Below, piece by piece: positions 1 through 64,000 of a DNA stretch of 64,000 bases. A program made the position numbers and the translations under genes. The first letter of the stretch is position 1. Every line of letters starts with the position of its first letter. Location of the stretch: the NCBI GenBank assembly GCA_019359115.1, contig JAHHHW010000011.1:1-64000 (forward strand). The letters are read 5' to 3'. The stretch is from Pelatocladus maniniholoensis HA4357-MV3 (lineage in GTDB: Bacteria > Cyanobacteriota > Cyanobacteriia > Cyanobacteriales > Nostocaceae). Below the pieces are notes generated by a model. That model had not been told where the DNA came from. It saw nothing but the letters and a program-made list of their open reading frames with translations, and did no database searches.

Positions 1-740
1 CGATTGTTTGACCCTTTTTGCTTATTCTTGAGCCTGCGTTGCAGCAATTTCAGCTTGCGATGCAGTGTGCTTAAAAAACGGGGTCGCTCAATCAGTTCAC
101 CATCACTGGTTGCCGCAAATTTATCTAGACCTAAATCAATTCCTCTGGGGTGTCCACTTGCTACAGTGTCAGGGACATTAACATCACACTCCAAGGTGAG
201 CATCAGGAAATATCCACTAGCCTTACGAACAACTCGAACTTGTTTTACCTTGAAACCGTCCGGAACTTCGCGAGACTTGACGTATTCCATCCAACCAATC
301 TGAGGTAACTTAATTTGATTACCTTTGAGTAGTTGACCTTTTCCTAATTGCGGATACACAAATGAGCGCATCCTGTACTTGTTCTTGAACCTTGGGAAGC
401 CCATCTTTTTACGGCTCATGTCCACAAAAGCAGTTTCCAATTTCCTCAAAACTTGTTGTAATACTTGAGCATTAACGGTTTTAAGTTCTGGAAATTCTGC
501 TTTAGCACGAGTCAACGAATTAGCTTGCTCGTAGTAATTAGGGTAAGGTACATCAACTGGTGTGATGTATTCAGAAACAATGGAACAAGCATTGATGGGA
601 CACTTACGAGAATTGAGCCAATCTTTGCGTTCTCGTAGAGCAAAGTTCCAGACTTTGCGACACACAGTCAAAGTGTGTTCAATCTGTTGAATTTGCTCTT
701 TTGTGGGCATTGCTTTGTACTCGTAAGTTAGGCTCAACAT
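1..740 (-). CDS. tnpB: TnpB-family protein of an IS200/IS605-type element, cut by the window edge
   Basis: Reading leftward from an ATG at 740 there is an open frame of about 246 codons that leaves the window without a stop. It begins MLSLTYEYKAMPTKEQI and contains TVCRKVWNFALRERKDWL, the basic stretch MSRKKMGFPRFKNKYRMRSF and GIDLGLDKFAATSDG, which carries the first RuvC-like catalytic Asp of TnpB. The visible end (KLKLLQRRLKNKQKGSNN) is the usual basic helix before the second catalytic block. In this family TnpB is an RNA-guided nuclease, and its guide RNA overlaps the gene's 3' end, which lies outside this window. No tnpA is seen upstream, so this may be a tnpB-only element. Intactness cannot be judged without the missing C-terminus. 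Confidence 0.9.
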   Translation of the reverse strand, partial: MLSLTYEYKAMPTKEQIQQIEHTLTVCRKVWNFALRERKDWLNSRKCPINACSIVSEYITPVDVPYPNYYEQANSLTRAKAEFPELKTVNAQVLQQVLRKLETAFVDMSRKKMGFPRFKNKYRMRSFVYPQLGKGQLLKGNQIKLPQIGWMEYVKSREVPDGFKVKQVRVVRKASGYFLMLTLECDVNVPDTVASGHPRGIDLGLDKFAATSDGELIERPRFLSTLHRKLKLLQRRLKNKQKGSNN

Positions 741-750
741 TGTTCCATCA

Positions 751-785
751 CCCTCCTACGAAACTATACACTATTTTGTAGGAGG
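751..785 (-). promoter_or_regulatory. Hairpin that masks the tnpB ribosome binding site
   Basis: The arms CCTCCTAC (752-759) and GTAGGAGG (778-785) pair perfectly. On the minus strand the proximal arm is GTAGGAGG, followed about 11 bases later by the tnpB ATG, so it is the Shine-Dalgarno sequence. In an mRNA starting upstream, this stem would bury the ribosome binding site. Inhibitory structures over the start region are known for IS200-type transposases; applying that here is inference. Confidence 0.6.
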
Positions 786-890
786 TTTCCGGGAAAAAGA
801 GATACACTCCTGTAAAACCCCTTAAAGTGTTGCGTTTCATCCCCTCCTTAAAAGGCAGGGGTTCTCACGCTCCCGCGTTACTTTGATAGA
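786..890. mobile_element. Left-end region of the IS200/IS605-type element
   Basis: An imperfect hairpin at 841-861 (CCCCT-CCTT / AAGG-C-AGGGG), followed by GTTCTCACGCTCCCGCGTTA, resembles the subterminal hairpin and end sequence found beside cyanobacterial tnpB genes. The exact cleavage site cannot be fixed without an empty-site comparison. Confidence 0.55.
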
Positions 891-1318
891 AGAAAGATGT
901 TGTTAATAGGCTTCAATAATCAATCCCCTCTAAATATAGGGTACTTGTATTGTAGTTTGTAACAAAAGCTTTCAAGGGTTTGTAGTAAGCAATGCGCGTG
1001 CTTAAATTGAGTCCTGTCTTAACTCACTACAAATACTGCAAACTTAGTGTGACAAAACACTAATTTTCTAATTCCTTTCTACACTTCTAGCAGGAGGCAA
1101 AGCAATTATTTGTGAATAAAAGTATTCTTGCATTTAAGTTTATTACGTTATAATACGCAGGACAAAAAAATGGGAATTCCTCATTTTTCTACTTTCTCCT
1201 ACTGAAAGCTGCTTCCTAACTAATTTAATCAAACAGCGACTACAAACGCTTATTTTATATTCTCAATCAGGCTTTGTATGGAATATAACAAAGTGGTTAA
1301 CAGTTAAAGGAATTATCT
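891..1318. other. Gene-free spacer
   Basis: AT-rich spacer between the insertion element and the response regulator. I see no coding frame, tRNA or strong palindrome. The last bases (AAAGGAATTATCT before the ATG at 1319) give a plausible ribosome binding site for the next gene. Confidence 0.5.
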
Positions 1319-2278
1319 ATGAATAACCCCATTCCCGAACTTGATAAAATATGCCGTCAATTGATGACTTTGGAAAAGCCAAAAAAACAGAAAATTTTAG
1401 TAGTTGATGATGAGCCAGATAATTTGGATCTGTTGTATCGTACTTTCCGCAGAGATTTTCAGGTTTTGAAAGCAGATAGTGGGATGAACGCTTTGCAAGT
1501 TTTAGCAGCAGAAGGTGAAGTAGCAGTTATCATCTCCGATCAGCGAATGCCAGAAATGAAGGGGACTGAATTCCTGAGTAAAACAGTACCTCAGTTTCCC
1601 AACACAATTAGAATTATCCTCACTGGGTTCACTGATATTGAAGACTTAGTAGAAGCGATAAATGCTGGACAGGTATATAAATATATCACAAAGCCTTGGG
1701 ACCCAGCAGAATTAAAAGCTGTGGTACAAAGAGCAGCACAAACCTATGATTTGCTCAAACAACGTACAGAAGAATTATGCCGTGCGAATGCTCAAATGGC
1801 ACTGTTAACTGTTTTGGTGCAGATTGCTCAACAAGGCCTTAGTTTAGAAGCTATTTTAAATCCCATTGCCACAGCTTTTGGTGAAAGTTTCAGCGCCGAT
1901 GGATGTATTTTGCAATTAGTTGAAAATGGTAGTTTGATTGCTACTCAAGGTAGTTACAGCTGTGCGGATTTTGTAGAAAACTGGTTAGCTATTGATCCCT
2001 TGACTAGTGAAGCGATCGCCACTGGTCAAATGCAAGTTTCAGTAAATGTACCCAATGACGAAAAACTTGCTGGTGTCGCACACTATACAGAATCTGGTGT
2101 AGAAGCGCATTTAATTATCCCAATTACCCATACAAGTAATGTTTTGGCAGTTTTGTCTCTCCAGTGGAAAAAGCCCTGCACTTTGCGAGAAGATGAACTT
2201 AAGCTTATTCATTTATCAGCGCAATTGGTAGCCACTGTACTCAGTTGTACTCGATACCATCAGTTAGCCAATGCTTAA
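1319..2278 (+). CDS. Response regulator with REC and GAF-like domains
   Basis: 319 residues. Residues 24-140 form a receiver domain: acidic pair D30/D31, phosphoacceptor D74 in IISDQRMP, switch T102 in IILTGF and K125 in YITKPW. The spacing and the QRMPEMKG/ITKPWDP wording match the receiver subtype common in RpfG/HD-GYP-type regulators. Residues about 155-315 look like a GAF domain (LLTVLVQIAQQGLSLEAILNPIATAF ... VLAVLSLQWKK ... ELKLIHLSAQLVATVL). There is no HD, GGDEF or DNA-binding output domain, so the output is probably through the GAF domain or a partner. It has no kinase next to it; an AAAGGA ribosome binding site precedes the ATG. Confidence 0.85.
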   Translation: MNNPIPELDKICRQLMTLEKPKKQKILVVDDEPDNLDLLYRTFRRDFQVLKADSGMNALQVLAAEGEVAVIISDQRMPEMKGTEFLSKTVPQFPNTIRIILTGFTDIEDLVEAINAGQVYKYITKPWDPAELKAVVQRAAQTYDLLKQRTEELCRANAQMALLTVLVQIAQQGLSLEAILNPIATAFGESFSADGCILQLVENGSLIATQGSYSCADFVENWLAIDPLTSEAIATGQMQVSVNVPNDEKLAGVAHYTESGVEAHLIIPITHTSNVLAVLSLQWKKPCTLREDELKLIHLSAQLVATVLSCTRYHQLANA

Positions 2279-2468
2279 TTGTCAAGAGTCAATTGTCCAT
2301 AGTCCATAGTAGAGAAACTCTTTGTGTCTTAGTGCCTTTGTGTTTAAAAAATTATTTTTTCAAGACCAAGACACTAAGACACCAAGAAATTTTCATTTTC
2401 CAGATTTACACTTTGACCCTTGACCATTGACAATTGACAATTGACCCTCGACTCTTGACTCTTGACCA
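2279..2468. repeat. Short-repeat spacer
   Basis: Built from iterated motifs: GACACTAAGACACCAAG-type words, then CAATTGACAATTGACC and TTGACTCTTGACC. These are degenerate short repeats of the kind found widely between cyanobacterial genes. No coding content. Confidence 0.6.
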
Positions 2469-3161
2469 ATGTCTGATGAAATTCGCAATATCTTTGACCG
2501 TATAGCTCCCATTTATGACCAATTAAACGATTGGTTGAGCTTGGGACAACACCGGGTATGGAAAGAAATGACAGTAAAATGGAGTGAAGCCAAAACCGGA
2601 GATACTTGTCTGGATTTGTGTTGCGGTAGTGGTGATTTAGCCTTTCGGTTAGCACGACGTGTGGGTAAAACTGGACAGGTGTACGGTGTAGATTTTTCGC
2701 CTGCACAATTGAAAATTGCCAAAGAACGCTCTCAAAGCCAGTACCCAACTCCCTCTGTAACCTGGATAGAAGCAGACGTACTCAATTTACCCTTTGAAGA
2801 CAACAAATTTGACGCTGCTACGATGGGGTATGGTTTACGAAATGTTATAGATATTCAGCGTAGCCTCAAAGAATTACACCGTGTCCTCAAAAAAGGTGCT
2901 AAAGCAGCAATTCTAGATTTTCATCGTCCTAAAAATTCGACTGCTCGAACTTTTCAACAATGGTATCTGGATCATCTTGTTGTACCAATTGCCGAGCAAA
3001 TGGGTTTAAAAGAAGAATATGCTTATATTAGTCCCAGCTTAGACCGCTTTCCTTCAGGAGAAAAGCAGGTAGAAACAGCTCTCGCCGTTGGCTTTGCAAC
3101 TGCCACACACTACCCCATCGCGAACGATATGATGGGAGTGCTGGTGCTAACGAAAGCTTAG
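2469..3161 (+). CDS. menG: Demethylmenaquinone/phytyl-naphthoquinone methyltransferase (UbiE/MenG family)
   Basis: 230 residues, the normal length for the family. It is a class I SAM-dependent methyltransferase. The N-terminal signature IRNIFDRIAPIYDQLND and the SAM-binding motif LDLCCGSGDLAFRLA are present, followed by VYGVDFSPAQL and the post-motif region ATMGYGLRNV that is diagnostic of UbiE/MenG. In cyanobacteria this enzyme makes the last methylation of phylloquinone, the A1 cofactor of photosystem I. The substrate is inferred from lineage, because the motif set does not separate naphthoquinone from benzoquinone substrates. It has a short repeat-rich spacer on both sides and no clear operon partner. 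Confidence 0.9.
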   Translation: MSDEIRNIFDRIAPIYDQLNDWLSLGQHRVWKEMTVKWSEAKTGDTCLDLCCGSGDLAFRLARRVGKTGQVYGVDFSPAQLKIAKERSQSQYPTPSVTWIEADVLNLPFEDNKFDAATMGYGLRNVIDIQRSLKELHRVLKKGAKAAILDFHRPKNSTARTFQQWYLDHLVVPIAEQMGLKEEYAYISPSLDRFPSGEKQVETALAVGFATATHYPIANDMMGVLVLTKA

Positions 3162-3238
3162 TAGTTGTTAGTTATTAGTGATTAGCTAATGACCAATGAC
3201 CAATGACTAATGACTAATGACAATTAACTCTTGACAAA

Positions 3239-4480
3239 ATGAGTTTTGATTGGTCTCATCTTTGGCTGTACGTCTCTCCCCCAATCTTGGGTGGGGTAAT
3301 TGGCTATTTCACTAACGATATAGCCATCAAAATGTTGTTTCGTCCTTACCGAGCAATTTACATCGCTGGACGAAGGATTCCGTTTACCCCTGGACTGATT
3401 CCCCGCAACCAGGAACGTCTTGCCAAAAATATCTCTAATACGATTATGCGATCGCTGTTAACACCAGAAGAACTACAGAATCTGGCGCGGCGACTCCTAC
3501 AAACAGAACGTGTGCAATCAGCGATTCTCTGGTTGCTACAAATGGCAATTGATCAGGTAAAAGCTGATCGCGAGCAAAAAACTGCCAAAATTGTCGCAAA
3601 TATTTTGCGTGATTTGTTAGGTGAATCACTACCTCGTCTGTTAAAAGTTTTAGCACGACGGGAAGATTTTTTAGAAGTGCAGATCAATCAAATTTTTGAT
3701 CAAGTATTATTAGAATTTCAATTGAGTGAAGAACAAGCTTCTCGCCTTGCTGATTGGTTATTAGAAACTGTCTTACCACCTGATATCATCCGACAGGGAG
3801 TCATTAATTTTTTGACCGATCGCACAATTCAAACTATAGATGAAAGTTTTCGAGAAAAAACTAGTGGTACTTACTGGGTAGTTGCTAATTTATTTGGTTT
3901 ACGTAATAGCTTAAGCCGCTTGCGAACTTACTGTTTAGATGAAAAAGAAGCCACAAACCGAAGATTACAGGAGTTGATTCTAGAATTACAAGTACGCGAT
4001 CGCATCAAAATTTTACTGCAAGATATAGCTTTACAAAACTTACCTATAAGTACAGTCCGACAGCTACGAAAAACTACCCGTGAAAGCGTTCGTCAATACA
4101 TACAAATACGTGGTGGAGAATTATTACAAGGATTTAGTGATTCGGTTAACTGGGAAAATATTGCTGTCTTATTAGTCAATCGCCTCAGTAATTCTGCTGT
4201 TGTTAATACTTCTTTAGAAGTAGTGAGTCTAGAATTAGCATTAATCTTAGAACGATATTTAGAAAGAGATTTAGAAGCGATAGTTGCTCAAGCGATACCA
4301 ATTTTATCAATTGATCAAGTAATTATTGACCGCGTTAAATCAACTTCACCTGCTGATTTAGAAGCTGCTATTGAAGGAATTGTTAAAAATGAATTACAGG
4401 CAATAGTGACTTTAGGTGGAATTCTAGGTTTTGTTGTAGGCTTATTTCAAACAGCGTTTATTTATTTTAGTCAATTATAA
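3239..4480 (+). CDS. DUF445 family membrane protein
   Basis: 413 residues. The N-terminus [27 protein letters not shown] followed by [22 protein letters not shown] is the conserved DUF445 opening: a membrane segment, then a cytoplasmic loop. The middle (about 80-370) is amphipathic and helical with few aromatic residues. The last 25 residues ([21 protein letters not shown]) form a second membrane helix. The protein is therefore anchored at both ends. The family is widespread in bacteria and has no settled biochemical role. It starts about 77 bp after menG on the same strand, so joint transcription is possible. Confidence 0.85.
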
Positions 4481-4551
4481 GTAGTATTTTTTCAACTTTG
4501 AATTAGGGGTCTGTGGGAAAATAGCACTCCTAAATCATTCGTTAAACACAA

Positions 4552-4732
4552 GATCCCCGACTTCTTAAAGGATACAGCTGGCGAATAGGAGGTCTGACCC
4601 CTCGTTGATCACAAATTGAATTGTAGAGACGTAGCAATGCTACGTCTCTACATCTGATCAAACGACGAAAAATCGTTCATGAGGGGTGTCACCCCTGATT
4701 CGCCAGCTGTATCCTTTAAGAAGTCGGGGATC
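4552..4732. repeat. 181-bp palindromic element with perfect 35-bp terminal inverted repeats
   Basis: Arms 4552-4586 and 4698-4732 are exact reverse complements (starting GATCCCCGACTTCTTAAAGG). Inside is a second perfect 15-bp inverted repeat, 4622-4636 with 4638-4652 (TGTAGAGACGTAGCA). The whole element can fold into one long cruciform. It has no coding capacity, so it looks like a non-autonomous MITE-like element. A short relative with the same end sequence is at 19139-19170. Confidence 0.8.
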
Positions 4733-4815
4733 GTTGCTTTCTATGCTTTGCTTTGTGTTGATCTGTGTGTAATAAAATATGATCTTTCTCAAAGCTTTTA
4801 TTCACAGCAAATGTA

Positions 4816-5115
4816 ATGGAAAATTCTATAGGTCAAAGACTAGAACGATACACTGTCAAAAGTCCCCAAGAAGTTCTGCTGGTGACGCTAGAAATCGCTG
4901 GTGAAGAAGATCAAATAGCTATATTTAAAGGTTTTTCCAGTTCTTTGATGCGTCCTACTGCTTTTGATCCAGATGTACCTGTTTTACCAGAGGAAGCAAA
5001 TATTCTCAAAATTGACATAGTTGCGAGTCCTTATAATCCGGAAGCACCCCACTATATTCAACAAGGACTGACTTGGAAAGATATGGAAACTCTGCTGTCT
5101 CAACTTCGTATATAG
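4816..5115 (+). CDS. Small conserved-looking protein of unknown function
   Basis: 99 residues, starting ATG with MENSIGQRLERYTVKSPQEVLLVTLEIAGEEDQIAIFKGF. The composition is that of a soluble mixed alpha/beta protein, with no signal peptide or membrane segment. Its reading frame is well used: no rare runs, a clean stop, and the next repeat begins just after the stop. The text resembles small cyanobacterial proteins that also occur in plastid lineages, but I do not recognise a named family with certainty. It sits between a palindromic element and a heptamer repeat, and has no operon partner. Confidence 0.65.
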   Translation: MENSIGQRLERYTVKSPQEVLLVTLEIAGEEDQIAIFKGFSSSLMRPTAFDPDVPVLPEEANILKIDIVASPYNPEAPHYIQQGLTWKDMETLLSQLRI

Positions 5116-5455
5116 GGGATTGGGGATTGGGGATTGGGGATTGGAGAATCCCTTATCCCCAATCCCTATACTCATAAAAAGCAAAACAGCTTGTTCACAA
5201 ATCACAAAATTATGTTAATTTATTATGAATAATCATAACAATTCCCCATAAATATCTTTTTCAGTAACCACTCTAGGGTAATTTTTTCTTTTTAATACCA
5301 CTAACAAATAAGTAGGCAAAGCAAACGTGTTTAAAGTCGCGTTTGTTTAAGGTTGACTCAACCTGAAAAGCCTGGGAACGTGAGGAGTAGATGGTGTTAG
5401 CAAGACCGTAAAGCGACAATTTTATTTTTACATTCACACACACTCTCTCTTGATC
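5114..5455. other. Spacer with heptamer repeat, upstream of guaA
   Basis: Four tandem copies of GGGGATT (5115-5142) follow the stop of the previous gene; this is a typical short tandem repeat of filamentous cyanobacteria. The remaining 300 bp is the guaA leader. I looked for a purine riboswitch and see none. Confidence 0.6.
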
Positions 5456-7078
5456 ATGAGTACAGCGGTGACCCTACCAACAGAAGAAGCGTCTCAAGTA
5501 GTAGAAGATTTGGGACAAATTAATCGCCAAATGATTGTAATCCTCGATTTTGGCTCTCAGTATTCTGAACTGATTGCGCGCCGAATTCGAGAAACTCAAG
5601 TTTATTCCGAAGTTCTTTCCTATCGCACCACCATTGAACAGCTGCAAAAGCTGAATCCTAAAGGGATCATCCTCTCTGGCGGTCCCAGCTCAGTTTATGA
5701 TCAAGGCGCTCCTAAATGTAACCCAGAAATTTGGCATTTGGGAATTCCCATCCTGGGCGTTTGCTATGGTATGCAACTGATGGTGCAGCAGTTGGGTGGG
5801 GAAGTAGCCAGAGCTGATCGAGCTGAGTATGGTAAGGCATCATTATATATAGATGATCCCACAGACTTGTTGACCAACGTTGAAAATGGCACAACTATGT
5901 GGATGAGTCATGGTGACTCAGTAACAACAATGCCATCAGGGTTTGAATTATTGGCACATACAGATAATACTCCTTGTGCTGCGATCGCTGATCACAATCG
6001 CAAACTCTATGGTGTGCAGTTCCATCCAGAGGTAGTGCATTCTATCGGTGGTCTGCCATTAATTCGCAATTTTGTTTACCATATTTGCGAGTGTGAACCT
6101 ACTTGGACAACGGCCGCTTTTGTCGAAGAATCAATTCGCGAAATTCGCGCCAAAGTCGGCGACAAGCGAGTGCTGCTGGCTTTGTCTGGTGGTGTTGATT
6201 CCTCAACCCTCGCTTTTCTGATGCATAAAGCGATCGGTGATCAATTAACCTGTGTATTTATTGACCAAGGCTTCATGCGTAAGTATGAACCAGAGCGGTT
6301 ATTGAAATTATTCCAAGAGCAATTCCATATACCTGTAGAGTACGTTAATGCTCGCGATCGCTTCTTGAATTCTCTAAATAAGATTACTGAACCTGAACAA
6401 AAACGCCGTATAATTGGACACGAATTTATTCGAGTGTTTGAAGAAGAATCCAGACGCCTTGGGCCTTTTGATTATTTGGCGCAAGGCACACTATATCCAG
6501 ACGTGATTGAATCTGCTGACACCAACGTTGATCCCCAGACAGGAGAACGGGTAGCAGTGAAAATCAAGAGCCATCATAATGTCGGTGGTTTGCCCAAAGA
6601 CCTACGATTTAAACTGGTAGAACCACTGCGGAAACTATTTAAAGATGAAGTCCGTAAAGTTGGGCGTTCTATCGGTTTACCAGAAGAAATCGTGCAGCGT
6701 CACCCCTTTCCTGGCCCAGGTTTAGCGATTCGGATTTTAGGTGAAATTACTGCCGAACGCTTAAAGATTTTGCGGGATGCTGATTTAATTGTGCGACAAG
6801 AAATTAATCAGCGAGGCTTGTACCATGACTACTGGCAAGCTTTTGCCGTATTGTTGCCAATTAAAAGCGTGGGCGTCATGGGTGATCAACGTACCTACGC
6901 CTATCCCATCGTCTTACGCATTGTCACAAGTGAAGATGGGATGACAGCAGACTGGGCGCGTGTACCATACGATGTACTAGAAGTTATTTCCAACCGGATT
7001 GTTAACGAAGTCAAAGGAGTTAACCGTGTAGTTTACGATATTACCTCCAAGCCACCTGGAACTATTGAGTGGGAATAG
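5456..7078 (+). CDS. guaA: GMP synthase (glutamine-hydrolysing)
   Basis: 540 residues from the ATG at 5456; a TTG two codons earlier is less likely. It converts XMP to GMP with glutamine and ATP. Residues about 20-215 are the class I glutamine amidotransferase: the catalytic Cys in ILGVCYGMQ, and His/Glu in [10 protein letters not shown]. The ATP pyrophosphatase domain follows with the P-loop [15 protein letters not shown], and then the C-terminal dimerisation domain with [15 protein letters not shown] and the final KPPGTIEWE. All signature parts are present and the length is usual. It is a single-gene unit flanked by repeats. Confidence 0.97.
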
Positions 7079-7103
7079 GACTGGGGACCGGGGATGGGGA
7101 ATA

Positions 7104-7253
7104 ATATCATGTCCGCATAATTTAGTTATGATTCCCAAAGTTATTGCACCCCACCCCGCCAAAGCTACGCTTTGTCTCCCCTCCCCGCTTGCGGGGAGGG
7201 GATTAAGGGGTGGGGTTCTTCGGGTTTAATAAGTAATCAAGCGGACATGATAT
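7104..7253. repeat. 150-bp element with 13-bp terminal inverted repeats
   Basis: ATATCATGTCCGC at 7104-7116 is matched by its exact reverse complement at 7241-7253. The interior contains a G/C-rich hairpin (CCCTCCCCGCTTGCGGGGAGGG) core at about 7178-7201. There is no coding capacity. It fills most of the space between the convergent guaA and the histidine kinase gene, so it may also end transcription from both sides. Confidence 0.7.
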
Positions 7254-7372
7254 AAGGGAGCAGGGATCGCGAATAAGGGAGAAATTCAAAATTCACGCAT
7301 TGGGAAGAGGGACAAGGGAGCGGGGAGACGTGAGGACACGCGGAGAATAACCAATCCTCAATCCTCAATCCC

Positions 7373-9361
7373 CTATCCCCTAAATGGCAACAAAATGGTG
7401 AAAGTCGTACCTTTACCTTCACCATCACTAGTTGCTTGAATAGTTCCGCCATGTAATTCTACTAAATGACGAGCGATCGCTAAACCTAATCCTAAGCCAC
7501 CTTGTTCATAGGAACCTGCTTGACGATAACGTTCAAAAACGTGGGGTAGAAAGTCGGGACTGATACCAATACCCGTGTCAGTAACGGTGATTTGAGCATA
7601 GAAGTTAGACGCGGAGAGTCTTTCATTGAAGTCCCCCATGTCTTTCTTGTCCTCCCGTTCCCCTCCTATTCCCACTTCCCATATCCGTTCTAATCGTATT
7701 TCTACTCTCCCACCTTCAGGAGTGAACTTAATCGCATTGGAAAGCACATTTCCTAAAATTTGTTGCAAACGATTTGGATCGCCGACAATTGGTGGAATTG
7801 CATCATCCAGGTTAGACTCTAGGGTAATTCTTTTGGCATTAGCACTGGGATAGGCTGTTTCTAATGCTGTTAGAATAATGGTGACAAGATTGACTTGACA
7901 TAGCTGAAGTTGTAGTTTCCCTTGGATGATGCGAGACATATTCAGCAAATCATCTATGAGTTTTGCTTGAGATAAAGCGTTGCGTTCGATAGTTTGCAAA
8001 GCACGGATGGTAGTTGCTTCATCTTGTCTGCGACTTTGTAGTAATTTCGCCCAACCCAAAATGGCATTTAGAGGAGAACGCAGATCATGGGATACCATAG
8101 CTACAAACTCATCTTTAGCAAGGTTTGCTGCTTCTGCTTCTGCACGAGCTGCTTGTTCAAGTTGAAAAAGACGGCTACGTTCTACTTCTAATTGTTTGCG
8201 ATCGTTGATATCTGTACTTGTGCCAAACCATTTTACGATCTGTCCTTGCTCATCTTTTTTGGGCAAAGCTCTAGCTAAAAACCAATGATAAGTTTGATCA
8301 TAACAGCGATAGCGTAATTCTACTTCATAGGCTTTTCCTGTATTTAAAGACTGTGTAAATGTTTGCATGGCTAGTTGGATATCCTCTGGATGCACAACTT
8401 CCATCCAACCAGATCCCATTCCTTGATCAATGTTTTGTCCAGTAAATTCATACCATCGTTGATTGAGATATTCAAATTCACCATTCGCATCACAAATCCA
8501 GACTATTTGTGGTATGGCTTCAGATAAAAAACGGTAGCGTTCTTCGCTTTCCCGTAATGCTTGTTCTATCTGCTTTTTTTTAGTGACATCCCGCCAAGAT
8601 GCGACAAAGCCATCTCCCAACTTGGCTACACGGATATCAAAGGCTCTAGTAAATAGTTGTTTACCAAATATATCTGTGTAGATCAATGATTCTTTCACAA
8701 ATGGTTTGCCTGTATTTACAACCTGACAATATTGATCAAATAAGCCATATTTTCGATGTCCAGGTAAAATTTCGCATAAATTTTTACCTAGTTGTTCTTC
8801 TTTGATGATCAGGTTAGATTCACAAGCTGCTGCGTTCAAATAATCTATTCTAAAATCTAAGATTTCCCCTGCTTCGTTGCGAATTGCTGAGTAAATACCT
8901 AAGCACTCCAACATATTTTCAACAGAGGTACGGAAACGTTCTTCACTATGTTGTAGCTTCTGGCGTAGTTGGGCATTTTCAATCGTAGACTGAATAGTAA
9001 AACGTAGATTTTCTGCTGTGATATCTCCTTTCACCAAGTAGTCTTGAACACCACTTTTCATTGCCTGTACAGCAACAGTTTCATTACCATGTCCTGTTAA
9101 CATAATTACGGCTGACATAGTTGCTTGAAGTTGCTGTTTGAGTTCTTCTATAAACTCTAACCCGTCCATATCTGGCAACAAAAAGTCCAATAATATAATA
9201 TCTGGCTGGATTTGCTGACACAGTTGTAGCGCACTTTCCCCTGTTTCCTCTTCCAGAATTTTGTACTGATGTTGTGGATCTTGCAAAAGATAGCGGCGAT
9301 AGACTGCACGGTCTTCCGGACAATCATCAATAATTAAGATAATTAACTGTTGTTGCACCAT
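7373..9361 (-). CDS. Histidine kinase with receiver, two PAS domains and HisKA/HATPase
   Basis: 662 residues from the ATG at 9361, which lies just 2 bases after the stop of the upstream response regulator. A longer frame to 9406 would overlap that gene and begins with GTG, so it is rejected. Domain order: REC 4-125 (D12/D13, phosphoacceptor D59 in IILLDFLLPD, T89, K111), PAS/PAC about 140-275, PAS about 280-400 (IPQIVWICDANGEFEYLNQRWYEFTGQ), HisKA with VSHDLRSPLNAIL, HATPase with the N box NRLQQILGNVLSNAIKF and DTGIGIS/GLGLGLAI. It is cytoplasmic, without membrane segments. The N-terminal REC suggests it receives phosphate from, or competes with, the phytochrome/RcpB pair encoded upstream on the same strand. 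Confidence 0.92.
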   Translation of the reverse strand: MVQQQLIILIIDDCPEDRAVYRRYLLQDPQHQYKILEEETGESALQLCQQIQPDIILLDFLLPDMDGLEFIEELKQQLQATMSAVIMLTGHGNETVAVQAMKSGVQDYLVKGDITAENLRFTIQSTIENAQLRQKLQHSEERFRTSVENMLECLGIYSAIRNEAGEILDFRIDYLNAAACESNLIIKEEQLGKNLCEILPGHRKYGLFDQYCQVVNTGKPFVKESLIYTDIFGKQLFTRAFDIRVAKLGDGFVASWRDVTKKKQIEQALRESEERYRFLSEAIPQIVWICDANGEFEYLNQRWYEFTGQNIDQGMGSGWMEVVHPEDIQLAMQTFTQSLNTGKAYEVELRYRCYDQTYHWFLARALPKKDEQGQIVKWFGTSTDINDRKQLEVERSRLFQLEQAARAEAEAANLAKDEFVAMVSHDLRSPLNAILGWAKLLQSRRQDEATTIRALQTIERNALSQAKLIDDLLNMSRIIQGKLQLQLCQVNLVTIILTALETAYPSANAKRITLESNLDDAIPPIVGDPNRLQQILGNVLSNAIKFTPEGGRVEIRLERIWEVGIGGEREDKKDMGDFNERLSASNFYAQITVTDTGIGISPDFLPHVFERYRQAGSYEQGGLGLGLAIARHLVELHGGTIQATSDGEGKGTTFTILLPFRG

Positions 9362-9363
9362 GA

Positions 9364-9819
9364 CTACCTGCCGATAGTATCGGGAAGAACCACAATATCT
9401 AACCAATAAGTAAGGAAACTTTGTAGAGTTTGTTTTAATTTGTTGATGTCAATTGGTTTGAGAATATAACTAGCAACACTATTGCGATAACATATTTCAA
9501 TATCTCTGGGATTAGAAGAAGTGGTAAATACTATAACAGGAATATCTTTAAGATTTTGATCCTGCTTAATTTGTTCTAATAATTCTCGCCCATCTGTTCC
9601 TGGCAAGTTCAGATCAAGTAAAATTAGTGAAGGACGAGGGGCATTTTTAGGATCGCTGTAGTCTCCAGTCTGGTAAAGATAGTCTAGCGCCTCGTCACCA
9701 TCAGCACAACGAATAATAGGATTTTGCACTTTTTGACGATATATAACTCGCCGCAAAGCTTCAAAATCTTCGTCGCTGTCTTCAATTACAAGGATTAATT
9801 GAGTACTATTGCCAATCAT
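9364..9819 (-). CDS. rcpB: Phytochrome-partner response regulator (Rcp type)
   Basis: 151 residues, a stand-alone receiver domain: acidic E13/D14, phosphoacceptor D69 in [10 protein letters not shown], then [29 protein letters not shown], which is the Rcp1/RcpA/RcpB-type ending with a C-terminal dimerisation extension. The insert [28 protein letters not shown] is also typical of this subgroup. It lies about 260 bp downstream of the CphB-type phytochrome on the same strand, the arrangement known as cphB-rcpB in Calothrix, and 2 bp upstream of the hybrid histidine kinase. The symbol rests on that context. Confidence 0.85.
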
Positions 9820-9835
9820 AAGAATTATGAAGGAT

Positions 9836-9870
9836 GTAGACGCCCAAAGGGTGTCTTCCCGAAGGTAGGA
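9836..9870. repeat. Small dispersed repeat
   Basis: The text GTAGACGCCCAAAGGGTGTC, then TTCCCGAAGGTAGG, is a small dispersed repeat word common in Nostoc-type genomes, with a short internal palindrome (GACGCCCAAAGGGTGTC). Confidence 0.5.
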
Positions 9871-9907
9871 TAAAGGTTAAAGCCAGGATGAACGCTAAGT
9901 TATACAA

Positions 9908-10031
9908 TAGACCTCTTGCAAAAGTCGAATGAACCCCCCTCAATCCCCCCGTGAACGGGGGGAAGATTTAGTTCCCTCCCCGTTTACGCTTAGGGTTAGG
10001 GTGGGGTAAAAATATTTTTGCAAGAGGTCTA
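9908..10031. repeat. Element with TAGACCTCTTGCAAAA terminal inverted repeats
   Basis: The left end TAGACCTCTTGCAAAA (from 9908) is matched by the reverse complement ending at 10031. The interior has CCCCCCGTGAACGGGGGG and other G/C tracts. A second copy with the same ends and order of parts is at 17567-17660, showing a dispersed family. It separates the phytochrome from its response regulator and may weaken read-through. Confidence 0.75.
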
Positions 10032-10078
10032 ATAATTAATTATTTAATACTTTATCCTTCATAATTGAGAATTCATAA

Positions 10079-12334
10079 TTAATTTGGCTTTTGTAAAGTG
10101 AAATAAAACGTACTACCTTCACCGTAAGTTGATTCTACCCAGATTTGACCCTCATGTCTTTCTACTATTTTTTTGGCAATGGTTAGTCCTGCACCTGTAC
10201 CACCACCATATTTGCTTGGGCCATGTAAACGTTTGAAGATCCGGAAAATAATTTCTAAATGTTTTTCCCGAATACCAATACCATTATCTCGGATGTAGAA
10301 TTTGAGTGGTTCAGAGTTTTCGATATAACCAATTTCCACCCATCTGTTGGCTTTATCGTTATATTTAATGGCGTTGGTAATCAAGTTACTAAAAACTTCG
10401 CCAATTTGAACGCGATCGCAATATACTATCGGCAATGGTTTGGGTATACGAATTTTTACTGCTGTCTCTTCAATCCGAGCGCTTAATAAATCTAAAATTC
10501 GGTGTACAACAGCATTTAAATCAGTCTGTTGCATCGACATATCAGTCCTTCCTAAGCGGGAAAACTGTAATAATGAATCAATCAGATCCTCCATCCTGAT
10601 AGTCAAACGAATCAGAGTCCTGAGTTTATTTTTGCCTTCCTCGTCTAATATCTCACCGTAGTCTTCAATTAAAAAATTTGAATAATTATGAATACCGCGC
10701 AATGGTTCTTTTAAATCATGGGAAGCAATATAGGCAAAAGCATCCAACTCTTTATTACTGCGTTCTAATTCTATATTTAGCTTTGCTAATTCATCAGCCT
10801 TTCGTACTACCATACTAATAATGGCACTTCGTAACTCTAGCGCGGCATTAATTTCATAAGATTTCCAAGGTAGACATGTCAGCCTGACTATTTCTTTCCA
10901 TAATTCAAAGGACTTCCGAGGAGATAGACGTAAACTACCATTTTGGGTAACTTCTACAGCTTTATGAGGATTTCCACCCCAATTAACTGTTTGTATGACC
11001 TCTGGGCGAAACCATAGAACATATTTATTCTGAGTTTTAGAAATAGAAATAACTAGTAAACCACTGGCTATATTTTTATATTTTTCTGCTTCTGAATAAA
11101 ATCTTGAAAGTGAATTAGTATAAAAAATGTCTTCATTTACATTTTTATTAATCCAATTTAATAATTCTTGAATATCTTGTTTGGATGGAGTACTGCCAAT
11201 TAAATATAACTCATTATTAAAACAAATTGTCGCACCTTGAGCATTAACTAGGTGAAGCAGATTCGGTTGTTTATTGATTAATCCATCAATAAAATTTTTA
11301 TCCACTGACATATATTCGATTAATTTTGCCAGATTGGATTTAACTTGAATTTTGGATTCTGAATCTTCGCTATCTTCTTTTGTCGCTAATTCTAAAGAAG
11401 TTACTTGACCTAAAAATTCACAAGCATTGCGGATTTCATAAGGAATATATTTGGGTGTTTGGTGATGACAAGCTATGAGTCCCCAAAGTTTATTATTTTT
11501 AATAAGTGAAATCGACATTGATGCTTTAATACCCATGTTGTGCATATATTCAACATGTATCGGTGAGACACTACGTAACACCGATTTACTTAAATCTAAA
11601 GGCTCATTTGTTAAAGGATTAAGAGGAGGAACAATGGCAATAGGTTGATAATCAACATTAGGTATAATACGTAACCAATTTTGTTGGTAGAGTTCTCTGG
11701 CTTGTTTGGGAATATCTGAAGCAGGATAATGTAATCCTAAATAAGAAGATAGGTAGTCTTGCTTATCTTCTGCAATGACTATACCGTTCCAATCCTCATC
11801 AAACCTATAGACCATCACTCTATCAAATCCGGCAATTCTTCTGACTTCCTGAGCTATTATCTGACTAACTTCAGTAACAAATTTTGCTGACTGTAGTTTA
11901 CCGACAGCCAATTTTACCAAATAATAAAATCTAAAATAGACATGATTTTTTTCATAATAATGTGGTTCTAATTCTATAATGACTATTTCATTAAATCGAT
12001 GAACTATAGCATCAAAAGTATTATTAACCTGAGAAATATTTATAGTAATCTCAATGGGATTAACTATTTGTATATCTTCCTGATTTAAACAATCAACCAA
12101 AAATCCGATTTGTTCTGGTTCCAGCAATATACTTAATGGTTGATTTAGCAATTCTTCAGGATGTAAGCCAAAAAAATGTATTGTATTATCACTGACTTGT
12201 AAAATAGTTAAATCAGACTCTTGTAATGCTAAAATAACCCCATGTGTTTGAATACAACTAGGAATATGAATTGGCTCTCTGTCACAGTTTGTTAAATCAA
12301 CTGGAAATGAAAATCCCATGTCATTTTTGCTCAT
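10079..12334 (-). CDS. cphB: Biliverdin-type phytochrome histidine kinase (CphB-like)
   Basis: 751 residues from the ATG at 12334; a GTG two codons upstream is also possible. Order: PAS about 10-120, GAF about 145-310 with PASDIP (D207 when counted from the ATG), PHY about 325-510, HisKA with IASHDLKEPLRGI, HATPase with DNGIGIREKHLEIIFRIF and GTGAGLTIAKKI. The cysteine that holds phycocyanobilin in Cph1 (Cys259, followed by His260) is replaced by Ile259 here (RSVSPIHVEY), while the N-terminal cysteine of bacteriophytochromes is present (Cys17 in NCDREPIHIP). Biliverdin attached to Cys17 is therefore inferred, as in Calothrix CphB. It probably phosphorylates the Rcp-type regulator encoded next. 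Confidence 0.93.
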   Translation of the reverse strand: MSKNDMGFSFPVDLTNCDREPIHIPSCIQTHGVILALQESDLTILQVSDNTIHFFGLHPEELLNQPLSILLEPEQIGFLVDCLNQEDIQIVNPIEITINISQVNNTFDAIVHRFNEIVIIELEPHYYEKNHVYFRFYYLVKLAVGKLQSAKFVTEVSQIIAQEVRRIAGFDRVMVYRFDEDWNGIVIAEDKQDYLSSYLGLHYPASDIPKQARELYQQNWLRIIPNVDYQPIAIVPPLNPLTNEPLDLSKSVLRSVSPIHVEYMHNMGIKASMSISLIKNNKLWGLIACHHQTPKYIPYEIRNACEFLGQVTSLELATKEDSEDSESKIQVKSNLAKLIEYMSVDKNFIDGLINKQPNLLHLVNAQGATICFNNELYLIGSTPSKQDIQELLNWINKNVNEDIFYTNSLSRFYSEAEKYKNIASGLLVISISKTQNKYVLWFRPEVIQTVNWGGNPHKAVEVTQNGSLRLSPRKSFELWKEIVRLTCLPWKSYEINAALELRSAIISMVVRKADELAKLNIELERSNKELDAFAYIASHDLKEPLRGIHNYSNFLIEDYGEILDEEGKNKLRTLIRLTIRMEDLIDSLLQFSRLGRTDMSMQQTDLNAVVHRILDLLSARIEETAVKIRIPKPLPIVYCDRVQIGEVFSNLITNAIKYNDKANRWVEIGYIENSEPLKFYIRDNGIGIREKHLEIIFRIFKRLHGPSKYGGGTGAGLTIAKKIVERHEGQIWVESTYGEGSTFYFTLQKPN

Positions 12335-12885
12335 CTTCACGTTTTGGAAAGTCCTACTAAATATACAATGATTCTAAGTAGGTCAGCACAAATAAAGCTA
12401 ACTCGTAAGGGTCGTCATTTTTCATTGGCAAGGGTTTCAACGATTTTATATTTATTAACATAGTGATGTTGATTTTCGCTTACTTACATATAAATATAGT
12501 TAAGTTTGGTTTTTATCTTGATTCTGTTTTTGTGATACCGTTACCTATTTTTAGAGATACGTAAAATTTTGTCTTTATTATTCTAAACATTTTCACAAAC
12601 TAATAAAATGCAAAAAATGATATTAATTAATATCATTTAATAAACCTAAAAATTTATTAAGAGAAACTTCTAGTAATTTAGAAACTATAAAAATGCCACA
12701 GTAACGAATAGCAAAACGCCAGAATTCTAACATGTGGTTGAGATAAGCTATTGTGAGGATGAATTTACACGTAGCAATCGACTATTTTGTCAAGAATGCC
12801 TGGATAGATGGATAAAGGACGCTAATAAAGTAAAATTACTCAAAGAATATCTAAAAATTCTGAGGAAAAACGAGGGATTAAACTA
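12335..12885. other. Divergent spacer between cphB and a CheY-like gene
   Basis: 551 bp of AT-rich DNA that must hold the promoters of both divergent signalling genes. No tRNA, no clear palindrome and no coding frame beyond short chance stretches. I cannot name a promoter with confidence. Confidence 0.5.
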
Positions 12886-13326
12886 ATGAGAGATAATTCT
12901 CTTTCTTCCAATGTCACAGGAGATGTCACCTCATCTTCTCTCCCTCTTGCTAAATTAAAAATCCTCGTGGTAGATGACGATGAAGATAGCTGCTTTTATA
13001 TTTCTACCGTATTGGAAGCAGACGGAGCTAGTGTGACTACAGTTGCGTCAGCAGCAAAAGCTTTAGAAGTGTTACCACAGTTACTACCAGATGTCTTAAT
13101 TTGTGATATCGGTATGCCAGATGAGGATGGCTATACTCTAATTGGTAAGATCCGTGAGTTGAAAGCAGAAAAAGGAGGAAACGTACCAGCGATCGCATTA
13201 ACAGCCTATGCTGACAGTGAAGATCGTATCCTCGCCCTAGAAGCTGGCTTTCAAATTCATATAGCTAAACCCGTAGACCCAGATAATTTGGTTGCAGCCG
13301 TCGCAAATGTGCTAGTTACTGAGTAG
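12886..13326 (+). CDS. Single-domain response regulator (CheY-like)
   Basis: 146 residues. After a 23-residue Ser/Thr-rich leader comes one receiver domain: KILVVDDDEDS (D30/D31), phosphoacceptor D74 in LICDIGMPDEDGY, T/A switch in AIALTAYA and the lysine in IAKPVD. The wording (DIGMPDEDGYTLIGKIR ... ALTAYADSEDR) is that of the receivers usually fused to hybrid kinases, here as a separate protein. No output domain. It lies divergent to the phytochrome operon and may serve that system or a distant kinase. Its 3' end overlaps the convergent next gene by 11 bp. Confidence 0.9.
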   Translation: MRDNSLSSNVTGDVTSSSLPLAKLKILVVDDDEDSCFYISTVLEADGASVTTVASAAKALEVLPQLLPDVLICDIGMPDEDGYTLIGKIRELKAEKGGNVPAIALTAYADSEDRILALEAGFQIHIAKPVDPDNLVAAVANVLVTE

Positions 13327-13765
13327 ATGATGGTGTTTGAGTATCGAAATATTCTCGCCAACGGCTAATCAGACCATCTCGAAAATCTACTACGATCGCA
13401 TCATCAGTGGTTTTTCGATGATGAGTTGCTTTTTCGGTTTCTTGGTAACGCCATTCAATAACTGCTTGTTCACCACAGACAATTATCCGCTCAATATCAA
13501 TTTTGATATCTTGCGACTGTTGAGCAACTGACGAAACTGCTTTACTAATTTGTGCTTGTCCCTGCCACCTATAACCAGGTACGATAAGTTCACCATCAGG
13601 TGTAAACAATTTCGCTAAAGCATTGCCATCAAGATTAACCCAAGCAGCTTTTGCTTGCTCAATTATAGCCGGAATATCTGGCTTAATAGACGATTGCGCT
13701 GATACATTCATATTCACCCAAAAGCTCAAAATAATAAGTGTTATTCCTAGCCATTGAAATGTCAT
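13316..13765 (-). CDS. Exported NTF2/SnoaL-like protein
   Basis: 149 residues. The first 23 form a signal peptide (MTFQWLGITLIILSFWVNMNVSA, probable cleavage before QSS). The rest fits the small cone-shaped NTF2-like/DUF4440 fold: IIEQAKAAWVNLDGNALAKLFTPDGELIVPGYRWQG ... ISKAVSSVA ... IEWRYQE ... DAIVVDFRDGLISRWREYFD. Proteins of this fold bind small ligands or act as simple enzymes, and the sequence does not show which. The length is usual. It converges with the CheY-like gene (11-bp overlap), so the two transcripts run into each other. Confidence 0.75.
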   Translation of the reverse strand: MTFQWLGITLIILSFWVNMNVSAQSSIKPDIPAIIEQAKAAWVNLDGNALAKLFTPDGELIVPGYRWQGQAQISKAVSSVAQQSQDIKIDIERIIVCGEQAVIEWRYQETEKATHHRKTTDDAIVVDFRDGLISRWREYFDTQTPSSTQ

Positions 13766-14156
13766 TGGTTAGCGCGTTTTCCTCGATACATTCTCAAAAT
13801 GGTAAATAAGCACACGTGGCGATATCGACAGTAAAAGTTCGAGATCAGCACGAATGCTCATTGACCTTTAAATAGACTAGATATCCACGACCTTCGACCG
13901 TTCTGTATGGAGAATTTAACCTTCCCGTTGGTCGTAACAAAGTGGAGGAAGCGACAAAAACTCCACAACTATCTAGACCTCTTTATTATCAGCACTGTCT
14001 ACTTCTGTGACGTCGCTCTCCTTGGAGAAGTAGCAAAGAACCACAACGGTAAAACGTTCTGCCAGTGCGTTTTGCTATGTTATTAAGATACTAAGAATCT
14101 TACAGATACAGCCCCTATCTAGAGTCAGAGAACAGGTCTAACACAAGTATGATTTG
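13766..14156. other. Gene-free spacer
   Basis: 391 bp with no convincing frame on either strand. Around 14011-14037 is a word resembling a small dispersed repeat (CGCTCTCCTTGGAGAAGTAG). Nothing else recognisable. Confidence 0.45.
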
Positions 14157-15059
14157 CTAGTTTGAGTTAGAGCCGAAGCTAATCTGCTCTGATTGATATT
14201 CTGGTGGTTCGACATGAATTACAATCCGTACTGGGCGAAAGCGTTCTTCGAGTCGTCTTTCTACTTCTTCAGTGATACGATGCGCTGTTTGAACATCTTG
14301 AGCATCAACTATTAAGTGCATTTCAATAAAAGCTTGGCGACCAACAACACCGCGAGAGGCTATATCATGGCAGTTGATCACTCCAGGGACAGAAAGGGCG
14401 ATCGCATGAATCAGTTCCGGTGCGATCGCAATTTGATCCACAAGCCAAGGTAAATTTTCTTTTAAAACTGTCCAGCCACTCCAAAAGACCAACAAAGCTA
14501 CAGGAAAAGCTAACCCCACATCTAACCACTGATAACCCAACCATACACCAATCAAACCGCCAATCACGGAAATTGTAACCCAAATATCACTCATGGTATG
14601 TTTAGCATCGGCGATCAAAATCGGGCTACCGACTTTTACACCTACGTGGCGTTCGTAAAAGGTAACGAAAATATTCACACCTAATACAAGCAGTAATAAC
14701 CACAATTCTGGTGCTGATATGCTTACGGGTTCACTACCATTGAGAATGCGTTCGACAGCACCTTGAAGAATTTCAAAACAGGCTATACCTAAAAACGCTG
14801 AAATTCCCAAAGCACCCACTGCTTCAAATTTTAAGTGTCCATAGGGATGTTCGCGATCGGGCTGTGGTGAGGAAAATTGGCTAGCAATCAATCCCAATAT
14901 ATTGTTGGCGCTATCGGTGACGCTATGCAAGGCATCAGCTAACAAACTTAAAGAACCTGTTAATTTACCAACAACTGCTTTTAATAACATCACAAAAATA
15001 TTTAGGAACAAAGTGATGATTAAAACCTTTCTAACTATGGCACGGTTATCTAAAGACAT
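14157..15059 (-). CDS. Cation diffusion facilitator (CDF) metal transporter
   Basis: 300 residues with about six membrane helices followed by a cytoplasmic domain. The family signature is clear: SLSLLADALHSVTDSANNILGLIA in helix 2 (metal ligands in the DxxHSxxD pattern) and SPILIADAKHTMSDIWVTISVI in helix 5. The C-terminal part, about residues 205-290, is the ferredoxin-like metal-sensing domain (GVINCHDIASRGVVGRQAFIEMHLIVDAQ ... THRITEEVERRLEERFRPVRIVIHVEP). Such proteins export Zn, Fe, Mn, Co or Cd in exchange for protons; the sequence alone does not fix the metal. It stands alone. Confidence 0.92.
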   Translation of the reverse strand: MSLDNRAIVRKVLIITLFLNIFVMLLKAVVGKLTGSLSLLADALHSVTDSANNILGLIASQFSSPQPDREHPYGHLKFEAVGALGISAFLGIACFEILQGAVERILNGSEPVSISAPELWLLLLVLGVNIFVTFYERHVGVKVGSPILIADAKHTMSDIWVTISVIGGLIGVWLGYQWLDVGLAFPVALLVFWSGWTVLKENLPWLVDQIAIAPELIHAIALSVPGVINCHDIASRGVVGRQAFIEMHLIVDAQDVQTAHRITEEVERRLEERFRPVRIVIHVEPPEYQSEQISFGSNSN

Positions 15060-15481
15060 AGAGAATTTTAACTATGATGTTCTATGAGTTCTAAGTGTAG
15101 AACTAAATACATCGTCAAAATGTATCAAACTCTTACGCAGTAAAGATTCTATCTTGCTGTAACGCCAATTTATCACCGTACTTTATTGAAATATTTTTTA
15201 ATTAATAGCATCTACAAACCTGATTATAATTGGGCTATACCATTACTCAAGCAACTATATTTATTAGCATTTGTCAGAGGATTTTTCATTAGTTTTCTTG
15301 GTCTTTTCCTCTGTTTAAGAGGGTGTTTGAAAATAGTGATTTTCAATTCCATCGCCAAACAACCAACAACTAACAACACATCTTAAGATTTTGCGAATCA
15401 TTACTATTGACAAACAAACGGATATTGATGTTACCTGTACCAGGAAAATGGTATCTGTACTAAAAATCTAAAAAATAGCTC
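15060..15481. other. Divergent spacer
   Basis: Holds the promoters of the CDF gene and the following plus-strand gene. A 66-codon frame at 15186-15386 has a hydrophobic middle but a poor start context and ends in repeat-like sequence (CCAACAACTAACAACAC), so I do not call it a gene. Confidence 0.4.
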
Positions 15482-15835
15482 ATGTCTGGAAATCACCTGA
15501 CACTTAACTTGGTTGAGGGTTCTGTCTGTTTTAGCTTTTCACCCCAAGCAGCACAAGAACTAAAAGCAGCGCTAGAACAGTTGATGATTAGTCTTAAAGC
15601 GGTTGCTACTAAAGCTGTTCCGGGCGCTGGAAAAGCCAGTCCCCAACGCCCAATGGAATATCGTTATACAGGAGAAGTATTTTTAGAGATTTTCTGTAAC
15701 CCCAATATTTGGCCTACACCCTTTGCTGCGAAAATTCTACTCACCATCCGTGACATCAACATTCGCTTGACTACGGAAGCAGAACTCACCCGTGTTATAG
15801 AAGATGTGAATTTGTATTTAGAGGAAGTTGCTTAG
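15482..15835 (+). CDS. Small cyanobacterial protein of unknown function
   Basis: 117 residues: MSGNHLTLNLVEGSVCFSFSPQAAQELKAAL ..., a short basic Pro/Ala linker (VPGAGKASPQRP), then YRYTGEVFLEIFCNPNIWPTPFAAKILLTIRDINIRLTTEAELTRVIEDVNLYLEEVA. No signal peptide or membrane segment. The aromatic-rich centre and long acidic C-terminal helix suggest a small folded protein. I do not recognise the family. A hairpin lies 32 bases downstream. Confidence 0.65.
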   Translation: MSGNHLTLNLVEGSVCFSFSPQAAQELKAALEQLMISLKAVATKAVPGAGKASPQRPMEYRYTGEVFLEIFCNPNIWPTPFAAKILLTIRDINIRLTTEAELTRVIEDVNLYLEEVA

Positions 15836-15866
15836 TTGTTAGAACACTAACCAAAACAAAAAATTA

Positions 15867-15898
15867 CCGGAGTAGTTGCCAAAATCAAACTACTCCGG
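15867..15898. terminator. Hairpin between convergent genes, possible two-way terminator
   Basis: The 11-bp arms CCGGAGTAGTT (15867-15877) and AACTACTCCGG (15888-15898) pair perfectly. The minus-strand side is followed by TAATTTTTTGTTTT, a good T tract, so it best fits the end of a minus-strand transcript, for example from 16397; it may also stop the plus-strand gene. Confidence 0.6.
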
Positions 15899-16160
15899 CA
15901 TAATCAATAAACTTGCTTAAATCAATTTCAGCCTCTGCGTATTTGCGCCTGAAAGTATGGCGTACAGTTTGCTGTAGTATATTGCTGATCCGAGAAACAG
16001 TAAGAATAGACAACAAATAAGTCATTACAAGAGTCTAGATCGGGAAAGACTAATCACACAACCAGAGACTACCTTGAAATTGGGCGTTGAATCTTTTTTG
16101 AGAAAATTCACACATCCAAATAGATATATTCCCAATCTAATATCAATCGTTTTCTGTTGA

Positions 16161-16397
16161 TTAGTCGTTTTCCCATTCTTCCCGACCAATCAGATCGCCG
16201 ATGCGATCGCGTAAGAGGAAGTCGCACTTTTCTAATTCACATTCAATACACACCCACTCACGAGCTGGTATGTATTGGCAGAGAGTATATATTGGTTGCT
16301 GTCTGCTAACCACTCCCTTCTGCACAAGTTGTCGCGCTTCGTCTTGAATCACGTCTAAAGAGTAGTAGCTGATAGAGGGCACCGTATTAACACTCAT
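16161..16397 (-). CDS. DUF4327 family small protein
   Basis: 78 residues: YYSLDVIQDEARQLVQKGVVSRQQPIYTLCQYIPAREWVCIECELEKCDFLLRDRIGDLIGREEWEND. This is the compact cyanobacteria-specific family I know as DUF4327, whose role is unknown. It is soluble, with three cysteines (two in the VCIECELEKC stretch), which could bind metal, but this is only a suggestion. A 1.7-kb gene-free region lies upstream. Confidence 0.75.
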   Translation of the reverse strand: MSVNTVPSISYYSLDVIQDEARQLVQKGVVSRQQPIYTLCQYIPAREWVCIECELEKCDFLLRDRIGDLIGREEWEND

Positions 16398-17566
16398 GAT
16401 CTTTACTCAGAAATTTTACACGTAAGTAGTGTTCCCAAAAATCTTTTAGGAACAAACATAGCAATGAGTAGGCCTATAACTGGGATTTTGTAATTTGGTA
16501 TACGGAACTATTTTCATTTTGACGCTACACATCATAAAATTATGTAAATAAATGTTAATTTTGTCAAATAGTCATAACATTTTCTTTTTACTCCCTGAAA
16601 TCAAATAATTCAAGTTGTTGTTAGAGTGAGTGTTTGCTTGCTTTTGAATACGGCAGTTATTAAATATTGGTATCCATAAACAAAAACCAGATATTTGGCA
16701 AATTAATGCTTAACACACTCAAGAATCTATGTAATTGACTGTCCTATACGCTGGCATTTTATATGAAAAAACAATCAGGGAATATCTAGTTGAACTATAT
16801 GTATAAAGTGCTGCAAGCTATAAGGGCTACAATACACCACTCAAGCTTATAGAGGTTTGTTTGTTAATAATTTCTTAAATAAACTTTTAACCAATAGCTG
16901 AAGTTTAACACTACTATCAAACAAATTTCCTCATAGAAAGATTTGTAGCAATCTTGATCGTAAATTTTATATGATGTTGATATACCTCTAAGCTAGCTGT
17001 TGTAGTGGTTTGGAATTCACATATTTGAGTAGTTATCCCATCTTGAGTTAACAGTAAAATTGCTGAAATTACATGTTTAAATCAACAACATTGTATTTAT
17101 TCATCCACCAATATTAAGCAACGTAAACCATTCTGTCATTGATTGTTAACTTTGGTTGATGTTATAAATTCTTCTCATAGCTGAGAAAAATGATTACGAA
17201 CTTTCTAATGCATGGGAAAGTTTGTGCTGTCAGTTAGTTGCTAGTTATTAAATGTTGGATTTTTCAATAACTATCAATAAAAAACAAAATCCAACCATTA
17301 ACCTAGAAACCTACCCTTGAAAGGTGTAGGGGTATAGGGGAAACCCCATCAATCTTCTTGAGGGGCTTGAAACAAGGACGCCATTAACCTCATACTACGT
17401 ACGAGGTTAATACTTTTTATATTTTCCATTAATGAATTAAGGGGCTTGGAACGGGTGAACTTTGGGGCTATATATTACCCCTACACCCTTACACCCATCC
17501 CAAAGGGGCTTGGTCAACAGAATTCTGGTTTTTCAAATCCAGGAGAGTTCAAGATTCGATAAATAC
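16398..17566. other. Long gene-free region
   Basis: Over 1.1 kb without a plausible coding frame. The part to about 17200 is AT-rich with no repeats I can align elsewhere. From 17310 there are words such as AGGGGCTTG repeated three times (about 17361, 17440, 17505) and an imperfect hairpin, AACCTC to GAGGTT, around 17389-17411. An undetected small RNA is possible, but nothing specific can be named. Confidence 0.45.
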
Positions 17567-17660
17567 TAGACCTCTCCCAAAAGCCGAATTAACCCTCTTC
17601 ACTTCCCCCGATACGGGGAGGGTTTGGGAGGGGTTCTTTATTATTTTTGCAAGAGGTCTA
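17567..17660. repeat. Second copy of the TAGACCTCT... terminal-repeat element
   Basis: It opens TAGACCTCTCCCAAAAG and closes TTTTTGCAAGAGGTCTA, with an inner CCCCGATACGGGG hairpin. It shares ends and internal order with 9908-10031 but is shorter, and the left end has drifted (CTCCCAAAA for CTTGCAAAA). Confidence 0.7.
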
Positions 17661-17765
17661 ATTGTAAATAAATGTAAAGTCTTTTCTAGCGGTGCTAAAG
17701 CAACATGAGTTCAACTTACTCTGTCTCACTTCCTCTTTCTGTTACGAGGCAAAGATAAAACCTCT

Positions 17766-17871
17766 TATACCATTTCACAAAAAATCTGATACAAATACAG
17801 ACCCTGTAGAGACGCGATATATCGCGTCTCTACAAAATTTATGTGTATCGTGATTAACGTGAAATGGTATT
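17766..17871. repeat. Nested palindromic element
   Basis: Outer arms ATACCATTTCAC and GTGAAATGGTAT lie at the two ends. Between them, 17805-17834 is a perfect 30-base palindrome starting TGTAGAGACGCGATA. The outer end word recurs alone at about 59935-59947 (GTGAAATGGTATT). Same palindrome family as 4622-4652 and 35332-35361. Confidence 0.7.
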
Positions 17872-18128
17872 AAGCTGTTCAGCATTTAAATCGAGCGAGC
17901 AATCTCGACACAGTAAGCAGTATAGCTCTCAAAAATCCTAGTTTAAATGCACATCAGCTTACCTCTTAAACTTCTCCTCCTATCGAGAAGAGTTTTACCA
18001 CAAAGGTTAAAGCAAATTTATTGAACTCGTGTTAAAGCGCTACTAAAACCTTATTAAATATATTGAAACAGACACGAATAGGTCGTGTCTGTAAAATGCA
18101 TAGCTAATTTGTGCGAATAAATTGTTGT

Positions 18129-18554
18129 TTAAGTTACAGATTTCGCAGATTCGCCATCTTCTGTACCATTTTCGGCATCATTTTCAAAATTTTCTGGCTT
18201 ACGTTGAAGTTCGAGTTGATTCAATAACGACAGCACTTTTGTACCGCGTTCTATCGAATGATCTTCGATAAACACTACCTCTGGCGTACGACGTAGGCGC
18301 ACCCGTGAGCCAAGTTCACTACGGACGTAACCTGTCGCTGACTTCAAGCCAGCCATTGTTTCTGCTTTTGCTTCTTCTGTGCCATAAATTGACACATAGA
18401 CTTTAGCGTGTTGCAAATCGCCAGAAACGTCAACATCGGTAACACTTACCATTCCCGTACCCACACGGTCATCCTTTATGCCATTGAGTAGCATTTGGCT
18501 AACTTCCCGTTTAATTAATTCAGCAACGCGGGAAACGCGGCGATTTGTAGCCAT
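18129..18554 (-). CDS. rbfA: Ribosome-binding factor A
   Basis: 141 residues from the ATG at 18554; GAGGAGG lies 10 bases before this ATG, whereas an ATG three codons earlier sits only 1 base from it. RbfA is a KH-like protein that helps mature 16S rRNA and the 30S subunit, especially in the cold. Seen here: [51 protein letters not shown], and the helix [31 protein letters not shown]. The acidic tail (residues about 118-141) is disordered in character. It follows the DUF751 gene on the same strand by about 140 bp, a common cyanobacterial order. Confidence 0.95.
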
Positions 18555-18696
18555 AAAAAACATGCCTCCTCACAGAGGTTATACTAAGTTAACAGTATCA
18601 AGATTTGTTGGGGACTGGGTAGTCAAAAAAATTTTTCTATTTTTGTCAGTTTACCCGATCCAGTTGTGAGAATACATCCTCTGTGTAAGTTTGGAC

Positions 18697-18903
18697 TCAA
18701 ATTGTACTCAAACCTAGCATGGCGCGCAGAGTCAGAGTTACAAATACTAGTCCACCAGCCAAAAAGCCCAAAAGGGCAATTAATGTTACTGGACGTTTTA
18801 ACAAGGGTGCTAATGGTGCGAACGTGTTCAACAAAATGCCTAACAGGGTAGTGATGAAGTAGCGCTGGTAGCGAAAGACGTTATCCCAAAATCCATCAAA
18901 CAT
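18697..18903 (-). CDS. DUF751 family (Ycf33-like) small membrane protein
   Basis: 68 residues: MFDGFWDNVFRYQRYFITTLLGILLNTFAPLAPLLKRPVTLIALLGFLAGGLVFVTLTLRAMLGL. Two membrane helices with the FWDN.FRYQRYFI opening of the family that includes plastid Ycf33. The function is unknown; plastid retention suggests a link to photosynthesis or thylakoids. It lies just upstream of rbfA and is probably co-transcribed with it. Confidence 0.85.
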   Translation of the reverse strand: MFDGFWDNVFRYQRYFITTLLGILLNTFAPLAPLLKRPVTLIALLGFLAGGLVFVTLTLRAMLGLSTI

Positions 18904-19425
18904 TTGATTTTAAACTGCCTTGGTCTTGACTGTAGGTTTTTTGTGGTCTGCGCGATTTATATATATTTTGACACTTCCACACCAAAAATGTAATGGGATT
19001 GTTAGTTTGAGTTTTTTTAAAAAACTTGCACAAAACTGGATTTTAGCATGTTTGCTAATAAAAATGGCACTTTTCTAGCTTTAACCTTTTTTGTTCTGAT
19101 ACCAATCCTAAAATAAGTTGTAAAAATTGAGAAAGCAAGATCCCCGACAACTTTTATGAAGTCGGGGATCTTTTTGTTTAAAATTCTTTGAGAAAATATT
19201 AAATATACAATTTAAATTTTACTAAAATTAAAAACAAAATTTACTTTTTACTGCACTATTTAAGAGATGATAAATGTGGTGCTTCCCTACAGTATTTCCC
19301 TCATTGATGGAAAAAAATAGAGAATATATAAGTAATTTATTTAGAGTAAGCATCTGCAACAAATAAACTTAGATAAATTAGTCATTAGTCAATATTAACT
19401 AATAAGAAATAAAAACAACCAACCC
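18904..19425. other. Spacer with a GATCCCCGAC hairpin
   Basis: About 520 bp without genes. The only structure is a stem at 19139-19170 (GATCCCCGAC / GTCGGGGATC, 12-base loop), followed on the plus strand by TTTTTG. It carries the same end sequence as the 4552-4732 element, so I read it as a shortened copy; it could also act as a terminator. Confidence 0.6.
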
Positions 19426-20616
19426 TCAACCAGTCTGAAGTTCTGCATTTCCATTACGGATAGCCCATGCTTGTTCTAACAACTGAGTCCAGCGCTTTTG
19501 TAGTTGCTTGGGAGTACATTTGAGGCTTTTGGCGATCGCTTGATCTGTGTGTTTAGCAGCTTTAAGTTGCAATATCTGTCGTTGTTGCTCAGAAAGTTCA
19601 TTTAAAAACTGTTCCCACTGTTGAGAAGACAAGCCTAGCTTTTGTTCTAAACCCACACCCAACCATTGATGGACTAATTGCCAGTGATGGGTACGAGCAA
19701 ATTTTTCCACATGGTATTTAAAACGTTGTTGGAGATAATCTCGCTGGCGACTTGTTAAACCAAGAATTTGGTCAATTTCTGGTGCTGATAAATCTTGAAG
19801 TTTTAATGTCAGATAATCTATACAGTCGTATTGACCTTGGGATTCAAAATATTTGGTCAATTCTGAGATGACGCGATCGCGTTCGCTATCTTCAGCTAGA
19901 TCAAAACTTGGTTGAGAAATCATTTGCGATCGCAACTGTTGCACCGCCGAATTACGCTGATAGGATTCTGCATCTTCAGTCCTAGCAGCTTCTGTTGCCA
20001 TTTCAAAATCTACATTGGTTTCTTGGGGTAGACGCCGAGCAAAAGTTTGAGCGCGTAGGATAATCAACTGCTGATTAGCACCGCCAGCTAGATTAATGCG
20101 ACGTTTAGCATATTGTTCTGTAAAAGCCATGTATTCTGCTAGTTGTAGCAGAGTGTGGGGGGTGTAATCTTCGGGTAATTCATTTTCCCGACGAAAAGCT
20201 TTGATGGCTTCAATATAAAATGCTTGGAGGAAATCTTCAATTAAGTTGTAGCGAGCTTGAAATCCTAACTCAGTTCCGGCAATTCCAATATGACGGTATA
20301 CCATAGCACCTAAGCAACTATGTAATTCTACTCGTCCCTGCTTGGAACCCAATTTGTAATAATGCAAGCATTTTTGTAAACGATGGCGTCCTAGAGTCAA
20401 TAACCAAGTCTTGACTTGCCCTGATTTTTGGATACGATGACTTTTATCACATATACGCTCTACTTCTTTGGCTATACGCATTGCTACAGCTTGCATACAA
20501 CCAGGTGCTGCTTTAGAGTGTGCTTGTATTTCTTTATATAAAAATTGGATTAAAGCATCACTGTAGCTATGAGAAATTGGTGTAACGTTTGGTAGATTAG
20601 CAGAATTAGCTTTCAT
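19426..20616 (-). CDS. HetZ-related regulator-like protein with C-terminal helix-turn-helix character
   Basis: 396 residues from the ATG at 20616 (MKANSANLPNVTPISHSYSD); a TTG-started extension to 20658 is unlikely. The middle is very helical and conserved-looking: KSHRIQKSGQVKTWLLTLGRHRLQKCLHYYKLGSKQGRVELHSCLGAMVYRH, then YNLIEDFLQAFYIEAIKAFRRENELPEDYTP. The end, LSEQQRQILQLKAAKHTDQAIAKSLKCTPKQLQKRWTQLL, reads like a sigma-region-4-type helix-turn-helix. I recall this text as a HetZ-related protein of heterocystous cyanobacteria, where HetZ controls heterocyst differentiation. That assignment is from memory and moderate. No operon partner. Confidence 0.6.
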   Translation of the reverse strand: MKANSANLPNVTPISHSYSDALIQFLYKEIQAHSKAAPGCMQAVAMRIAKEVERICDKSHRIQKSGQVKTWLLTLGRHRLQKCLHYYKLGSKQGRVELHSCLGAMVYRHIGIAGTELGFQARYNLIEDFLQAFYIEAIKAFRRENELPEDYTPHTLLQLAEYMAFTEQYAKRRINLAGGANQQLIILRAQTFARRLPQETNVDFEMATEAARTEDAESYQRNSAVQQLRSQMISQPSFDLAEDSERDRVISELTKYFESQGQYDCIDYLTLKLQDLSAPEIDQILGLTSRQRDYLQQRFKYHVEKFARTHHWQLVHQWLGVGLEQKLGLSSQQWEQFLNELSEQQRQILQLKAAKHTDQAIAKSLKCTPKQLQKRWTQLLEQAWAIRNGNAELQTG

Positions 20617-20966
20617 GATCTTTGTTGGGAGTGGTACTGCACCGTAACGACATGGCAACAGACGCCACAGTAATTAAGCTTTCATTGCTTAATAATCACC
20701 GCAAGCGCTGCTTACATTTAAGAATGTAAGAAACATCCGCAAGTTCCAGGTAAGGCAATGTGTCGGTTTTTCTATAAGCAACTTAACAATGGCTAATGCA
20801 TGAATTTGCTTGACCACCCCAAAATAGCCAAAACCCTTAATCTGCAAAGATTTATCCCTGTAATGCTCCTAAGAGCGGTTTGCTTTGTCTGTATGACAAT
20901 CATGAAAGTGGTGTTTTTTTATTTACAGTTTCCGAAATTAAATTCATACCCAGTGAAGTTAATTTA
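20617..20966. other. Spacer upstream of the HetZ-related gene
   Basis: 350 bp with no supported gene. A plus-strand frame at 20800-21057 overlaps the Sua5-family gene and has no coding character. Confidence 0.4.
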
Positions 20967-21626
20967 CTATACCCATGCTGTAGCTCTTTCCCAACCTAAA
21001 CCTTGCCTGATCATCATTGGTTCCTCTCCCGTTAAATCCAAAATTGTAGACACTTGATAGTTTGGTTCCTCACCAGTGTCTACAATGACATCGACCAATC
21101 CTTCCAAACGGTCAAATAATTCTACTCGTGATAAAATTTGTTCTTCTTCCACTCCCAAAGTCCCATTATTTGTCTCATCTGGTGGTAAATGTGCTGAAGT
21201 CGAAATGATCGGATTTCCTAAGGCTGACAGCAGTTCTAGGCACACCTTATGATTTGGCACTCTAATTCCAGTAGTCTTGCGTTTCGGATTTTGCACCAGA
21301 CGTGGAACTAATTTTGTGGCAGGTAGCAAAAACGTATATGGCCCCGGAATTAGGTGCTTCATAATTCGGTAGGCAGTGTCGCTGACATTTGCATAAGTCG
21401 CTACATTGGAAAGTGATGGAGATAAAAATGTCAATGGTTTACCGTTTGCTAGCTGTTTGATTTTCCGCACTCGTTCCACCGCCGACTTAGCATTTAAATC
21501 ACAACCGATCGCATAAACTGTATCAGTAGGATAAAGCATCACTGCACCATCCGACAGTGTTGTCTTTATCTCCTCTATTCGGCGGATCTGGGGATTATCA
21601 GGATGAACTAAGAAAATTTTTGCCAT
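20967..21626 (-). CDS. Sua5/YciO/YrdC family protein, putative threonylcarbamoyl-AMP synthase
   Basis: 219 residues. The fold's signature is clear: LSDGAVMLYPTDTVYAIGCDLNAKSAVERVRKIKQLANGKPLTFL, IPGPYTFLLPATK, GIRVPNHKVCLELLSALGNPIISTSAHL and VDTGEEPNYQVSTILDLTGEEPMMIRQGLG. The family makes the threonylcarbamoyl adenylate used for tRNA t6A. This length and the KPLTFL wording match the YciO-like branch, whose members do not all replace TsaC, so the activity is probable rather than certain. It lies divergent to larC with about 100 bp of repeat-like spacer. Confidence 0.85.
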   Translation of the reverse strand: MAKIFLVHPDNPQIRRIEEIKTTLSDGAVMLYPTDTVYAIGCDLNAKSAVERVRKIKQLANGKPLTFLSPSLSNVATYANVSDTAYRIMKHLIPGPYTFLLPATKLVPRLVQNPKRKTTGIRVPNHKVCLELLSALGNPIISTSAHLPPDETNNGTLGVEEEQILSRVELFDRLEGLVDVIVDTGEEPNYQVSTILDLTGEEPMMIRQGLGWERATAWV

Positions 21627-21731
21627 AGATTGGGGTGATAGATAGTGGTTAGTGGATAGTGGATAGTGGTAAAAGATGAACGAATAACAAATAACTAACT
21701 ACTAACAACTGACTACTAACAAAATAGATAT

Positions 21732-23009
21732 ATGACTAAACTTGCTTATCTTCAATGTCCATCGGGAATTTCCGGTGATATGTGTCTCGGAGCATTGGTA
21801 AGCCTGGGTGTTCCCTTGGAATACCTCATAGACAAACTTAATCATTTAGGTATTGTACAGGAATATAAATTGTGGACCGAACTTGTTCAGCGTCATGGTC
21901 AACAAGCGACGAAAGTTCATGTTGATTTATTATCTGACCATGATGATCATCATGATCACCACCATCACCGTCATTTACCAGAAATAGAACAAATCATTCT
22001 CAACGCTGGCTTACCTGCAAGAGTTGAAACTTGGAGTTTAACGGTATTTCGACAGTTAGCAGTTGCTGAAGGTGCAGTGCATGGTATAACTCCTCAAAAA
22101 GTTCACTTTCACGAAGTCGGTGCAGTTGATGCGATTGTAGATATTGTGGGTACTTGCTTAGGATTAGATTGGTTGGGCGTTGAGAGTGACGAAACAGGAT
22201 TACCCTTGCTTTACTGTTCAGCATTTCCGACTGGCGGGGGAACAGTACATGCTGCTCACGGACAAATGGCAGTACCAGTACCAGCAGTGTTAAAGTTATG
22301 GGAAATGCGGGGCTGTCCGGTTTATAGTAACGGGATTGAACGGGAACTGGTGACACCTACAGGTGCTGCGATCGCCACTACACTTGCGAAAGAATTCGGT
22401 TCACCACCTCCAATGAGTATTAGACAAGTTGGATTGGGAGCAGGTAATCTTAACTTATCAATTCCCAATATATTACGCCTATGGTTGGGGGAAGCTACAG
22501 ATGTCGGAATTAGCGATCGCTCATCTGTTGCCAATACTAGTCCAACTTTAGAAACCATCTCAGTATTAGAAACCCAAATAGATGATTTAAATCCTCAAGC
22601 GATCGGTTATTTGTTTGAGGCTTTATTTGCAGCAGGTGCAGTCGATGTTTTTACTCAATCTATAGGGATGAAAAAATCCCGCCCAGGTATCTTGCTGACA
22701 GTAATTTGTCCCCCAGAAAATCTACTCAGTTGTGAAACTATTTTATTTCGTGAAACCACAACTTTAGGTATTCGTCGTTTTCAGCAACAACGTGCTATTT
22801 TGCAGCGAGATTTTCAACAAGTAGAAACAGAATATGGTGTAGTACGAGTTAAAGTAGCATGGACAGGAAATGCAAATAATAGAGTTATAAATAATGTTCA
22901 ACCAGAATATGAAGATTGTGCAGAATTAGCCCGGAAACATAATATTCCTTGGCGAGAAATTCAAAGACTAGCACTACAAAATTGGCATTTACAAATTGTT
23001 AGCTCTTAG
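21732..23009 (+). CDS. larC: Nickel-pincer cofactor nickel insertase (LarC, DUF111)
   Basis: 425 residues. LarC inserts nickel into the pyridinium-bisthiocarboxylate cofactor of lactate racemase and related enzymes. Features: the opening LAYLQCPSGISGDMCLGALVSLG, a histidine/aspartate run at about residues 74-84 likely to bind nickel, KVHFHEVGAVDAIVDIVGTCLGLDWLG, and VTPTGAAIATTLAKEFG. It is a complete single frame, whereas LarC in some lactobacilli is made by frameshifting from two frames. LarB, LarE and LarA are not in the window. The 3' end overlaps a convergent gene by 11 bp. Confidence 0.92.
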   Translation: MTKLAYLQCPSGISGDMCLGALVSLGVPLEYLIDKLNHLGIVQEYKLWTELVQRHGQQATKVHVDLLSDHDDHHDHHHHRHLPEIEQIILNAGLPARVETWSLTVFRQLAVAEGAVHGITPQKVHFHEVGAVDAIVDIVGTCLGLDWLGVESDETGLPLLYCSAFPTGGGTVHAAHGQMAVPVPAVLKLWEMRGCPVYSNGIERELVTPTGAAIATTLAKEFGSPPPMSIRQVGLGAGNLNLSIPNILRLWLGEATDVGISDRSSVANTSPTLETISVLETQIDDLNPQAIGYLFEALFAAGAVDVFTQSIGMKKSRPGILLTVICPPENLLSCETILFRETTTLGIRRFQQQRAILQRDFQQVETEYGVVRVKVAWTGNANNRVINNVQPEYEDCAELARKHNIPWREIQRLALQNWHLQIVSS

Positions 23010-23322
23010 CTCGGCGATTAGCTACTGCAAATGCGTGTACAACGAAAGTTGTCTGGGCTACTACAATTCCTATAACTGTACCTCCAAGAGCTACCATAGC
23101 CTGAAATCTTTCTAGTTCGCGAAGTTTATCCGTCTCAATGCTAACTGAATGATTGAGATGGAATTTCCACCTTGCCGCATCTGAGTTAACCAAAAAACTC
23201 ATTGGTAGACTAATAAGATAGCCAAGAAGCGTAAATGCTAGGGCTGTTGGAATTGAGAACTTCAAGTTTTGCAGGAGTAAGGCTCGCATAATTTGTAAAG
23301 TTTCTAGAGTTTGGTCATTCAT
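22999..23322 (-). CDS. Small membrane protein of unknown function
   Basis: 107 residues with two hydrophobic segments, about 21-42 (IPTALAFTLLGYLISLPMSFLV) and 74-97 (MVALGGTVIGIVVAQTTFVVHAFAV), separated by a charged loop. I do not recognise it. The start ATG directly follows a multi-hairpin repeat (23322-23378), and the end runs 11 bp into larC. It is plausible as a real gene, because the frame is clean and the segments are well placed, but the evidence is limited. Confidence 0.55.
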   Translation of the reverse strand: MNDQTLETLQIMRALLLQNLKFSIPTALAFTLLGYLISLPMSFLVNSDAARWKFHLNHSVSIETDKLRELERFQAMVALGGTVIGIVVAQTTFVVHAFAVANRRAKS

Positions 23323-23380
23323 TAAATAAGCCTGCGTAGGCAGGCTTTATTGATATAATCTCACCCTAAAAGGGTGAGGA
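23322..23380 (-). repeat. Two-stem copy of the multi-hairpin repeat family
   Basis: On the minus strand: stem CTCACCCTTTTAGGGTGAG, an AT linker, then stem GCCTGCCTACGCAGGC followed by TTATTTA. The order and second stem match 49746-49800. It sits between an exported protein gene and the small membrane protein gene, so it may end the upstream transcript. Confidence 0.65.
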
Positions 23381-23409
23381 ATATTTTAATCTACTTCAAC
23401 TTAGGCAAT

Positions 23410-23937
23410 CTAGTCTGAGAGAGTGTCTCTAACTGTTTTTTTAGTGACATCTTTGGTGTAATCACCAGCATCCTGAGCGTTGTCTTTGATATTTTTAAGT
23501 CCCTGCTTGGTTGATCTGGCAAAATCTTCAGCATTATTTTGAGTTTTGTTTCCTACATCTTCAGCTTTTTGCTGAACATTTTTACCCAAGTTACCTGTAT
23601 CCGAACCTACACGACGAATAGCTTCGAGGGGGTTATTGGTAGATTTTTCTGCTTGGTTTTGAGCAGCATTTTCTTTTAGGTATTCGCCTCTAGCTTTTGC
23701 ATCACTTTTTGCTCTTGGATCTCTATCACTAAAGTTATTCATCCCACCTTCGTAGGGATTGATCACATCATCACCCTTGGGAACATATACTTCAGAATTG
23801 CCCTTTGGAGATTGTGTTGGTTGAGCAGCTGTGGAAGGAGAACAAGCTTGCGTGAAGAATACTAGAACTCCTGCTAAAAAAACAGTGAAGATTTGATGTA
23901 ACTTAACTTTCTTGACCCAAGAGATTACTTTATTCAT
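23410..23937 (-). CDS. Exported lipoprotein-like protein, Asn/Lys-rich
   Basis: 175 residues. A basic start (MNKVISWVKKVKLHQIFTVF) leads into a hydrophobic segment ending FFTQAC at residues 28-33, a probable lipobox with the lipid-bearing Cys. The mature part is hydrophilic, with repeated N-A-Q-D-K words (KAEDVGNKTQNNAEDFARSTKQGLKNIKDNAQDAGDYTKDVTKKT) that resemble LEA-like or apolipoprotein-like amphipathic repeats. Its first 25 residues resemble those of the next gene upstream, so the pair looks like a diverged tandem duplication. The function is unknown; I would compare it with DUF6658 proteins. Confidence 0.7.
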   Translation of the reverse strand: MNKVISWVKKVKLHQIFTVFLAGVLVFFTQACSPSTAAQPTQSPKGNSEVYVPKGDDVINPYEGGMNNFSDRDPRAKSDAKARGEYLKENAAQNQAEKSTNNPLEAIRRVGSDTGNLGKNVQQKAEDVGNKTQNNAEDFARSTKQGLKNIKDNAQDAGDYTKDVTKKTVRDTLSD

Positions 23938-24010
23938 TCGGAACTCCTTATTGTGTTTAAATTAATGAAACATTCAGCAAAACTCAATCTTTTGAGATTT
24001 GAACCAACCT

Positions 24011-24433
24011 TTATTTATTGACTGCTGGATTAGACTGCAATTCTGGTCTTTTAGCAGCTTCATTTCCTTTGTCTTTCAAAAATCCTGAAGCTTCTTCTAC
24101 TGCTTCTTTAACAGTTTCAATTCTATCTTTTGCTCTTTGATTTACACTTGGTTCATTCTGAATTAGATTACCAGAATTTGGACGGAAATCTTTTTCAGAT
24201 TTAATTGGTAATTCTCCCTCTTTATAGGCTCGACCTACTGGAGTTTCCGCGCCAGGGTAAAGCAGTTCAGATTGTTGATCTGCATCAGCCAACAAGATTT
24301 GTGACTTTATTTGTGCTGCTTGAGCATACCCACTAGTATAAATAGTACCAGTTAAAAACAATAATCCTGCAAAAAATACAGTTAAAACTTGCCGCAAGCT
24401 TAGTTTTTTTACAAATGCAATTAAACTTTTCAC
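24011..24433 (-). CDS. Exported small protein, relative of the neighbouring lipoprotein-like gene
   Basis: 140 residues. The start MKSLIAFVKKLSLRQVLTVFFAGLLFLTGTIYTSGYAQAAQ is a signal peptide (probable cleavage after AQA) without a lipobox Cys. The mature region is short, charged and helical (QRAKDRIETVKEAVEEASGFLKDKGNEAAKRPELQS). It shares the KK(V/L)(K/S)L-x-Q-(I/V)-(F/L)TVF-x-AG pattern with the downstream gene, 74 bp away on the same strand, so the two probably form an operon of paralogues. A GGAGG ribosome binding site precedes the ATG. Confidence 0.7.
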   Translation of the reverse strand: MKSLIAFVKKLSLRQVLTVFFAGLLFLTGTIYTSGYAQAAQIKSQILLADADQQSELLYPGAETPVGRAYKEGELPIKSEKDFRPNSGNLIQNEPSVNQRAKDRIETVKEAVEEASGFLKDKGNEAAKRPELQSNPAVNK

Positions 24434-24803
24434 CCATTCCTCCTTTCAAGAACAAACAAATATAATGACTTGGTCTGAGTAATGATGAAACTCAGTTAGC
24501 TTTATTGCTGGAGTTGATTTTTGTTTAAGACAACAATCAATTTCTTAGAATACGTATTTGAAAGGAGACTTTTCCTCTAGCGTAAGTCACATTCTTGTTA
24601 TTAATTTAGTGTTATTTTTATCTAACTTAAGATGGATATAAGTAGAAGAAATCATATGGGAGGAAAAATTTAATCAACACAGAGATAAGATATTAGGTTT
24701 AATTATTTGCAGGAATTTAAATAATTGTTACCCAAATACTCTGCCTCTAATGTATGATTTGAGGTGTTTAACCAAAGGCTAGCCGAACAGTTAAATCTCT
24801 GCA
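24434..24803. other. Divergent spacer
   Basis: 370 bp of AT-rich DNA between the exported-protein pair and the UPF0104 gene. It must carry promoters in both directions. No repeat or RNA gene is recognised. Confidence 0.45.
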
Positions 24804-25727
24804 ATGATTAAAAAATTTTTACGCTGGTTGATTTTGGGTGGAACGCTGTTTTTTTTGGCGACAGCCTTAAAAGATAACTGGCAAGGAATTACTGCTATTC
24901 GCATTGATGCAGTAGGATGGGCAATTATCGCGATCGCAACTGGTGTAACTTTATTAGGACATACTTGGGCTGGCTGGATTTGGACTTGGATTCTCAAACA
25001 TTTAAATCAACCCGTATCATCTGTGCAGTTTATCCAAGTTTATCTGCAAACCAACCTTGCTAAGTATTTGCCGGGTAATGTTTGGCATTATTATGGACGA
25101 ATTATGGCAGCAAAAAATGCCAATATTTCTACTGCTGTAGCTACTCTAAGTGTGTTACTAGAACCTTTACTTATGGCAGCAGCAGCTTTAATTGTTGTCT
25201 TATCAAGCAGTTTATTTGTTCAAACAAATACTAATTTAACTATACATATAGGGCAAATACTAGGTTTGGTTGTGGTGCTGTGTGTGCTTCATCCCCGGTT
25301 TTTAAACCTATTAATTCGCTTGATGCATCGCTTGAAGGCAAAAAAGTCTGATCCCACAAATACTTCACCTTCAGATGTTAGTTTTACTATGGAAAACTAC
25401 CCTCTGTTACCTTTATTGGGAGAGATAGGATTTTTGGGATTGCGCGGTATCGGATTTATTTTAACTTTTTATGCTTTGAGTTCTTTAAATTTAAGTCAAA
25501 TTCCCTTATTATTCACAGCTTTTAGTTTTGCTTGGTTACTTGGGCTTGTTGTTCCGGGTGCGCCTGGTGGATTAGGTGTGTTTGAAGCAACTGCGATCGC
25601 GCTTTTACAAAACTATTTTCCTACTGCGGTAGTCATCAGTGCAATAGCTGTCTATCGTCTGGTCAGTATGCTTGCAGAAATCACTGGTGCTAGCTTGGCT
25701 TGGCTTGACGAACGTCTCTTTAAATAA
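24804..25727 (+). CDS. UPF0104 / lysylphosphatidylglycerol synthetase-type membrane protein
   Basis: 307 residues with about eight membrane helices. The conserved stretches are QTNLAKYLPGNVWHYYGRIMAAKNANIS and LGLVVPGAPGGLGVFEATAIALL, which belong to the membrane (flippase-like) part shared by UPF0104 and MprF proteins. There is no aminoacyl-transfer domain, so it is probably a lipid-handling or polymer-export membrane protein; the substrate is unknown. In cyanobacteria such genes often lie near glycosyltransferases, which is not the case here. Confidence 0.85.
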   Translation: MIKKFLRWLILGGTLFFLATALKDNWQGITAIRIDAVGWAIIAIATGVTLLGHTWAGWIWTWILKHLNQPVSSVQFIQVYLQTNLAKYLPGNVWHYYGRIMAAKNANISTAVATLSVLLEPLLMAAAALIVVLSSSLFVQTNTNLTIHIGQILGLVVVLCVLHPRFLNLLIRLMHRLKAKKSDPTNTSPSDVSFTMENYPLLPLLGEIGFLGLRGIGFILTFYALSSLNLSQIPLLFTAFSFAWLLGLVVPGAPGGLGVFEATAIALLQNYFPTAVVISAIAVYRLVSMLAEITGASLAWLDERLFK

Positions 25728-25731
25728 TGCC

Positions 25732-25763
25732 GAAAAATCCTTAACACCAACCGTATTGCAACC
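25732..25763 (-). repeat. Partial copy of a dispersed repeat
   Basis: Read on the minus strand, CAATACGGTTGGTGTTAAGG then ATTTTTCGGC matches the start of the hairpin element at 61412-61515 (CAATACGCTTGGTGTTAAGG, ATTTTTCG). Only the first 30 bases are present. Confidence 0.6.
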
Positions 25764-25829
25764 ACTTCAATCAATTTAACTACTAAGCAAAATTAGCTAA
25801 CTCCTAGAATGCTTACTATACAAGTAAAA

Positions 25830-25914
25830 CGGAGAGGGGGGGATTCGAACCCCCGTTAGGTTCCCCTAAAACGCATTTCGAGTGCGCCGCATTCAACCGC
25901 TCTGCCACCTCTCC
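25830..25914 (-). tRNA. tRNA-Ser(CGA)
   Basis: The minus strand begins GGAGAGGTGGCAGAGCGG and ends CCTCTCC plus discriminator G, giving a perfect 7-bp acceptor stem. The anticodon loop is CTCGAAA (anticodon CGA) between GCGCA and TGCGT. A long variable arm (TAGGGGAACCTA) and the T arm GGGGGTTCGAATCCCCC complete a type II tRNA. No CCA is encoded. Confidence 0.96.
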
Positions 25915-26016
25915 AAAAAAGATTTATACTTATTGATAGCAAAATTATAGCTATGCCTTCGCTATTCTAGCATCATATCAAGATTTTTTATATATCAGGA
26001 TTATAAAATGTGCATT

Positions 26017-26418
26017 TTAAGAATTAATTGAAACCAATTCTTCAAGTTCTTCAAGTTCTTCAAGTTCCGGTTCAACTACCATTAAATGTTGCTCTAAAAT
26101 TGCCAAATTACGAATATTGGATTTATAGAAAGCATCAAATAAATCACCCACTAAAGGCACTGTACCAACAACTGCTTCTAAACCAACATTGAAAATCATT
26201 TTGGTTAGGTCTTGGCGTGGTATACCAAAGCGAGTAGCTAAATATATAATATAAGCCGAAAATGCTGTACTAATTAAATCGCCAGCACCAGGAACTAGAC
26301 CAATTATGGGGTCTAGCCCGATGCGAAAGCCGATCAAAGGAATACGTATAGATGTATCCATCAGTCGGCTAAGTTTACGAATGCGGTTGAGAGTAGCAAG
26401 GCGTTTTGCAGCGTCCAT
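26017..26418 (-). CDS. DUF4112 family membrane protein
   Basis: 133 residues. The family signature is clear: LDTSIRIPLIGFRIGLDP-like text (MDTSIRIPLIGFRIGLDPIIGLVPGAGDLISTAFSAYII) and the second PLVGDLFDAFYKSN motif. Two membrane-associated segments. The function is unknown. The C-terminus ends in ELEELEELEEL, encoded by a 9-bp microsatellite (26037-26063, CTTCAAGTT units), whose length probably varies between strains. It lies 165 bp downstream of the CO2-hydration gene on the same strand but is not a known part of that system. Confidence 0.85.
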   Translation of the reverse strand: MDAAKRLATLNRIRKLSRLMDTSIRIPLIGFRIGLDPIIGLVPGAGDLISTAFSAYIIYLATRFGIPRQDLTKMIFNVGLEAVVGTVPLVGDLFDAFYKSNIRNLAILEQHLMVVEPELEELEELEELVSINS

Positions 26419-26582
26419 AATTTACTAAATTTTTACACTACTCTTAGATTGCACCACTTTTACTACACTCGTCTTGTACCGCAAGGAGGAGGGAGCCAGG
26501 AGCAGGGATCGGGCATTGGGCATAAATCAGTTAACAGTTAACTGTTACCAATTTAATTTGATAACTGATAACTGATAACTGA

Positions 26583-27905
26583 CTACCTATAATCCTGTCC
26601 CTGAATTTGGCGCAGACGGGCAGCATCACGCATGTTATATTCAGGGCGACAAAAACGATTTAATTGTGCTTCAAAAAATTCTCGATTTGCTTGTAAATGT
26701 TTGGGATTAGGATCATCTAATGGATATAAAAGTGCAGTTCGTAAAGCTTGAATGACAGCAGAGGTAACATTGTACATTGATCGTTGGAAAGTAATTCCCA
26801 ATTGAATCAACATATCATCTTCACCACGACAATAATTTTTATAATAATCTAGAAGATATTGGGGCAAAAAATGCAACATATCTTGCATTAAAAGTGTGGG
26901 TGGAATGCCCGCAGTTCCTACAGGAAATACATCGGCATACAAAATACCATAGTGGAAATCTTCTTGTTTTTCAGGAACTTGTCTAGCTTGAGCATTGTAA
27001 GATTTTGTACCTCGGAATGGGGCAGTACGATAGAAAACAGCTTCTACATAGGGTAATGCTGCCTCATAAAGCCAGGTAAAACCCTTAGATTTAGGGATGA
27101 TTTCGTAACATTCACCCCTGATATAAACATGATGGTAAATGGGACGACCTGCGATCGCAAAAATTCCATTTACCAAAAAATTCATCGCATCGGGGACACC
27201 TTTAAATCCGCCTTCATCGTAGATATCCGACATTTCAAAGAAAACTGGTGCCATAACTTCCCAAAACAAGCCCAGGTTTGCATAATAAGACATCTGGCGA
27301 CACTGTTCCAAAAACATGTCTGGAAACAGTTTATAGAGTCCCAACATTAAGGGATTACCTTGGAAGTATGCCTTAATTGCGCGATCGGCATTGACTTTAT
27401 ATTCTTCACTATCGAGATAAGCATCAAATTGATTTACTGGCGCATACATCTGACGGTGCCAAAGCATTGCGCGCATACAAGCTTCGGCGAATTCCATATT
27501 TACACGATCATGAAACAAATGATGAAGTAATTTTGGCATTTTGAAGGTTTCGCCCTTTTCCATAAATGCCAAAAGTTCTGGATGTGCTGTTGCTTCACCT
27601 CGCCAAATTCGCAAATCAGCATCATCACCAGCATAATGATTATGGCGCTCTAAATACTCCTGAGAAATAAAGTATTTAAAAAAGGGAAGCGGATCTAAAA
27701 ATACCTGTTCAGCAATATAAAGTAGATCACGCCAGTAGAAATCCATCGGCACTGCATAAGCTTTATAAATGCCGATAATTTGCATGAGATTTTCTGGCGT
27801 ATCTGGTAACATTGAACCGCCAGCTTCTAAACGATGAATTACTTCTGCAAATTCATGATTAGAAGGCGGTAATTTAGTCGCTGTTTTATCTGGAGTTTGT
27901 ACCAT
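26583..27905 (-). CDS. chpY: CO2 hydration protein of the NDH-1 CO2-uptake complex (ChpY/CupA type)
   Basis: 440 residues, the usual family length. The text is strongly that of Chp/Cup proteins: FAEVIHRLEAGGSMLPDTPENLMQIIGIYKAYAVPMDFYWRDLLYIAEQVF, DADLRIWRGEATAHPELLAF, KLLHHLFHDRVNMEFAEACMRAMLWH and GTAGIPPTLLMQDMLHFLPQYL. Cup proteins sit on the cytoplasmic side of specialised NDH-1 complexes and hydrate CO2 to bicarbonate, powered by electron flow. The order ndhF-ndhD-chp on one strand argues for the inducible, high-affinity NDH-1MS form (ChpY/CupA) rather than ChpX/CupB. I do not find a cupS gene after it. Confidence 0.9.
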   Translation of the reverse strand: MVQTPDKTATKLPPSNHEFAEVIHRLEAGGSMLPDTPENLMQIIGIYKAYAVPMDFYWRDLLYIAEQVFLDPLPFFKYFISQEYLERHNHYAGDDADLRIWRGEATAHPELLAFMEKGETFKMPKLLHHLFHDRVNMEFAEACMRAMLWHRQMYAPVNQFDAYLDSEEYKVNADRAIKAYFQGNPLMLGLYKLFPDMFLEQCRQMSYYANLGLFWEVMAPVFFEMSDIYDEGGFKGVPDAMNFLVNGIFAIAGRPIYHHVYIRGECYEIIPKSKGFTWLYEAALPYVEAVFYRTAPFRGTKSYNAQARQVPEKQEDFHYGILYADVFPVGTAGIPPTLLMQDMLHFLPQYLLDYYKNYCRGEDDMLIQLGITFQRSMYNVTSAVIQALRTALLYPLDDPNPKHLQANREFFEAQLNRFCRPEYNMRDAARLRQIQGQDYR

Positions 27906-27970
27906 TTTTTAATTCCTTTTGTTATGGATTGGGGATTGGAGATATGGGGAGTGTGGGGAGTGTGGGGAGT

Positions 27971-28211
27971 GGGTTTCAAACAAGAACTTTCGGGTTTTAA
28001 ACAAGAACTTTCGGGTTTCAAACAAGAACTTTCGGGTTTTAAACAAGAACTTTCGAGGTTCAAACAAGAACTTTCGGGTTTCAAACAAGAACTTTCGGGT
28101 TTTAAACAAGAACTTTCGAGGTTCAAACAAGAACTTTCGAGGTTCAAACCAGAACTTTCGGGGTTCAAACAAGAACTTTCGAGGTTTAAACAAGAACTTT
28201 CGAGATTGTGA
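27971..28211. repeat. 21-bp minisatellite between ndhD3 and chpY (11 units)
   Basis: Eleven consecutive 21-bp units start at 27981 and then every 21 bases to 28191. Each opens CAAGAACTTTCG and continues GGGTTT(T/C)AAA or a close variant (GAGGTTCAAA). There are no spacers between units. The period is a multiple of 3, so open frames run through the array on both strands, but these are artefacts. It lies in the 332-bp gap inside the CO2-uptake operon. Confidence 0.95.
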
Positions 28212-28237
28212 ATTGATTAACCACTAACTACTAGCGT

Positions 28238-29737
28238 TTATTTAAGGGCTATTTGTGGGGTGGCGGCTTTTTCGATAGGCGGAATCGCTGCAACCATAGC
28301 TGTCGTAGTTGGTTCAGCCCAACGCACTAACCAAGTGGGTTGTACTCCTAAGAATAAGATCAAAGCTGATAGAATCAAGGCTGGCATTTTCTCGTGCCAC
28401 TGGACTTGTGGATAATAGGCGAGGTTGTTGTCGAGTTTACCAAAACAGGTACGGTTGAGGAGGATGACAAAGTAAACGGCTGTTAAACCTGTGGCAACTA
28501 CACATAATAGGGTAGAGATGGGGAAGACAGAGAAACTGCCTTGGAAAACGATAAATTCAGCAATGAATCCTGTCATTCCAGGAATACCAGCACTAGCCAT
28601 ACCGCCTAAAACTAGTAAGGCGCTGATCAGAGGTAAACCGCGTACGGGACTCATTAAACCATTGAGTTGATCTAACTCGCGGGTTCCCACCTTGGCTTCT
28701 ACAACTCCGATTAAGTGGAAGAGAATAGCGAGAATTATACCGTGGCTAACCATTTGGGCAACACCACCAACCAGGGCGAGGGGTGTACTAGCAGCAGCAG
28801 CTAGGAGAATGTAACCCATGTGACCGATGGAACTGTATGCTACCATGCGTTTGATGTCTTTTTGAGCGATCGCAGTTACTGCCCCATACATGGCACTGAC
28901 TGCACCCCAAAGTGCTAAAGTTGGTGCGATCGTACTCCAAGCATCGGGAAATAACGCCATCCCAAACCGCAATATTCCGTAGGTTCCTAATTTTGCCAAC
29001 ACACCACCAAGCAGAATTGCGATCGGTGCGGAAGCTTCAACATAAGCATCTGGTAGCCAAGTATGGAAGGGAATCAAGGGGATTTTGATCCCAAAACCGA
29101 GTATGATTCCGGCCAAAAGGACAATTTGCATTGTTGCAGATAAAGTCTGAGTAGAAATAGCATCGTAATTAAAGCTAGTGGAACCAGTCAGCCAGACAAT
29201 ACCTAAGAAGGAAGCCAGAATTAATGCACCGGAAACAGCTGTATAAATCAGAAACTTAATCCCAGCATATGCTCTTCTTTGCCCACCCCAAATGCTAATT
29301 AGTAGATAAAAGGGTATTAATTCTAATTCGTAGAATAGGAAAAATAGCAGTAAATTATCTGCTAAAAATGCACCTGCGACTCCACCACTCACTAACAAAA
29401 TCAGAGAGTAAAAAAGTCGGGGACGTTCTGTTTGCTGGTTACTGCTGTAAATTGCAATCCAAGTGAGTAAACTATTTAAAACCAGCAGTAAAATTGAAAG
29501 TCCATCTACTCCAATCTGATAGCTTAAACCAAGAGTTTCAATCCAGGGAATATACTCTTGTAACTGCATTCCTGGATTGTTAATATCAAATTTGAGTAAG
29601 AGAAAAAGATTCCACAACAGTACTATTCCAGAAGCAAATAATGCTCCTAAACGCACACGATTAGCAGAAATACTTCTAGGTAATAAGGCAATGATCGCAG
29701 CCGCAAAAATCGGAAGCCAAATTAAAACACTCAGCAT
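28238..29737 (-). CDS. ndhD3: NDH-1 subunit NdhD of the CO2-uptake type
   Basis: 499 residues with about 14 membrane helices, homologous to antiporter-like proton-pumping subunits of complex I. Landmarks: LSYQIGVDGLSILLLVLNSLLT, the conserved Glu in LLFFLFYELELIPFYLLISIWGG, the Lys region IKIPLIPFHTWLPDAYVEASAPIAILLGGVLAKLGTYGILRF, and KRMVAYSSIGHMGYILLA. It is placed with NdhF3 and ChpY in the membrane arm of the CO2-uptake complex in the thylakoid. The D3 rather than D4 label is from gene order and length. Confidence 0.88.
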   Translation of the reverse strand: MLSVLIWLPIFAAAIIALLPRSISANRVRLGALFASGIVLLWNLFLLLKFDINNPGMQLQEYIPWIETLGLSYQIGVDGLSILLLVLNSLLTWIAIYSSNQQTERPRLFYSLILLVSGGVAGAFLADNLLLFFLFYELELIPFYLLISIWGGQRRAYAGIKFLIYTAVSGALILASFLGIVWLTGSTSFNYDAISTQTLSATMQIVLLAGIILGFGIKIPLIPFHTWLPDAYVEASAPIAILLGGVLAKLGTYGILRFGMALFPDAWSTIAPTLALWGAVSAMYGAVTAIAQKDIKRMVAYSSIGHMGYILLAAAASTPLALVGGVAQMVSHGIILAILFHLIGVVEAKVGTRELDQLNGLMSPVRGLPLISALLVLGGMASAGIPGMTGFIAEFIVFQGSFSVFPISTLLCVVATGLTAVYFVILLNRTCFGKLDNNLAYYPQVQWHEKMPALILSALILFLGVQPTWLVRWAEPTTTAMVAAIPPIEKAATPQIALK

Positions 29738-29828
29738 AAGTTGGGATAGTAAATAGGTGTTTTCAAACTTTGATGTAAATCAATAATTTCCGGCAGGTAA
29801 AAGCTTCTTGATCTATGAGTTAAATCCA

Positions 29829-29866
29829 GAGTTTGTAGTGAGCGCTTTAGCGCTCACTACAAACTC
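29829..29866. repeat. Perfect 18-bp stem hairpin between carbonic anhydrase and ndhD3
   Basis: GAGTTTGTAGTGAGCGCT (29829-29846) and its exact reverse complement (29849-29866) flank a 2-base loop. The related word GTTTGTAGTGAGGACTTTAG at about 62655 shows this is a dispersed hairpin. Within the operon it could end or attenuate transcription or protect mRNA ends; it has no T tract. Confidence 0.7.
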
Positions 29867-29901
29867 TTCAAACTTAGGTTGTCAGATCGCTCGTAAACTT
29901 G

Positions 29902-30600
29902 CTAACTTACCATAGTGACTTTGCCAGTATCTAAATCATAGTACCCACCAACAATTTTCAGCTTATTTTCTTGAATTAATTGAGCAAGAACTGTCGATTT
30001 TTTCAAATTTTCTATTTGTGCCATAACATTGGCTTTACAAGCATTCTCTAATTTATCTCCAGGCTGTTTTTTTGATTGTTCGACACTTGGTTGGATAGCA
30101 GCTACTAAACTACCAATTTGACCAGGAACTTCACCACCTTTGATTGCGGCAGTTACCGCACCACATCTTTCATGACCCAAGACCATAATTACTTTTGCAC
30201 CTAATTCTAAACTGCCAAATTCTAAGCTGCCAATTTCTTCTGGTGTGGCAACATTACCAGCTACACGACAGACAAATAAATCTCCAAATCCTTGATCAAA
30301 AATAATCTCTGCTGGAACACGGGAATCTGCACAACCAAGAATAGAAGCAAACGGTTTTTGACCTTTGGCAACTTCTGCTATACGTGTATAACTTTGATGG
30401 GGATTTTTCCGTTTTCTTTCACCAAACCGTTTATTACCTTCTAGGAGTTGTTTTAATGCTTGATCAGGAGATATGTTATTTTGAGCAATTGCTTTTGGTG
30501 GAGAAATTAATTGAGAGCCAACTCCGGCTGTTAATACTCCTGTACCTACTGCTCCCGCACCTAGCTTTAGTAGATTTCTTCTCGAAACAATTCCGCTCAT
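29902..30600 (-). CDS. ecaB: Tat-exported beta-class carbonic anhydrase (EcaB-like)
   Basis: 232 residues. The N-terminus SRRNLLKLGAGAVGTGVLTAGVG is a twin-arginine signal, with probable cleavage near AIAQ (residue 40). The catalytic core is beta-class: Cys90 and the Asp92-Arg94 dyad in ILGCADSRVPAE, His143 and Cys146 in LGHERCGAVTAA, which supply the zinc ligands. It interconverts CO2 and bicarbonate, outside the cytoplasm (periplasm or thylakoid lumen). It lies between ndhF3 and ndhD3 on the same strand, an unusual place that ties it to NDH-1 CO2 uptake. The symbol is by resemblance to Synechocystis EcaB. Confidence 0.88.
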   Translation of the reverse strand: MSGIVSRRNLLKLGAGAVGTGVLTAGVGSQLISPPKAIAQNNISPDQALKQLLEGNKRFGERKRKNPHQSYTRIAEVAKGQKPFASILGCADSRVPAEIIFDQGFGDLFVCRVAGNVATPEEIGSLEFGSLELGAKVIMVLGHERCGAVTAAIKGGEVPGQIGSLVAAIQPSVEQSKKQPGDKLENACKANVMAQIENLKKSTVLAQLIQENKLKIVGGYYDLDTGKVTMVS

Positions 30601-30886
30601 TAAGATGCTCCTCCAATACCAAAATAATAGCTTGATAATTGCTATATAGCAGTATAAATCAAGGATACTTAAAAAAGATAGGTAATAAAGCTACCTTAAT
30701 TTTATGAAGTTTGCTCATTATATTAAGGATTTTGCTTTTATACTGAGTGCTTAAGAAAAATCAAGTTTTCTTGGTACAATATCGCAGCCGATCAATAGGG
30801 GCATTGCAGATGACAACAAAGGGAAGATGCACATTTGGTATAATCTCTCGAATCCTTGCTGTATTAGGATTATAGAATATGCATCT
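30601..30886. other. Spacer inside the CO2-uptake cluster
   Basis: 286 bp between ndhF3 and the carbonic anhydrase gene. It is AT-rich and has no clear terminator, so read-through is possible; an internal promoter cannot be excluded. Confidence 0.4.
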
Positions 30887-32746
30887 TTAAAACATCATGT
30901 CTAAAAACTGATTTCCCCAGTAGGGCCAGGTGACGAATATTCCTAAAACACCGACTCCTAAAAGAACAGTGAAGGCATAAAATTGGGTTTGTCCAGAGGT
31001 ACTATATTTGAGACTTTCACCACCACCAATAGAAGCTAAACCAACCATGTTAACAATGCCATCAACTACAAAACGATCAACAATGTCGGCGAGTTTAGAA
31101 AGGAGATCAACACTCAAAACAATGCTCATTCGATAGAGTTTGGGAGTGTAAAAATCGTAAGCAATTAAATCTTGTAAACCTTTCCAAGGTAGGCGAATTG
31201 GTTTTGGTACATTGCCCAAATAAATTACAGCACTAATACTGCAACCAAAAATACTTGACCAAATTAAAAGTAGTGCAACATCTTTATTTAGGTCAGCCCA
31301 ACTTGGTAAGAGTGATAAACTCTGCAAAATTAAAGGAAGATGCAAAGTAAAGCCCAGCAAAATCATCATTGGTAGCGCCATTTGCCAACTAACTTCGGGC
31401 GATCGCTCACTCATTTGCTTAGACTTACCACCAAAAATCAGACAGAATTCTCTAGTTAAACTAAAAGCAGTCAAAGCATTAACTGCTATTACTATTCCAA
31501 TTAGCCAAGGTTTTGTTGTCCACAGTCCATCTGCTAATTTTAATAATGCCCAAAAGCTACCCAAGGGCGGAAAACCAATTAGCCCTAAAATACCTACTAC
31601 ATAGGCTAATCCAGATATTGGACGACGTGACCATAGTCCACCTAATTGGGTAACATTTTGAGTAATACTGTTCCAGATCACAGCCCCTGTACTCATTACT
31701 AGCAAAGCTGCACTCAAAGCGTGGGTAAGTACTAGCAACAGCGCAGCTTCATCTTGCTCTGTACCTACGGCGATAAATACCAAACCCAAGTAGGCACTAA
31801 CAGAATAAGACAAACAGCGTTTAATATCAATTTGAGCGATCGCAATCAAAGAAGCACCTACTGCTGTGATTGCACCGATACCAACCATCGCCATAGAAAC
31901 TATCGGCGACAAACTAAAAACAGGTTGTAGTTTAATTAGCACCCATGCACCACTAGCAACCACCACCGAGTTACGCAAAATTGTACTGGGAACAGGCCCT
32001 TCCATTGCCTCATCCAACCACAGATGCAAAGGAAATTGGGCGCACTTACCCATTGGCCCAGCAATTAGTGCTAAACCGACTAATGCAATTAGTATTGGAT
32101 CAACATTAGCAGTCGCTGCCCACTCGGCTAATTCTGTATAATTCCAAGTTCCTGTGAGAGGCCAGATTCCCAGTACTCCCATTAACAAGAATAAGTCGCC
32201 TACCCGTTTAGTTAAGAATGCATCTCTCGCACCAGTGACTACTAAAGGTTGGCTAAACCACAACCCAACTAACAAGTAGGTTCCTAGAGTCAGGACTTCC
32301 AAAATTACATAGCTAAAGAATAAATTGTTACACAAGGCAAGGGCGCATAGTCCCGCTTCAAACATTCCCAACAAAGAATAGAAACGTCCCCAACCCCAGT
32401 CCATTTCCATGTAGCCAATGGCATAAATCTGTGCTAGCAAATTTAAGCCAGAAACTACAATCATTGCGCCCACACTGATTGAGGATATTTCTAAATCAAT
32501 GGACAGGTTTAAACCCGCAGTATTCAACCAAGGTATAAATACTTGATAAGCTGGCTGGTTCCAAGTTGCAGGAAATGCTAAAACAGCGTGAATAAACGCT
32601 AAAAATGTCATGATCAAATTGACATAACCTGCTGGTCTTGGCCCTGTACGCCTAATAATTCCCGGCGACCAAGGCACAGCCAAAAGCCCACCTATTAAGG
32701 CATATAAAGGTATTAACCAAACCGTTTCAAGTAGGAACTGAGTCAT
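30887..32746 (-). CDS. ndhF3: NDH-1 subunit NdhF of the CO2-uptake type
   Basis: 619 residues from the ATG at 32746 (MTQFLLETVWLIPLYAL), which has GAGGTGA seven bases upstream; the longer frame to 32815 adds a non-conserved leader. It is the large antiporter-like subunit at the tip of the complex I membrane arm, with about 15 helices. The stretch GPMGKCAQFPLHLWLDEAMEGPVPSTILRNSVVVASGAWVLIKLQP is the variant found in NdhF3/NdhF4 (ILRNSVVV), not respiratory NdhF1. KRCLSYSVSAYLGLVFIAVG follows. First gene of the cluster ndhF3-CA-ndhD3-chpY. Confidence 0.9.
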   Translation of the reverse strand: MTQFLLETVWLIPLYALIGGLLAVPWSPGIIRRTGPRPAGYVNLIMTFLAFIHAVLAFPATWNQPAYQVFIPWLNTAGLNLSIDLEISSISVGAMIVVSGLNLLAQIYAIGYMEMDWGWGRFYSLLGMFEAGLCALALCNNLFFSYVILEVLTLGTYLLVGLWFSQPLVVTGARDAFLTKRVGDLFLLMGVLGIWPLTGTWNYTELAEWAATANVDPILIALVGLALIAGPMGKCAQFPLHLWLDEAMEGPVPSTILRNSVVVASGAWVLIKLQPVFSLSPIVSMAMVGIGAITAVGASLIAIAQIDIKRCLSYSVSAYLGLVFIAVGTEQDEAALLLVLTHALSAALLVMSTGAVIWNSITQNVTQLGGLWSRRPISGLAYVVGILGLIGFPPLGSFWALLKLADGLWTTKPWLIGIVIAVNALTAFSLTREFCLIFGGKSKQMSERSPEVSWQMALPMMILLGFTLHLPLILQSLSLLPSWADLNKDVALLLIWSSIFGCSISAVIYLGNVPKPIRLPWKGLQDLIAYDFYTPKLYRMSIVLSVDLLSKLADIVDRFVVDGIVNMVGLASIGGGESLKYSTSGQTQFYAFTVLLGVGVLGIFVTWPYWGNQFLDMMF

Positions 32747-33114
32747 TAACTCACCTCTAAATTTACAGCAAAACCAAATGGCGGTTGTAAAAACACAACC
32801 GTTACTTCCAGACAACGTTGCTATGGGAGTTCAAACAAATTTATATTTGTTTAATCTTGTTAAAATATAGATTATCCTTAATAGCTCTCAAAATGGAATT
32901 ATTTACCTAGACAATTCAGCGATAGTTACTGTAAAAAATTCTTATATGTTTTTATTAAATAGTTATTATTGAGTTAAATCTATGATACGAGATATTACCT
33001 CAATTTTTTATTTGCGTACTTTTACAGGCAAATATCAGATAATACAAAAAATGTCAAGTATTAAAATACTATGGTAACTATTAGTTTTAATTTATAAGTT
33101 GTTTTAAAAGCCAT
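32747..33114. promoter_or_regulatory. Upstream region of the CO2-uptake cluster
   Basis: AT-rich DNA that should hold the ndhF3 promoter. In other cyanobacteria this promoter is controlled by the LysR-type regulator NdhR/CcmR; I cannot point to a specific operator here. Confidence 0.4.
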
Positions 33115-33240
33115 AACCCGCCGAGAAATAAATTTCAGGGCTAACAGCAAAACTCCACTTCAAGTGGACTAAAAGATTTTGAAGTGGTCTTCAGACGACT
33201 TAAGCTATAAGCCAAGAATTAAAATTCTTGGCAGTTTATA
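33115..33240 (+). repeat. Four-stem copy of the multi-hairpin repeat family
   Basis: In order: stem 1 GAAAT/ATTTC, linker CTAACAGCAAAA, stem 2 TCCACTTCAAGTGGA, stem 3 GTGGTCTTCAGACGAC (one wobble), linker TTAAGCTATAAG, stem 4 CCAAGAATTAAAATTCTTGG. The last bases touch the stop codon of the minus-strand kinase (33236-33238). The closest relative is 43261-43380. Confidence 0.8.
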
Positions 33241-34852
33241 AAGATTTTACAAAACAACTAAATAGATTGAAATATTTACCAAATAACTTAAATAGCCAAT
33301 ATATAACAATAGATTGTTCTTGCTTGAGCTTTTTTAGTAGCTTATGTAGAATTTGTGGTTTAATTTTTTCATATTCTGTTTTCAAAATAGTTTTGCTTTC
33401 TCTAGGCGAAATCAGAGTATTGAAATTTTGGCTATGCTCTAACCAATCTTTTAGTTGCTGACGCTGGCTTGCTGTGAGAGTTAGAGTAATCACGTTAACG
33501 CACACTTTAGGATCTTCCAATGCAAAGAAAAGTAAATGATAGTAGCCAGTATTCGCTAAATTTTGTACTATTTTTTGTCCTTTAATATCTTTTAAATCTA
33601 AAAAACAAGATAACCATCTTGTTAATTGAACTTGAACATCAGATAAAACTGTTATCCATAATACCATTGGATATAAATTTTTTTTTAAAACAAATTCTGT
33701 AGAATTATTTTTGTCTAAAAATTTATTTATTTCTTTTTGAGATAACATTGCCCAAAAAGTAGGTACATTTCCATATTGTGTGAGTAGTAAATGTGGAAAA
33801 CAAATTGAAGCTATTGGTTTATTTTTCGGCCAAGTCTTCTGTAAACAAATTTTTTCGGATAATGAAGTTACGGGTACTAATTGTACTAATTCCTGAGTTT
33901 GAATATTTTTTTTGGTGTCAACAATAAAATTATTAGATTGACGCTGTAACTGTTCTAAGTTTAATAATATTTGGTTAACATTTGCGGGGCGATCGCCTAC
34001 TTCTTTCGCCAAGCAACTCATTACTAATTTTTTGAGTTCCTTGGGTATATTCTTCTGAGGTGCCACCTCTTCAAATAGAGGTGGTATTTCAAAGCGATGA
34101 GCTTGATACCATTCACCAAAAGAATTACTTTTTATTTGGAATGGATGTTTGCCTGTTAGCATTTCAAACATTAACACTCCTAAGCTGTAGATATCAGAAC
34201 GCACATCTAAGAGTTTGCATCCTTCCATATGTTCTGGAGAACAATAAGGTAAACTACCAATAAAAGATTCAGCTAGTGCCATACCAGAACGATCAGTTAA
34301 AAATTTAGCAATTCCAAAATCTAAAATTTTTACATTATTTTCAATAATAAATATATTTTCTGGTTTAATATCTCGATGAATAACTGGACAAATCTCCCCT
34401 TTAATACTTACACCTTGATGAGCGCATTGTAAACCTAAACAGATTTGATAACAAATTTCTAAAAATTTTGAGAGTTTGAAAGACTCATTTTTGAGAATTT
34501 GTTTGAGATTTTTTCCTTGTAGATACTCCATAACATAGTAGGGAATTTTATCTTCAGTCACACCATAACTAAATACTCTAGCTATGTGTTTACTTTTTCG
34601 TCCTAGTTGAGCGCCAATGAAAATTTCTTTGGCAAAGCGTTGAGACAATTGCTGATTAGCCAAATTCATTGACAAAATCTTAACTGCAACTGGCATACCA
34701 CCTTTTGCAATATCTTCTGCTAGGTAGACTCTACCCATCCCACCTTTGCCAATTATATCTCTGAGGAGATAACGATTGTTGAGAAACTTGCCAATGTAAG
34801 CATCTGGTTCTGTTTTTTGTATTGTTTTGTGATTCACTTGATTTTGCAACAT
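33236..34852 (-). CDS. Ser/Thr protein kinase
   Basis: 538 residues from the ATG at 34852 (MLQNQVNHKTIQ); a longer frame to 34969 adds a low-complexity leader and is less likely. The kinase domain spans roughly 20-290: glycine loop IIGKGGMGRVYLAED, lysine in PVAVKILS, catalytic loop VIHRDIKPENIF, DFGIAKF, and SDIYSLGVLMFEMLTGKHPF. The C-terminal 240 residues have no membrane segment and no family I recognise, with KSFLFALEDPKVCVNVITLTLTASQRQQLKDWL-like helical text. It is soluble, and its target is unknown. The stop codon lies in a dispersed hairpin repeat. Confidence 0.9.
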   Translation of the reverse strand: MLQNQVNHKTIQKTEPDAYIGKFLNNRYLLRDIIGKGGMGRVYLAEDIAKGGMPVAVKILSMNLANQQLSQRFAKEIFIGAQLGRKSKHIARVFSYGVTEDKIPYYVMEYLQGKNLKQILKNESFKLSKFLEICYQICLGLQCAHQGVSIKGEICPVIHRDIKPENIFIIENNVKILDFGIAKFLTDRSGMALAESFIGSLPYCSPEHMEGCKLLDVRSDIYSLGVLMFEMLTGKHPFQIKSNSFGEWYQAHRFEIPPLFEEVAPQKNIPKELKKLVMSCLAKEVGDRPANVNQILLNLEQLQRQSNNFIVDTKKNIQTQELVQLVPVTSLSEKICLQKTWPKNKPIASICFPHLLLTQYGNVPTFWAMLSQKEINKFLDKNNSTEFVLKKNLYPMVLWITVLSDVQVQLTRWLSCFLDLKDIKGQKIVQNLANTGYYHLLFFALEDPKVCVNVITLTLTASQRQQLKDWLEHSQNFNTLISPRESKTILKTEYEKIKPQILHKLLKKLKQEQSIVIYWLFKLFGKYFNLFSCFVKSL

Positions 34853-35261
34853 AAAATAAGTGCTTTCCCAGGTATTAATCAACTTAAAAATAAAGTATAA
34901 ATTTACTATATTCTTGTATAAGCAAAAAAATATAGTTATTAAAACTTGCTTATTTAATATGAAACACAAAATAAATAATTGTAAAAACTGGACAAAATCA
35001 TATTGCCAAAATATGTAAATACTAGTAAGACTGGTTTAACATATTTATGACATGACAAGTATGAGAAATTTTACTGAAACTCAGCAGTAGTTAACTAATT
35101 CTTGTAATAAGATAAGTGGATACACTGAATTAATGATGAGATTAAAGTTGTGAGTGGATTAATTGTTGATGCTGATTGTTCCAACAACTAACAATCAATC
35201 ATCAACATTTAGGAGCATCCCAATTTTTTCAATATACCGCGCTTGGGTTTATTTTTTTAGC
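34853..35261. other. Gene-free spacer
   Basis: AT-rich. Near 35212 is the word GGAGCATCCCAATTTTTTCA, an end motif of the 44335-44440 element. No genes. Confidence 0.45.
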
Positions 35262-35311
35262 TAATAGCACAAGTCGTCTGAAGACGATTTAAACAAATTA
35301 AACTAAGAATT
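35262..35311 (-). repeat. Partial copy of the multi-hairpin repeat family
   Basis: Read on the minus strand: GTTTAATTTGTTT, then ATCGTCTTCAGACGAC (stem 3), then TTGTGCTATTAGCTA, the same order as 62745-62792. Stems 1, 2 and 4 are missing. Confidence 0.65.
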
Positions 35312-35404
35312 TTTCGTCATAATTTTAGGTATGTAGAGACGTTGCACTGCAACGTCTCTACAGGGTTTAAATGTCAATTGATTTGTCTTATCCGAACCGT
35401 ATTG
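35307..35404 (+). repeat. Hairpin element with conserved flanks, copy 1
   Basis: The left flank TTTTTCGTCATAATTTT and right flank TTTAAATGTCAATTGATTTG then TCTTATCCGAACCGT are shared with 61428-61515. Between them is a perfect palindrome (35332-35361, TGTAGAGACGTTGCA and its complement) that differs from the one in the other copy. Confidence 0.8.
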
Positions 35405-35430
35405 TTCCAACAACCACTAACCAATAACTA

Positions 35431-35925
35431 TTACTTACACTCTAAAGACTCTTTGGTAGACACACCAGTTTTAGAATTTACACCACTTGCTTTAGCACAA
35501 AGTTTTTTCAACTCAGGGCCATCTAAAACCGCATTGGTGAAATCAGTACCTGTAATGTCAACATTATCAAAAGTGGAATAGAGCAACATTGCATCTGTAA
35601 AAACTGCATCACTTAAATCAGCATTCCGGAAATCAGCTAGATAAGCAATACCATTGGTAAAATCAGCGCTATGCAAATTTGCTTTTTCTAAGTATGCACT
35701 ATTAAAAACAACACCACGTAAATCAGCATTGCTAAAATTAGCCTGATCCAACTTTACCTTGGCAAACTCCTCACCAATTAAAGTTTGACCAGAAAAATCT
35801 GCATTACTCATTGGTTTATAGCCTGCAAAACGGCTGCTAGAAAATTTTGCTGCTTCTGCTGACAGGGGAAACAACAGCAGCACGATCGCTACGATAAAGG
35901 CAGCTAATACTCGCCAAGACTTCAT
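35431..35925 (-). CDS. Exported pentapeptide-repeat protein
   Basis: 164 residues. A signal peptide occupies about 1-25 (VLAAFIVAIVLLLFPLSAEAA). Residues about 40-135 are tandem A(D/N)LxX pentapeptides (MSNADFSGQTLIGEEFAKVKLDQANFSNADLRGVVFNSAYLEKANLHSADF ... ADFRNADLSDAVF), which form a right-handed quadrilateral beta-helix. The C-terminal ELKKLCAKASGVNSKTGVSTKESLECK has two cysteines likely to form a disulfide. Its design resembles thylakoid-lumen pentapeptide proteins of chloroplasts (TL15/TL17 type); location in lumen or periplasm is inferred. The function is unknown. Confidence 0.85.
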   Translation of the reverse strand: MKSWRVLAAFIVAIVLLLFPLSAEAAKFSSSRFAGYKPMSNADFSGQTLIGEEFAKVKLDQANFSNADLRGVVFNSAYLEKANLHSADFTNGIAYLADFRNADLSDAVFTDAMLLYSTFDNVDITGTDFTNAVLDGPELKKLCAKASGVNSKTGVSTKESLECK

Positions 35926-36040
35926 AATGTTAACTTAATAAATCTCAATATTTACACCCTTCATTATTAAACATTATGGGTTCAAGATAACTTCCAAACC
36001 AGTCATCCTCTAACAGGATTTTGGATTTTGGATTGATCAA

Positions 36041-36658
36041 TTAGCGATCGCCACTCATTACCCAGCGCCAATTATAGCGATTCCACTCGTAAATACCCTG
36101 AATTTCATACTCAGCACCGTTATTAAAGCGAACAATGCAATTAATACAAGATCCATTGCCATTTTGAATTTCATCAACTTGAATGACAAGGCAAGGGAAC
36201 CATTCCCGTGGACAAGGGCCATTATCTTGTACCCATTCCCACAGTGCATTGCAGACTTCAATGCGATCGCCCACTTTTAGGTTTAATATATCTTCAGAAG
36301 AATATTGATTAAAATGATAAGGCTGAATGCGGTTGAGCCATTGTAAACCGTAGCGATCGCGAATAAATTGTACCTCTCCAGAGTTATTTTCACGTAGCCA
36401 GTCATTTAATAACTGAGCTTTCCATGAAAAGTCTTGTTTCTCTTGTGCTTTAATATACCGCAAAAAACTTTGTAACTCTTGCGGTGTCAACTCATCTAAT
36501 GGGTTAGGTTGATCTGATAATTCTAGATCACAGTTGCCTTGAATTTGCTCTACTACTTGCAGTAATATTTGTTTTTGCATGTCAGTGAGAGGGCAGTTAG
36601 CTGTTTCACAGCGATTAAAGGCTGTTTGCAATACTGCTTCAATCTCATCTGGTTTCAT
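36041..36658 (-). CDS. Cyanobacterial protein of unknown function
   Basis: 205 residues, soluble. The N-terminal half is helical (MKPDEIEAVLQTAFNRCETANCPLTDMQKQILLQVVEQI), with LDELTPQELQSFLRYIKAQEKQDFSWKAQLLNDWL in the middle. The C-terminal half is beta-rich with many Trp residues (VGDRIEVCNALWEWVQDNGPCPREWFPCLVIQV ... NCIVRFNNGAEYEIQGIYEWNRYNWRWVMSGDR), suggesting an SH3-like or Tudor-like barrel. I do not recognise a named family. It lies about 70 bp downstream of the Pro-rich Ser/Thr kinase, in the opposite order of transcription expected for an operon partner (kinase end 36726, this gene start 36658, same strand), so the two may be co-transcribed. Confidence 0.7.
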   Translation of the reverse strand: MKPDEIEAVLQTAFNRCETANCPLTDMQKQILLQVVEQIQGNCDLELSDQPNPLDELTPQELQSFLRYIKAQEKQDFSWKAQLLNDWLRENNSGEVQFIRDRYGLQWLNRIQPYHFNQYSSEDILNLKVGDRIEVCNALWEWVQDNGPCPREWFPCLVIQVDEIQNGNGSCINCIVRFNNGAEYEIQGIYEWNRYNWRWVMSGDR

Positions 36659-36725
36659 AGGTAAACAGCGATTAACGGGCTAATTGTTCAAATCCTATAG
36701 ATTATTTATCGTATCGTATTGTATT

Positions 36726-38756
36726 TCACCCCCCTGCTACAGGTGTAGTAGGTAAAATCGTTTTTTCTGGATTTGGCTCTTCAGTTACAGATGTCGCAGG
36801 TACAATTGTTTTTTGCTGGTTTGGCTCTTGAGTTTCAGGTGTAGTAGGTACAATTGTTTTTTGCTGGTTTGGCTCTTGAGTTTCAGGTGTAGCAGGTACA
36901 ATTGTTTTTTGCTGGTTTGGCTCTTGAGTTTCGGGTGTAGCAGGTACAATCGTCATCTGCTGATTTGGCTCTTGAGTTTCGGGTGTAGCAGGTACAACCA
37001 TCATTTGTTGATTTGATTCTTCAGTTTCGGGTGTAGCAGGTACAATCGTCTTTTGCTGATTTGGTTCCTCAGTTTCAGGTATTGTAGGTACAATTGTCAT
37101 CTGCTGATTTGGCTCTTGAGTTTCGGGTGTAGCAGGTACAACCATCATTTGTTGATTTGATTCTTCAGTGCTGGATTTAGTAGGTTGTGGATTACTCTCG
37201 ATTGGAGATGGGGATGGCTGTGATTCACTTTCGGGTGTTGGAGGCTTAGTAGATGGTTGAATTTCCCCCTCCGTTACAGTTGGAGTTGGAGTTGAAGTTG
37301 GCTGTGATTCACTTTCAGGTGTTGGAGGTGTAGTAGATGGTTGAATTTCCTCTTCCGTTGGTGGGGGGGGTGTTTGGGACTCGCTTTCAGTTGGAGGTGG
37401 AGGTGTAGATGGTTGAATTTCCTCTTTGGTTGGAGTTGGAGTTGGAGTTGGAAATGGTTGTGATTCGCTTTCAGGTGTTGGAGGTGGTGTGTATAGTTTA
37501 ATTTCTTCCTTAACAACAGGTGGAGATGATTTTGTTTTGTTTTTGGTTGGGGATGGAGATGGAGTTGGTGCGATCGCAGGCTGATTTGATTCACGCTGCG
37601 GTGTGAATATTGATGGTGAAATTGTCGGTGGAGTCGTAAAGAAATTTTTGCTGCGTTTATTCGCTGGTGTTGATGGTGAAGGTTTTGACTTGTTTTTGAT
37701 CGTTTCTACTGCTGGACTGGTGGTTTTGGTTGGTTGATTTTCCTGCAAATAAAATGGTAAAAAACGCTCCCCAATAATCACTAAACTAAACCCAACCCCA
37801 ATCAAACTAAATAACCCCAAAGTTCTAATTCCTTGAGTCTGGGGTTTACGGGACGATGAACTAGATGAATTAGATGAACTAGATGATGTTTTGACTTTAG
37901 CTGGGGGTATTTGCTGTATTGTTGATGGTGGCGACAATGATGCTTGGAGTGCTTGCAAGGCTTCTGCTGCTGTTTGATATCGCTCTTTGAAGTTACAACG
38001 CACCATTCTGGTTAAAATATTTGCCAACTCATTGCTAGTATTAACCAAATGACTCCAAACCACTTCTCCATCCAAAGGATCAGTGGGTAGCTTACGTGGT
38101 TGTACACCTGTTAAAGCTTGAATTCCTAGCATTCCCACTGCATAAACATCGCTACACAGCCTTGGTTTACCATTGGCTTGTTCGTTTGGGATGTAGCCAG
38201 GTGTGCCGATGACAATAGTAGAGTTTACCTCACCTTCGGTATTACTTGCTAAACTTTTAATTTCTTTAACGGAGCCAAAATCGATCAAGACGATTTTTCC
38301 GTCTTGACGACGCATAATATTTTGCAATTTTATATCTCGGTGGATCACACCATGTTCATGGACAACCGCCAAAACTTCTAGTAGTTCTTGTAAGAGTTTT
38401 AGTACTTGAGCTTCACTGAGCTGTTTACCAGGAATAATCTCTGTAGTTAGATCGTGTCCATCTACAAATTCCTGTACCAAATAAAATTCCTCATTTTCTT
38501 CAAAATGAGCTAAAAGTTCCGGAATTTGGTCATGACGCTTGCCTAGTCGATACAGAATCTCTGCTTCTTGGTTGAATAGCCTTTTGGCAATCTGCAAGAT
38601 TTCTGGATTAGGGTTGCGAGTTTTGAGATGCTTAACAACGCATTGGGGATTGCCAGGTAAATCCATATCTTCAGCAAGAAAGGTATCACCAAATCCGCCG
38701 CTTCCCAGCTTCTTAAGGATTCTGTAGCGATTCCGGAGAACTTTGCCGAAGAGCAT
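36726..38756 (-). CDS. Membrane Ser/Thr protein kinase with long Pro-rich and 16-residue-repeat tail
   Basis: 676 residues. Kinase domain about 10-270: LGSGGFGDTFLAED, VVKHL (Lys), VIHRDIKLQNIM, IVLIDFGSVKEI and DVYAVGMLGIQALTG. A Ser-rich linker leads to one membrane helix at about 313-335 (TLGLFSLIGVGFSLVIIGERFL). The remaining ~340 residues lie outside the cytoplasm. They begin with Pro/Thr/Glu-rich text (TPPPTPESESQP repeats) and end in nine 16-residue units of the type EPNQQKTIVPATPETQ (about 36729-37170). The tail could span the periplasm or bind cell wall; no known sensor domain is visible. The repeat number probably varies between strains. Confidence 0.9.
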   Translation of the reverse strand: MLFGKVLRNRYRILKKLGSGGFGDTFLAEDMDLPGNPQCVVKHLKTRNPNPEILQIAKRLFNQEAEILYRLGKRHDQIPELLAHFEENEEFYLVQEFVDGHDLTTEIIPGKQLSEAQVLKLLQELLEVLAVVHEHGVIHRDIKLQNIMRRQDGKIVLIDFGSVKEIKSLASNTEGEVNSTIVIGTPGYIPNEQANGKPRLCSDVYAVGMLGIQALTGVQPRKLPTDPLDGEVVWSHLVNTSNELANILTRMVRCNFKERYQTAAEALQALQASLSPPSTIQQIPPAKVKTSSSSSNSSSSSSRKPQTQGIRTLGLFSLIGVGFSLVIIGERFLPFYLQENQPTKTTSPAVETIKNKSKPSPSTPANKRSKNFFTTPPTISPSIFTPQRESNQPAIAPTPSPSPTKNKTKSSPPVVKEEIKLYTPPPTPESESQPFPTPTPTPTKEEIQPSTPPPPTESESQTPPPPTEEEIQPSTTPPTPESESQPTSTPTPTVTEGEIQPSTKPPTPESESQPSPSPIESNPQPTKSSTEESNQQMMVVPATPETQEPNQQMTIVPTIPETEEPNQQKTIVPATPETEESNQQMMVVPATPETQEPNQQMTIVPATPETQEPNQQKTIVPATPETQEPNQQKTIVPTTPETQEPNQQKTIVPATSVTEEPNPEKTILPTTPVAGG

Positions 38757-39150
38757 CAGCTTTACCTAAACGCAATTTACATGCCCATTATTGGGCGATA
38801 ACTCTATTAATTTTTACAAAAAAAGTCTTTTTAAGAAACTTATTTTGAGAGGATCTTTAAAAATGTTATTGCATGTTCTTAATGGCTAGATTGGGAGCCA
38901 TTGTTACTAATATACATTGCTGCAAAGCTTGGATTTAAGTATTTTTACTTGATTATCCATGTAATTTCAATCTTCATAAATCCCATTTTATTAGCATTTT
39001 TGTGCCAATCAGAGCAAAATTCGGATATTTAAAGTATATGAGGTAAATAGAAAATATATAGTTTTATTTTTTACAAACAAAAAAATTATACTGCATTAAT
39101 AAATATCTATATATCAATTTTTTGTCATATAAATTCTCTATAGAACGAAG
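38757..39150. other. Gene-free AT-rich spacer
   Basis: About 390 bp upstream of the kinase; no coding frame, RNA gene or strong palindrome seen. Confidence 0.4.
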
Positions 39151-39557
39151 AGGCAGGGGATTGGGGATGAATCAGTTATCAGTTATCAAATTAAACTGAA
39201 GTTCCCTAAACCAAAAGATAGATAACGCCTCTCAAACTATTATCTGGCAATGGATAGAAACTTTTACACCTGGCTTACTGTACCCATGTAAAGTCTTGTT
39301 TTGCTCGTCAGATATGTTTTATACTGAAAACAAAATATGCCCAACATCGAGAATGCAAGATAAATTCTTAAAATCTTTACCAGGAAGCTGTTTTGGGCAT
39401 TATCAATAAAAATGTACTCAGTAGTAATAAATGCATAACTAGCTGTAAATAAGGCTGGGTATGACTTTGAGTGTTTTCAAAATTTATTTTTTGGGGTAAC
39501 TTCAAATTAAACTGTTAACTGTTAACTGTTAACTGATTCATCACCAATCCCCTGCCT
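39151..39557. repeat. Roughly 407-bp element with imperfect ~55-bp terminal inverted repeats
   Basis: The left arm begins AGGCAGGGGATTGGGGATGA (39151) and runs through ATCAGTTATCAGTTATC and AAATTAAACTGAAGTT. The right arm (39498-39557) is its imperfect reverse complement, with three GTTAACT units. The interior shows no intact frame. The right end overlaps the stop codon of the DUF3769 gene by two bases (stop 39556-39558). Confidence 0.65.
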
Positions 39558-42054
39558 ACTCTGACACACCACCGACAACAGGTTTAACTTCCGAAAATGG
39601 ATTAGTGCCACCAGTCCAGTTAAAGTCGCTAATGCGGAAGCTAATTCCACCTAATTCGAGTTCTGGATTGTAACGCAGGGTAATACCATAAGTACGACGA
39701 TTGTACTGTAAAAAATAGTCTGTACTGGTGTTTTCTCCAGTATCTAAATTAACTGATGCTTGAATACCAACAGTGAATGGACCATAAATTTGCTGTGTAA
39801 TCCCCGCAGTCAAGGTTCTGGTATCAACAGCACGGTCAAATAAGAAGGGAGACTCACCACTATCAAGACCTTGGGAGTAACGAATATTAAAATTAGTGTA
39901 GTCGAAAAAAGATCTGGAAAAATGACCAATTTGTCCTTCTAAACCAATTGTGCCAATCAATGTGCTTTGGTTATCTCCGTTCGTGTAATAACTGGTAGTA
40001 CCAGTCAAACCACCAAATGCTCGGAGGTAGGGAACTACGGGGTTAGGTGTGTATCGTAAACCTTCAGTAGCGGTGGGTGGTAAGGGTTTACCTTGCCATA
40101 ATAATAATCCTCCATTCAGGGCGGCGCTAGCTTGGAGACGACCAAGGGAGACACGATTATTATCTCGGATAGTTTCTAGCAAATCTTCGCGATCAGTGTT
40201 GGCAGTGATATACTGAGCGCCTGCTTGGTAGCTGAGATTTAATCCAGTTTTACCGAGAGGAATGATTGGGGAAATAATGAGGCCGCCAAAGGTACTTTGA
40301 ACAGTTTGATAACCAAGGCTACCGTTGTAGAGGCGATCGCGATAACTATATTCTAATGTTAAATTATGAGGGTAGCGAATATCACCTATTTGTTGCCGCA
40401 ATCGTAAACTTGCCTTGAGGTTATCTTCAACATCGCTCAAGTCAAAACTAGTTAATGTCCCAGAACCTTCAACTGTTGTCCGTGGACTCAAAGTGCCATC
40501 AAGTGATGTTTTTAAACCAAACAGCGAGGGAACGTTACTAAAACCGTCCTCCACAGTCTTTTGAGCGAAAAACTGAGGTGTCAGACTAAAACGAAAATTC
40601 TCGGAATTTATCGGTTCCAATTTGCGTTCTATAAATACACCACCACGCTGATCCCCATCAAAACCAAAAGCAACTAATCCAGGCGTAGCATCTCGTTCTC
40701 TGCGGTCAATCACCTGCTCGTTTTTGGGAATAGGTACACTTACACGTCGGTCAAAAACTAAACGTTGATTCCGAGTACGAACACGGTCTTGCAAAGGTGA
40801 TTCTCGTGTCAATGTCACTTTGTCAGCACGTAATTGCAATTCTGGTGGTGAAAAGGGATCATTGGTGAGCGTAACATCTGATGCTTGCCAGCCACGGGGA
40901 TAAAAATCAATGCGTGCAGCTTCAAAGCGGACTCGCCGCACTTGTCCTCCCTGTTCGGGTTTGGGTACATTACTCGCATTTGTTCTACTACCAAAGCCAA
41001 AGTTAACTTCCCCTGGACTACTTACCCCAGTCAACGGTTGATTGCTTCTGATGCGATCGCTTGGTGGACGTGCTGGTACTCCCCCTGCTGTGGCGTCGGT
41101 AGGCAAAAAAGCAAAATCTTGGTCGGCTGTGGGTAGAAAAATCTCACCACGACCAGCGATCATTTCTCCATTATCCTGAACAAAATTATAGGTAAATCGC
41201 TGTCCACGTATTACTTGGTCGCCTCTGGTTAAAGCGACATTTCCTTCGCCCACAGCAATTAAATTGTCTAAACTAACTTGGATGCGATCAGCATCCACCA
41301 CCGCTCCATCAAAACGGACAACAACATTACCGACTGCTGTGACTACTCGTCTTTGTTCATCATACTCCTGGTTATCTGCAATTACTTCTATAACTCTCCT
41401 TGTTTCTGGTGTGTTTGGTGCTGGTGCTGGTTGTGGAGTTTGGCTGGTGAGGTTGCGAGTTTTAAATTCTATAGTTGCTGTTTGGTTGTTGGTGGTTGTG
41501 GATTGGGTGTTGGTTGGTTGTTGGTTAGCAAGATTAAATTTGATTTTGATGGGTTGTGCTGCTAACTGGGAAGTCTGGGAATTTTGGGTAGTGTGATGAT
41601 TTTGTTTTGACTGGACTAGTTGTTGAACCAATAACTGTGATTTTTTCTGAGATTGGTTCTTACTATTTTGGATTTTTTGGACAATTTGCTGTTTGGTTTG
41701 TTTTTGTTGACTAACGTTATTAGTGTCTTGAGAAACCTGTGGCTGTTGTTGTGAGTAGCCAATAGATAAGGGTTCTCCTAGTAAAACTGCACTCGTTTGA
41801 GCAATATTTAAAGGTGAAAATTCTGCTGAGAATGTTTCCGGTGTAGAGATTGTGGGTGGAGTTTGGACTACCGATGACTCATCAGGTGCAGACTGATGTC
41901 GCAGGTTAACTGGTTTTTGTTGGGAATTTTCTGCATTCGCCTGTTGTTTTGGGAAATGCAATTGGCGATCGCTTGCAGCTATGGCTGGCAGATTTTCTGC
42001 TAGTAATGGTTCAACAATAGCAGGTGGTTCGGGCGGCAGAACGGTATGAAACAT
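39556..42054 (-). CDS. LptD-like outer-membrane protein (DUF3769) with an LptA/OstA-like domain
   Basis: 832 residues. Residues 1-215 are low-complexity and Gln/Pro-rich. Residues about 218-320 look like an OstA/LptA beta-jellyroll (RRVIEVIADNQEYDEQRRVVTAVGNVVVRFDGAVVDADRIQVSLDNLIAVGEGNVALTRGDQVIRGQRF). The rest (about 370-832) is rich in alternating aromatic/polar strands typical of an outer-membrane beta-barrel, as in the cyanobacterial DUF3769 family, proposed to replace LptD in placing lipopolysaccharide. No normal signal peptide is visible at the ATG at 42054, so either the start is elsewhere or the leader is unusual; I see no better upstream start. Confidence 0.85.
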   Translation of the reverse strand: MFHTVLPPEPPAIVEPLLAENLPAIAASDRQLHFPKQQANAENSQQKPVNLRHQSAPDESSVVQTPPTISTPETFSAEFSPLNIAQTSAVLLGEPLSIGYSQQQPQVSQDTNNVSQQKQTKQQIVQKIQNSKNQSQKKSQLLVQQLVQSKQNHHTTQNSQTSQLAAQPIKIKFNLANQQPTNTQSTTTNNQTATIEFKTRNLTSQTPQPAPAPNTPETRRVIEVIADNQEYDEQRRVVTAVGNVVVRFDGAVVDADRIQVSLDNLIAVGEGNVALTRGDQVIRGQRFTYNFVQDNGEMIAGRGEIFLPTADQDFAFLPTDATAGGVPARPPSDRIRSNQPLTGVSSPGEVNFGFGSRTNASNVPKPEQGGQVRRVRFEAARIDFYPRGWQASDVTLTNDPFSPPELQLRADKVTLTRESPLQDRVRTRNQRLVFDRRVSVPIPKNEQVIDRRERDATPGLVAFGFDGDQRGGVFIERKLEPINSENFRFSLTPQFFAQKTVEDGFSNVPSLFGLKTSLDGTLSPRTTVEGSGTLTSFDLSDVEDNLKASLRLRQQIGDIRYPHNLTLEYSYRDRLYNGSLGYQTVQSTFGGLIISPIIPLGKTGLNLSYQAGAQYITANTDREDLLETIRDNNRVSLGRLQASAALNGGLLLWQGKPLPPTATEGLRYTPNPVVPYLRAFGGLTGTTSYYTNGDNQSTLIGTIGLEGQIGHFSRSFFDYTNFNIRYSQGLDSGESPFLFDRAVDTRTLTAGITQQIYGPFTVGIQASVNLDTGENTSTDYFLQYNRRTYGITLRYNPELELGGISFRISDFNWTGGTNPFSEVKPVVGGVSE

Positions 42055-42219
42055 GTTTCAGCACAATCTAGCAAACGAATAGCCAAAATTAATAGCCGGA
42101 AGGACTAATCTGGCTTTTACCTTCCGACTTTTACTTTCTGTTTAACTTTTTAGCAGGCCGCCTCAACAGCGTCTAGTGTTTTTTACCTGACGGTAATTAT
42201 GGATAATTTAGTCTTAATC

Positions 42220-42336
42220 TTACTCGAAGTCCCGACGACCAGGGTTACGAGCAGGGTCATTTGACAAAAATCCAAACACAAACAGAGTGATAAAGAAGGC
42301 AACAACTATATATACAACGATTTTTAAAGTCAGCAT
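42220..42336 (-). CDS. psbI: Photosystem II reaction centre protein I
   Basis: 38 residues: [38 protein letters not shown], matching PsbI in length, single membrane helix and the NDPARNPGR tail. PsbI lies beside the D1 protein and helps early photosystem II assembly. The ATG at 42336 has AAAGGAGA eight bases upstream; a longer open frame to 42411 is rejected because it adds a non-conserved leader. It is a single gene. Confidence 0.97.
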
Positions 42337-42710
42337 TGAGTATCTCCTTTGAGTATGAAAAGCTTTCCGTATCTGCCATACAGATTTAGATAGCTCCTTT
42401 ATCTTACCCAAATCTCATCCCTTTTTTGGAGAACACTAGCATAAATTGAGTAGATGAACTCCGCAACAAAACTGAGTGTAAGGCGATATCGCCTGATTAG
42501 CTGACTTCTTATCTTGATAGATGCGCCTTGCTAAGGAGACGTTGATGCCCAGTAGATGTTTCCAGACTGAGATTTATATCTTGCACTAGCTTTTCGTATC
42601 GCCAAAAATAAACGTTGGTAGGTTATCTCGAAGAATCAACTGTTTTCACCATCACCACAACTCATAACTTCATCAAAAAAACATATAAAGTCAAATTGAA
42701 TAAGTAAAGT
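42337..42710. other. Gene-free spacer upstream of psbI
   Basis: Should carry the psbI promoter. No clear repeats or frames. Confidence 0.4.
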
Positions 42711-42815
42711 GCCATTTTGCTTTCTCGTTTAGGCATACTGCTTACTCAAAAAGCCATATTGTTTACTCGTTTCGATATATCGCGCACTCATTTAGGCATA
42801 TTGCTTTCTCATTTC
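42711..42815. repeat. Degenerate 21-bp minisatellite (5 units)
   Basis: Five consecutive 21-bp units aligned on (G)GCAT.(T/C)TG.TT.CTC.TTT, starting at 42711, 42732, 42753, 42774 and 42795. Identity between units is moderate, indicating an old array. A plus-strand frame of 83 codons across it is an artefact. Confidence 0.7.
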
Positions 42816-42892
42816 ATTAGAATCAGTAAGCAAACAGGTAAATTCAGATTTTGCACCAGCTTTTCGTCCAACCAAAAAATAAGCAGACTTTT

Positions 42893-42932
42893 CGCTATGA
42901 GACTGCGATTGAAATTGCAGGCGGGTTTTTTT
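42893..42932 (-). repeat. First stem of the multi-hairpin repeat family, truncated
   Basis: Read on the minus strand, AAAAACCCGCCTGCAATTTC then AATCGCAGTCTCATAG matches the opening of 59547-59602 almost exactly, then stops. Confidence 0.6.
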
Positions 42933-43260
42933 AACTCTATATATTTTGCAATTAATAAAATTGATTGAATAGACAAAATATTGATACTTATAAGTATCTA
43001 AGTTGAATCAAAAATTTTAAACCATTGTGTTTGTTTAAATCTAATTTCAATACAACCTCATGCAACAATAATTGACATATTTTTATCTTGCATGGCAAAC
43101 TATTTACAAGATACATATACTCAACTTATAAAATGTAATTCTACAAAGCACATATCAATCACTTTAAATTAGGTTGAAAAAACAATTAAAACCCAAGGGT
43201 ATTTCATTCTTAACAGTTGCTTGAATATGTTTAGAACCAAGAGTATTTCATTCTTAACAT
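42933..43260. other. Gene-free spacer
   Basis: AT-rich. The words AACCCAAGGGTATTTCATTC (43191) and AACCAAGAGTATTTCATTC (43237) are near-duplicates, each followed by TTAACA. No genes. Confidence 0.45.
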
Positions 43261-43380
43261 AACCCGCCCAGAAATAAATTTCCAGGCTCATAGTAAAACT
43301 CCACTTAAAGTGGACTGAAAAATTTGCGAGTCGTTTTTAGACGACTTAAGCTATAAGCCAAGAATTTTAATTATTTGCGG
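43261..43380 (+). repeat. Four-stem copy of the multi-hairpin repeat family
   Basis: Same order as 33115-33240: stem 1 GAAAT/ATTTC, CTCATAGTAAAA, stem 2 TCCACTTAAAGTGGA, stem 3 GTCGTTTTTAGACGAC, TTAAGCTATAAG, and a decayed stem 4 (CCAAGAATTTTAATTATTTG). Confidence 0.8.
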
Positions 43381-43487
43381 ACTAAACGAGAATGAAATAA
43401 CCCTGGGATTAGGCGTAGATTTTACACGAAAAATATTATGTGAGCGCTATTAAGCACCTGTTTTATAAATCCTAAGTAGGAATAGAG

Positions 43488-44267
43488 ATGAAAAAAAACT
43501 TTAACAATAGTGATGTTTCACCAAGCTCATCTTTTGCTCTACAAGATTTTCCAGTGCTGCAATCTGCAAAATATATCCTCAAGCTTGCATCCACTGAAGC
43601 TGAATTAGAATCGATTTTACGGCTACGTTTTGAAGTATTTAATATTGAGCAAGGGCTAGGATTAGCTACTTCTAATGTTAGTCAAATGGATCGAGACAAG
43701 TTTGATGCAGTTTTCCATCACTTCATGCTCATCTCTAAAGAAACAAAAAAAACAATCGGAACTTATCGATTGCAAACCTACACAATGGCTTCTGAAGCTT
43801 TCGGATTTTATGCCGCTAAAGAATATAATCTCAATGACATTCCTGATTTGATCATCAAAGCATCTGTGGAAATTGGGCGTGTATGCATAGCAAGAGAACA
43901 TCGCAATCTTCAAGCACTGTTATTACTTTATCAAGGGCTACTCAATTATCTGAATTTGAGTGGTAATCAATATTGTTTTGGATGTACTTTATTACCAACA
44001 CTATGTCCTGTGCAAGCTGCTTGTACTTATAATTATTTTCAGCAGAATAACTTAATGCATTCAAGTATTTTAGTTTATCCCAATGCAGAATATCTTCTCG
44101 AACTTCCTCAGCAATATCCAGATTCATCTGATGTTGAAATTCCGAATATTTTGCAGGTATATTTTAATATGGGGGCAAAAATCTGTAGTCTCCCAGCAGT
44201 TTATCGACAGTTTAAAGTAATTGATTTTTTAACTATATTAGACAGTGCAAATTTTGCTAAATTGTAG
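43488..44267 (+). CDS. GNAT-fold acyltransferase of the OlsB/hemolysin-like group
   Basis: 259 residues. The pattern YILKLASTEAELESILRLRFEVFNIEQG, FDAVFHHFMLISKETKKTIGTYRL, ASEAFGFYAAKEYNL and ASVEIGRVCIAREHRN fits the acetyltransferase subgroup that includes ornithine lipid synthase OlsB and autoinducer-synthase-like proteins (Acetyltransf_5). It uses an acyl-carrier protein or acyl-CoA donor; the product may be an aminolipid, but this is not shown by the sequence. Length is usual, no membrane segment. A GGAATAGAG ribosome binding site precedes the ATG. It is a single gene after a hairpin repeat. Confidence 0.8.
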   Translation: MKKNFNNSDVSPSSSFALQDFPVLQSAKYILKLASTEAELESILRLRFEVFNIEQGLGLATSNVSQMDRDKFDAVFHHFMLISKETKKTIGTYRLQTYTMASEAFGFYAAKEYNLNDIPDLIIKASVEIGRVCIAREHRNLQALLLLYQGLLNYLNLSGNQYCFGCTLLPTLCPVQAACTYNYFQQNNLMHSSILVYPNAEYLLELPQQYPDSSDVEIPNILQVYFNMGAKICSLPAVYRQFKVIDFLTILDSANFAKL

Positions 44268-44334
44268 AAACGCCAGGACATAATGTATTTTCTGTAATTA
44301 GAAGTGCGATCGCCTGTAGTGTCATTTGTGTAGT

Positions 44335-44440
44335 GAGCATCCTAAATGTTTAAAATCCCTTGGAAATCTGGAGCTAGACAAACTAAGTCCGCCTACACAG
44401 ACTTCCAGTCTGCGGGTATTTTTCAAAAATTCGGATGCTC
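44335..44440. repeat. 106-bp element with GAGCATCC ends
   Basis: GAGCATCC at 44335-44342 and GGATGCTC at 44433-44440 are exact inverted ends. Inside is a small stem CAGACTTCCAGTCTG (44398-44412). The same end word with T-rich continuation occurs at 35212. It lies in the gcvT leader. Confidence 0.55.
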
Positions 44441-44516
44441 CCTTTGTATATTTGTAGTTCACACAATACAGGCGATCCGCAACCCCGTACTCGAATCAAT
44501 CTCGTAGGATATATAA

Positions 44517-44552
44517 ATGTTGACCTACGACAACAAAATTACCCGTGGCTAA
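44517..44552 (+). other. Possible 11-codon leader frame overlapping the gcvT start
   Basis: ATG at 44517 opens a frame reading [11 protein letters not shown] and stopping at TAA 44550-44552, just past the gcvT GTG (44545-44547) in another frame. TAGGAT lies 8 bases before the ATG. Translation coupling is possible but unproven. Confidence 0.3.
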
Positions 44553-45681
44553 ACCAGAAGAAAACATTGTTTCCTTATCTCGAACCCCTCTATATATCCT
44601 CGCCCAAGAATTAAAAGCACGACTCACCAGCTTTGGCGGTTGGGAAATGCCAGTACAATTTAGTGGCATTACTACAGAACATCATGCTGTTAGAAATGCA
44701 GCAGGAATGTTTGATATTTCCCACATGGGTAAATTTACTTTACAAGGGAAATATCTGATTTCTCAACTGCAAACATTAGTACCTTCAGACCTCAGTCGGT
44801 TACAACCAGGTCAAGCCCAATACACAGTATTGTTAAATTCCGAAGCTGGTATCATCGACGACATTATTTTTTACTACCAGGGAGAAAACTCTGCTGGCGA
44901 ACAACAGGGAGTAATCATAGTCAATGCAGCCACAACCAACAAAGACAAAACATGGTTACTTCAGCATCTTGATACTACAGACATCAAATTCCAAGACCTT
45001 TCACCAGAAAAAGTATTAATCGCCGTTCAAGGACCAAAAGCAGTAGCATATCTTCAACCCTTGGTACAAGCAGACTTAACTTCTGTCAAAGCTTTCGGTC
45101 ATCTGGAAACAAAACTACTAGGTAAACCAGCTTTCCTTGCCCGCACAGGCTACACTGGAGAAGATGGATTTGAAGTCATGCTCGACCCAGAAGCGGGTAT
45201 AGAATTATGGCAGAGTTTGCTTCAGGCTGGTGTCATTCCCTGTGGACTTGGTGCAAGGGATACCCTGCGACTAGAAGCAGCAATGGCACTTTACGGGCAA
45301 GACATTGATGATACCACCACACCCTTAGAAGCAGGTTTAGGTTGGTTGGTACATCTTGATACCAAAGGAGATTTTATCGGGCGTCCGATTTTGGAACGAC
45401 AAAAAGCTGCGGGAGTACAGCGTCGATTAGTAGGTTTACAAATGCAAGGACGCAATATTGCCCGTCATGGCTACCAAGTATTATCAGCAGGAATAGTTAT
45501 AGGAGAGGTGACAAGTGGTACACTATCACCTACACTTACTTATCCTATTGCCCTAGCTTATGTTCCTACCCAGCTAGCAACTGTTGGTCAGCAGCTAGAT
45601 ATAGAAATTCGCGGTAAAACATACCCAGCCCTAGTGGTTAAGAAACCTTTTTACCGTTCTCCAAATCGGATTACAAACTAG
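44545..45681 (+). CDS. gcvT: Glycine cleavage system T protein (aminomethyltransferase)
   Basis: 378 residues from a GTG start. It takes the aminomethyl group from lipoyl-GcvH, releases ammonia and passes the methylene to tetrahydrofolate. Signatures: [78 protein letters not shown] and the C-terminal barrel [21 protein letters not shown]. Length is normal. First of three gcv genes on the strand. No glycine riboswitch is recognisable upstream. In cyanobacteria the system works in photorespiration. Confidence 0.96.
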
Positions 45682-45828
45682 CCATTTGTCATTTGTCATT
45701 GGTAAGGTTTTCAATCATGTTCTATTTGTTCTCACCGACTGACTTAATTGCTAATTGCTAATAATGTCTTTACCATTAGCCATTAGTTGTTATCCTGTTC
45801 ATTTTTTTTACGTGGAAAGGGAAGTGAT

Positions 45829-46215
45829 ATGTCTTTGGAATATCCACAAGATTTAAGATACTTGGATACTCATGAATATGTACGCTTAGAAGGTGAAATC
45901 GCCACAATTGGTATCACCAGCTTTGCTGTAAATCAACTGGGTGATGTTGTATTTTTGGAATTACCAGAGATTGGTGATGCTGTCACCAAAGGAGACAAAA
46001 TTGGTACAATTGAATCAGTAAAAGCCGTTGAAGACTTAAACTCACCAGTAACTGGTACTGTTATAGAACGTAACGAGGAAATGATCGAATCTCCCGAACA
46101 TATAGCAGAAGATCCCTACGGTGAGGGATGGTTTATTAAAGTAAGAGTCAATGACCCTGGTGAAATTGATGATGCACTCACAGCGCAGGAATATAGTGCT
46201 GAGGTGGAGGGGTAG
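45829..46215 (+). CDS. gcvH: Glycine cleavage system H protein
   Basis: 128 residues from the ATG at 45829, with GGGAAG before it; a TTG at 45787 would add an unconserved leader. It carries the lipoyl arm that shuttles intermediates among the P, T and L proteins. Lipoyl lysine K65 lies in [18 protein letters not shown]. Other marks: [39 protein letters not shown] and [11 protein letters not shown]-like [12 protein letters not shown]. Length is usual. It lies between gcvT and gcvP. Confidence 0.97.
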
Positions 46216-46338
46216 AGTTTTGCAGAGGCGGGGATGCGGGATGCGGTAACACCAAGAGGCGTTAAACTCATGCCACTTGTCTCGGCAGTAGGATTTCGCG
46301 GCCATTGGGCAGTAAACAACTATTTGTATTTCGCTGAT

Positions 46339-46569
46339 GAGTCTTTGATACTCGACGACGAGTCTTTGATACTCGAAGACGAGTCTTTGATACTCGACGA
46401 CAAGTCTTTGATACTCGAAGACGGGTCTTTGATACTCGACGACAAGTCTTTGATACTCGAAGACGGGTCTTTGATACTCGACGACGAGTCTTTGATACTC
46501 GACGACGAGTCTTTGATACTCGACGACGGGTCTTTGATACTCGACGACGGGTCTTTGATACTCGACAAC
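46339..46569. repeat. 21-bp minisatellite between gcvH and gcvP (11 units)
   Basis: Exactly eleven 21-bp units (231 bp) of (G/A)(A/G)GTCTTTGATACTCGA followed by (C/A)GAC or similar. Variation is confined to a few positions. No spacers. The unit contains GAGT...ACTC, so each unit can form a small stem. Frames through it are artefacts. Confidence 0.95.
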
Positions 46570-46788
46570 AGGGGAGAGTAAAAGACAAGAGAGAATCTAT
46601 CAAAAATATTCTCCCTTGTTCCCCTTGTCTCCCTTGTCCCCTTTGTCCCTCTTGTCCCCCTTCCCTTCCTTGTCCCAATACGGTTCAAAGAAATTTGATG
46701 AAATTTAGGTGAATTGATACTTTAGATCCAAACACCTTAAATATACTTATTGCAAAATATTAAATAGTAACGTCTGGAGAAGCTCTTT
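46570..46788. repeat. Pyrimidine-rich short repeat before gcvP
   Basis: From about 46610 to 46677 one strand is nearly pure pyrimidine plus G, built of CCCTTGTCCC-like 9-10-bp words. The remaining 110 bp leads to gcvP. Confidence 0.6.
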
Positions 46789-49728
46789 GTGGTAGTATCT
46801 GCTCCTCGTCCCCAGTCAGGTAATCAACCAATTCTGGGCGAAAGCACTGAAAAATCAAGTGATTTTAAGCAAAGACATATTGGCCCTAACGCCGATGACA
46901 TGCAGCAAATGCTGGATCTAGTAGGGGTGTCTTCCGTAGATGCCTTGATTAATAAAACAGTACCGCAGTCCATTCGGCTATCTCGTGCTTTAAATTTGCC
47001 AGAAGCCCTAAGTGAGTATACAGCACTGGCAAAGTTAAAAGATATTGGTTTAAAAAACCAAATTTTCCGCTCATTTATTGGTATGGGATATTACGACACT
47101 ATCACCCCGGCGGTGATCCAGCGTAATATCCTGGAAAACCCTGGTTGGTACACTGCCTATACTCCTTATCAGCCAGAAATTGCCCAAGGGCGATTAGAAG
47201 CGCTGTTGAATTTCCAAACCATGATTATTGATCTCACAGGTTTGGAAATTGCTAATGCTTCACTATTAGATGAAGCAACAGCCGCAGCCGAAGCTATGAG
47301 TATGAGCTATGGTATTTGCAAAAATAAAGCAAATGCCTTTTTTGTCTCTCAAGATTGTCATCCCCAAACTATTGATGTGTTGCAAACACGGGCTAGACCA
47401 TTGGGAATCGAGATTATAATTGGCGATCATCAATCTTTTGATTTCTCAGAATCGATTTTTGGGGCAGTTCTGCAATATCCTGCTAGCGATGGCACTGTTT
47501 ACAACTACCGCGCTTTTGTAGAAAAAGCCCATGCTGTGGGAGCATTGGTAACGGTAGCAGCAGATCCGTTAAGCCTTACACTATTGACACCTCCGGGTGA
47601 ATTTGGTGCTGATATCGCAGTTGGTAGTACTCAGCGCTTCGGTATTCCTTTGGGTTACGGTGGTCCCCATGCGGCATACTTTGCTACCAAAGAAGAGTAC
47701 AAGCGGCAAGTACCAGGGCGGATTGTCGGCGTCTCCAAAGACGTCCAAGGTAAGCCAGCATTACGTTTGACTTTGCAAACCCGCGAACAACACATCCGTA
47801 GAGAAAAAGCTACTAGTAATATTTGTACAGCACAGGTATTGTTAGCGGTGATGGCCAGTATGTATGCTGTCTATCACGGCCCCGCAGGACTGAAAAAAAT
47901 AGCCGAGAATATCCACACCTTGACTGTCACCTTGGCTGCTGGATTAAAACACCTGGGCTACAAAATTAGTTCTGAAAGTTTCTTTGATACTATCCGCGTA
48001 GAACTAGGAACACGCAGTTTCAAAGAAATTCTCGCTGCTTGCGAAGCTAAGAAAATTAACCTGCGGATTTTTGATGAAACTGCTGTAGGTATTTCGCTCG
48101 ACGAAACCACCACAGTTGAAGATGTTCACAATCTACTAGAAATTTTCGCCTTTGGGAATGAGTTTACTCTCCTCACCTTAACCCCTAATCTTCCCCTTAA
48201 GCGCGAAAGCGCCTACCTCACTCACCCCATTTTCAACTCCTATCACTCAGAAACCGAGTTGTTGCGTTACCTGCACAAGCTGGAAACAAAGGACTTGTCG
48301 TTAACGACATCAATGATTCCTTTGGGGTCATGTACGATGAAATTAAATGCGACATCAGAGATGATTCCAGTCAGTTGGGCAGAATTTGCCAAAATTCATC
48401 CCTTTGCGCCGCAATCACAAACTCAGGGTTATCAAATTCTTTTCCAGCAGTTGGAAGAATGGTTAGCTGAGATTACTGGGTTTGCGGGAATTTCTCTGCA
48501 ACCAAATGCTGGTTCCCAAGGTGAATACACAGGGTTGCTGGTGATTCGCCAGTATCACGAAAGTCGTGGGGAAGCACACCGCAATGTTTGCTTAATTCCC
48601 ACATCTGCTCACGGAACTAACCCCGCAAGTGCAGTAATGTGCGGGATGAAAGTAGTAGCTGTGGCTTGCGATCGCCAAGGTAATATTGATGTGGATGATC
48701 TCAAGGCAAAAGCCGAAAAACACAGCCATGAACTCGCTGCTTTGATGGTGACTTATCCTTCGACTCACGGCGTGTTTGAAGAAGCAATTCAGGAAATTTG
48801 TGCTGTTGTTCATGCCCACGGTGGACAAGTGTACATGGATGGAGCGAATATGAATGCTCAGGTGGGACTTTGTCGCCCTGGAGATATTGGGGCTGATGTT
48901 TGTCACTTGAACCTGCACAAAACTTTCTGTATTCCCCACGGTGGTGGTGGCCCTGGTATGGGGCCGATTGGCGTAGCAATCCATTTAGTAGAATTCTTGC
49001 CTGGAAACGCTGTTATTGCAATGCAAGAATACAATCCAAAATCTATAGACGCGATAGCGGCTTCTCGTAGAGTAATCCAAAATCCAAAATCGATAGGGGC
49101 GGTTTCGGCTGCACCTTGGGGTAGCGCCAGCATCTTGGTAATTTCTTGGATGTACATTGCGATGATGGGTGCAGGTGGTTTGACTGATGCTACGAAAGTG
49201 GCTATTGTTAATGCCAACTATATTGCCAAGCGTTTGGAAGCACACTATCCTATTTTGTATCAAGGCAAAAATGGGTATGTTGCCCACGAGTGTATTTTAG
49301 ATTTGCGATCGCTCAAAAAATCTAGCAACATCGAAATTGATGATATCGCTAAACGCTTGATGGACTACGGCTTCCACGCGCCTACTGTTTCTTGGCCTGT
49401 AGCAGGTACAATCATGGTGGAACCTACCGAAAGCGAATCGAAACAAGAGTTAGATCGATTCTGCGATACGATGATTAGTATTCGTCAAGAAGTTGCTGAA
49501 ATTGAAGCAGGTAAGGCGGATTTGCAAAATAATGTCCTGAAAAATGCACCGCACACCGCCGAAAGTTTAATTATCGGAGAATGGAATCATCCTTATTCTC
49601 GTGAACAGGCTGCTTACCCTGCACCTTGGACACGCGAACACAAATTCTGGCCTGCTGTTGGGCGTATTGATGCGGCTTTTGGGGACAGGAATTTTGTTTG
49701 TTCTTGTCTACCAATGGATGCGTATTAA
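46789..49728 (+). CDS. gcvP: Glycine dehydrogenase (decarboxylating), P protein, with an in-frame repeat insertion
   Basis: 979 residues from a GTG start with GGAGA upstream. It decarboxylates glycine with PLP and loads the aminomethyl group on GcvH. It is the fused homodimeric form. PLP lysine K711 is in [36 protein letters not shown] and [17 protein letters not shown] are intact. Between [10 protein letters not shown] and [11 protein letters not shown] there is extra text (residues about 747-770, [20 protein letters not shown]) encoded by a dispersed repeat. The insertion keeps the frame and sits in a loop-like place, so the enzyme may still work. Confidence 0.97.
49030..49093. repeat. Small dispersed repeat inside gcvP
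   Basis: AATCCAAAATC words (49033, 49073, 49081) bracket TAGACGCGATAGCGGCTTCT then CGTAGAGTA, a small dispersed repeat of Nostoc-type genomes that is normally found between genes. Here it is coding. Confidence 0.8.
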
Positions 49729-49745
49729 GTTCGTTAACAATCATG

Positions 49746-49801
49746 CCTCACTCTAAAAGGGTGGGGTCATAGCCACAAAGCCTGCTGAAGCAGGCTTTTA
49801 T
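49746..49801 (+). terminator. Hairpin pair after gcvP, likely terminator
   Basis: A first imperfect stem (CACTCTAAAAGGGTG), linker TCATAGCCACAA, then a perfect 11-bp stem AAAGCCTGCTGAAGCAGGCTTT (49777-49798) followed by TATGTTATT. It is also a two-stem member of the multi-hairpin repeat family (same linker TCATAGC). Confidence 0.75.
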
Positions 49802-50072
49802 GTTATTATTATTTATATCACCTCATAGTAGCCTTCATTAAGTACTATCGTTTTGAAAAAATTTTTTGAGCAAGTCTTTTTTCGGAAACTAATGTTTGCT
49901 TCGTGAAGTTAAGAACTACTACCTTTTAGCTTTTGTTAATCTCCACTGCTGAAATTAATCGGTTGAGAAATCTTAAATTCAAGCTATACACCGTTAATGG
50001 TGTCTAATTTGTGCAATCAGTTGAATTGTCAGTCAGACACTTAATTCATCAAAGTTAAAAATAAGGGATGCT
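49802..50072. other. Spacer before the GAF kinase
   Basis: 271 bp without genes. AATAAGGGATG before the ATG at 50073 gives a usable ribosome binding site. No terminal repeats. Confidence 0.4.
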
Positions 50073-52913
50073 ATGGTTGCTGATAGAGAAAAACCAGAAG
50101 AAGTAAAAGTATTTGAACAAGAAATTCTGGAAGCTGAAAATCAGATAGCACAGGCAACCTCAAAACTGTTTTTTCTGGAAGATATCCTTGACAATATTTG
50201 TCATGAAATTCAATCTGTGCTGGGCTTCGACTTTGCCACCATATCCTTGGTGATGCCAGCACACAATACCATTGAGACAGTACATGGAATTGGCATTCCC
50301 AAAAACAATTGGTTCAATCAAGCAAGACATTATATAGAAGAAGATCAAGAGTTACGAGATATTCAAGCAGATGTAGTCCAAACTCGTCAAACCGAAATTA
50401 TATCTGGATGGGACAAGCGATTTGATCGCTGGCTCTACGAAACATTTCACCATCAGCATTTCATTCGTATTTTTACACCTATTATCCTGATCAGAGATGA
50501 AACTGGAAAAGTAATTGAAGATTGGTTTGAACACTATGACTGGGAGAATAACTTTATTCCTAGACAAACAATTGGAGGAGAAAAAAATACTACGATTCAG
50601 ATGAATCAATTACCTAGATTTGCTGTACCTAAAGTTATTGGTACTATAGAAGCAGGCTACAAAAACTCTGAAATACCTATTACATATAAACAAGCAGTTA
50701 CTCTGGCTAAACTTGTTGGTCAAAAAGCACTAGATATTCGTCAAGCACGTTTACCTTATGTTTTAGAAGTTATTTCTGAGAACGCTAGGCGTATTTTGCG
50801 AGCTGATTGGTCTACACTGCATTTTCTCTGGAATCGAGATCAAAACCGCTACGTATACGATATCTGTATCGGCTGTATAAATAATCTGTTCACACAGAAC
50901 AATCCACCTCGTAAAGAAGGGTTAGGCTGGCAAGCAATCCGTGACAGACAACCTCAATTTATTAGCAGTTCCGAGCCAGAATTCTTTAATCCGACAGCAT
51001 ATCGTGAAGGAACCAGAGCATATGCCGCTTTTCCATTGCTGTTCGATGGCAAACAGGGATTGATACATCGCGAAATCTCCACTGACACACATGAAAATAA
51101 TAGTGGTCGAAAAAAATCTGACTCCAGTTATGTCGGAGTCCTTTATATTCATTTCCTGCGCGAGCATCAATTAGATGATGATGAGTTGCGTTGGGGAGAA
51201 CTCTTTGCTAACCGGGCTGTTGATGCTATATGGCACGCTATTATATATCAACAGATGCGCGATAAAGCACGTCAATTAAGTACTCTCCACTCAGTTACTC
51301 AATCCCTCAATCAGATACCAGAAAACAGTGATTTACTAAAGCACATTGCTTGGAATACTTTAAACGTGCTGGCAGCAGATGTTGTCACTATCTACGCATA
51401 TATTCAGGCTGAAAAGCAATTTTTGACACCACCTAGTATTGCCGGACGCCTCAGAGCAGAACAGGAAATGAGTAAAGAGATTAGTCAACAAGATGTACCA
51501 TTTCTATTGATCGCGCATGGAAAGAATGTCTATGCTCCACAGTTTGAAAAATCTATCTTTAAAAATTCACCTTTTACCAAGCGGGAAAATATCAAGTCTG
51601 TGGCTGGTGTCTTGCTGAAGGTAGACACAGATATTGTGGGGGTCATGTTTATTAGCTATCGCAGATCTCACAGTTTCTCTAAAGAGGAAATACAAATTAT
51701 TGATTCCTTAGCTGCTTCAGCTGCGATCGCGATCAAAAACCAACGATGGTTGCAAACTTTAGGTGATATTGATCGTGAAATTATAACTACTTTAGACCAA
51801 GAAGAACTCTTAAGGCTAATTGTGCAGCGAGCAGTACAAATCACAGGGGCAGATTTGGGAATTATTCGCCACTTAGATCCAATCAGCCAGAAATTAGTTG
51901 CACAGACTAGGCATCCTGCTGATGAGCCAGTTGAATTAAATTTAACATCTATAAAGATGGATGAAGGGGTGGCTGGTTGGGTCGCAAGACATCGCCAACC
52001 AGCATTAGTTGATGATGTTCGGACTGACTCACGCTATAAAGCCTATTTTGTTAATACTCTTTCAGAGTTATGTGTACCTCTTCTTGATCAAGATGGTCGT
52101 GTAGTTGGTGTACTAAATGTAGAAAGTCGTAAGACTAATGCATTCGATCAAAGAGATTTACAAAGGTTAGAAGTTTTAGCTGATCTTGCTGTTATTGCAA
52201 TTCAGAATGCGGAAAGTAAAGAAAAGCTTGCCAAAATGGAAACCATGGCTGCTGTTGGTGATTTAACCAGCCAAATTCTGCATCGCATGAATAATGATGT
52301 TGGTGCGTTTAAAGAATTCCTACAAGAAACTATTGATAGCCTCGATAGAGGTGATATTAATGATGCAAGAGATACATTGAACCGGATTCGGCTTTTAGTA
52401 GATCGAGTTCGTGACAATCTCCGAGGGATGAAAGTTTATAAGCAAGAAAGTCCCCAAGTTATCAATCTCTACCAAGTCATTCTCGAAGTTCTAAATCAAA
52501 TACAAATCCCATCTGAAGTTATCCAAACAATTGATCTAGAATCCAATTTGCATGAAGTGTTTGGTGGTAAACAGCAATTACTAGGTGTGTTTGATAATCT
52601 CATCCGAAATGCTATTGATGCTATGCCTGATGGAGGTGTACTTTCCATCAGTGGCAAAAGCGTAGAGCGAGAAAGAAAGCTCTGGATAGAATTGCAAATT
52701 TCTGATACTGGTTTAGGCATTAGTAAAGAAGACCGTGAAAAAATTTTTCAACTAGGATTTACAACCAAGAGTAATCGTGGCAGGATGGGTTTTGGATTAT
52801 GGTGGACTCAAAGTCAGATAGAAAGCTTAGACGGACATTTAACAGTAAATAGCATAGTTGGTGAGGGAACACAATTTACTGTAATATTGCCAGCATGTAA
52901 TCCGGAGGTTTAA
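50073..52913 (+). CDS. Cytoplasmic multi-GAF sensor histidine kinase
   Basis: 946 residues with no membrane segment. Four GAF-like units are visible, at about 25-230 (degenerate), 240-395, 405-560 and 570-720; the last two are clearest (DVVTIYAYIQAEKQFLTPPSIAG ... IVGVMFISYRRSHSFSKEEIQIIDSLAASAAIAIKNQRW; EGVAGWVARHRQPALVDDVRTDSRY ... VGVLNVESRKTNAFDQRDLQRLEVLADLAVIAIQNA). The dimerisation helix AAVGDLTSQILHRMNNDVGAFKEFL places the likely phospho-His at H737. HATPase: FDNLIRNAIDAMPDGG, DTGLGIS, FTTKSNRGRMGFGLWWTQSQIESLDG. It ends 47 bp before a REC-caspase gene on the same strand, its likely phosphorylation target. Confidence 0.92.
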   Translation: MVADREKPEEVKVFEQEILEAENQIAQATSKLFFLEDILDNICHEIQSVLGFDFATISLVMPAHNTIETVHGIGIPKNNWFNQARHYIEEDQELRDIQADVVQTRQTEIISGWDKRFDRWLYETFHHQHFIRIFTPIILIRDETGKVIEDWFEHYDWENNFIPRQTIGGEKNTTIQMNQLPRFAVPKVIGTIEAGYKNSEIPITYKQAVTLAKLVGQKALDIRQARLPYVLEVISENARRILRADWSTLHFLWNRDQNRYVYDICIGCINNLFTQNNPPRKEGLGWQAIRDRQPQFISSSEPEFFNPTAYREGTRAYAAFPLLFDGKQGLIHREISTDTHENNSGRKKSDSSYVGVLYIHFLREHQLDDDELRWGELFANRAVDAIWHAIIYQQMRDKARQLSTLHSVTQSLNQIPENSDLLKHIAWNTLNVLAADVVTIYAYIQAEKQFLTPPSIAGRLRAEQEMSKEISQQDVPFLLIAHGKNVYAPQFEKSIFKNSPFTKRENIKSVAGVLLKVDTDIVGVMFISYRRSHSFSKEEIQIIDSLAASAAIAIKNQRWLQTLGDIDREIITTLDQEELLRLIVQRAVQITGADLGIIRHLDPISQKLVAQTRHPADEPVELNLTSIKMDEGVAGWVARHRQPALVDDVRTDSRYKAYFVNTLSELCVPLLDQDGRVVGVLNVESRKTNAFDQRDLQRLEVLADLAVIAIQNAESKEKLAKMETMAAVGDLTSQILHRMNNDVGAFKEFLQETIDSLDRGDINDARDTLNRIRLLVDRVRDNLRGMKVYKQESPQVINLYQVILEVLNQIQIPSEVIQTIDLESNLHEVFGGKQQLLGVFDNLIRNAIDAMPDGGVLSISGKSVERERKLWIELQISDTGLGISKEDREKIFQLGFTTKSNRGRMGFGLWWTQSQIESLDGHLTVNSIVGEGTQFTVILPACNPEV

Positions 52914-52960
52914 GTTGAGATTCGGCATCAAGTACCAGAAGCAATATAAAGGAGAAGTTT

Positions 52961-54184
52961 ATGGCGGAGTACAAAATTCTTCTGGTTGAGGATGACTTAT
53001 TTTGGCAGGATCTTCTTGAACGTAAGATTCGCCTTGCTTTGCGAGGTATTGATGACCCAAAGAGTGCCATTACAATTGTCGAACTTTTCGATCAAGCTTA
53101 TAACACTATCAAAAATGATTGCTGGCATCTACTAGTTACTGACATTGGTCTGGGAGATCCATCAGTATCTATGCTCAAGAAAGGAATGCATTTAGCTGAC
53201 CTAGCTCACGAGTTAAACATACCAGTTATTGCAGTCAGTGGAACACCAGGATTAAGTAGAAAAGATGTCAGTAACTTATACGAAAAATTTGGTATCTTTA
53301 GCTTTTTTGATAAGCTTGATTTTGATCACAGTAGTTTTATCACAAAAGTTCAAGCAGTTTTACAAAAGCAAATAACAACCTCCTCGCAACATCAAAATTC
53401 AGTCCAAAAACCATCTCAAATACCAGAGGCGATCGCTACAATCCAATCTAATTATTATGCTCTGGTAATTGGCATTGCCAATTATCATCACATCCGTCCA
53501 CTCTCAAAAACAACTAATGATGCGAGTGATCTGCACGAAACGCTGATTCAAAATGGCTATAGTCAAACAAATGTCACTATTTTGCTCGATCAAGATGCTA
53601 CAAAAGCCGCGATTAGTCAGAAATTAGAACTGCTTGCTAGTCATGTTAAAGCCCATGATACCGTAATCATCTTTTTCTCTGGTCATGGGGCGCGTTTATT
53701 TGGTGGCTTTTCATCAGGCGAATATTTGTGTCCAGTGGAAGCAGAAATAAACAAAATCAAGGATACATGTATTTCTGATGCAGAATTCACCAATGCTTTG
53801 CGGGCTATTCATGCTAGTCGCTTAGTTGTTTTTCTAGATAGCTGTCACTCTGGTGGGGTTGGTGAACCCAAGGATTTGCTTTATCAATTAGAAGCTGGTT
53901 TGTCAGAAAAAACCTATAATCACCTCGTTCAGGGAGAAGGACGAGTCATCATCGCCTCATGCAAATCAGATGAAGTGTCCTGGGAACTTCCAGGAATGCG
54001 GAATGGGCTATTTACTTACTACCTGTTAGAAGGAATACGTGGTAAAGTTGCTAAGGCTGATGGAACTGTTCGGATTTTTGATTTGTTTAGTTATATATCT
54101 GAACATGTACCTAAGCACAAACCTGAGCAGAATCCTTTCTTAAAGTCGCAAGCAGAAAACTTTATTGTTGCTATCACCAAATAA
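52961..54184 (+). CDS. Response regulator fused to a caspase-like protease (REC-peptidase C14)
   Basis: 407 residues. Residues 4-135 are a receiver domain: E10/D11/D12, phosphoacceptor D61 in LLVTDIGLGD, S93 in AVSGT and K118 in FFDKLD. A Gln/Ser/Pro linker (136-160) joins a caspase p20-like domain, 163-405: NYYALVIGIANYHHIRPLSKTTNDASDLHETLIQNGY, catalytic His242 in IIFFSGHGA and catalytic Cys295 in VVFLDSCHSGG. VIIASCKSDEVSWE and GLFTYYLLEGIRG complete the fold. Both dyad residues are intact, so proteolytic activity is expected for this orthocaspase-type domain. No signal peptide. AAGGAGAAG lies 8 bases before the ATG. The preceding histidine kinase is the likely regulator. Confidence 0.93.
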   Translation: MAEYKILLVEDDLFWQDLLERKIRLALRGIDDPKSAITIVELFDQAYNTIKNDCWHLLVTDIGLGDPSVSMLKKGMHLADLAHELNIPVIAVSGTPGLSRKDVSNLYEKFGIFSFFDKLDFDHSSFITKVQAVLQKQITTSSQHQNSVQKPSQIPEAIATIQSNYYALVIGIANYHHIRPLSKTTNDASDLHETLIQNGYSQTNVTILLDQDATKAAISQKLELLASHVKAHDTVIIFFSGHGARLFGGFSSGEYLCPVEAEINKIKDTCISDAEFTNALRAIHASRLVVFLDSCHSGGVGEPKDLLYQLEAGLSEKTYNHLVQGEGRVIIASCKSDEVSWELPGMRNGLFTYYLLEGIRGKVAKADGTVRIFDLFSYISEHVPKHKPEQNPFLKSQAENFIVAITK

Positions 54185-54403
54185 TCTGACTTTAATTCTC
54201 AGTAGGGGGAGCATCTGCTAAATCAGTCAATTCAGACCTGGCGTAAGTTAAATAGTATAGCATTGATAACGGCTTAGAAGCCCATTCCACCAGAACAATT
54301 TTTGATTGGTGAAATGGGTTCTCGCCCGTTCAGTTTATTAAACCCTCATTTAGTTCAACTTCTTTATTGAGGGATATTTCTAAGAGATTGGTAAAAGATT
54401 AAT
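54185..54403. other. Convergent spacer with imperfect hairpin
   Basis: An imperfect stem, CCCATTCCACC (54281-54291) with GGTGAAATGGG (54308-54318), lies between the REC-caspase gene and infC and may end transcripts from both sides. Confidence 0.5.
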
Positions 54404-54895
54404 TTAACCAGGAATGACTTGAAGAATCAGTGAGCGCTTATCAAGCGACTGAACTTTACCCACTGAAGTGAGATCATCGACAATGCGGTCTAGTAATTTT
54501 CCAGCTTGATCACGATATTGATGTTCTCGACCTCGTAAACGAATGGCAAACTTTACTGAATCGCCTTTACTTAACCACTGAGCCGCTTGATTAATACGTA
54601 AATTGTAATCAGCCGCACCCACATTTGGACGGAATCGTACTTCCTTTACTGTGGGTCTAGCACTCTGGGTCTGACGTTTTTTCTTTTGATACTGAAGCTT
54701 ACCATAGTTGAGAATCTTCGCCACTGGAGTATCTTTGCTTTGAGAGACTACAACCAGGTCAAGATCCACACTCTGGGCTAGCTCTAGAGCTTCACGGGTG
54801 TCTATCAGACCACGATTGTTATTTTCATGGTCAATCAATAAGACTTGAGGTGACTTGATTTGGGAGTTAATAAGTTGCTTTTGGACTACGATAAT
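54404..54895 (-). CDS. infC: Translation initiation factor IF-3 with a probable AUU start
   Basis: 163 residues if started at ATT (54895-54893). Homology to IF-3 extends upstream of the first ordinary start, a TTG at 54838: the in-frame text VVQKQLINSQIKSPQVLLIDHENNNRGLID matches the IF-3 N-domain (xINxxI..P.V.LID..G). No ATG, GTG or TTG exists between the upstream stop and this region. GAGAGG lies 5 bases before the ATT. Then ALELAQSVDLDLVVVSQSKDTPVAKILNYGKLQYQKKKRQ, and the C-domain VKEVRFRPNVGAADYNLRINQAAQWLSKGDSVKFAIRLRGRE. It is somewhat short and may be a second IF-3 of the genome. Confidence 0.9.
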   Translation of the reverse strand: MIVVQKQLINSQIKSPQVLLIDHENNNRGLIDTREALELAQSVDLDLVVVSQSKDTPVAKILNYGKLQYQKKKRQTQSARPTVKEVRFRPNVGAADYNLRINQAAQWLSKGDSVKFAIRLRGREHQYRDQAGKLLDRIVDDLTSVGKVQSLDKRSLILQVIPG

Positions 54896-55149
54896 GATTT
54901 CCTCTCAATTTTTCAAGAGTTTAATTTTACTAGTAATACTAAGGTAACACAACGTTAAGTGTGAGCAAGCTAGTGTATCACCAAAAATTGGGTTAGCTAG
55001 TAGTCTGTCAATTTTCAGTTTACGGGAAAAGGAAAAAGTAAAATCCTCAACAGTGAAAAACTGTCCGTCACAATAAACTTGAGAGTACATGATTCAGCAG
55101 CTTGATGAATACGTTAAGCTGACGACAGCAGCTTTAATCAAAAAAAACA
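54896..55149. other. Divergent spacer between infC and a HAD gene
   Basis: 254 bp that must contain the infC promoter and leader. No clear palindromes. Confidence 0.4.
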
Positions 55150-55944
55150 ATGGCAAATATTCCCTCAATTCTCGCCTTGGACTTTGATGGTGTAATTTGC
55201 GACGGACTAATTGAATATTTTGAGGTAGCATGGCGTACTTATTGCCAAGTTTGGTTCCCCGCTAACGAAACACCACCAGATGATTTGGCTTCTCAATTTT
55301 ATCGACTCAGACCCGTAATTGAAACAGGTTGGGAAATGCCTGTTTTAGTCAAAGCTTTGTTAGAGGGAATTGCAGAAGTAGAAATTCTCCAAAATTGGCA
55401 TAATATTAACCAGAAAATTGTACTTCAAGACAATCTCAATGCTAAACAAATCAGTACCACATTAGATAAATTACGCGATGAATGGATTGCTAATGATTTA
55501 GAAAGTTGGTTGAGTTTGCATCAATTTTATCCAGGTGTAATTGACAAACTTCAATCGACAATTGCCAGCACAAGCAAATTATATATTATTTCTACAAAAG
55601 AAGGACGTTTTGTCCAGCAATTATTCCAGCAAGAAGGAGTAAATTTAGGTTCAGAAAAGATTTTCGGTAAAGAAGTGAAACGTCCCAAATATGAAATTTT
55701 ACGAGAATTAATTCAATTGCACAAAGTCCCACAAGAAACAGTCTGGTTTGTGGAAGATCGATTAAAAACATTACAGTTAGTAGACCAGCAAACAGACCTG
55801 AAAGATGTAAAACTCTTCCTAGCAGACTGGGGTTACAATACTCCTTTAGAAAAAACTACAGCCCAAAATGATCCACGCATTCAACTATTATCACTTTCTC
55901 AATTTGGGCAAGATTTTTCGCAATGGTTAGTTGTTAGTGGATAG
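55150..55944 (+). CDS. HAD-superfamily hydrolase
   Basis: 264 residues. Motif I is ILALDFDGVICDG (nucleophile Asp and acid/base Asp), motif II lies in LYIISTKEGRF (Ser/Thr), and motif III/IV in KRPKYEILRELIQLHKVPQETVWFVEDRLKTLQLV (Lys, then acidic metal ligands). A helical cap occupies about 25-125. It is probably a phosphatase of a small metabolite; the substrate is unknown. The last residues (QWLVVSG) and stop are encoded by a 20-bp sequence that is repeated exactly at 56099, on the other side of a palindromic element. Confidence 0.88.
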   Translation: MANIPSILALDFDGVICDGLIEYFEVAWRTYCQVWFPANETPPDDLASQFYRLRPVIETGWEMPVLVKALLEGIAEVEILQNWHNINQKIVLQDNLNAKQISTTLDKLRDEWIANDLESWLSLHQFYPGVIDKLQSTIASTSKLYIISTKEGRFVQQLFQQEGVNLGSEKIFGKEVKRPKYEILRELIQLHKVPQETVWFVEDRLKTLQLVDQQTDLKDVKLFLADWGYNTPLEKTTAQNDPRIQLLSLSQFGQDFSQWLVVSG

Positions 55945-56098
55945 CAGGGTGGTTTCATACGAAAAAAGAAAAATATGGAAGTCTGTATTTCTCGTTTTGA
56001 AGCATAGATTTTTACCCCTCTCCAAACCTCTCCCCTTATTAAGGGGAGAGGCTTTAAAAGAAGATTTTAATTTTCTCTGCTTGTATGAAACCACCCTG
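55945..56098. mobile_element. 154-bp MITE-like element with 16-bp inverted ends and 20-bp flanking direct repeats
   Basis: The ends CAGGGTGGTTTCATAC (55945-55960) and GTATGAAACCACCCTG (56083-56098) are perfect inverted repeats. The interior has a CTCCCCTTATTAAGGGGAG hairpin. The flanking sequence GGTTAGTTGTTAGTGGATAG occurs exactly at 55925-55944 and 56099-56118, as if duplicated on insertion. No coding capacity. Confidence 0.8.
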
Positions 56099-56204
56099 GG
56101 TTAGTTGTTAGTGGATAGGGGTGTAAAATCTGGATTTGTTGCAAACCGAGGTTTTGCCCTTAACGTACAAAATACCCAGAGAACGCAGCAGAAGTACAAA
56201 TAAA

Positions 56205-57365
56205 TTAAGATAATTCCTGTTGTAATCGCTTGTGAAAGGCTTCAATTCCAAAATTCGCGATCGCCATTTCTCGCAACCACTCACCGTTACAACGTTGATC
56301 TTCGCCTTTGAGGATTTCAATACAAGCCGCAGCTACAGCATTTGGATCGCGGTGTGGGACTCGCCATCCAAGTTTACCATCTTGTAGTGGCTCGGCGGAA
56401 CCGTCGGCATCACCAGATAGTACGGGTACACCACAAGCCATTGCTTCTAAATAGACAATCCCAAACCCTTCCTGAGAAGGCATAATGTAAGCATCAGCTA
56501 GGCGGTAGTGTTCCACTAGTTCTTCTGTAGGGACAAATCCAGCAAACACAACGCGATCGCTAACTCCCAAATCTTGTGCTAACTTGGCAAGACGAGGTTG
56601 ATCATCACCACGACCGATCACTAAATATTTCACTTCTGGGAAAACTTGAGCTATTTGTGGTAAGGCTTGAATTGTGATATCTACGCCTTTGTAAATATCA
56701 CCAGACCACAACCGGGCTACAGTCATTAATACTTTAGCTTTTTGTAAACTATAGCGTTCGATGAAATTAGCTGGTTTTTCTCCAGGAGTCAGGCGATCGC
56801 TATCCACAGCACAAGGTAAAATTTTGACGCGATCGCGATTAAGATGATTGGCTATACAGGCAACCTCACGAGTGTAGCGGCTAATTGTCCAAACTTGCGC
56901 TGCTTTTTGCAAACTGGATTGCATGAACTTTGGTAATGGTTCCCAAACCTCTTTACCATAGGTGATCACAGTATAAGGAATTCCCAAAAATTGGCATAAC
57001 ATCCCTACCAAAGGCGCTAGCTTGATATGACCACAAAAAACACGCTGGGGTCGTTGTTGGATCAAATGATTGAGTAATGCGACCGCCATTTTCACTCGTC
57101 CAAGTTGAGGAGACGAAGTTTTAAAATAATGAAATTGGCAGCGTTCAGATGTAAAAGGATTGGTGCAATCAGGGGCATCACGTAATATAAATATATCTGC
57201 ATGTATTGGTTTAGCTAATTGCAAATAGGCTTGAAAAATATCTTTGACATAAGATTGAATTCCACCTTCATAGGAAAAAATTTCCAAAAAGACGAATACA
57301 TGGTTAACTGGTGTATTGATTGATTGGTTTAAATCTAAGTTTTCTTGGATTGGTGAAGTTAGCAT
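56205..57365 (-). CDS. Glycosyltransferase, family 4 type
   Basis: 386 residues, GT-B fold. The N-terminal half includes VFVFLEIFSYEGGIQSYVKDIFQAYLQL (acceptor-side glycine loop) and VFCGHIKLAPLVGMLCQFLGIPYTVITYGKEVWEPLP. The C-terminal half has VLMTVARLWSGDIYKGVDITIQALPQIAQVFPEVKYLVIGRGDDQPRLAKLAQDLGVSDRVVFAGFVPTEELVEHYRLADAYIMPSQEGFGIVYLEAMACGVPVLSGDADGSAEPL, with the E-x7-E motif EGFGIVYLE that binds the nucleotide-sugar. It is cytoplasmic and probably acts in polysaccharide or glycolipid synthesis; the sugar is unknown. No other sugar genes are nearby. Confidence 0.93.
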   Translation of the reverse strand: MLTSPIQENLDLNQSINTPVNHVFVFLEIFSYEGGIQSYVKDIFQAYLQLAKPIHADIFILRDAPDCTNPFTSERCQFHYFKTSSPQLGRVKMAVALLNHLIQQRPQRVFCGHIKLAPLVGMLCQFLGIPYTVITYGKEVWEPLPKFMQSSLQKAAQVWTISRYTREVACIANHLNRDRVKILPCAVDSDRLTPGEKPANFIERYSLQKAKVLMTVARLWSGDIYKGVDITIQALPQIAQVFPEVKYLVIGRGDDQPRLAKLAQDLGVSDRVVFAGFVPTEELVEHYRLADAYIMPSQEGFGIVYLEAMACGVPVLSGDADGSAEPLQDGKLGWRVPHRDPNAVAAACIEILKGEDQRCNGEWLREMAIANFGIEAFHKRLQQELS

Positions 57366-57781
57366 TTGTAATAAGACTCGTGATTATTAAAATCTAGAAA
57401 ATATCACAATAAAAATACAATACATCCGATTAAATTTTACTTCGGATATATATAACTATGATGCTTTCAAATCCTAGCAAATTCGTTCTTGAAAACCGAA
57501 TGTTGACTTTACGGAATAGAATATTTTTTTGAGTTGGTACTTAATATTCTATTTACAGGCTTTTGACTAAACTAAGTAATTATTCTGAAAAGGGGGAGTT
57601 AATTTTTTGTCATAATTTTGGGGTTGTACCAGACGCGATTATACTCTTACGAGCGTCTACGCGTCTGTACAATTATTAGGATTATACAAATGCTAAGGCT
57701 GTGATTTCGGAAATGAGAAAATGGGGAATGGGGAAGGAGTCGCTAGGATCAAGATTAGTAACTTTGCTGGGATGAAGTTCT
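57366..57781. other. Divergent spacer with a decayed hairpin element
   Basis: At about 57606-57672 the text TTTTTTGTCATAATTTTGGG then GTTGTACCAGACGCG resembles the flank and stem of the 61428-61515 element, but the right arm (GCGTCTGTACA) is displaced by extra bases. The rest is AT-rich promoter DNA for the two divergent genes. Confidence 0.5.
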
Positions 57782-59329
57782 ATGTCTTTAACTGAGGAAA
57801 TTCTTTCGCAATTACCGGGTGATGTTTTGGGGGGGTTGCGTCGGAGCGATCGCATCTTAACATCAATTAGAGAAGGTAAAATTCCTGTACCGACGGCAGT
57901 TAAAGAAAATCAACAACAATTGGGTGCTGTTGATTGGGATGTGTTGATTTGTGGTGGCACTTTAGGAATTTTAATTGGTTGTGCTTTAGCTGTGCAAGGA
58001 TTCCGGGTGGCGTTACTCGAACGGGGGATATTGCGGGGAAGAGATCAAGAATGGAATATCTCTCGCCAAGAATTAGCAGTTTTTTTAAAATTATCTTTAT
58101 TAACAGATGCAGAATTGAAACAAGCGATCGCCACAGAATACAATCCAGCCAGAGTCGGGTTTGACAATGGTGTAGAAATTTGGGTGGAAAACGTCTTAAA
58201 TATTGGTGTAGACCCAGTGTATCTACTGGAAACATTAAAACAGCGATTTCTGGCTGTCGGCGGAAAGTTATTTGAAAACACGCCTTTTGAAGAAGCAGTG
58301 ATTCATCCAGATGGAGTCATAGTTAACAATCAATACAAAGCCAGATTGTTAATTGACGCGATGGGACATTTTTCTCCGATTAGCCAACAAGCGCGACAAG
58401 GACAAAAACCAGATGCGGTGTGCTTGGTGGTTGGGAGTTGCGCCCAAGGTTTTCCCGAAAATCACACTGGCGATTTAATCTTATCTTTGACACCGATTCA
58501 AAAACAATGCCAATATTTTTGGGAAGCTTTCCCCGCCAGAGATGGTAGAACAACTTATATGTTTACTTATATGGATGCAGATCCACGACATATAGGATTA
58601 GAAGCTTTGTTTGCAGACTATCTGCGCTTGCTGCCAAAATACCAAAATGTGGAATTGTCACAGTTAACCTTGCAAAGGGCGCTATTTGGTTTCTTTCCCT
58701 CCTATCGCCAAAGTCCCCTACATACACCCTGGAGTCGCATTCTCCCAGTTGGAGACAGCAGTGGAAATCAATCGCCTTTAAGTTTTGGTGGTTTTGGGGC
58801 GATGGTGCGTCATTTACAGCGATTAACCCACGGAATTGATGAAGCACTGCAAACGGATCAGTTATCTGCCAATGCATTAGCACTATTGCAACCATATCAA
58901 CCGAGTTTGAGTGTGACTTGGTTATTTCAAAAAGCCATGAGTGTGGGTGTCAATCAAAAAATTGCGCCGGAACAAATTAACGAATTACTATCAGCAGTAT
59001 TTCAGCAAATGCAAACATCAGGTGAGATAGTTTTAAAACCATTTTTACAAGATGTAGTGCAGTTTCCAGCCCTGACGCAAACCTTATTAAAAACAAACTT
59101 CGCCCATCCTGGAATTGTGGTAAAAATTATTCCCCATGTCGGTTTATTAGCTTTGTTAGATTGGCTGGTACATTATAGTAATTTGGCTGCATATTCTGCG
59201 TTGTTTTGGCTCAGTCAAAATTTTGCACCCTGGGAGAAATATTTACCCAACACTTCTAAATATTACTGGCATCGTTGGGTTGATGCTTGGAAGTATGGTT
59301 CTGGTGGTGATTATGAGAAAGGGGAATAG
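57782..59329 (+). CDS. cruP: FAD-dependent lycopene-cyclase paralogue (CruP-like)
   Basis: 515 residues. A Rossmann FAD site is at about 52-82 (DVLICGGTLGILIGCALAVQGFRVALLERG), directly followed by the distinctive LRGRDQEWNISRQELAVFLKLSLLTDAEL. Later marks are LLIDAMGHFSPISQQAR and RILPVGDSSGNQSPLSFGGFGAMVRHLQRL. This combination is that of CruP, a relative of the lycopene cyclase CruA that is also found in plants, where it is linked to limiting photo-oxidative stress rather than to cyclisation. It probably acts at membranes: the C-terminus is hydrophobic and aromatic. No carotenoid genes are adjacent. Confidence 0.8.
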   Translation: MSLTEEILSQLPGDVLGGLRRSDRILTSIREGKIPVPTAVKENQQQLGAVDWDVLICGGTLGILIGCALAVQGFRVALLERGILRGRDQEWNISRQELAVFLKLSLLTDAELKQAIATEYNPARVGFDNGVEIWVENVLNIGVDPVYLLETLKQRFLAVGGKLFENTPFEEAVIHPDGVIVNNQYKARLLIDAMGHFSPISQQARQGQKPDAVCLVVGSCAQGFPENHTGDLILSLTPIQKQCQYFWEAFPARDGRTTYMFTYMDADPRHIGLEALFADYLRLLPKYQNVELSQLTLQRALFGFFPSYRQSPLHTPWSRILPVGDSSGNQSPLSFGGFGAMVRHLQRLTHGIDEALQTDQLSANALALLQPYQPSLSVTWLFQKAMSVGVNQKIAPEQINELLSAVFQQMQTSGEIVLKPFLQDVVQFPALTQTLLKTNFAHPGIVVKIIPHVGLLALLDWLVHYSNLAAYSALFWLSQNFAPWEKYLPNTSKYYWHRWVDAWKYGSGGDYEKGE

Positions 59330-59546
59330 GGGATTGGGGATTGGGGAAGGTAGGGGTCCCCTTTGGGGAACTCGGGGCCCCCACTCCCCCCAAGGGAGTG
59401 GGGATTAGGGGCGAAGGGGTAATGGGGATCGGGGATCGAAAAAGGTGGTGCGTAGACACGCAGTGGCTTATCGTCAGATATCGCTTTTTGTTCTTCTCTA
59501 GAATAGTGGGATCTGGTTTGGGAGGGAGTATCGCAAATGTTCAAAA
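59330..59546. repeat. G-rich short-repeat stretch
   Basis: GGGGATT heptamers (59331-59346) lead into a purine-rich tract with a CCCCACTCC/GGAGTGGGG stem at about 59389-59404. Typical repeat-filled gene end; no coding frame. Confidence 0.6.
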
Positions 59547-59602
59547 CCGCCTGCGATTGAAATCGCAGTCTCATAGCTAAACTCTGCTGAAGCAGACTGT
59601 TT
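59547..59602 (+). repeat. Two-stem copy of the multi-hairpin repeat family
   Basis: Stem 1 CTGCGATTGAAATCGCAG, linker TCTCATAGCTAAA, stem 2 TCTGCTGAAGCAGA. It is followed by TTTGATTTGTTTGAG, as in the longer copy at 62697, then it stops. Confidence 0.75.
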
Positions 59603-59629
59603 GATTTGTTTGAGTGCGATTGATCACGC

Positions 59630-59818
59630 TTGAAACGAGAAATTTCCAGGTTGGAACGAGAAATTTCCAGGTTGAAACGAGAAATTTCTAGGTTGAAACG
59701 AGAAATTTCTCACTTGAAACGACAACATTCTCACCTGAAACGAGAATATTCTCACTGAAAATAAGAATATTCCCACTTGAAACGAGAATATTCTCACTGA
59801 AAACAAGAATGTTCCCAC
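59630..59818. repeat. 21-bp minisatellite (9 units)
   Basis: Nine 21-bp units from 59630, each TTGAAACGAGAA followed by (T/A)(T/A)TTC(C/T)CAGG or TCTCAC variants. The later units drift towards CCCAC endings, showing a gradient across the array. Some units begin one base shifted (TGAAAA) but keep the length. No spacers. Confidence 0.9.
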
Positions 59819-59836
59819 TTCAAATGAAACAAATGC

Positions 59837-59915
59837 GTAGGTTGGGTTGAACGGAGTGAAACCCAACAATTATAAGACTTTGATATGTTGGGTTGAGGGA
59901 CGAAACCCAACCTAC
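59837..59915. repeat. GTAGGTTGGGTT palindromic repeat
   Basis: GTAGGTTGGGTT at 59837 is matched by the complement AACCCAACCTAC ending at 59915. Inner arms (GAAACCCAACA / TGTTGGGTT) pair too, so the element folds as a long interrupted hairpin. This is a common repeat in filamentous cyanobacteria. Confidence 0.75.
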
Positions 59916-59973
59916 ATTCGTATCATATTTTTTGTGAAATGGTATTAGTGGTACGATCGCCATTCATAACTCA

Positions 59974-60288
59974 TCAACAAGCGATCGCCTTTGGTGTCGG
60001 ATGTGCGATCGCACCCTCGTAAATACCTTCACGACTCACTGCATAATCAGATAATGGAAGTGCATCTGACCCAACACAAGCTGCAAAATCATCAGCTAAT
60101 TGATCAGCAAGTATCTCAAATTCATCATCATGAATTTTAGTATCTGTTTTTTGTCCTAGTAATACTTCTACCGTTGGTGCAAATGCATCAGCTAATAGCT
60201 GTCGAATGGTTTGGGTATCTTGACGTGCAATACTTTCTCGCAGTTTTTGCTCTAATTCTGGTGATAATTGCAGGGTTATTGTGGTCAT
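59974..60288 (-). CDS. Small protein, antitoxin-like N-terminus, function unknown
   Basis: 104 residues. The start MTTITLQLSPELEQKLRESIARQDTQTIRQLLADAFAPTVEVLL resembles small ribbon-helix or antitoxin-like cyanobacterial proteins. Then comes an acidic stretch (DDEFEILADQLADDFAACVG) and a Ser/Tyr-containing end. No toxin-like frame lies beside it, so a toxin-antitoxin role is only a suggestion. The last residues are encoded in HIP1-rich sequence, which may mean the end is decayed. Confidence 0.55.
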   Translation of the reverse strand: MTTITLQLSPELEQKLRESIARQDTQTIRQLLADAFAPTVEVLLGQKTDTKIHDDEFEILADQLADDFAACVGSDALPLSDYAVSREGIYEGAIAHPTPKAIAC

Positions 60289-60456
60289 ACCTTAATAGTA
60301 CGGCTAAGAGAACGGCTCAACTTTTTTCATCTTATCAAGGTAATCAACCACCATTGTTGGGAATAAGTTTCTGCGTTCGCATTCACTTCTATCAAAAAGC
60401 GATCGCATTCTGATACCAATCTGCGTTCTAATTTAATTAAAAAAACTTGTTGAATT

Positions 60457-61200
60457 TCAAAGCGCTGGTTTGAGACATTGCAAAAAAGCAAGAGCTTCTG
60501 GGTGGGGCGATCGCATAAATTCTTCTGGTGTTCCCAACACTACCAATTCTCCCCCATACATTAAACCAATTCTCGATGCCAAAACAAAGGCTTCTTGAAT
60601 ATCATGAGTCACAAAAACAACTGTTTTACCTAACTCTTGTTGTAACCGTTTGAATTCTTGCTGCAATTCTAAGCGCGTAATCGGATCAAGGGCGCCAAAA
60701 GGTTCATCCATCAGCAATACAGGCGGATCGGCTGCTAACGCCCTCGCGACACCAACTCGTTGTCTTTGTCCTCCTGAAAGTTCGTGGGGATATCTTTGAG
60801 CAAATTTTTGTGGTTCTAAACCCACCAACTGCAACAGTTCATAAACACGGCTTTTGATGTGGTTGGGTTTCCAACGTTCTAAAGAGGGAACCAAACCGAC
60901 ATTCCGCTCAACTGTAAAATGAGGAAATAAACCAGTTTCTTGAATTACATAGCCAATCTTGCGCCGCAATTTAATTTCATTCCACTGGGTTGTAGGAATG
61001 TCGTTAAATAAAACTTCGCCTTGGCTGGGTGTGAACAAGCGGTTGATTAATTTCATCGTCGTAGTTTTACCGCTACCACTACGTCCAAGTAATACCAGCG
61101 CTTCTCCTTGAGGAATACTGAAATTCAGATTTGCTACCAGTGGGCGATGGTTTCGGCTAAAGGTGACATGACGAAATTCAACAGCAATCTCCTGGGACAT
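60457..61200 (-). CDS. ABC transporter ATP-binding protein, osmoprotectant/quaternary amine type
   Basis: 247 residues. Walker A LLGRSGSGKTTTMKLINRLF, Q loop VIQETGLFPHFTVERNVGLV, signature ELSGGQRQRVGVARALAADPPVLLMDEPFGALDPITR (Walker B) and switch His in VFVTHDIQEAF. The TTTMKLINRL and GTPEEFMRSP wording points to the OpuA/ProV glycine-betaine/choline importer family, but the CBS domains of full-length ProV are absent. No permease or binding-protein gene is next to it, so the transporter must be completed from elsewhere or from beyond the gap. Confidence 0.9.
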   Translation of the reverse strand: MSQEIAVEFRHVTFSRNHRPLVANLNFSIPQGEALVLLGRSGSGKTTTMKLINRLFTPSQGEVLFNDIPTTQWNEIKLRRKIGYVIQETGLFPHFTVERNVGLVPSLERWKPNHIKSRVYELLQLVGLEPQKFAQRYPHELSGGQRQRVGVARALAADPPVLLMDEPFGALDPITRLELQQEFKRLQQELGKTVVFVTHDIQEAFVLASRIGLMYGGELVVLGTPEEFMRSPHPEALAFLQCLKPAL

Positions 61201-61300
61201 GGATGAGTTTTTGTGGAGGTTGATTTTCTGTTATTATCTGGTATTTTGCTTTTGATTGCAGAAGATGGGGAAATTTAACGTCTTGCATTCAAAAGATATC
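61201..61300. other. Short spacer upstream of the ABC gene
   Basis: Promoter-sized AT-rich stretch, nothing specific. Confidence 0.35.
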
Positions 61301-61378
61301 CGCCCAGAACTAAAGTTCCGAGGCTCATAGCGAAAGTCCACTATTTGTGGACTCAATAACCCGCGCAGGCGGGTTTGG
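61301..61378 (+). repeat. Three-stem copy of the multi-hairpin repeat family
   Basis: Stem 1 GAACTAAAGTTC, linker GAGGCTCATAGCGAAA, stem 2 AGTCCACTATTTGTGGACT, linker CAATAA, and a further stem CCCGCGCAGGCGGG. The linker CTCATAGCGAAA is the family mark. Confidence 0.75.
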
Positions 61379-61411
61379 TTTGTGTAGCCGTGATTTATAA
61401 TCCAATACGCT

Positions 61412-61515
61412 TGGTGTTAAGGATTTTTCGTCATAATTTTGGGATTGTACCAGACGCGATATATCGCGTCTGGTACAGGATTTAAATGTTAATCGATTTG
61501 TCTTATCCGAACCGT
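61412..61515 (+). repeat. Hairpin element with conserved flanks, copy 2
   Basis: From CAATACGCTTGGTGTTAAGG through TTTTTCGTCATAATTTT, a perfect palindrome at 61446-61477 (TGTACCAGACGCGATA plus complement), then TTTAAATGTTAATCGATTTG and TCTTATCCGAACCGT. The flanks match 35307-35404; the palindrome does not. Confidence 0.8.
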
Positions 61516-61785
61516 GGTGATGCACTAGGATTAATGCAACAGATAGGAGTGATCCCCATACCAGGACTAATGCTTTTTTCGCAAATGATTAAAAGCTTAC
61601 TAGCTAGGCTTTTTCAAAAGTTAGCTTCTGGATTTGACAATCCTAAATATCGTTAATATTTTGATAGTTTTAAGGTTTTCAGTATGTTCCACATTAACTT
61701 CACACAGTTTTACAAAAAAATTGCGTAAACAAAACTTCCAGCAGTGTAGGTATATATAGAGCAACTAAATTAATCACTATAAAAA
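61516..61785. other. Spacer before the TPR gene
   Basis: 270 bp, AT-rich, likely promoter region. No frames or RNA genes recognised. Confidence 0.4.
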
Positions 61786-62628
61786 ATGAAATTAGCATTA
61801 TCAGGTCAAGTATTAGCAGGGGTTGTGGGGTTTTGTGGTGTAGCGATATTTACTTTGAGTGCATCTGTAGCGCCCGCTAATGCGACACAGATAACAAATC
61901 TTCTTAAGACAGAGCAAGCCATAACCACAAAAGCTGATGACTTTTACAATCAAGGAGTCAATAAGTATAGTCAAGGGGATTTACAAGGTGCGATCGCAGC
62001 TTTTTCCGCAGCTATTAAACTTGACCCTGATGATGTGATCTCCTATGTTAACCGGGGCTATACACGCTACGATTTAGGAGACAAAAAAGGAGCAATAGAA
62101 GACTTCAGTGCAGCAATTCGCCTCAACCCTAGTAATGCTGTTGCTTATGTCAATCGTGGATATAGCCGCTATGACTTGGGAGATAGCCAAGGAGCCATCA
62201 AAGATTACAATACAGCGATCACTCTTGATCATAGTAATACTCTTGCTTACTACAACCGAGGTTTGGCTCGTAATCAATTAGGAGACAAAAAGGGAGCAAT
62301 AGAGGATTATACCACAGCAATTCGCCTCAATCCTAATGATACCCTTGCCTATGTTGGTCGAGGTAATGTCCGCGATGAACAAGGAGATCATAAAAGGGCA
62401 ATAGAAGATTATAATCAAGCCCTCCGCCTTAATCCCAATGAAGCTTTTGCCTATTACAACCGAGGTGTAACTCGCTATAATCAGGCAGACTCTTCAGGAG
62501 CTTTAGAAGATTTTAAGAAATCAGCAAGTCTATTTTTAGAACAAAGAAACACTACAAAGTATCAAGAAGTTTTAGAATTAATTACTAATATTGAGCAGCA
62601 AAGAGGCGAAAGCTTGGTTCGTATTTAA
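61786..62628 (+). CDS. Exported TPR-repeat protein
   Basis: 280 residues. A signal peptide at about 1-33 (VLAGVVGFCGVAIFTLSASVAPANA). Then six tetratricopeptide repeats, each about 34 residues, of the form AYxNRGxxRxxLGDxxGAIxDYxxAIxLxPxx, from residue about 50 to 255. The helical scaffold binds partner proteins. It acts outside the cytoplasm (periplasm or lumen). The partner is unknown and no neighbour suggests it. Confidence 0.9.
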   Translation: MKLALSGQVLAGVVGFCGVAIFTLSASVAPANATQITNLLKTEQAITTKADDFYNQGVNKYSQGDLQGAIAAFSAAIKLDPDDVISYVNRGYTRYDLGDKKGAIEDFSAAIRLNPSNAVAYVNRGYSRYDLGDSQGAIKDYNTAITLDHSNTLAYYNRGLARNQLGDKKGAIEDYTTAIRLNPNDTLAYVGRGNVRDEQGDHKRAIEDYNQALRLNPNEAFAYYNRGVTRYNQADSSGALEDFKKSASLFLEQRNTTKYQEVLELITNIEQQRGESLVRI

Positions 62629-62696
62629 TCAGCCAATGTGGATTCTTAATTTTAGTTTGTAGTGAGGACTTTAGTCCTCATAATATGTTCAAAAAG

Positions 62697-62816
62697 CCGC
62701 CTGCGATTCAAATCGCAGGCTCATAGCAAAAGTTTGCTTAAGCAGACTATTTAATTTATTTGAGTCGTCTTCAGACGACTTGTGCTGTTAGCTAAGAGTT
62801 TAAATTCTTAGCAATA
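62697..62816 (+). repeat. Best-preserved four-stem copy of the multi-hairpin repeat family
   Basis: Stem 1 GCCTGCGATT / AATCGCAGGC (10 bp, perfect), linker TCATAGCAAAA, stem 2 GTTTGCTTAAGCAGAC, linker TATTTAATTTATTTGA, stem 3 GTCGTCTTCAGACGAC (perfect), linker TTGTGCTGTTAGC, stem 4 TAAGAGTTTAAATTCTTA. It is preceded at 62655 by a relative of the 29829 hairpin. Confidence 0.85.
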
Positions 62817-62854
62817 TATTGGAAAAATTAAGAGACTCCCCCAAATGACTATTT

Positions 62855-63994
62855 TTATACCATCACAGCAGTCTGTTTACTATAATACTCCTTGGTTGCA
62901 TATACGCTAACAATGCTGTCGCCAATTAGAAAAAATCTACCTTCTTTCTCATCTTTGGAAAACTGCAAACACGGATATTTTATAGCAAGTTCTTCCGCAG
63001 TAATTGCCTTTGCCTTCATTTTTTTTGGTAACAGTCCAGTAGAACCGATATACAATACTAAAGGACTGATTTTTTCTTGGTAGATTGCTGAGATAAATTC
63101 CTCCAATTTTTCATTTGCAATAAATAGAACTTCTATCAAAGCATTTTTGTTCACGTTTTGATGCTCGCGTTGTTGCTGCAAAACTTGTGCCAAATTACCA
63201 GCATCAATTTTGGTCAGAATACTAGCAATAATACCATTGTTATCTAATCCGAGAAAATCATCAAAAATTGGTTTCATGAATTCATCCACGGACGTAACTT
63301 TTATCCGGGATGATAATTGCTTGTGTCTACAAGCAATATTTTCATGAAACAACAGATCAAAGCTAGGCTTGGAGATAATTTCTCCTGTTTGTTTATGATA
63401 AACTTCATACATTCTATCGAGAAACTTGTTAGCAGAATGTAGTTTACCAAGATTCAGAATCTCTTGACTACCAATATCAATTTTGTAGCTAATGCGTGTA
63501 TCGATATTCTGTCTGGCTAGAGCTTGTTGAATGTTGATGTATTCGTTAGTTGTTGGAAAGTTGAGATTTAAATGTTTAGAAAGATAATGCTTTCTCAACT
63601 CTTCTAATTGTTCTGGTACAAAGATATCTGATTCTTTTTTCAAAAGCGCAGAAATGATACTTGTAAGTACTTTTGCTTCTGCAAGTTGATAGAATACACC
63701 CTCAATACTGCTGTAATTTCTATCAGGAGGTACAAGAGGTAAATTATCTAATCTGATGGTATATTCACAGCGAAAATCGTACTCTTCGTTTTCTATGACG
63801 CCTTTTGCTTTGAGTAAATCAAAGGTTTTTTTGTTGCTAATTTTAATTTGTAGTGATTTGATGTTGACTGCGCCTTCACTAACAATGGTGTAATTGTTAA
63901 AGCTATTTAGGTCATTTATCAATAAACCTGCAACTTCACTAATAGGGGTTTGAGCTTCTGTTTTAATCAATCTGACTTTGCGGGTAATCAGCAT
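62855..63994 (-). CDS. Protein of unknown function at the window edge
   Basis: 379 residues from an ATG at 63994; only 6 bases of upstream sequence are visible, so the true start may lie outside. It is soluble and mixed alpha/beta, with few special features. It contains HKLNLNFPTTNEYINIQQALARQNIDTRISYKIDIG-like text and KTGEIISKPSFDLLFHENIACRHKQLSSRIKV. The end, LVLYIGSTGLLPKKMKAKAITAEELAIKYPCLQFSKDEKEGRFFLIGDSIVSVYATKEYY, could be a small domain on its own. I do not recognise a family. It is followed by the four-stem repeat. Confidence 0.6.
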   Translation of the reverse strand: MLITRKVRLIKTEAQTPISEVAGLLINDLNSFNNYTIVSEGAVNIKSLQIKISNKKTFDLLKAKGVIENEEYDFRCEYTIRLDNLPLVPPDRNYSSIEGVFYQLAEAKVLTSIISALLKKESDIFVPEQLEELRKHYLSKHLNLNFPTTNEYINIQQALARQNIDTRISYKIDIGSQEILNLGKLHSANKFLDRMYEVYHKQTGEIISKPSFDLLFHENIACRHKQLSSRIKVTSVDEFMKPIFDDFLGLDNNGIIASILTKIDAGNLAQVLQQQREHQNVNKNALIEVLFIANEKLEEFISAIYQEKISPLVLYIGSTGLLPKKMKAKAITAEELAIKYPCLQFSKDEKEGRFFLIGDSIVSVYATKEYYSKQTAVMV

Positions 63995-64000
63995 GTTGAT

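What the first reader, a model, noticed from the sequence alone, without database searches (positions are those of the whole stretch)
50073..54184. A histidine kinase next to a response regulator fused to an intact caspase-like protease
The sequence shows a four-GAF cytoplasmic histidine kinase (phospho-His candidate H737) followed 47 bp later on the same strand by a protein with a complete receiver domain (D11/D12, D61, K118) joined to a caspase-fold domain with the catalytic pair His242 (SGHGA) and Cys295 (LDSCHSGG). Caspase-like orthocaspases are common in filamentous cyanobacteria, usually fused to WD40, TPR or formylglycine-type domains. A receiver as the input domain means protease activity could be switched by phosphorylation. 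The pair could be a self-contained circuit, sensing a small molecule or light through the GAF domains and releasing proteolysis in stress, cell death or phage defence. The function is inference; the architecture is seen directly.
Basis: partly seen in the sequence, partly recalled or inferred. Interest (0 to 1): 0.88.

Follow-up and report, generated by a model that had tools for sequence, protein, structure and literature searches.

The report
Kinase-switched caspase with swappable effectors
A cyanobacterial sensor kinase sits next to a phospho-receiver fused to a caspase-like protease, and relatives carry the same kinase and receiver joined to other immune-type killing domains, which suggests a modular two-component cell-death or defence switch that nobody has yet tested at the bench here.

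Summary
In detail: a cytosolic multi-GAF histidine kinase (50073-52913) is followed 47 bp later by a receiver (REC) fused to an intact caspase-fold domain (52961-54184). Relatives show a modular, patchily distributed cyanobacterial family. In 14 of 15 loci where the kinase keeps its phospho-His and the next gene can be read, that gene is the same divergent REC fused to an effector: CHAT (9), caspase (2), PNP (1), TIR (1), STAND ATPase (1). E10, D11, D61, S93 and K118 are invariant in the 13 REC proteins aligned; a plasmid copy has Asn at 11. Kinase and REC diverge in parallel (Mantel r 0.73), while the effector is exchanged: the two REC-caspase kinases do not group (p-AU 2.7e-7), though their caspase domains share one clade. 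Three congeners lack the pair. Best reading: a Detocs-like switch in which phosphorylation of D61 controls a caspase for abortive infection or programmed death. Detocs membership is not claimed: the standalone REC and PNP effector are absent here, and kinase homology is unsettled. Phosphotransfer, proteolysis and defence are inferred. Against: a probable His-less kinase with intact REC, and no defence island around the window. New variant of a known kind.

The parts
50073..52913 (+). Cytosolic sensor histidine kinase, 946 aa, four GAF stretches, HATPase_c at residues 834-941
   Evidence: no transmembrane-like stretch (maximum 19-residue hydropathy 1.63); no Pfam HisKA match
52281..52283 (+). 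Codon of H737, candidate phospho-acceptor (HRMNN box)
   Evidence: His present in all 14 kinases that are followed by a REC-effector gene
52961..54184 (+). REC-caspase fusion, 407 aa
52961..53380 (+). Receiver domain (residues 1-140) with E10/D11, D61 (53141-53143), S93 (53237-53239), K118 (53312-53314)
53456..54148 (+). Caspase-fold domain (residues 166-396) with H242 (53684-53686) and C295 (53843-53845)
49727..54263 (.). Stretch that holds the pair and has no syntenic counterpart in three congeners
   Evidence: gcvP matches end at 49726; synteny on the other side begins at 54264-54266

Best explanation
The pair is one member of a modular two-component effector system. A cytosolic GAF array senses an internal cue (inferred; cue unknown). 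The kinase autophosphorylates at H737 (inferred from the conserved H-box and ATPase motifs) and passes the phosphoryl group to D61 of the receiver (inferred from invariant residues, recurring adjacency and parallel divergence of kinase and receiver). Phosphorylation changes the receiver's contacts or oligomer state and so frees or assembles the fused caspase domain, whose His242/Cys295 dyad cuts cellular proteins and stops or kills the cell (inferred). Since relatives fuse the same receiver to CHAT, TIR, PNP or STAND domains, the output is most likely abortive-infection-type defence or programmed cell death: it works like Detocs, with a protease as executioner. Shown: architecture, conservation, adjacency, effector exchange, patchiness.
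For: Kinase followed by the REC-effector gene in 14 of 15 loci that have the phospho-His and a readable next gene. In 282 order genomes the receiver alone matched at 4 places, all four beside a relative of this kinase. Five effector types behind one receiver, all known from immune or conflict systems (family roles from general knowledge). Kinase and receiver identities correlate over 11 gene pairs, r 0.73, p 5e-5. Kinase tree puts the window with the PNP system (97/94) and rejects a clade of the two REC-caspase kinases, p-AU 2.7e-7, while window, L101 and L042 caspases form one clade, 100/99. Sensor in 12 of 388 order genomes and 1 of 4 congeners.
Against: No biochemistry. The sensor also occurs with no receiver: L079 keeps the His but no receiver was found in its genome at E<=0.001. 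In G345 a kinase fragment with Tyr in place of the His and a REC-STAND gene, on two contigs, are probably one locus, which would be a receiver kept without the phospho-His. L039's kinase lacks the N-box region, L098's kinase is split by a stop, and L118's receiver has Asn at position 11. Neighbours of the window are housekeeping genes, and a PADLOC scan of 10 neighbour proteins at six related loci gave only PD-T4-6-type hits, in 3 of 10. The caspase half of the structure model is of low confidence.
Confidence: 0.6

Rival explanations
1. A stress- or metabolism-responsive proteolytic switch used in ordinary physiology (acclimation, developmental or ageing death), with the same kinase-to-receiver signalling but no role against phages.
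For: Housekeeping surroundings; GAF sensors could read metabolites; the window's genome holds 13 caspase-family matches; orthocaspases are credited with homeostasis and differentiation roles in PMC7517822 (passage).
Against: Patchy distribution, exchange of TIR, PNP, STAND and CHAT effectors, plasmid copy and absence in three congeners look more like defence or conflict genes.
Confidence: 0.25
2. The receiver is a phosphorylation-independent docking or nucleotide-responsive domain; the kinase-like protein passes its signal by direct contact, as its relatives without a kinase must do.
For: The same sensor occurs without phospho-His in L042, L104, L111 and fused to a STAND ATPase in L106; probable His-less kinase with an intact REC-STAND in G345; kinase-independent receivers are proposed in conflict systems (PMC8195603, passage).
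Against: E10, D11, D61, S93 and K118 invariant in 13 of 13 aligned; His present in all 14 kinases next to REC-effectors; the sensors that lost the His or kinase, G345 apart, lack a neighbouring receiver.
Confidence: 0.12
3. Chance neighbours: an ordinary kinase beside an ordinary orthocaspase, brought together at a rearrangement.
For: The stretch lies at a junction: in two congeners gcvP and the infC-like side are far apart, and in the third they are on different contigs.
Against: The pairing recurs in many genera; kinase and receiver diverge in parallel.
Confidence: 0.02

Closest known systems
Detocs (defensive two-component system; DtcA kinase, DtcB receiver, DtcC receiver-PNP; gene names and roles recalled)
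   Same: Kinase plus receiver fused to a killing effector. A sister system of this very family carries a PNP effector (L039) that matches PADLOC's REC-PNP model PDC-M60C at 1.6e-19. A distant three-gene version, kinase, lone receiver, receiver-like-caspase, exists in three genomes.
   Different: Detocs is described as a 3-gene system whose best-known effector is PNP (PMC11249213, passage); here there are two genes and a caspase. The kinase is a GAF array that matches no PADLOC model. Whether PDC-M60 is Detocs is my inference. The primary Detocs paper was not held.
Cyanobacterial orthocaspases / metacaspases (Peptidase_C14)
   Same: Peptidase_C14 with intact His/Cys dyad; metacaspase, MALT1 and GSU0716 structures match.
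   Different: A receiver at the N-terminus. A survey of 473 cyanobacterial orthocaspases lists 35 accessory Pfam domains, with WD40 and AAA_16 commonest and no response-regulator domain in the table (PMC8283722, passages and Table 1); its Pfam search could have missed this divergent receiver.
EAD/TRADD-type conflict systems of multicellular bacteria (Kaur et al. 2020, 2021)
   Same: Overlapping effector set (caspase, TIR, STAND, PNP); relatives of this sensor are fused to a STAND ATPase (L106), sit beside an EAD8 gene (L104), or have TRADD-like_N and AAA_35 neighbours (L102).
   Different: Those papers describe receivers occurring without histidine kinases (PMC7159879 and PMC8195603, passages); here a kinase is the constant partner.

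Membership tests
Detocs | Histidine kinase next to a receiver fused to an effector | tested here: met
Detocs | Three genes, including a standalone receiver | tested here: not met
   Two genes only; the next ORF of 80 aa or more downstream is on the minus strand (54404-54838). Met in the distant L044 operon.
Detocs | PNP (ATP nucleosidase) effector | tested here: not met
   Effector is Peptidase_C14. Whether a minority of Detocs carry other effectors is recalled, not checked.
Detocs | Kinase homologous to DtcA | tested here: inconclusive
   No PADLOC model matches the window kinase; PDC-M60A rang nowhere, controls included, so one search shows nothing; no authentic DtcA sequence was at hand.
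Detocs | Protects against phage | not testable with these tools
   needs an infection assay
Response-regulator receiver | Receiver fold | tested here: met
   Z 17.5 to 3crn_B, rmsd 2.1, 123 aligned; model quality
Response-regulator receiver | Acidic pair, phospho-Asp, Ser/Thr, Lys | tested here: met
   E10, D11, D61, S93, K118
Response-regulator receiver | Pfam Response_reg match | tested here: not met
   none at E<=0.1 in the window protein; 8 of 11 relatives match, all below cut-off
Orthocaspase (Peptidase_C14) | Family match with His/Cys dyad | tested here: met
   100.1 bits; H242, C295
Orthocaspase (Peptidase_C14) | Proteolytic activity | not testable with these tools
   needs an enzyme assay
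Histidine kinase | HATPase_c domain with H-box His and N, G1, G2 motifs | tested here: met
   no HisKA Pfam match
Vertical MoxR-vWA / iSTAND ternary conflict systems | Accompanying ternary-system genes | tested here: not met
   Pfam scan of the annotated neighbours 43488-59329 shows glycine cleavage, HAD, glycosyltransferase and oxidoreductase genes, none of that type; the short ORFs and the minus-strand ORF at 54404 were not scanned

The most novel reading that the evidence does not exclude
Cyanobacteria carry an undescribed family of modular two-component immune systems: one GAF-sensor kinase and one divergent receiver form a constant signalling core, and evolution plugs interchangeable executioners (caspase, CHAT, TIR, PNP, STAND) in at the receiver-effector junction. 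In this window phosphorylation of an aspartate directly licenses a caspase, joining bacterial two-component signalling to the caspase branch of cell death.
Probability: 0.45. Interest if true: 0.88.

Novelty: new variant of a known kind. Interest (0 to 1): 0.77.

Why it matters
How bacterial caspase-like proteases are switched on is known in few cases (general knowledge). Here the input is a phospho-receiver with its kinase next door, so activation can be tested with two purified proteins and point mutants. The exchange of effectors behind a constant kinase-receiver core would also show two-component signalling used as a plug-in trigger for the same killing domains that recur in bacterial and animal immunity.

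Tried and rejected
Pfam alone would have rejected the receiver. A single-sequence AlphaFold2 run was poor (pLDDT 39.9); giving it no alignment was an oversight. The second run (pLDDT 65.0, pTM 0.51) had only two caspase sequences, and much of residues 296-407 is below pLDDT 50. The VIA-align 2 list was filled by receivers and says nothing of the caspase half. PDC-M60C matched 9 of 292 phylum genomes at E<=1e-15; in the three places fetched (L164-L166) the gene was a PNP of 280-288 aa without a fused receiver, so I obtained no authentic Detocs to compare. Two plasmid PNP hits opened (H3, H4) lie beside CBASS genes. No repeats of 12 bases or more flank the unique stretch in the two short regions searched. 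Promoter-like sites: 6 found against 13.9 expected; terminator-like sites: 4 against 3.1, so neither says anything.

His against receiver: scored rows are 14 with both, 1 with His only (L079), 4 with neither (L042, L104, L111, L106). The independent-pairs test finds 3 pairs, 2 concordant, and cannot be significant; the probable G345 case runs against the pattern. Left out of that count: L095, L105, L107, L108 (contig ends), L040, L081/L109, L086, L087, L088/L110, L089, L090, L112 (broken or partial sensors), L113-L117 (distant matches). L092 was not scanned with Pfam (near-identical to L091); L118's CHAT label is the record's annotation. The clade tested was named after the tree was seen. The caspase tree holds 21 chosen domains, not all caspases; L042 and L029 have long branches.

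Papers: ten searches listed no paper on a kinase-receiver-caspase system; I read listings and passages only, and most subscription papers are not held.
Full report
What is there. The window holds two same-strand ORFs, 50073-52913 (946 aa) and 52961-54184 (407 aa), 47 bp apart. Pfam finds GAF domains and HATPase_c in the first and Peptidase_C14 at 100.1 bits in the second. The receiver escapes Pfam in this protein. An AlphaFold2 model built on 13 sequences gives the canonical receiver order of strands and helices, with D61 just after strand 3 and K118 just after strand 5, and it matches solved receivers at up to Z 17.5. The caspase part matches metacaspase, MALT1 and GSU0716 structures in Foldseek at E about 2e-5 and metacaspase sequences. 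The kinase has no transmembrane-like stretch.

A modular family. The receiver alone matched at 4 places in 3 of 282 order genomes at E<=1e-5, and all four lie beside a relative of this kinase; in G270 both genes are broken. The GAF sensor part matched in 12 of 388 order genomes at E<=1e-20, and a pattern-based scan of GTDB species contigs returned 27 loci, 22 of them cyanobacterial and the other 5 weak matches. Downstream of the kinase the same receiver is fused to different domains: caspase (window; Mastigocoleus, L101), CHAT (L091, L092, L093, L096, L097, L098, L100, L103, and a Planktothrix agardhii plasmid record, L118), PNP phosphorylase (Symploca, L039), TIR (Nostoc sp. UCD121, L102) and STAND-type ATPase (Symploca, L041). 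That is 14 of the 15 loci in which the kinase has its His and the next gene can be read. The exception, L079, is followed by an unrelated 160-aa gene, and no such receiver was found in its genome at E<=0.001. The ORF gaps are 14-106 bp in 13 of the 14 and 421 bp in L041. The eight aligned CHAT proteins keep the His and Cys of a clan CD protease in the alignment, and L118 has matching motifs in its sequence, so 11 of 14 effectors look like proteases.

Kinase and receiver travel together; the effector does not. Pairwise identities of kinase and receiver correlate over 11 gene pairs (r 0.73, Mantel p 5e-5). In the kinase tree the window is sister to the PNP system (97/94), and holding the two REC-caspase kinases together is rejected (p-AU 2.7e-7); the state of the output, 'no REC' and fused forms included, changes at least 8 times. 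In a tree of 21 caspase domains those of this sensor family (window, L101 and the REC-less L042) form one clade at 100/99, apart from the caspase-TIR fusions and others, although L042 has a long branch. The receiver tree has no strongly supported branch: window with the PNP receiver 85/89, L101 with the STAND receiver 87/90, and a window plus L101 clade is borderline (p-AU 0.059). Exchange at the receiver-effector junction is the simplest account.

Loss of phosphotransfer. Sensors that lost the H-box His (L042, L104, L111) or the whole kinase (L106, fused to a STAND ATPase) have no neighbouring receiver. L042's caspase has no receiver; its short C-terminal piece looked EAD-like to me by eye, and Pfam names nothing there. 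The pattern fits a phospho-dependent link but is only about three independent changes. A probable counterexample: in G345 a kinase fragment with Tyr in that position runs off one contig, and a kinase C-terminus followed by an intact REC-STAND gene runs off another. Other blemishes: L039's kinase lacks the N-box region, L098's kinase is split by a stop, and L118's receiver has Asn at position 11.

Mobility. Three congeners, about 92-95% identical in the flanking DNA, have no match to the kinase at E<=1e-50. Their gcvP matches end at 49726 and synteny on the other side begins at 54264-54266; the two flanks lie far apart in two of them and on different contigs in the third. The pair thus sits in a stretch unique to this genome at an insertion or rearrangement junction. 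The flanking infC-like ORF (54404-54838, minus) was recognised by eye only. The surroundings of the window are housekeeping genes. PADLOC matched 3 of 10 neighbour proteins at six related loci, all PD-T4-6-type models; the TIR version has TRADD-like_N and AAA_35 neighbours.

A second, distant version. In three genomes of one genus (L043-L045) a GAF kinase (five GAF stretches in L044, the one scanned) is followed by a standalone receiver and by a caspase with a fast-evolving, degenerate receiver-like N-terminus (profile comparison E 8e-6, probability 84%). That is the three-gene order recalled for Detocs. Its caspases fall far from the window's, so caspases were probably coupled to kinase-receiver pairs more than once.

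Interpretation and standing. The layout and the swapping of immune-type effectors make abortive infection or programmed death the likeliest output, with phosphorylation of D61 as the switch. Shown: architecture, conservation, adjacency, effector exchange, patchiness. Inferred: cue, phosphotransfer, activation by phosphorylation, proteolysis, defence. Detocs works on the same plan, but membership is not met on the third gene and the PNP effector, and kinase homology could not be settled. In the papers searched I saw Detocs defined (PMC11249213, passage), receivers without kinases in conflict systems (PMC7159879, PMC8195603, passages) and no receiver among 35 accessory domains of 473 cyanobacterial orthocaspases (PMC8283722, Table 1).

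Noticed in passing
window 49032-49093, inside gcvP (46789-49728): A roughly 60-base dispersed repeat lies in frame inside the gcvP coding sequence; most of the 83 matches reported for three congeners are copies of it. The congeners' gcvP copies are 27 to 54 bases shorter there.
   Followed up: no
L106:9959-13087 (= L084), Nostoc sp. T09: The same GAF sensor is fused directly to a STAND-type ATPase instead of a kinase; the same genome also has the kinase plus REC-CHAT version (L096).
   Followed up: partly
L079, L095, L104, L111: Relatives of the sensor carry pentapeptide repeats at the N-terminus; L104 and L111 have lost the kinase part, and L104 has an EAD8 gene just upstream.
   Followed up: partly
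L118:1-7254: A 7.25 kb Planktothrix agardhii plasmid record (linear, perhaps incomplete) consists largely of a kinase plus REC-CHAT pair.
   Followed up: partly
L010-L023: The caspase domains nearest to the window's outside its own sensor family are in proteins with a C-terminal TIR-like part; Pfam confirmed TIR_2 in the one scanned (L046, same protein as L010), the rest by eye.
   Followed up: partly
L040 (G270): Kinase and receiver genes are both broken yet still adjacent: a decaying copy.
   Followed up: no
L043-L045 (one genus): Three-gene operon of GAF kinase, lone receiver and degenerate-receiver caspase; the receiver-like part evolves far faster (27-28% identity) than the lone receiver (80-81%).
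   Followed up: partly
window 43488-44267: A GNAT-type Acetyltransf_5 protein with weak similarity to autoinducer synthase and FeeM families, just upstream of the glycine cleavage genes.
   Followed up: no
G000:C11:72601-73440: Another Peptidase_C14 protein (open frame 1292 aa) lies 8.6 kb beyond the window's end; the genome has 13 such matches.
   Followed up: no
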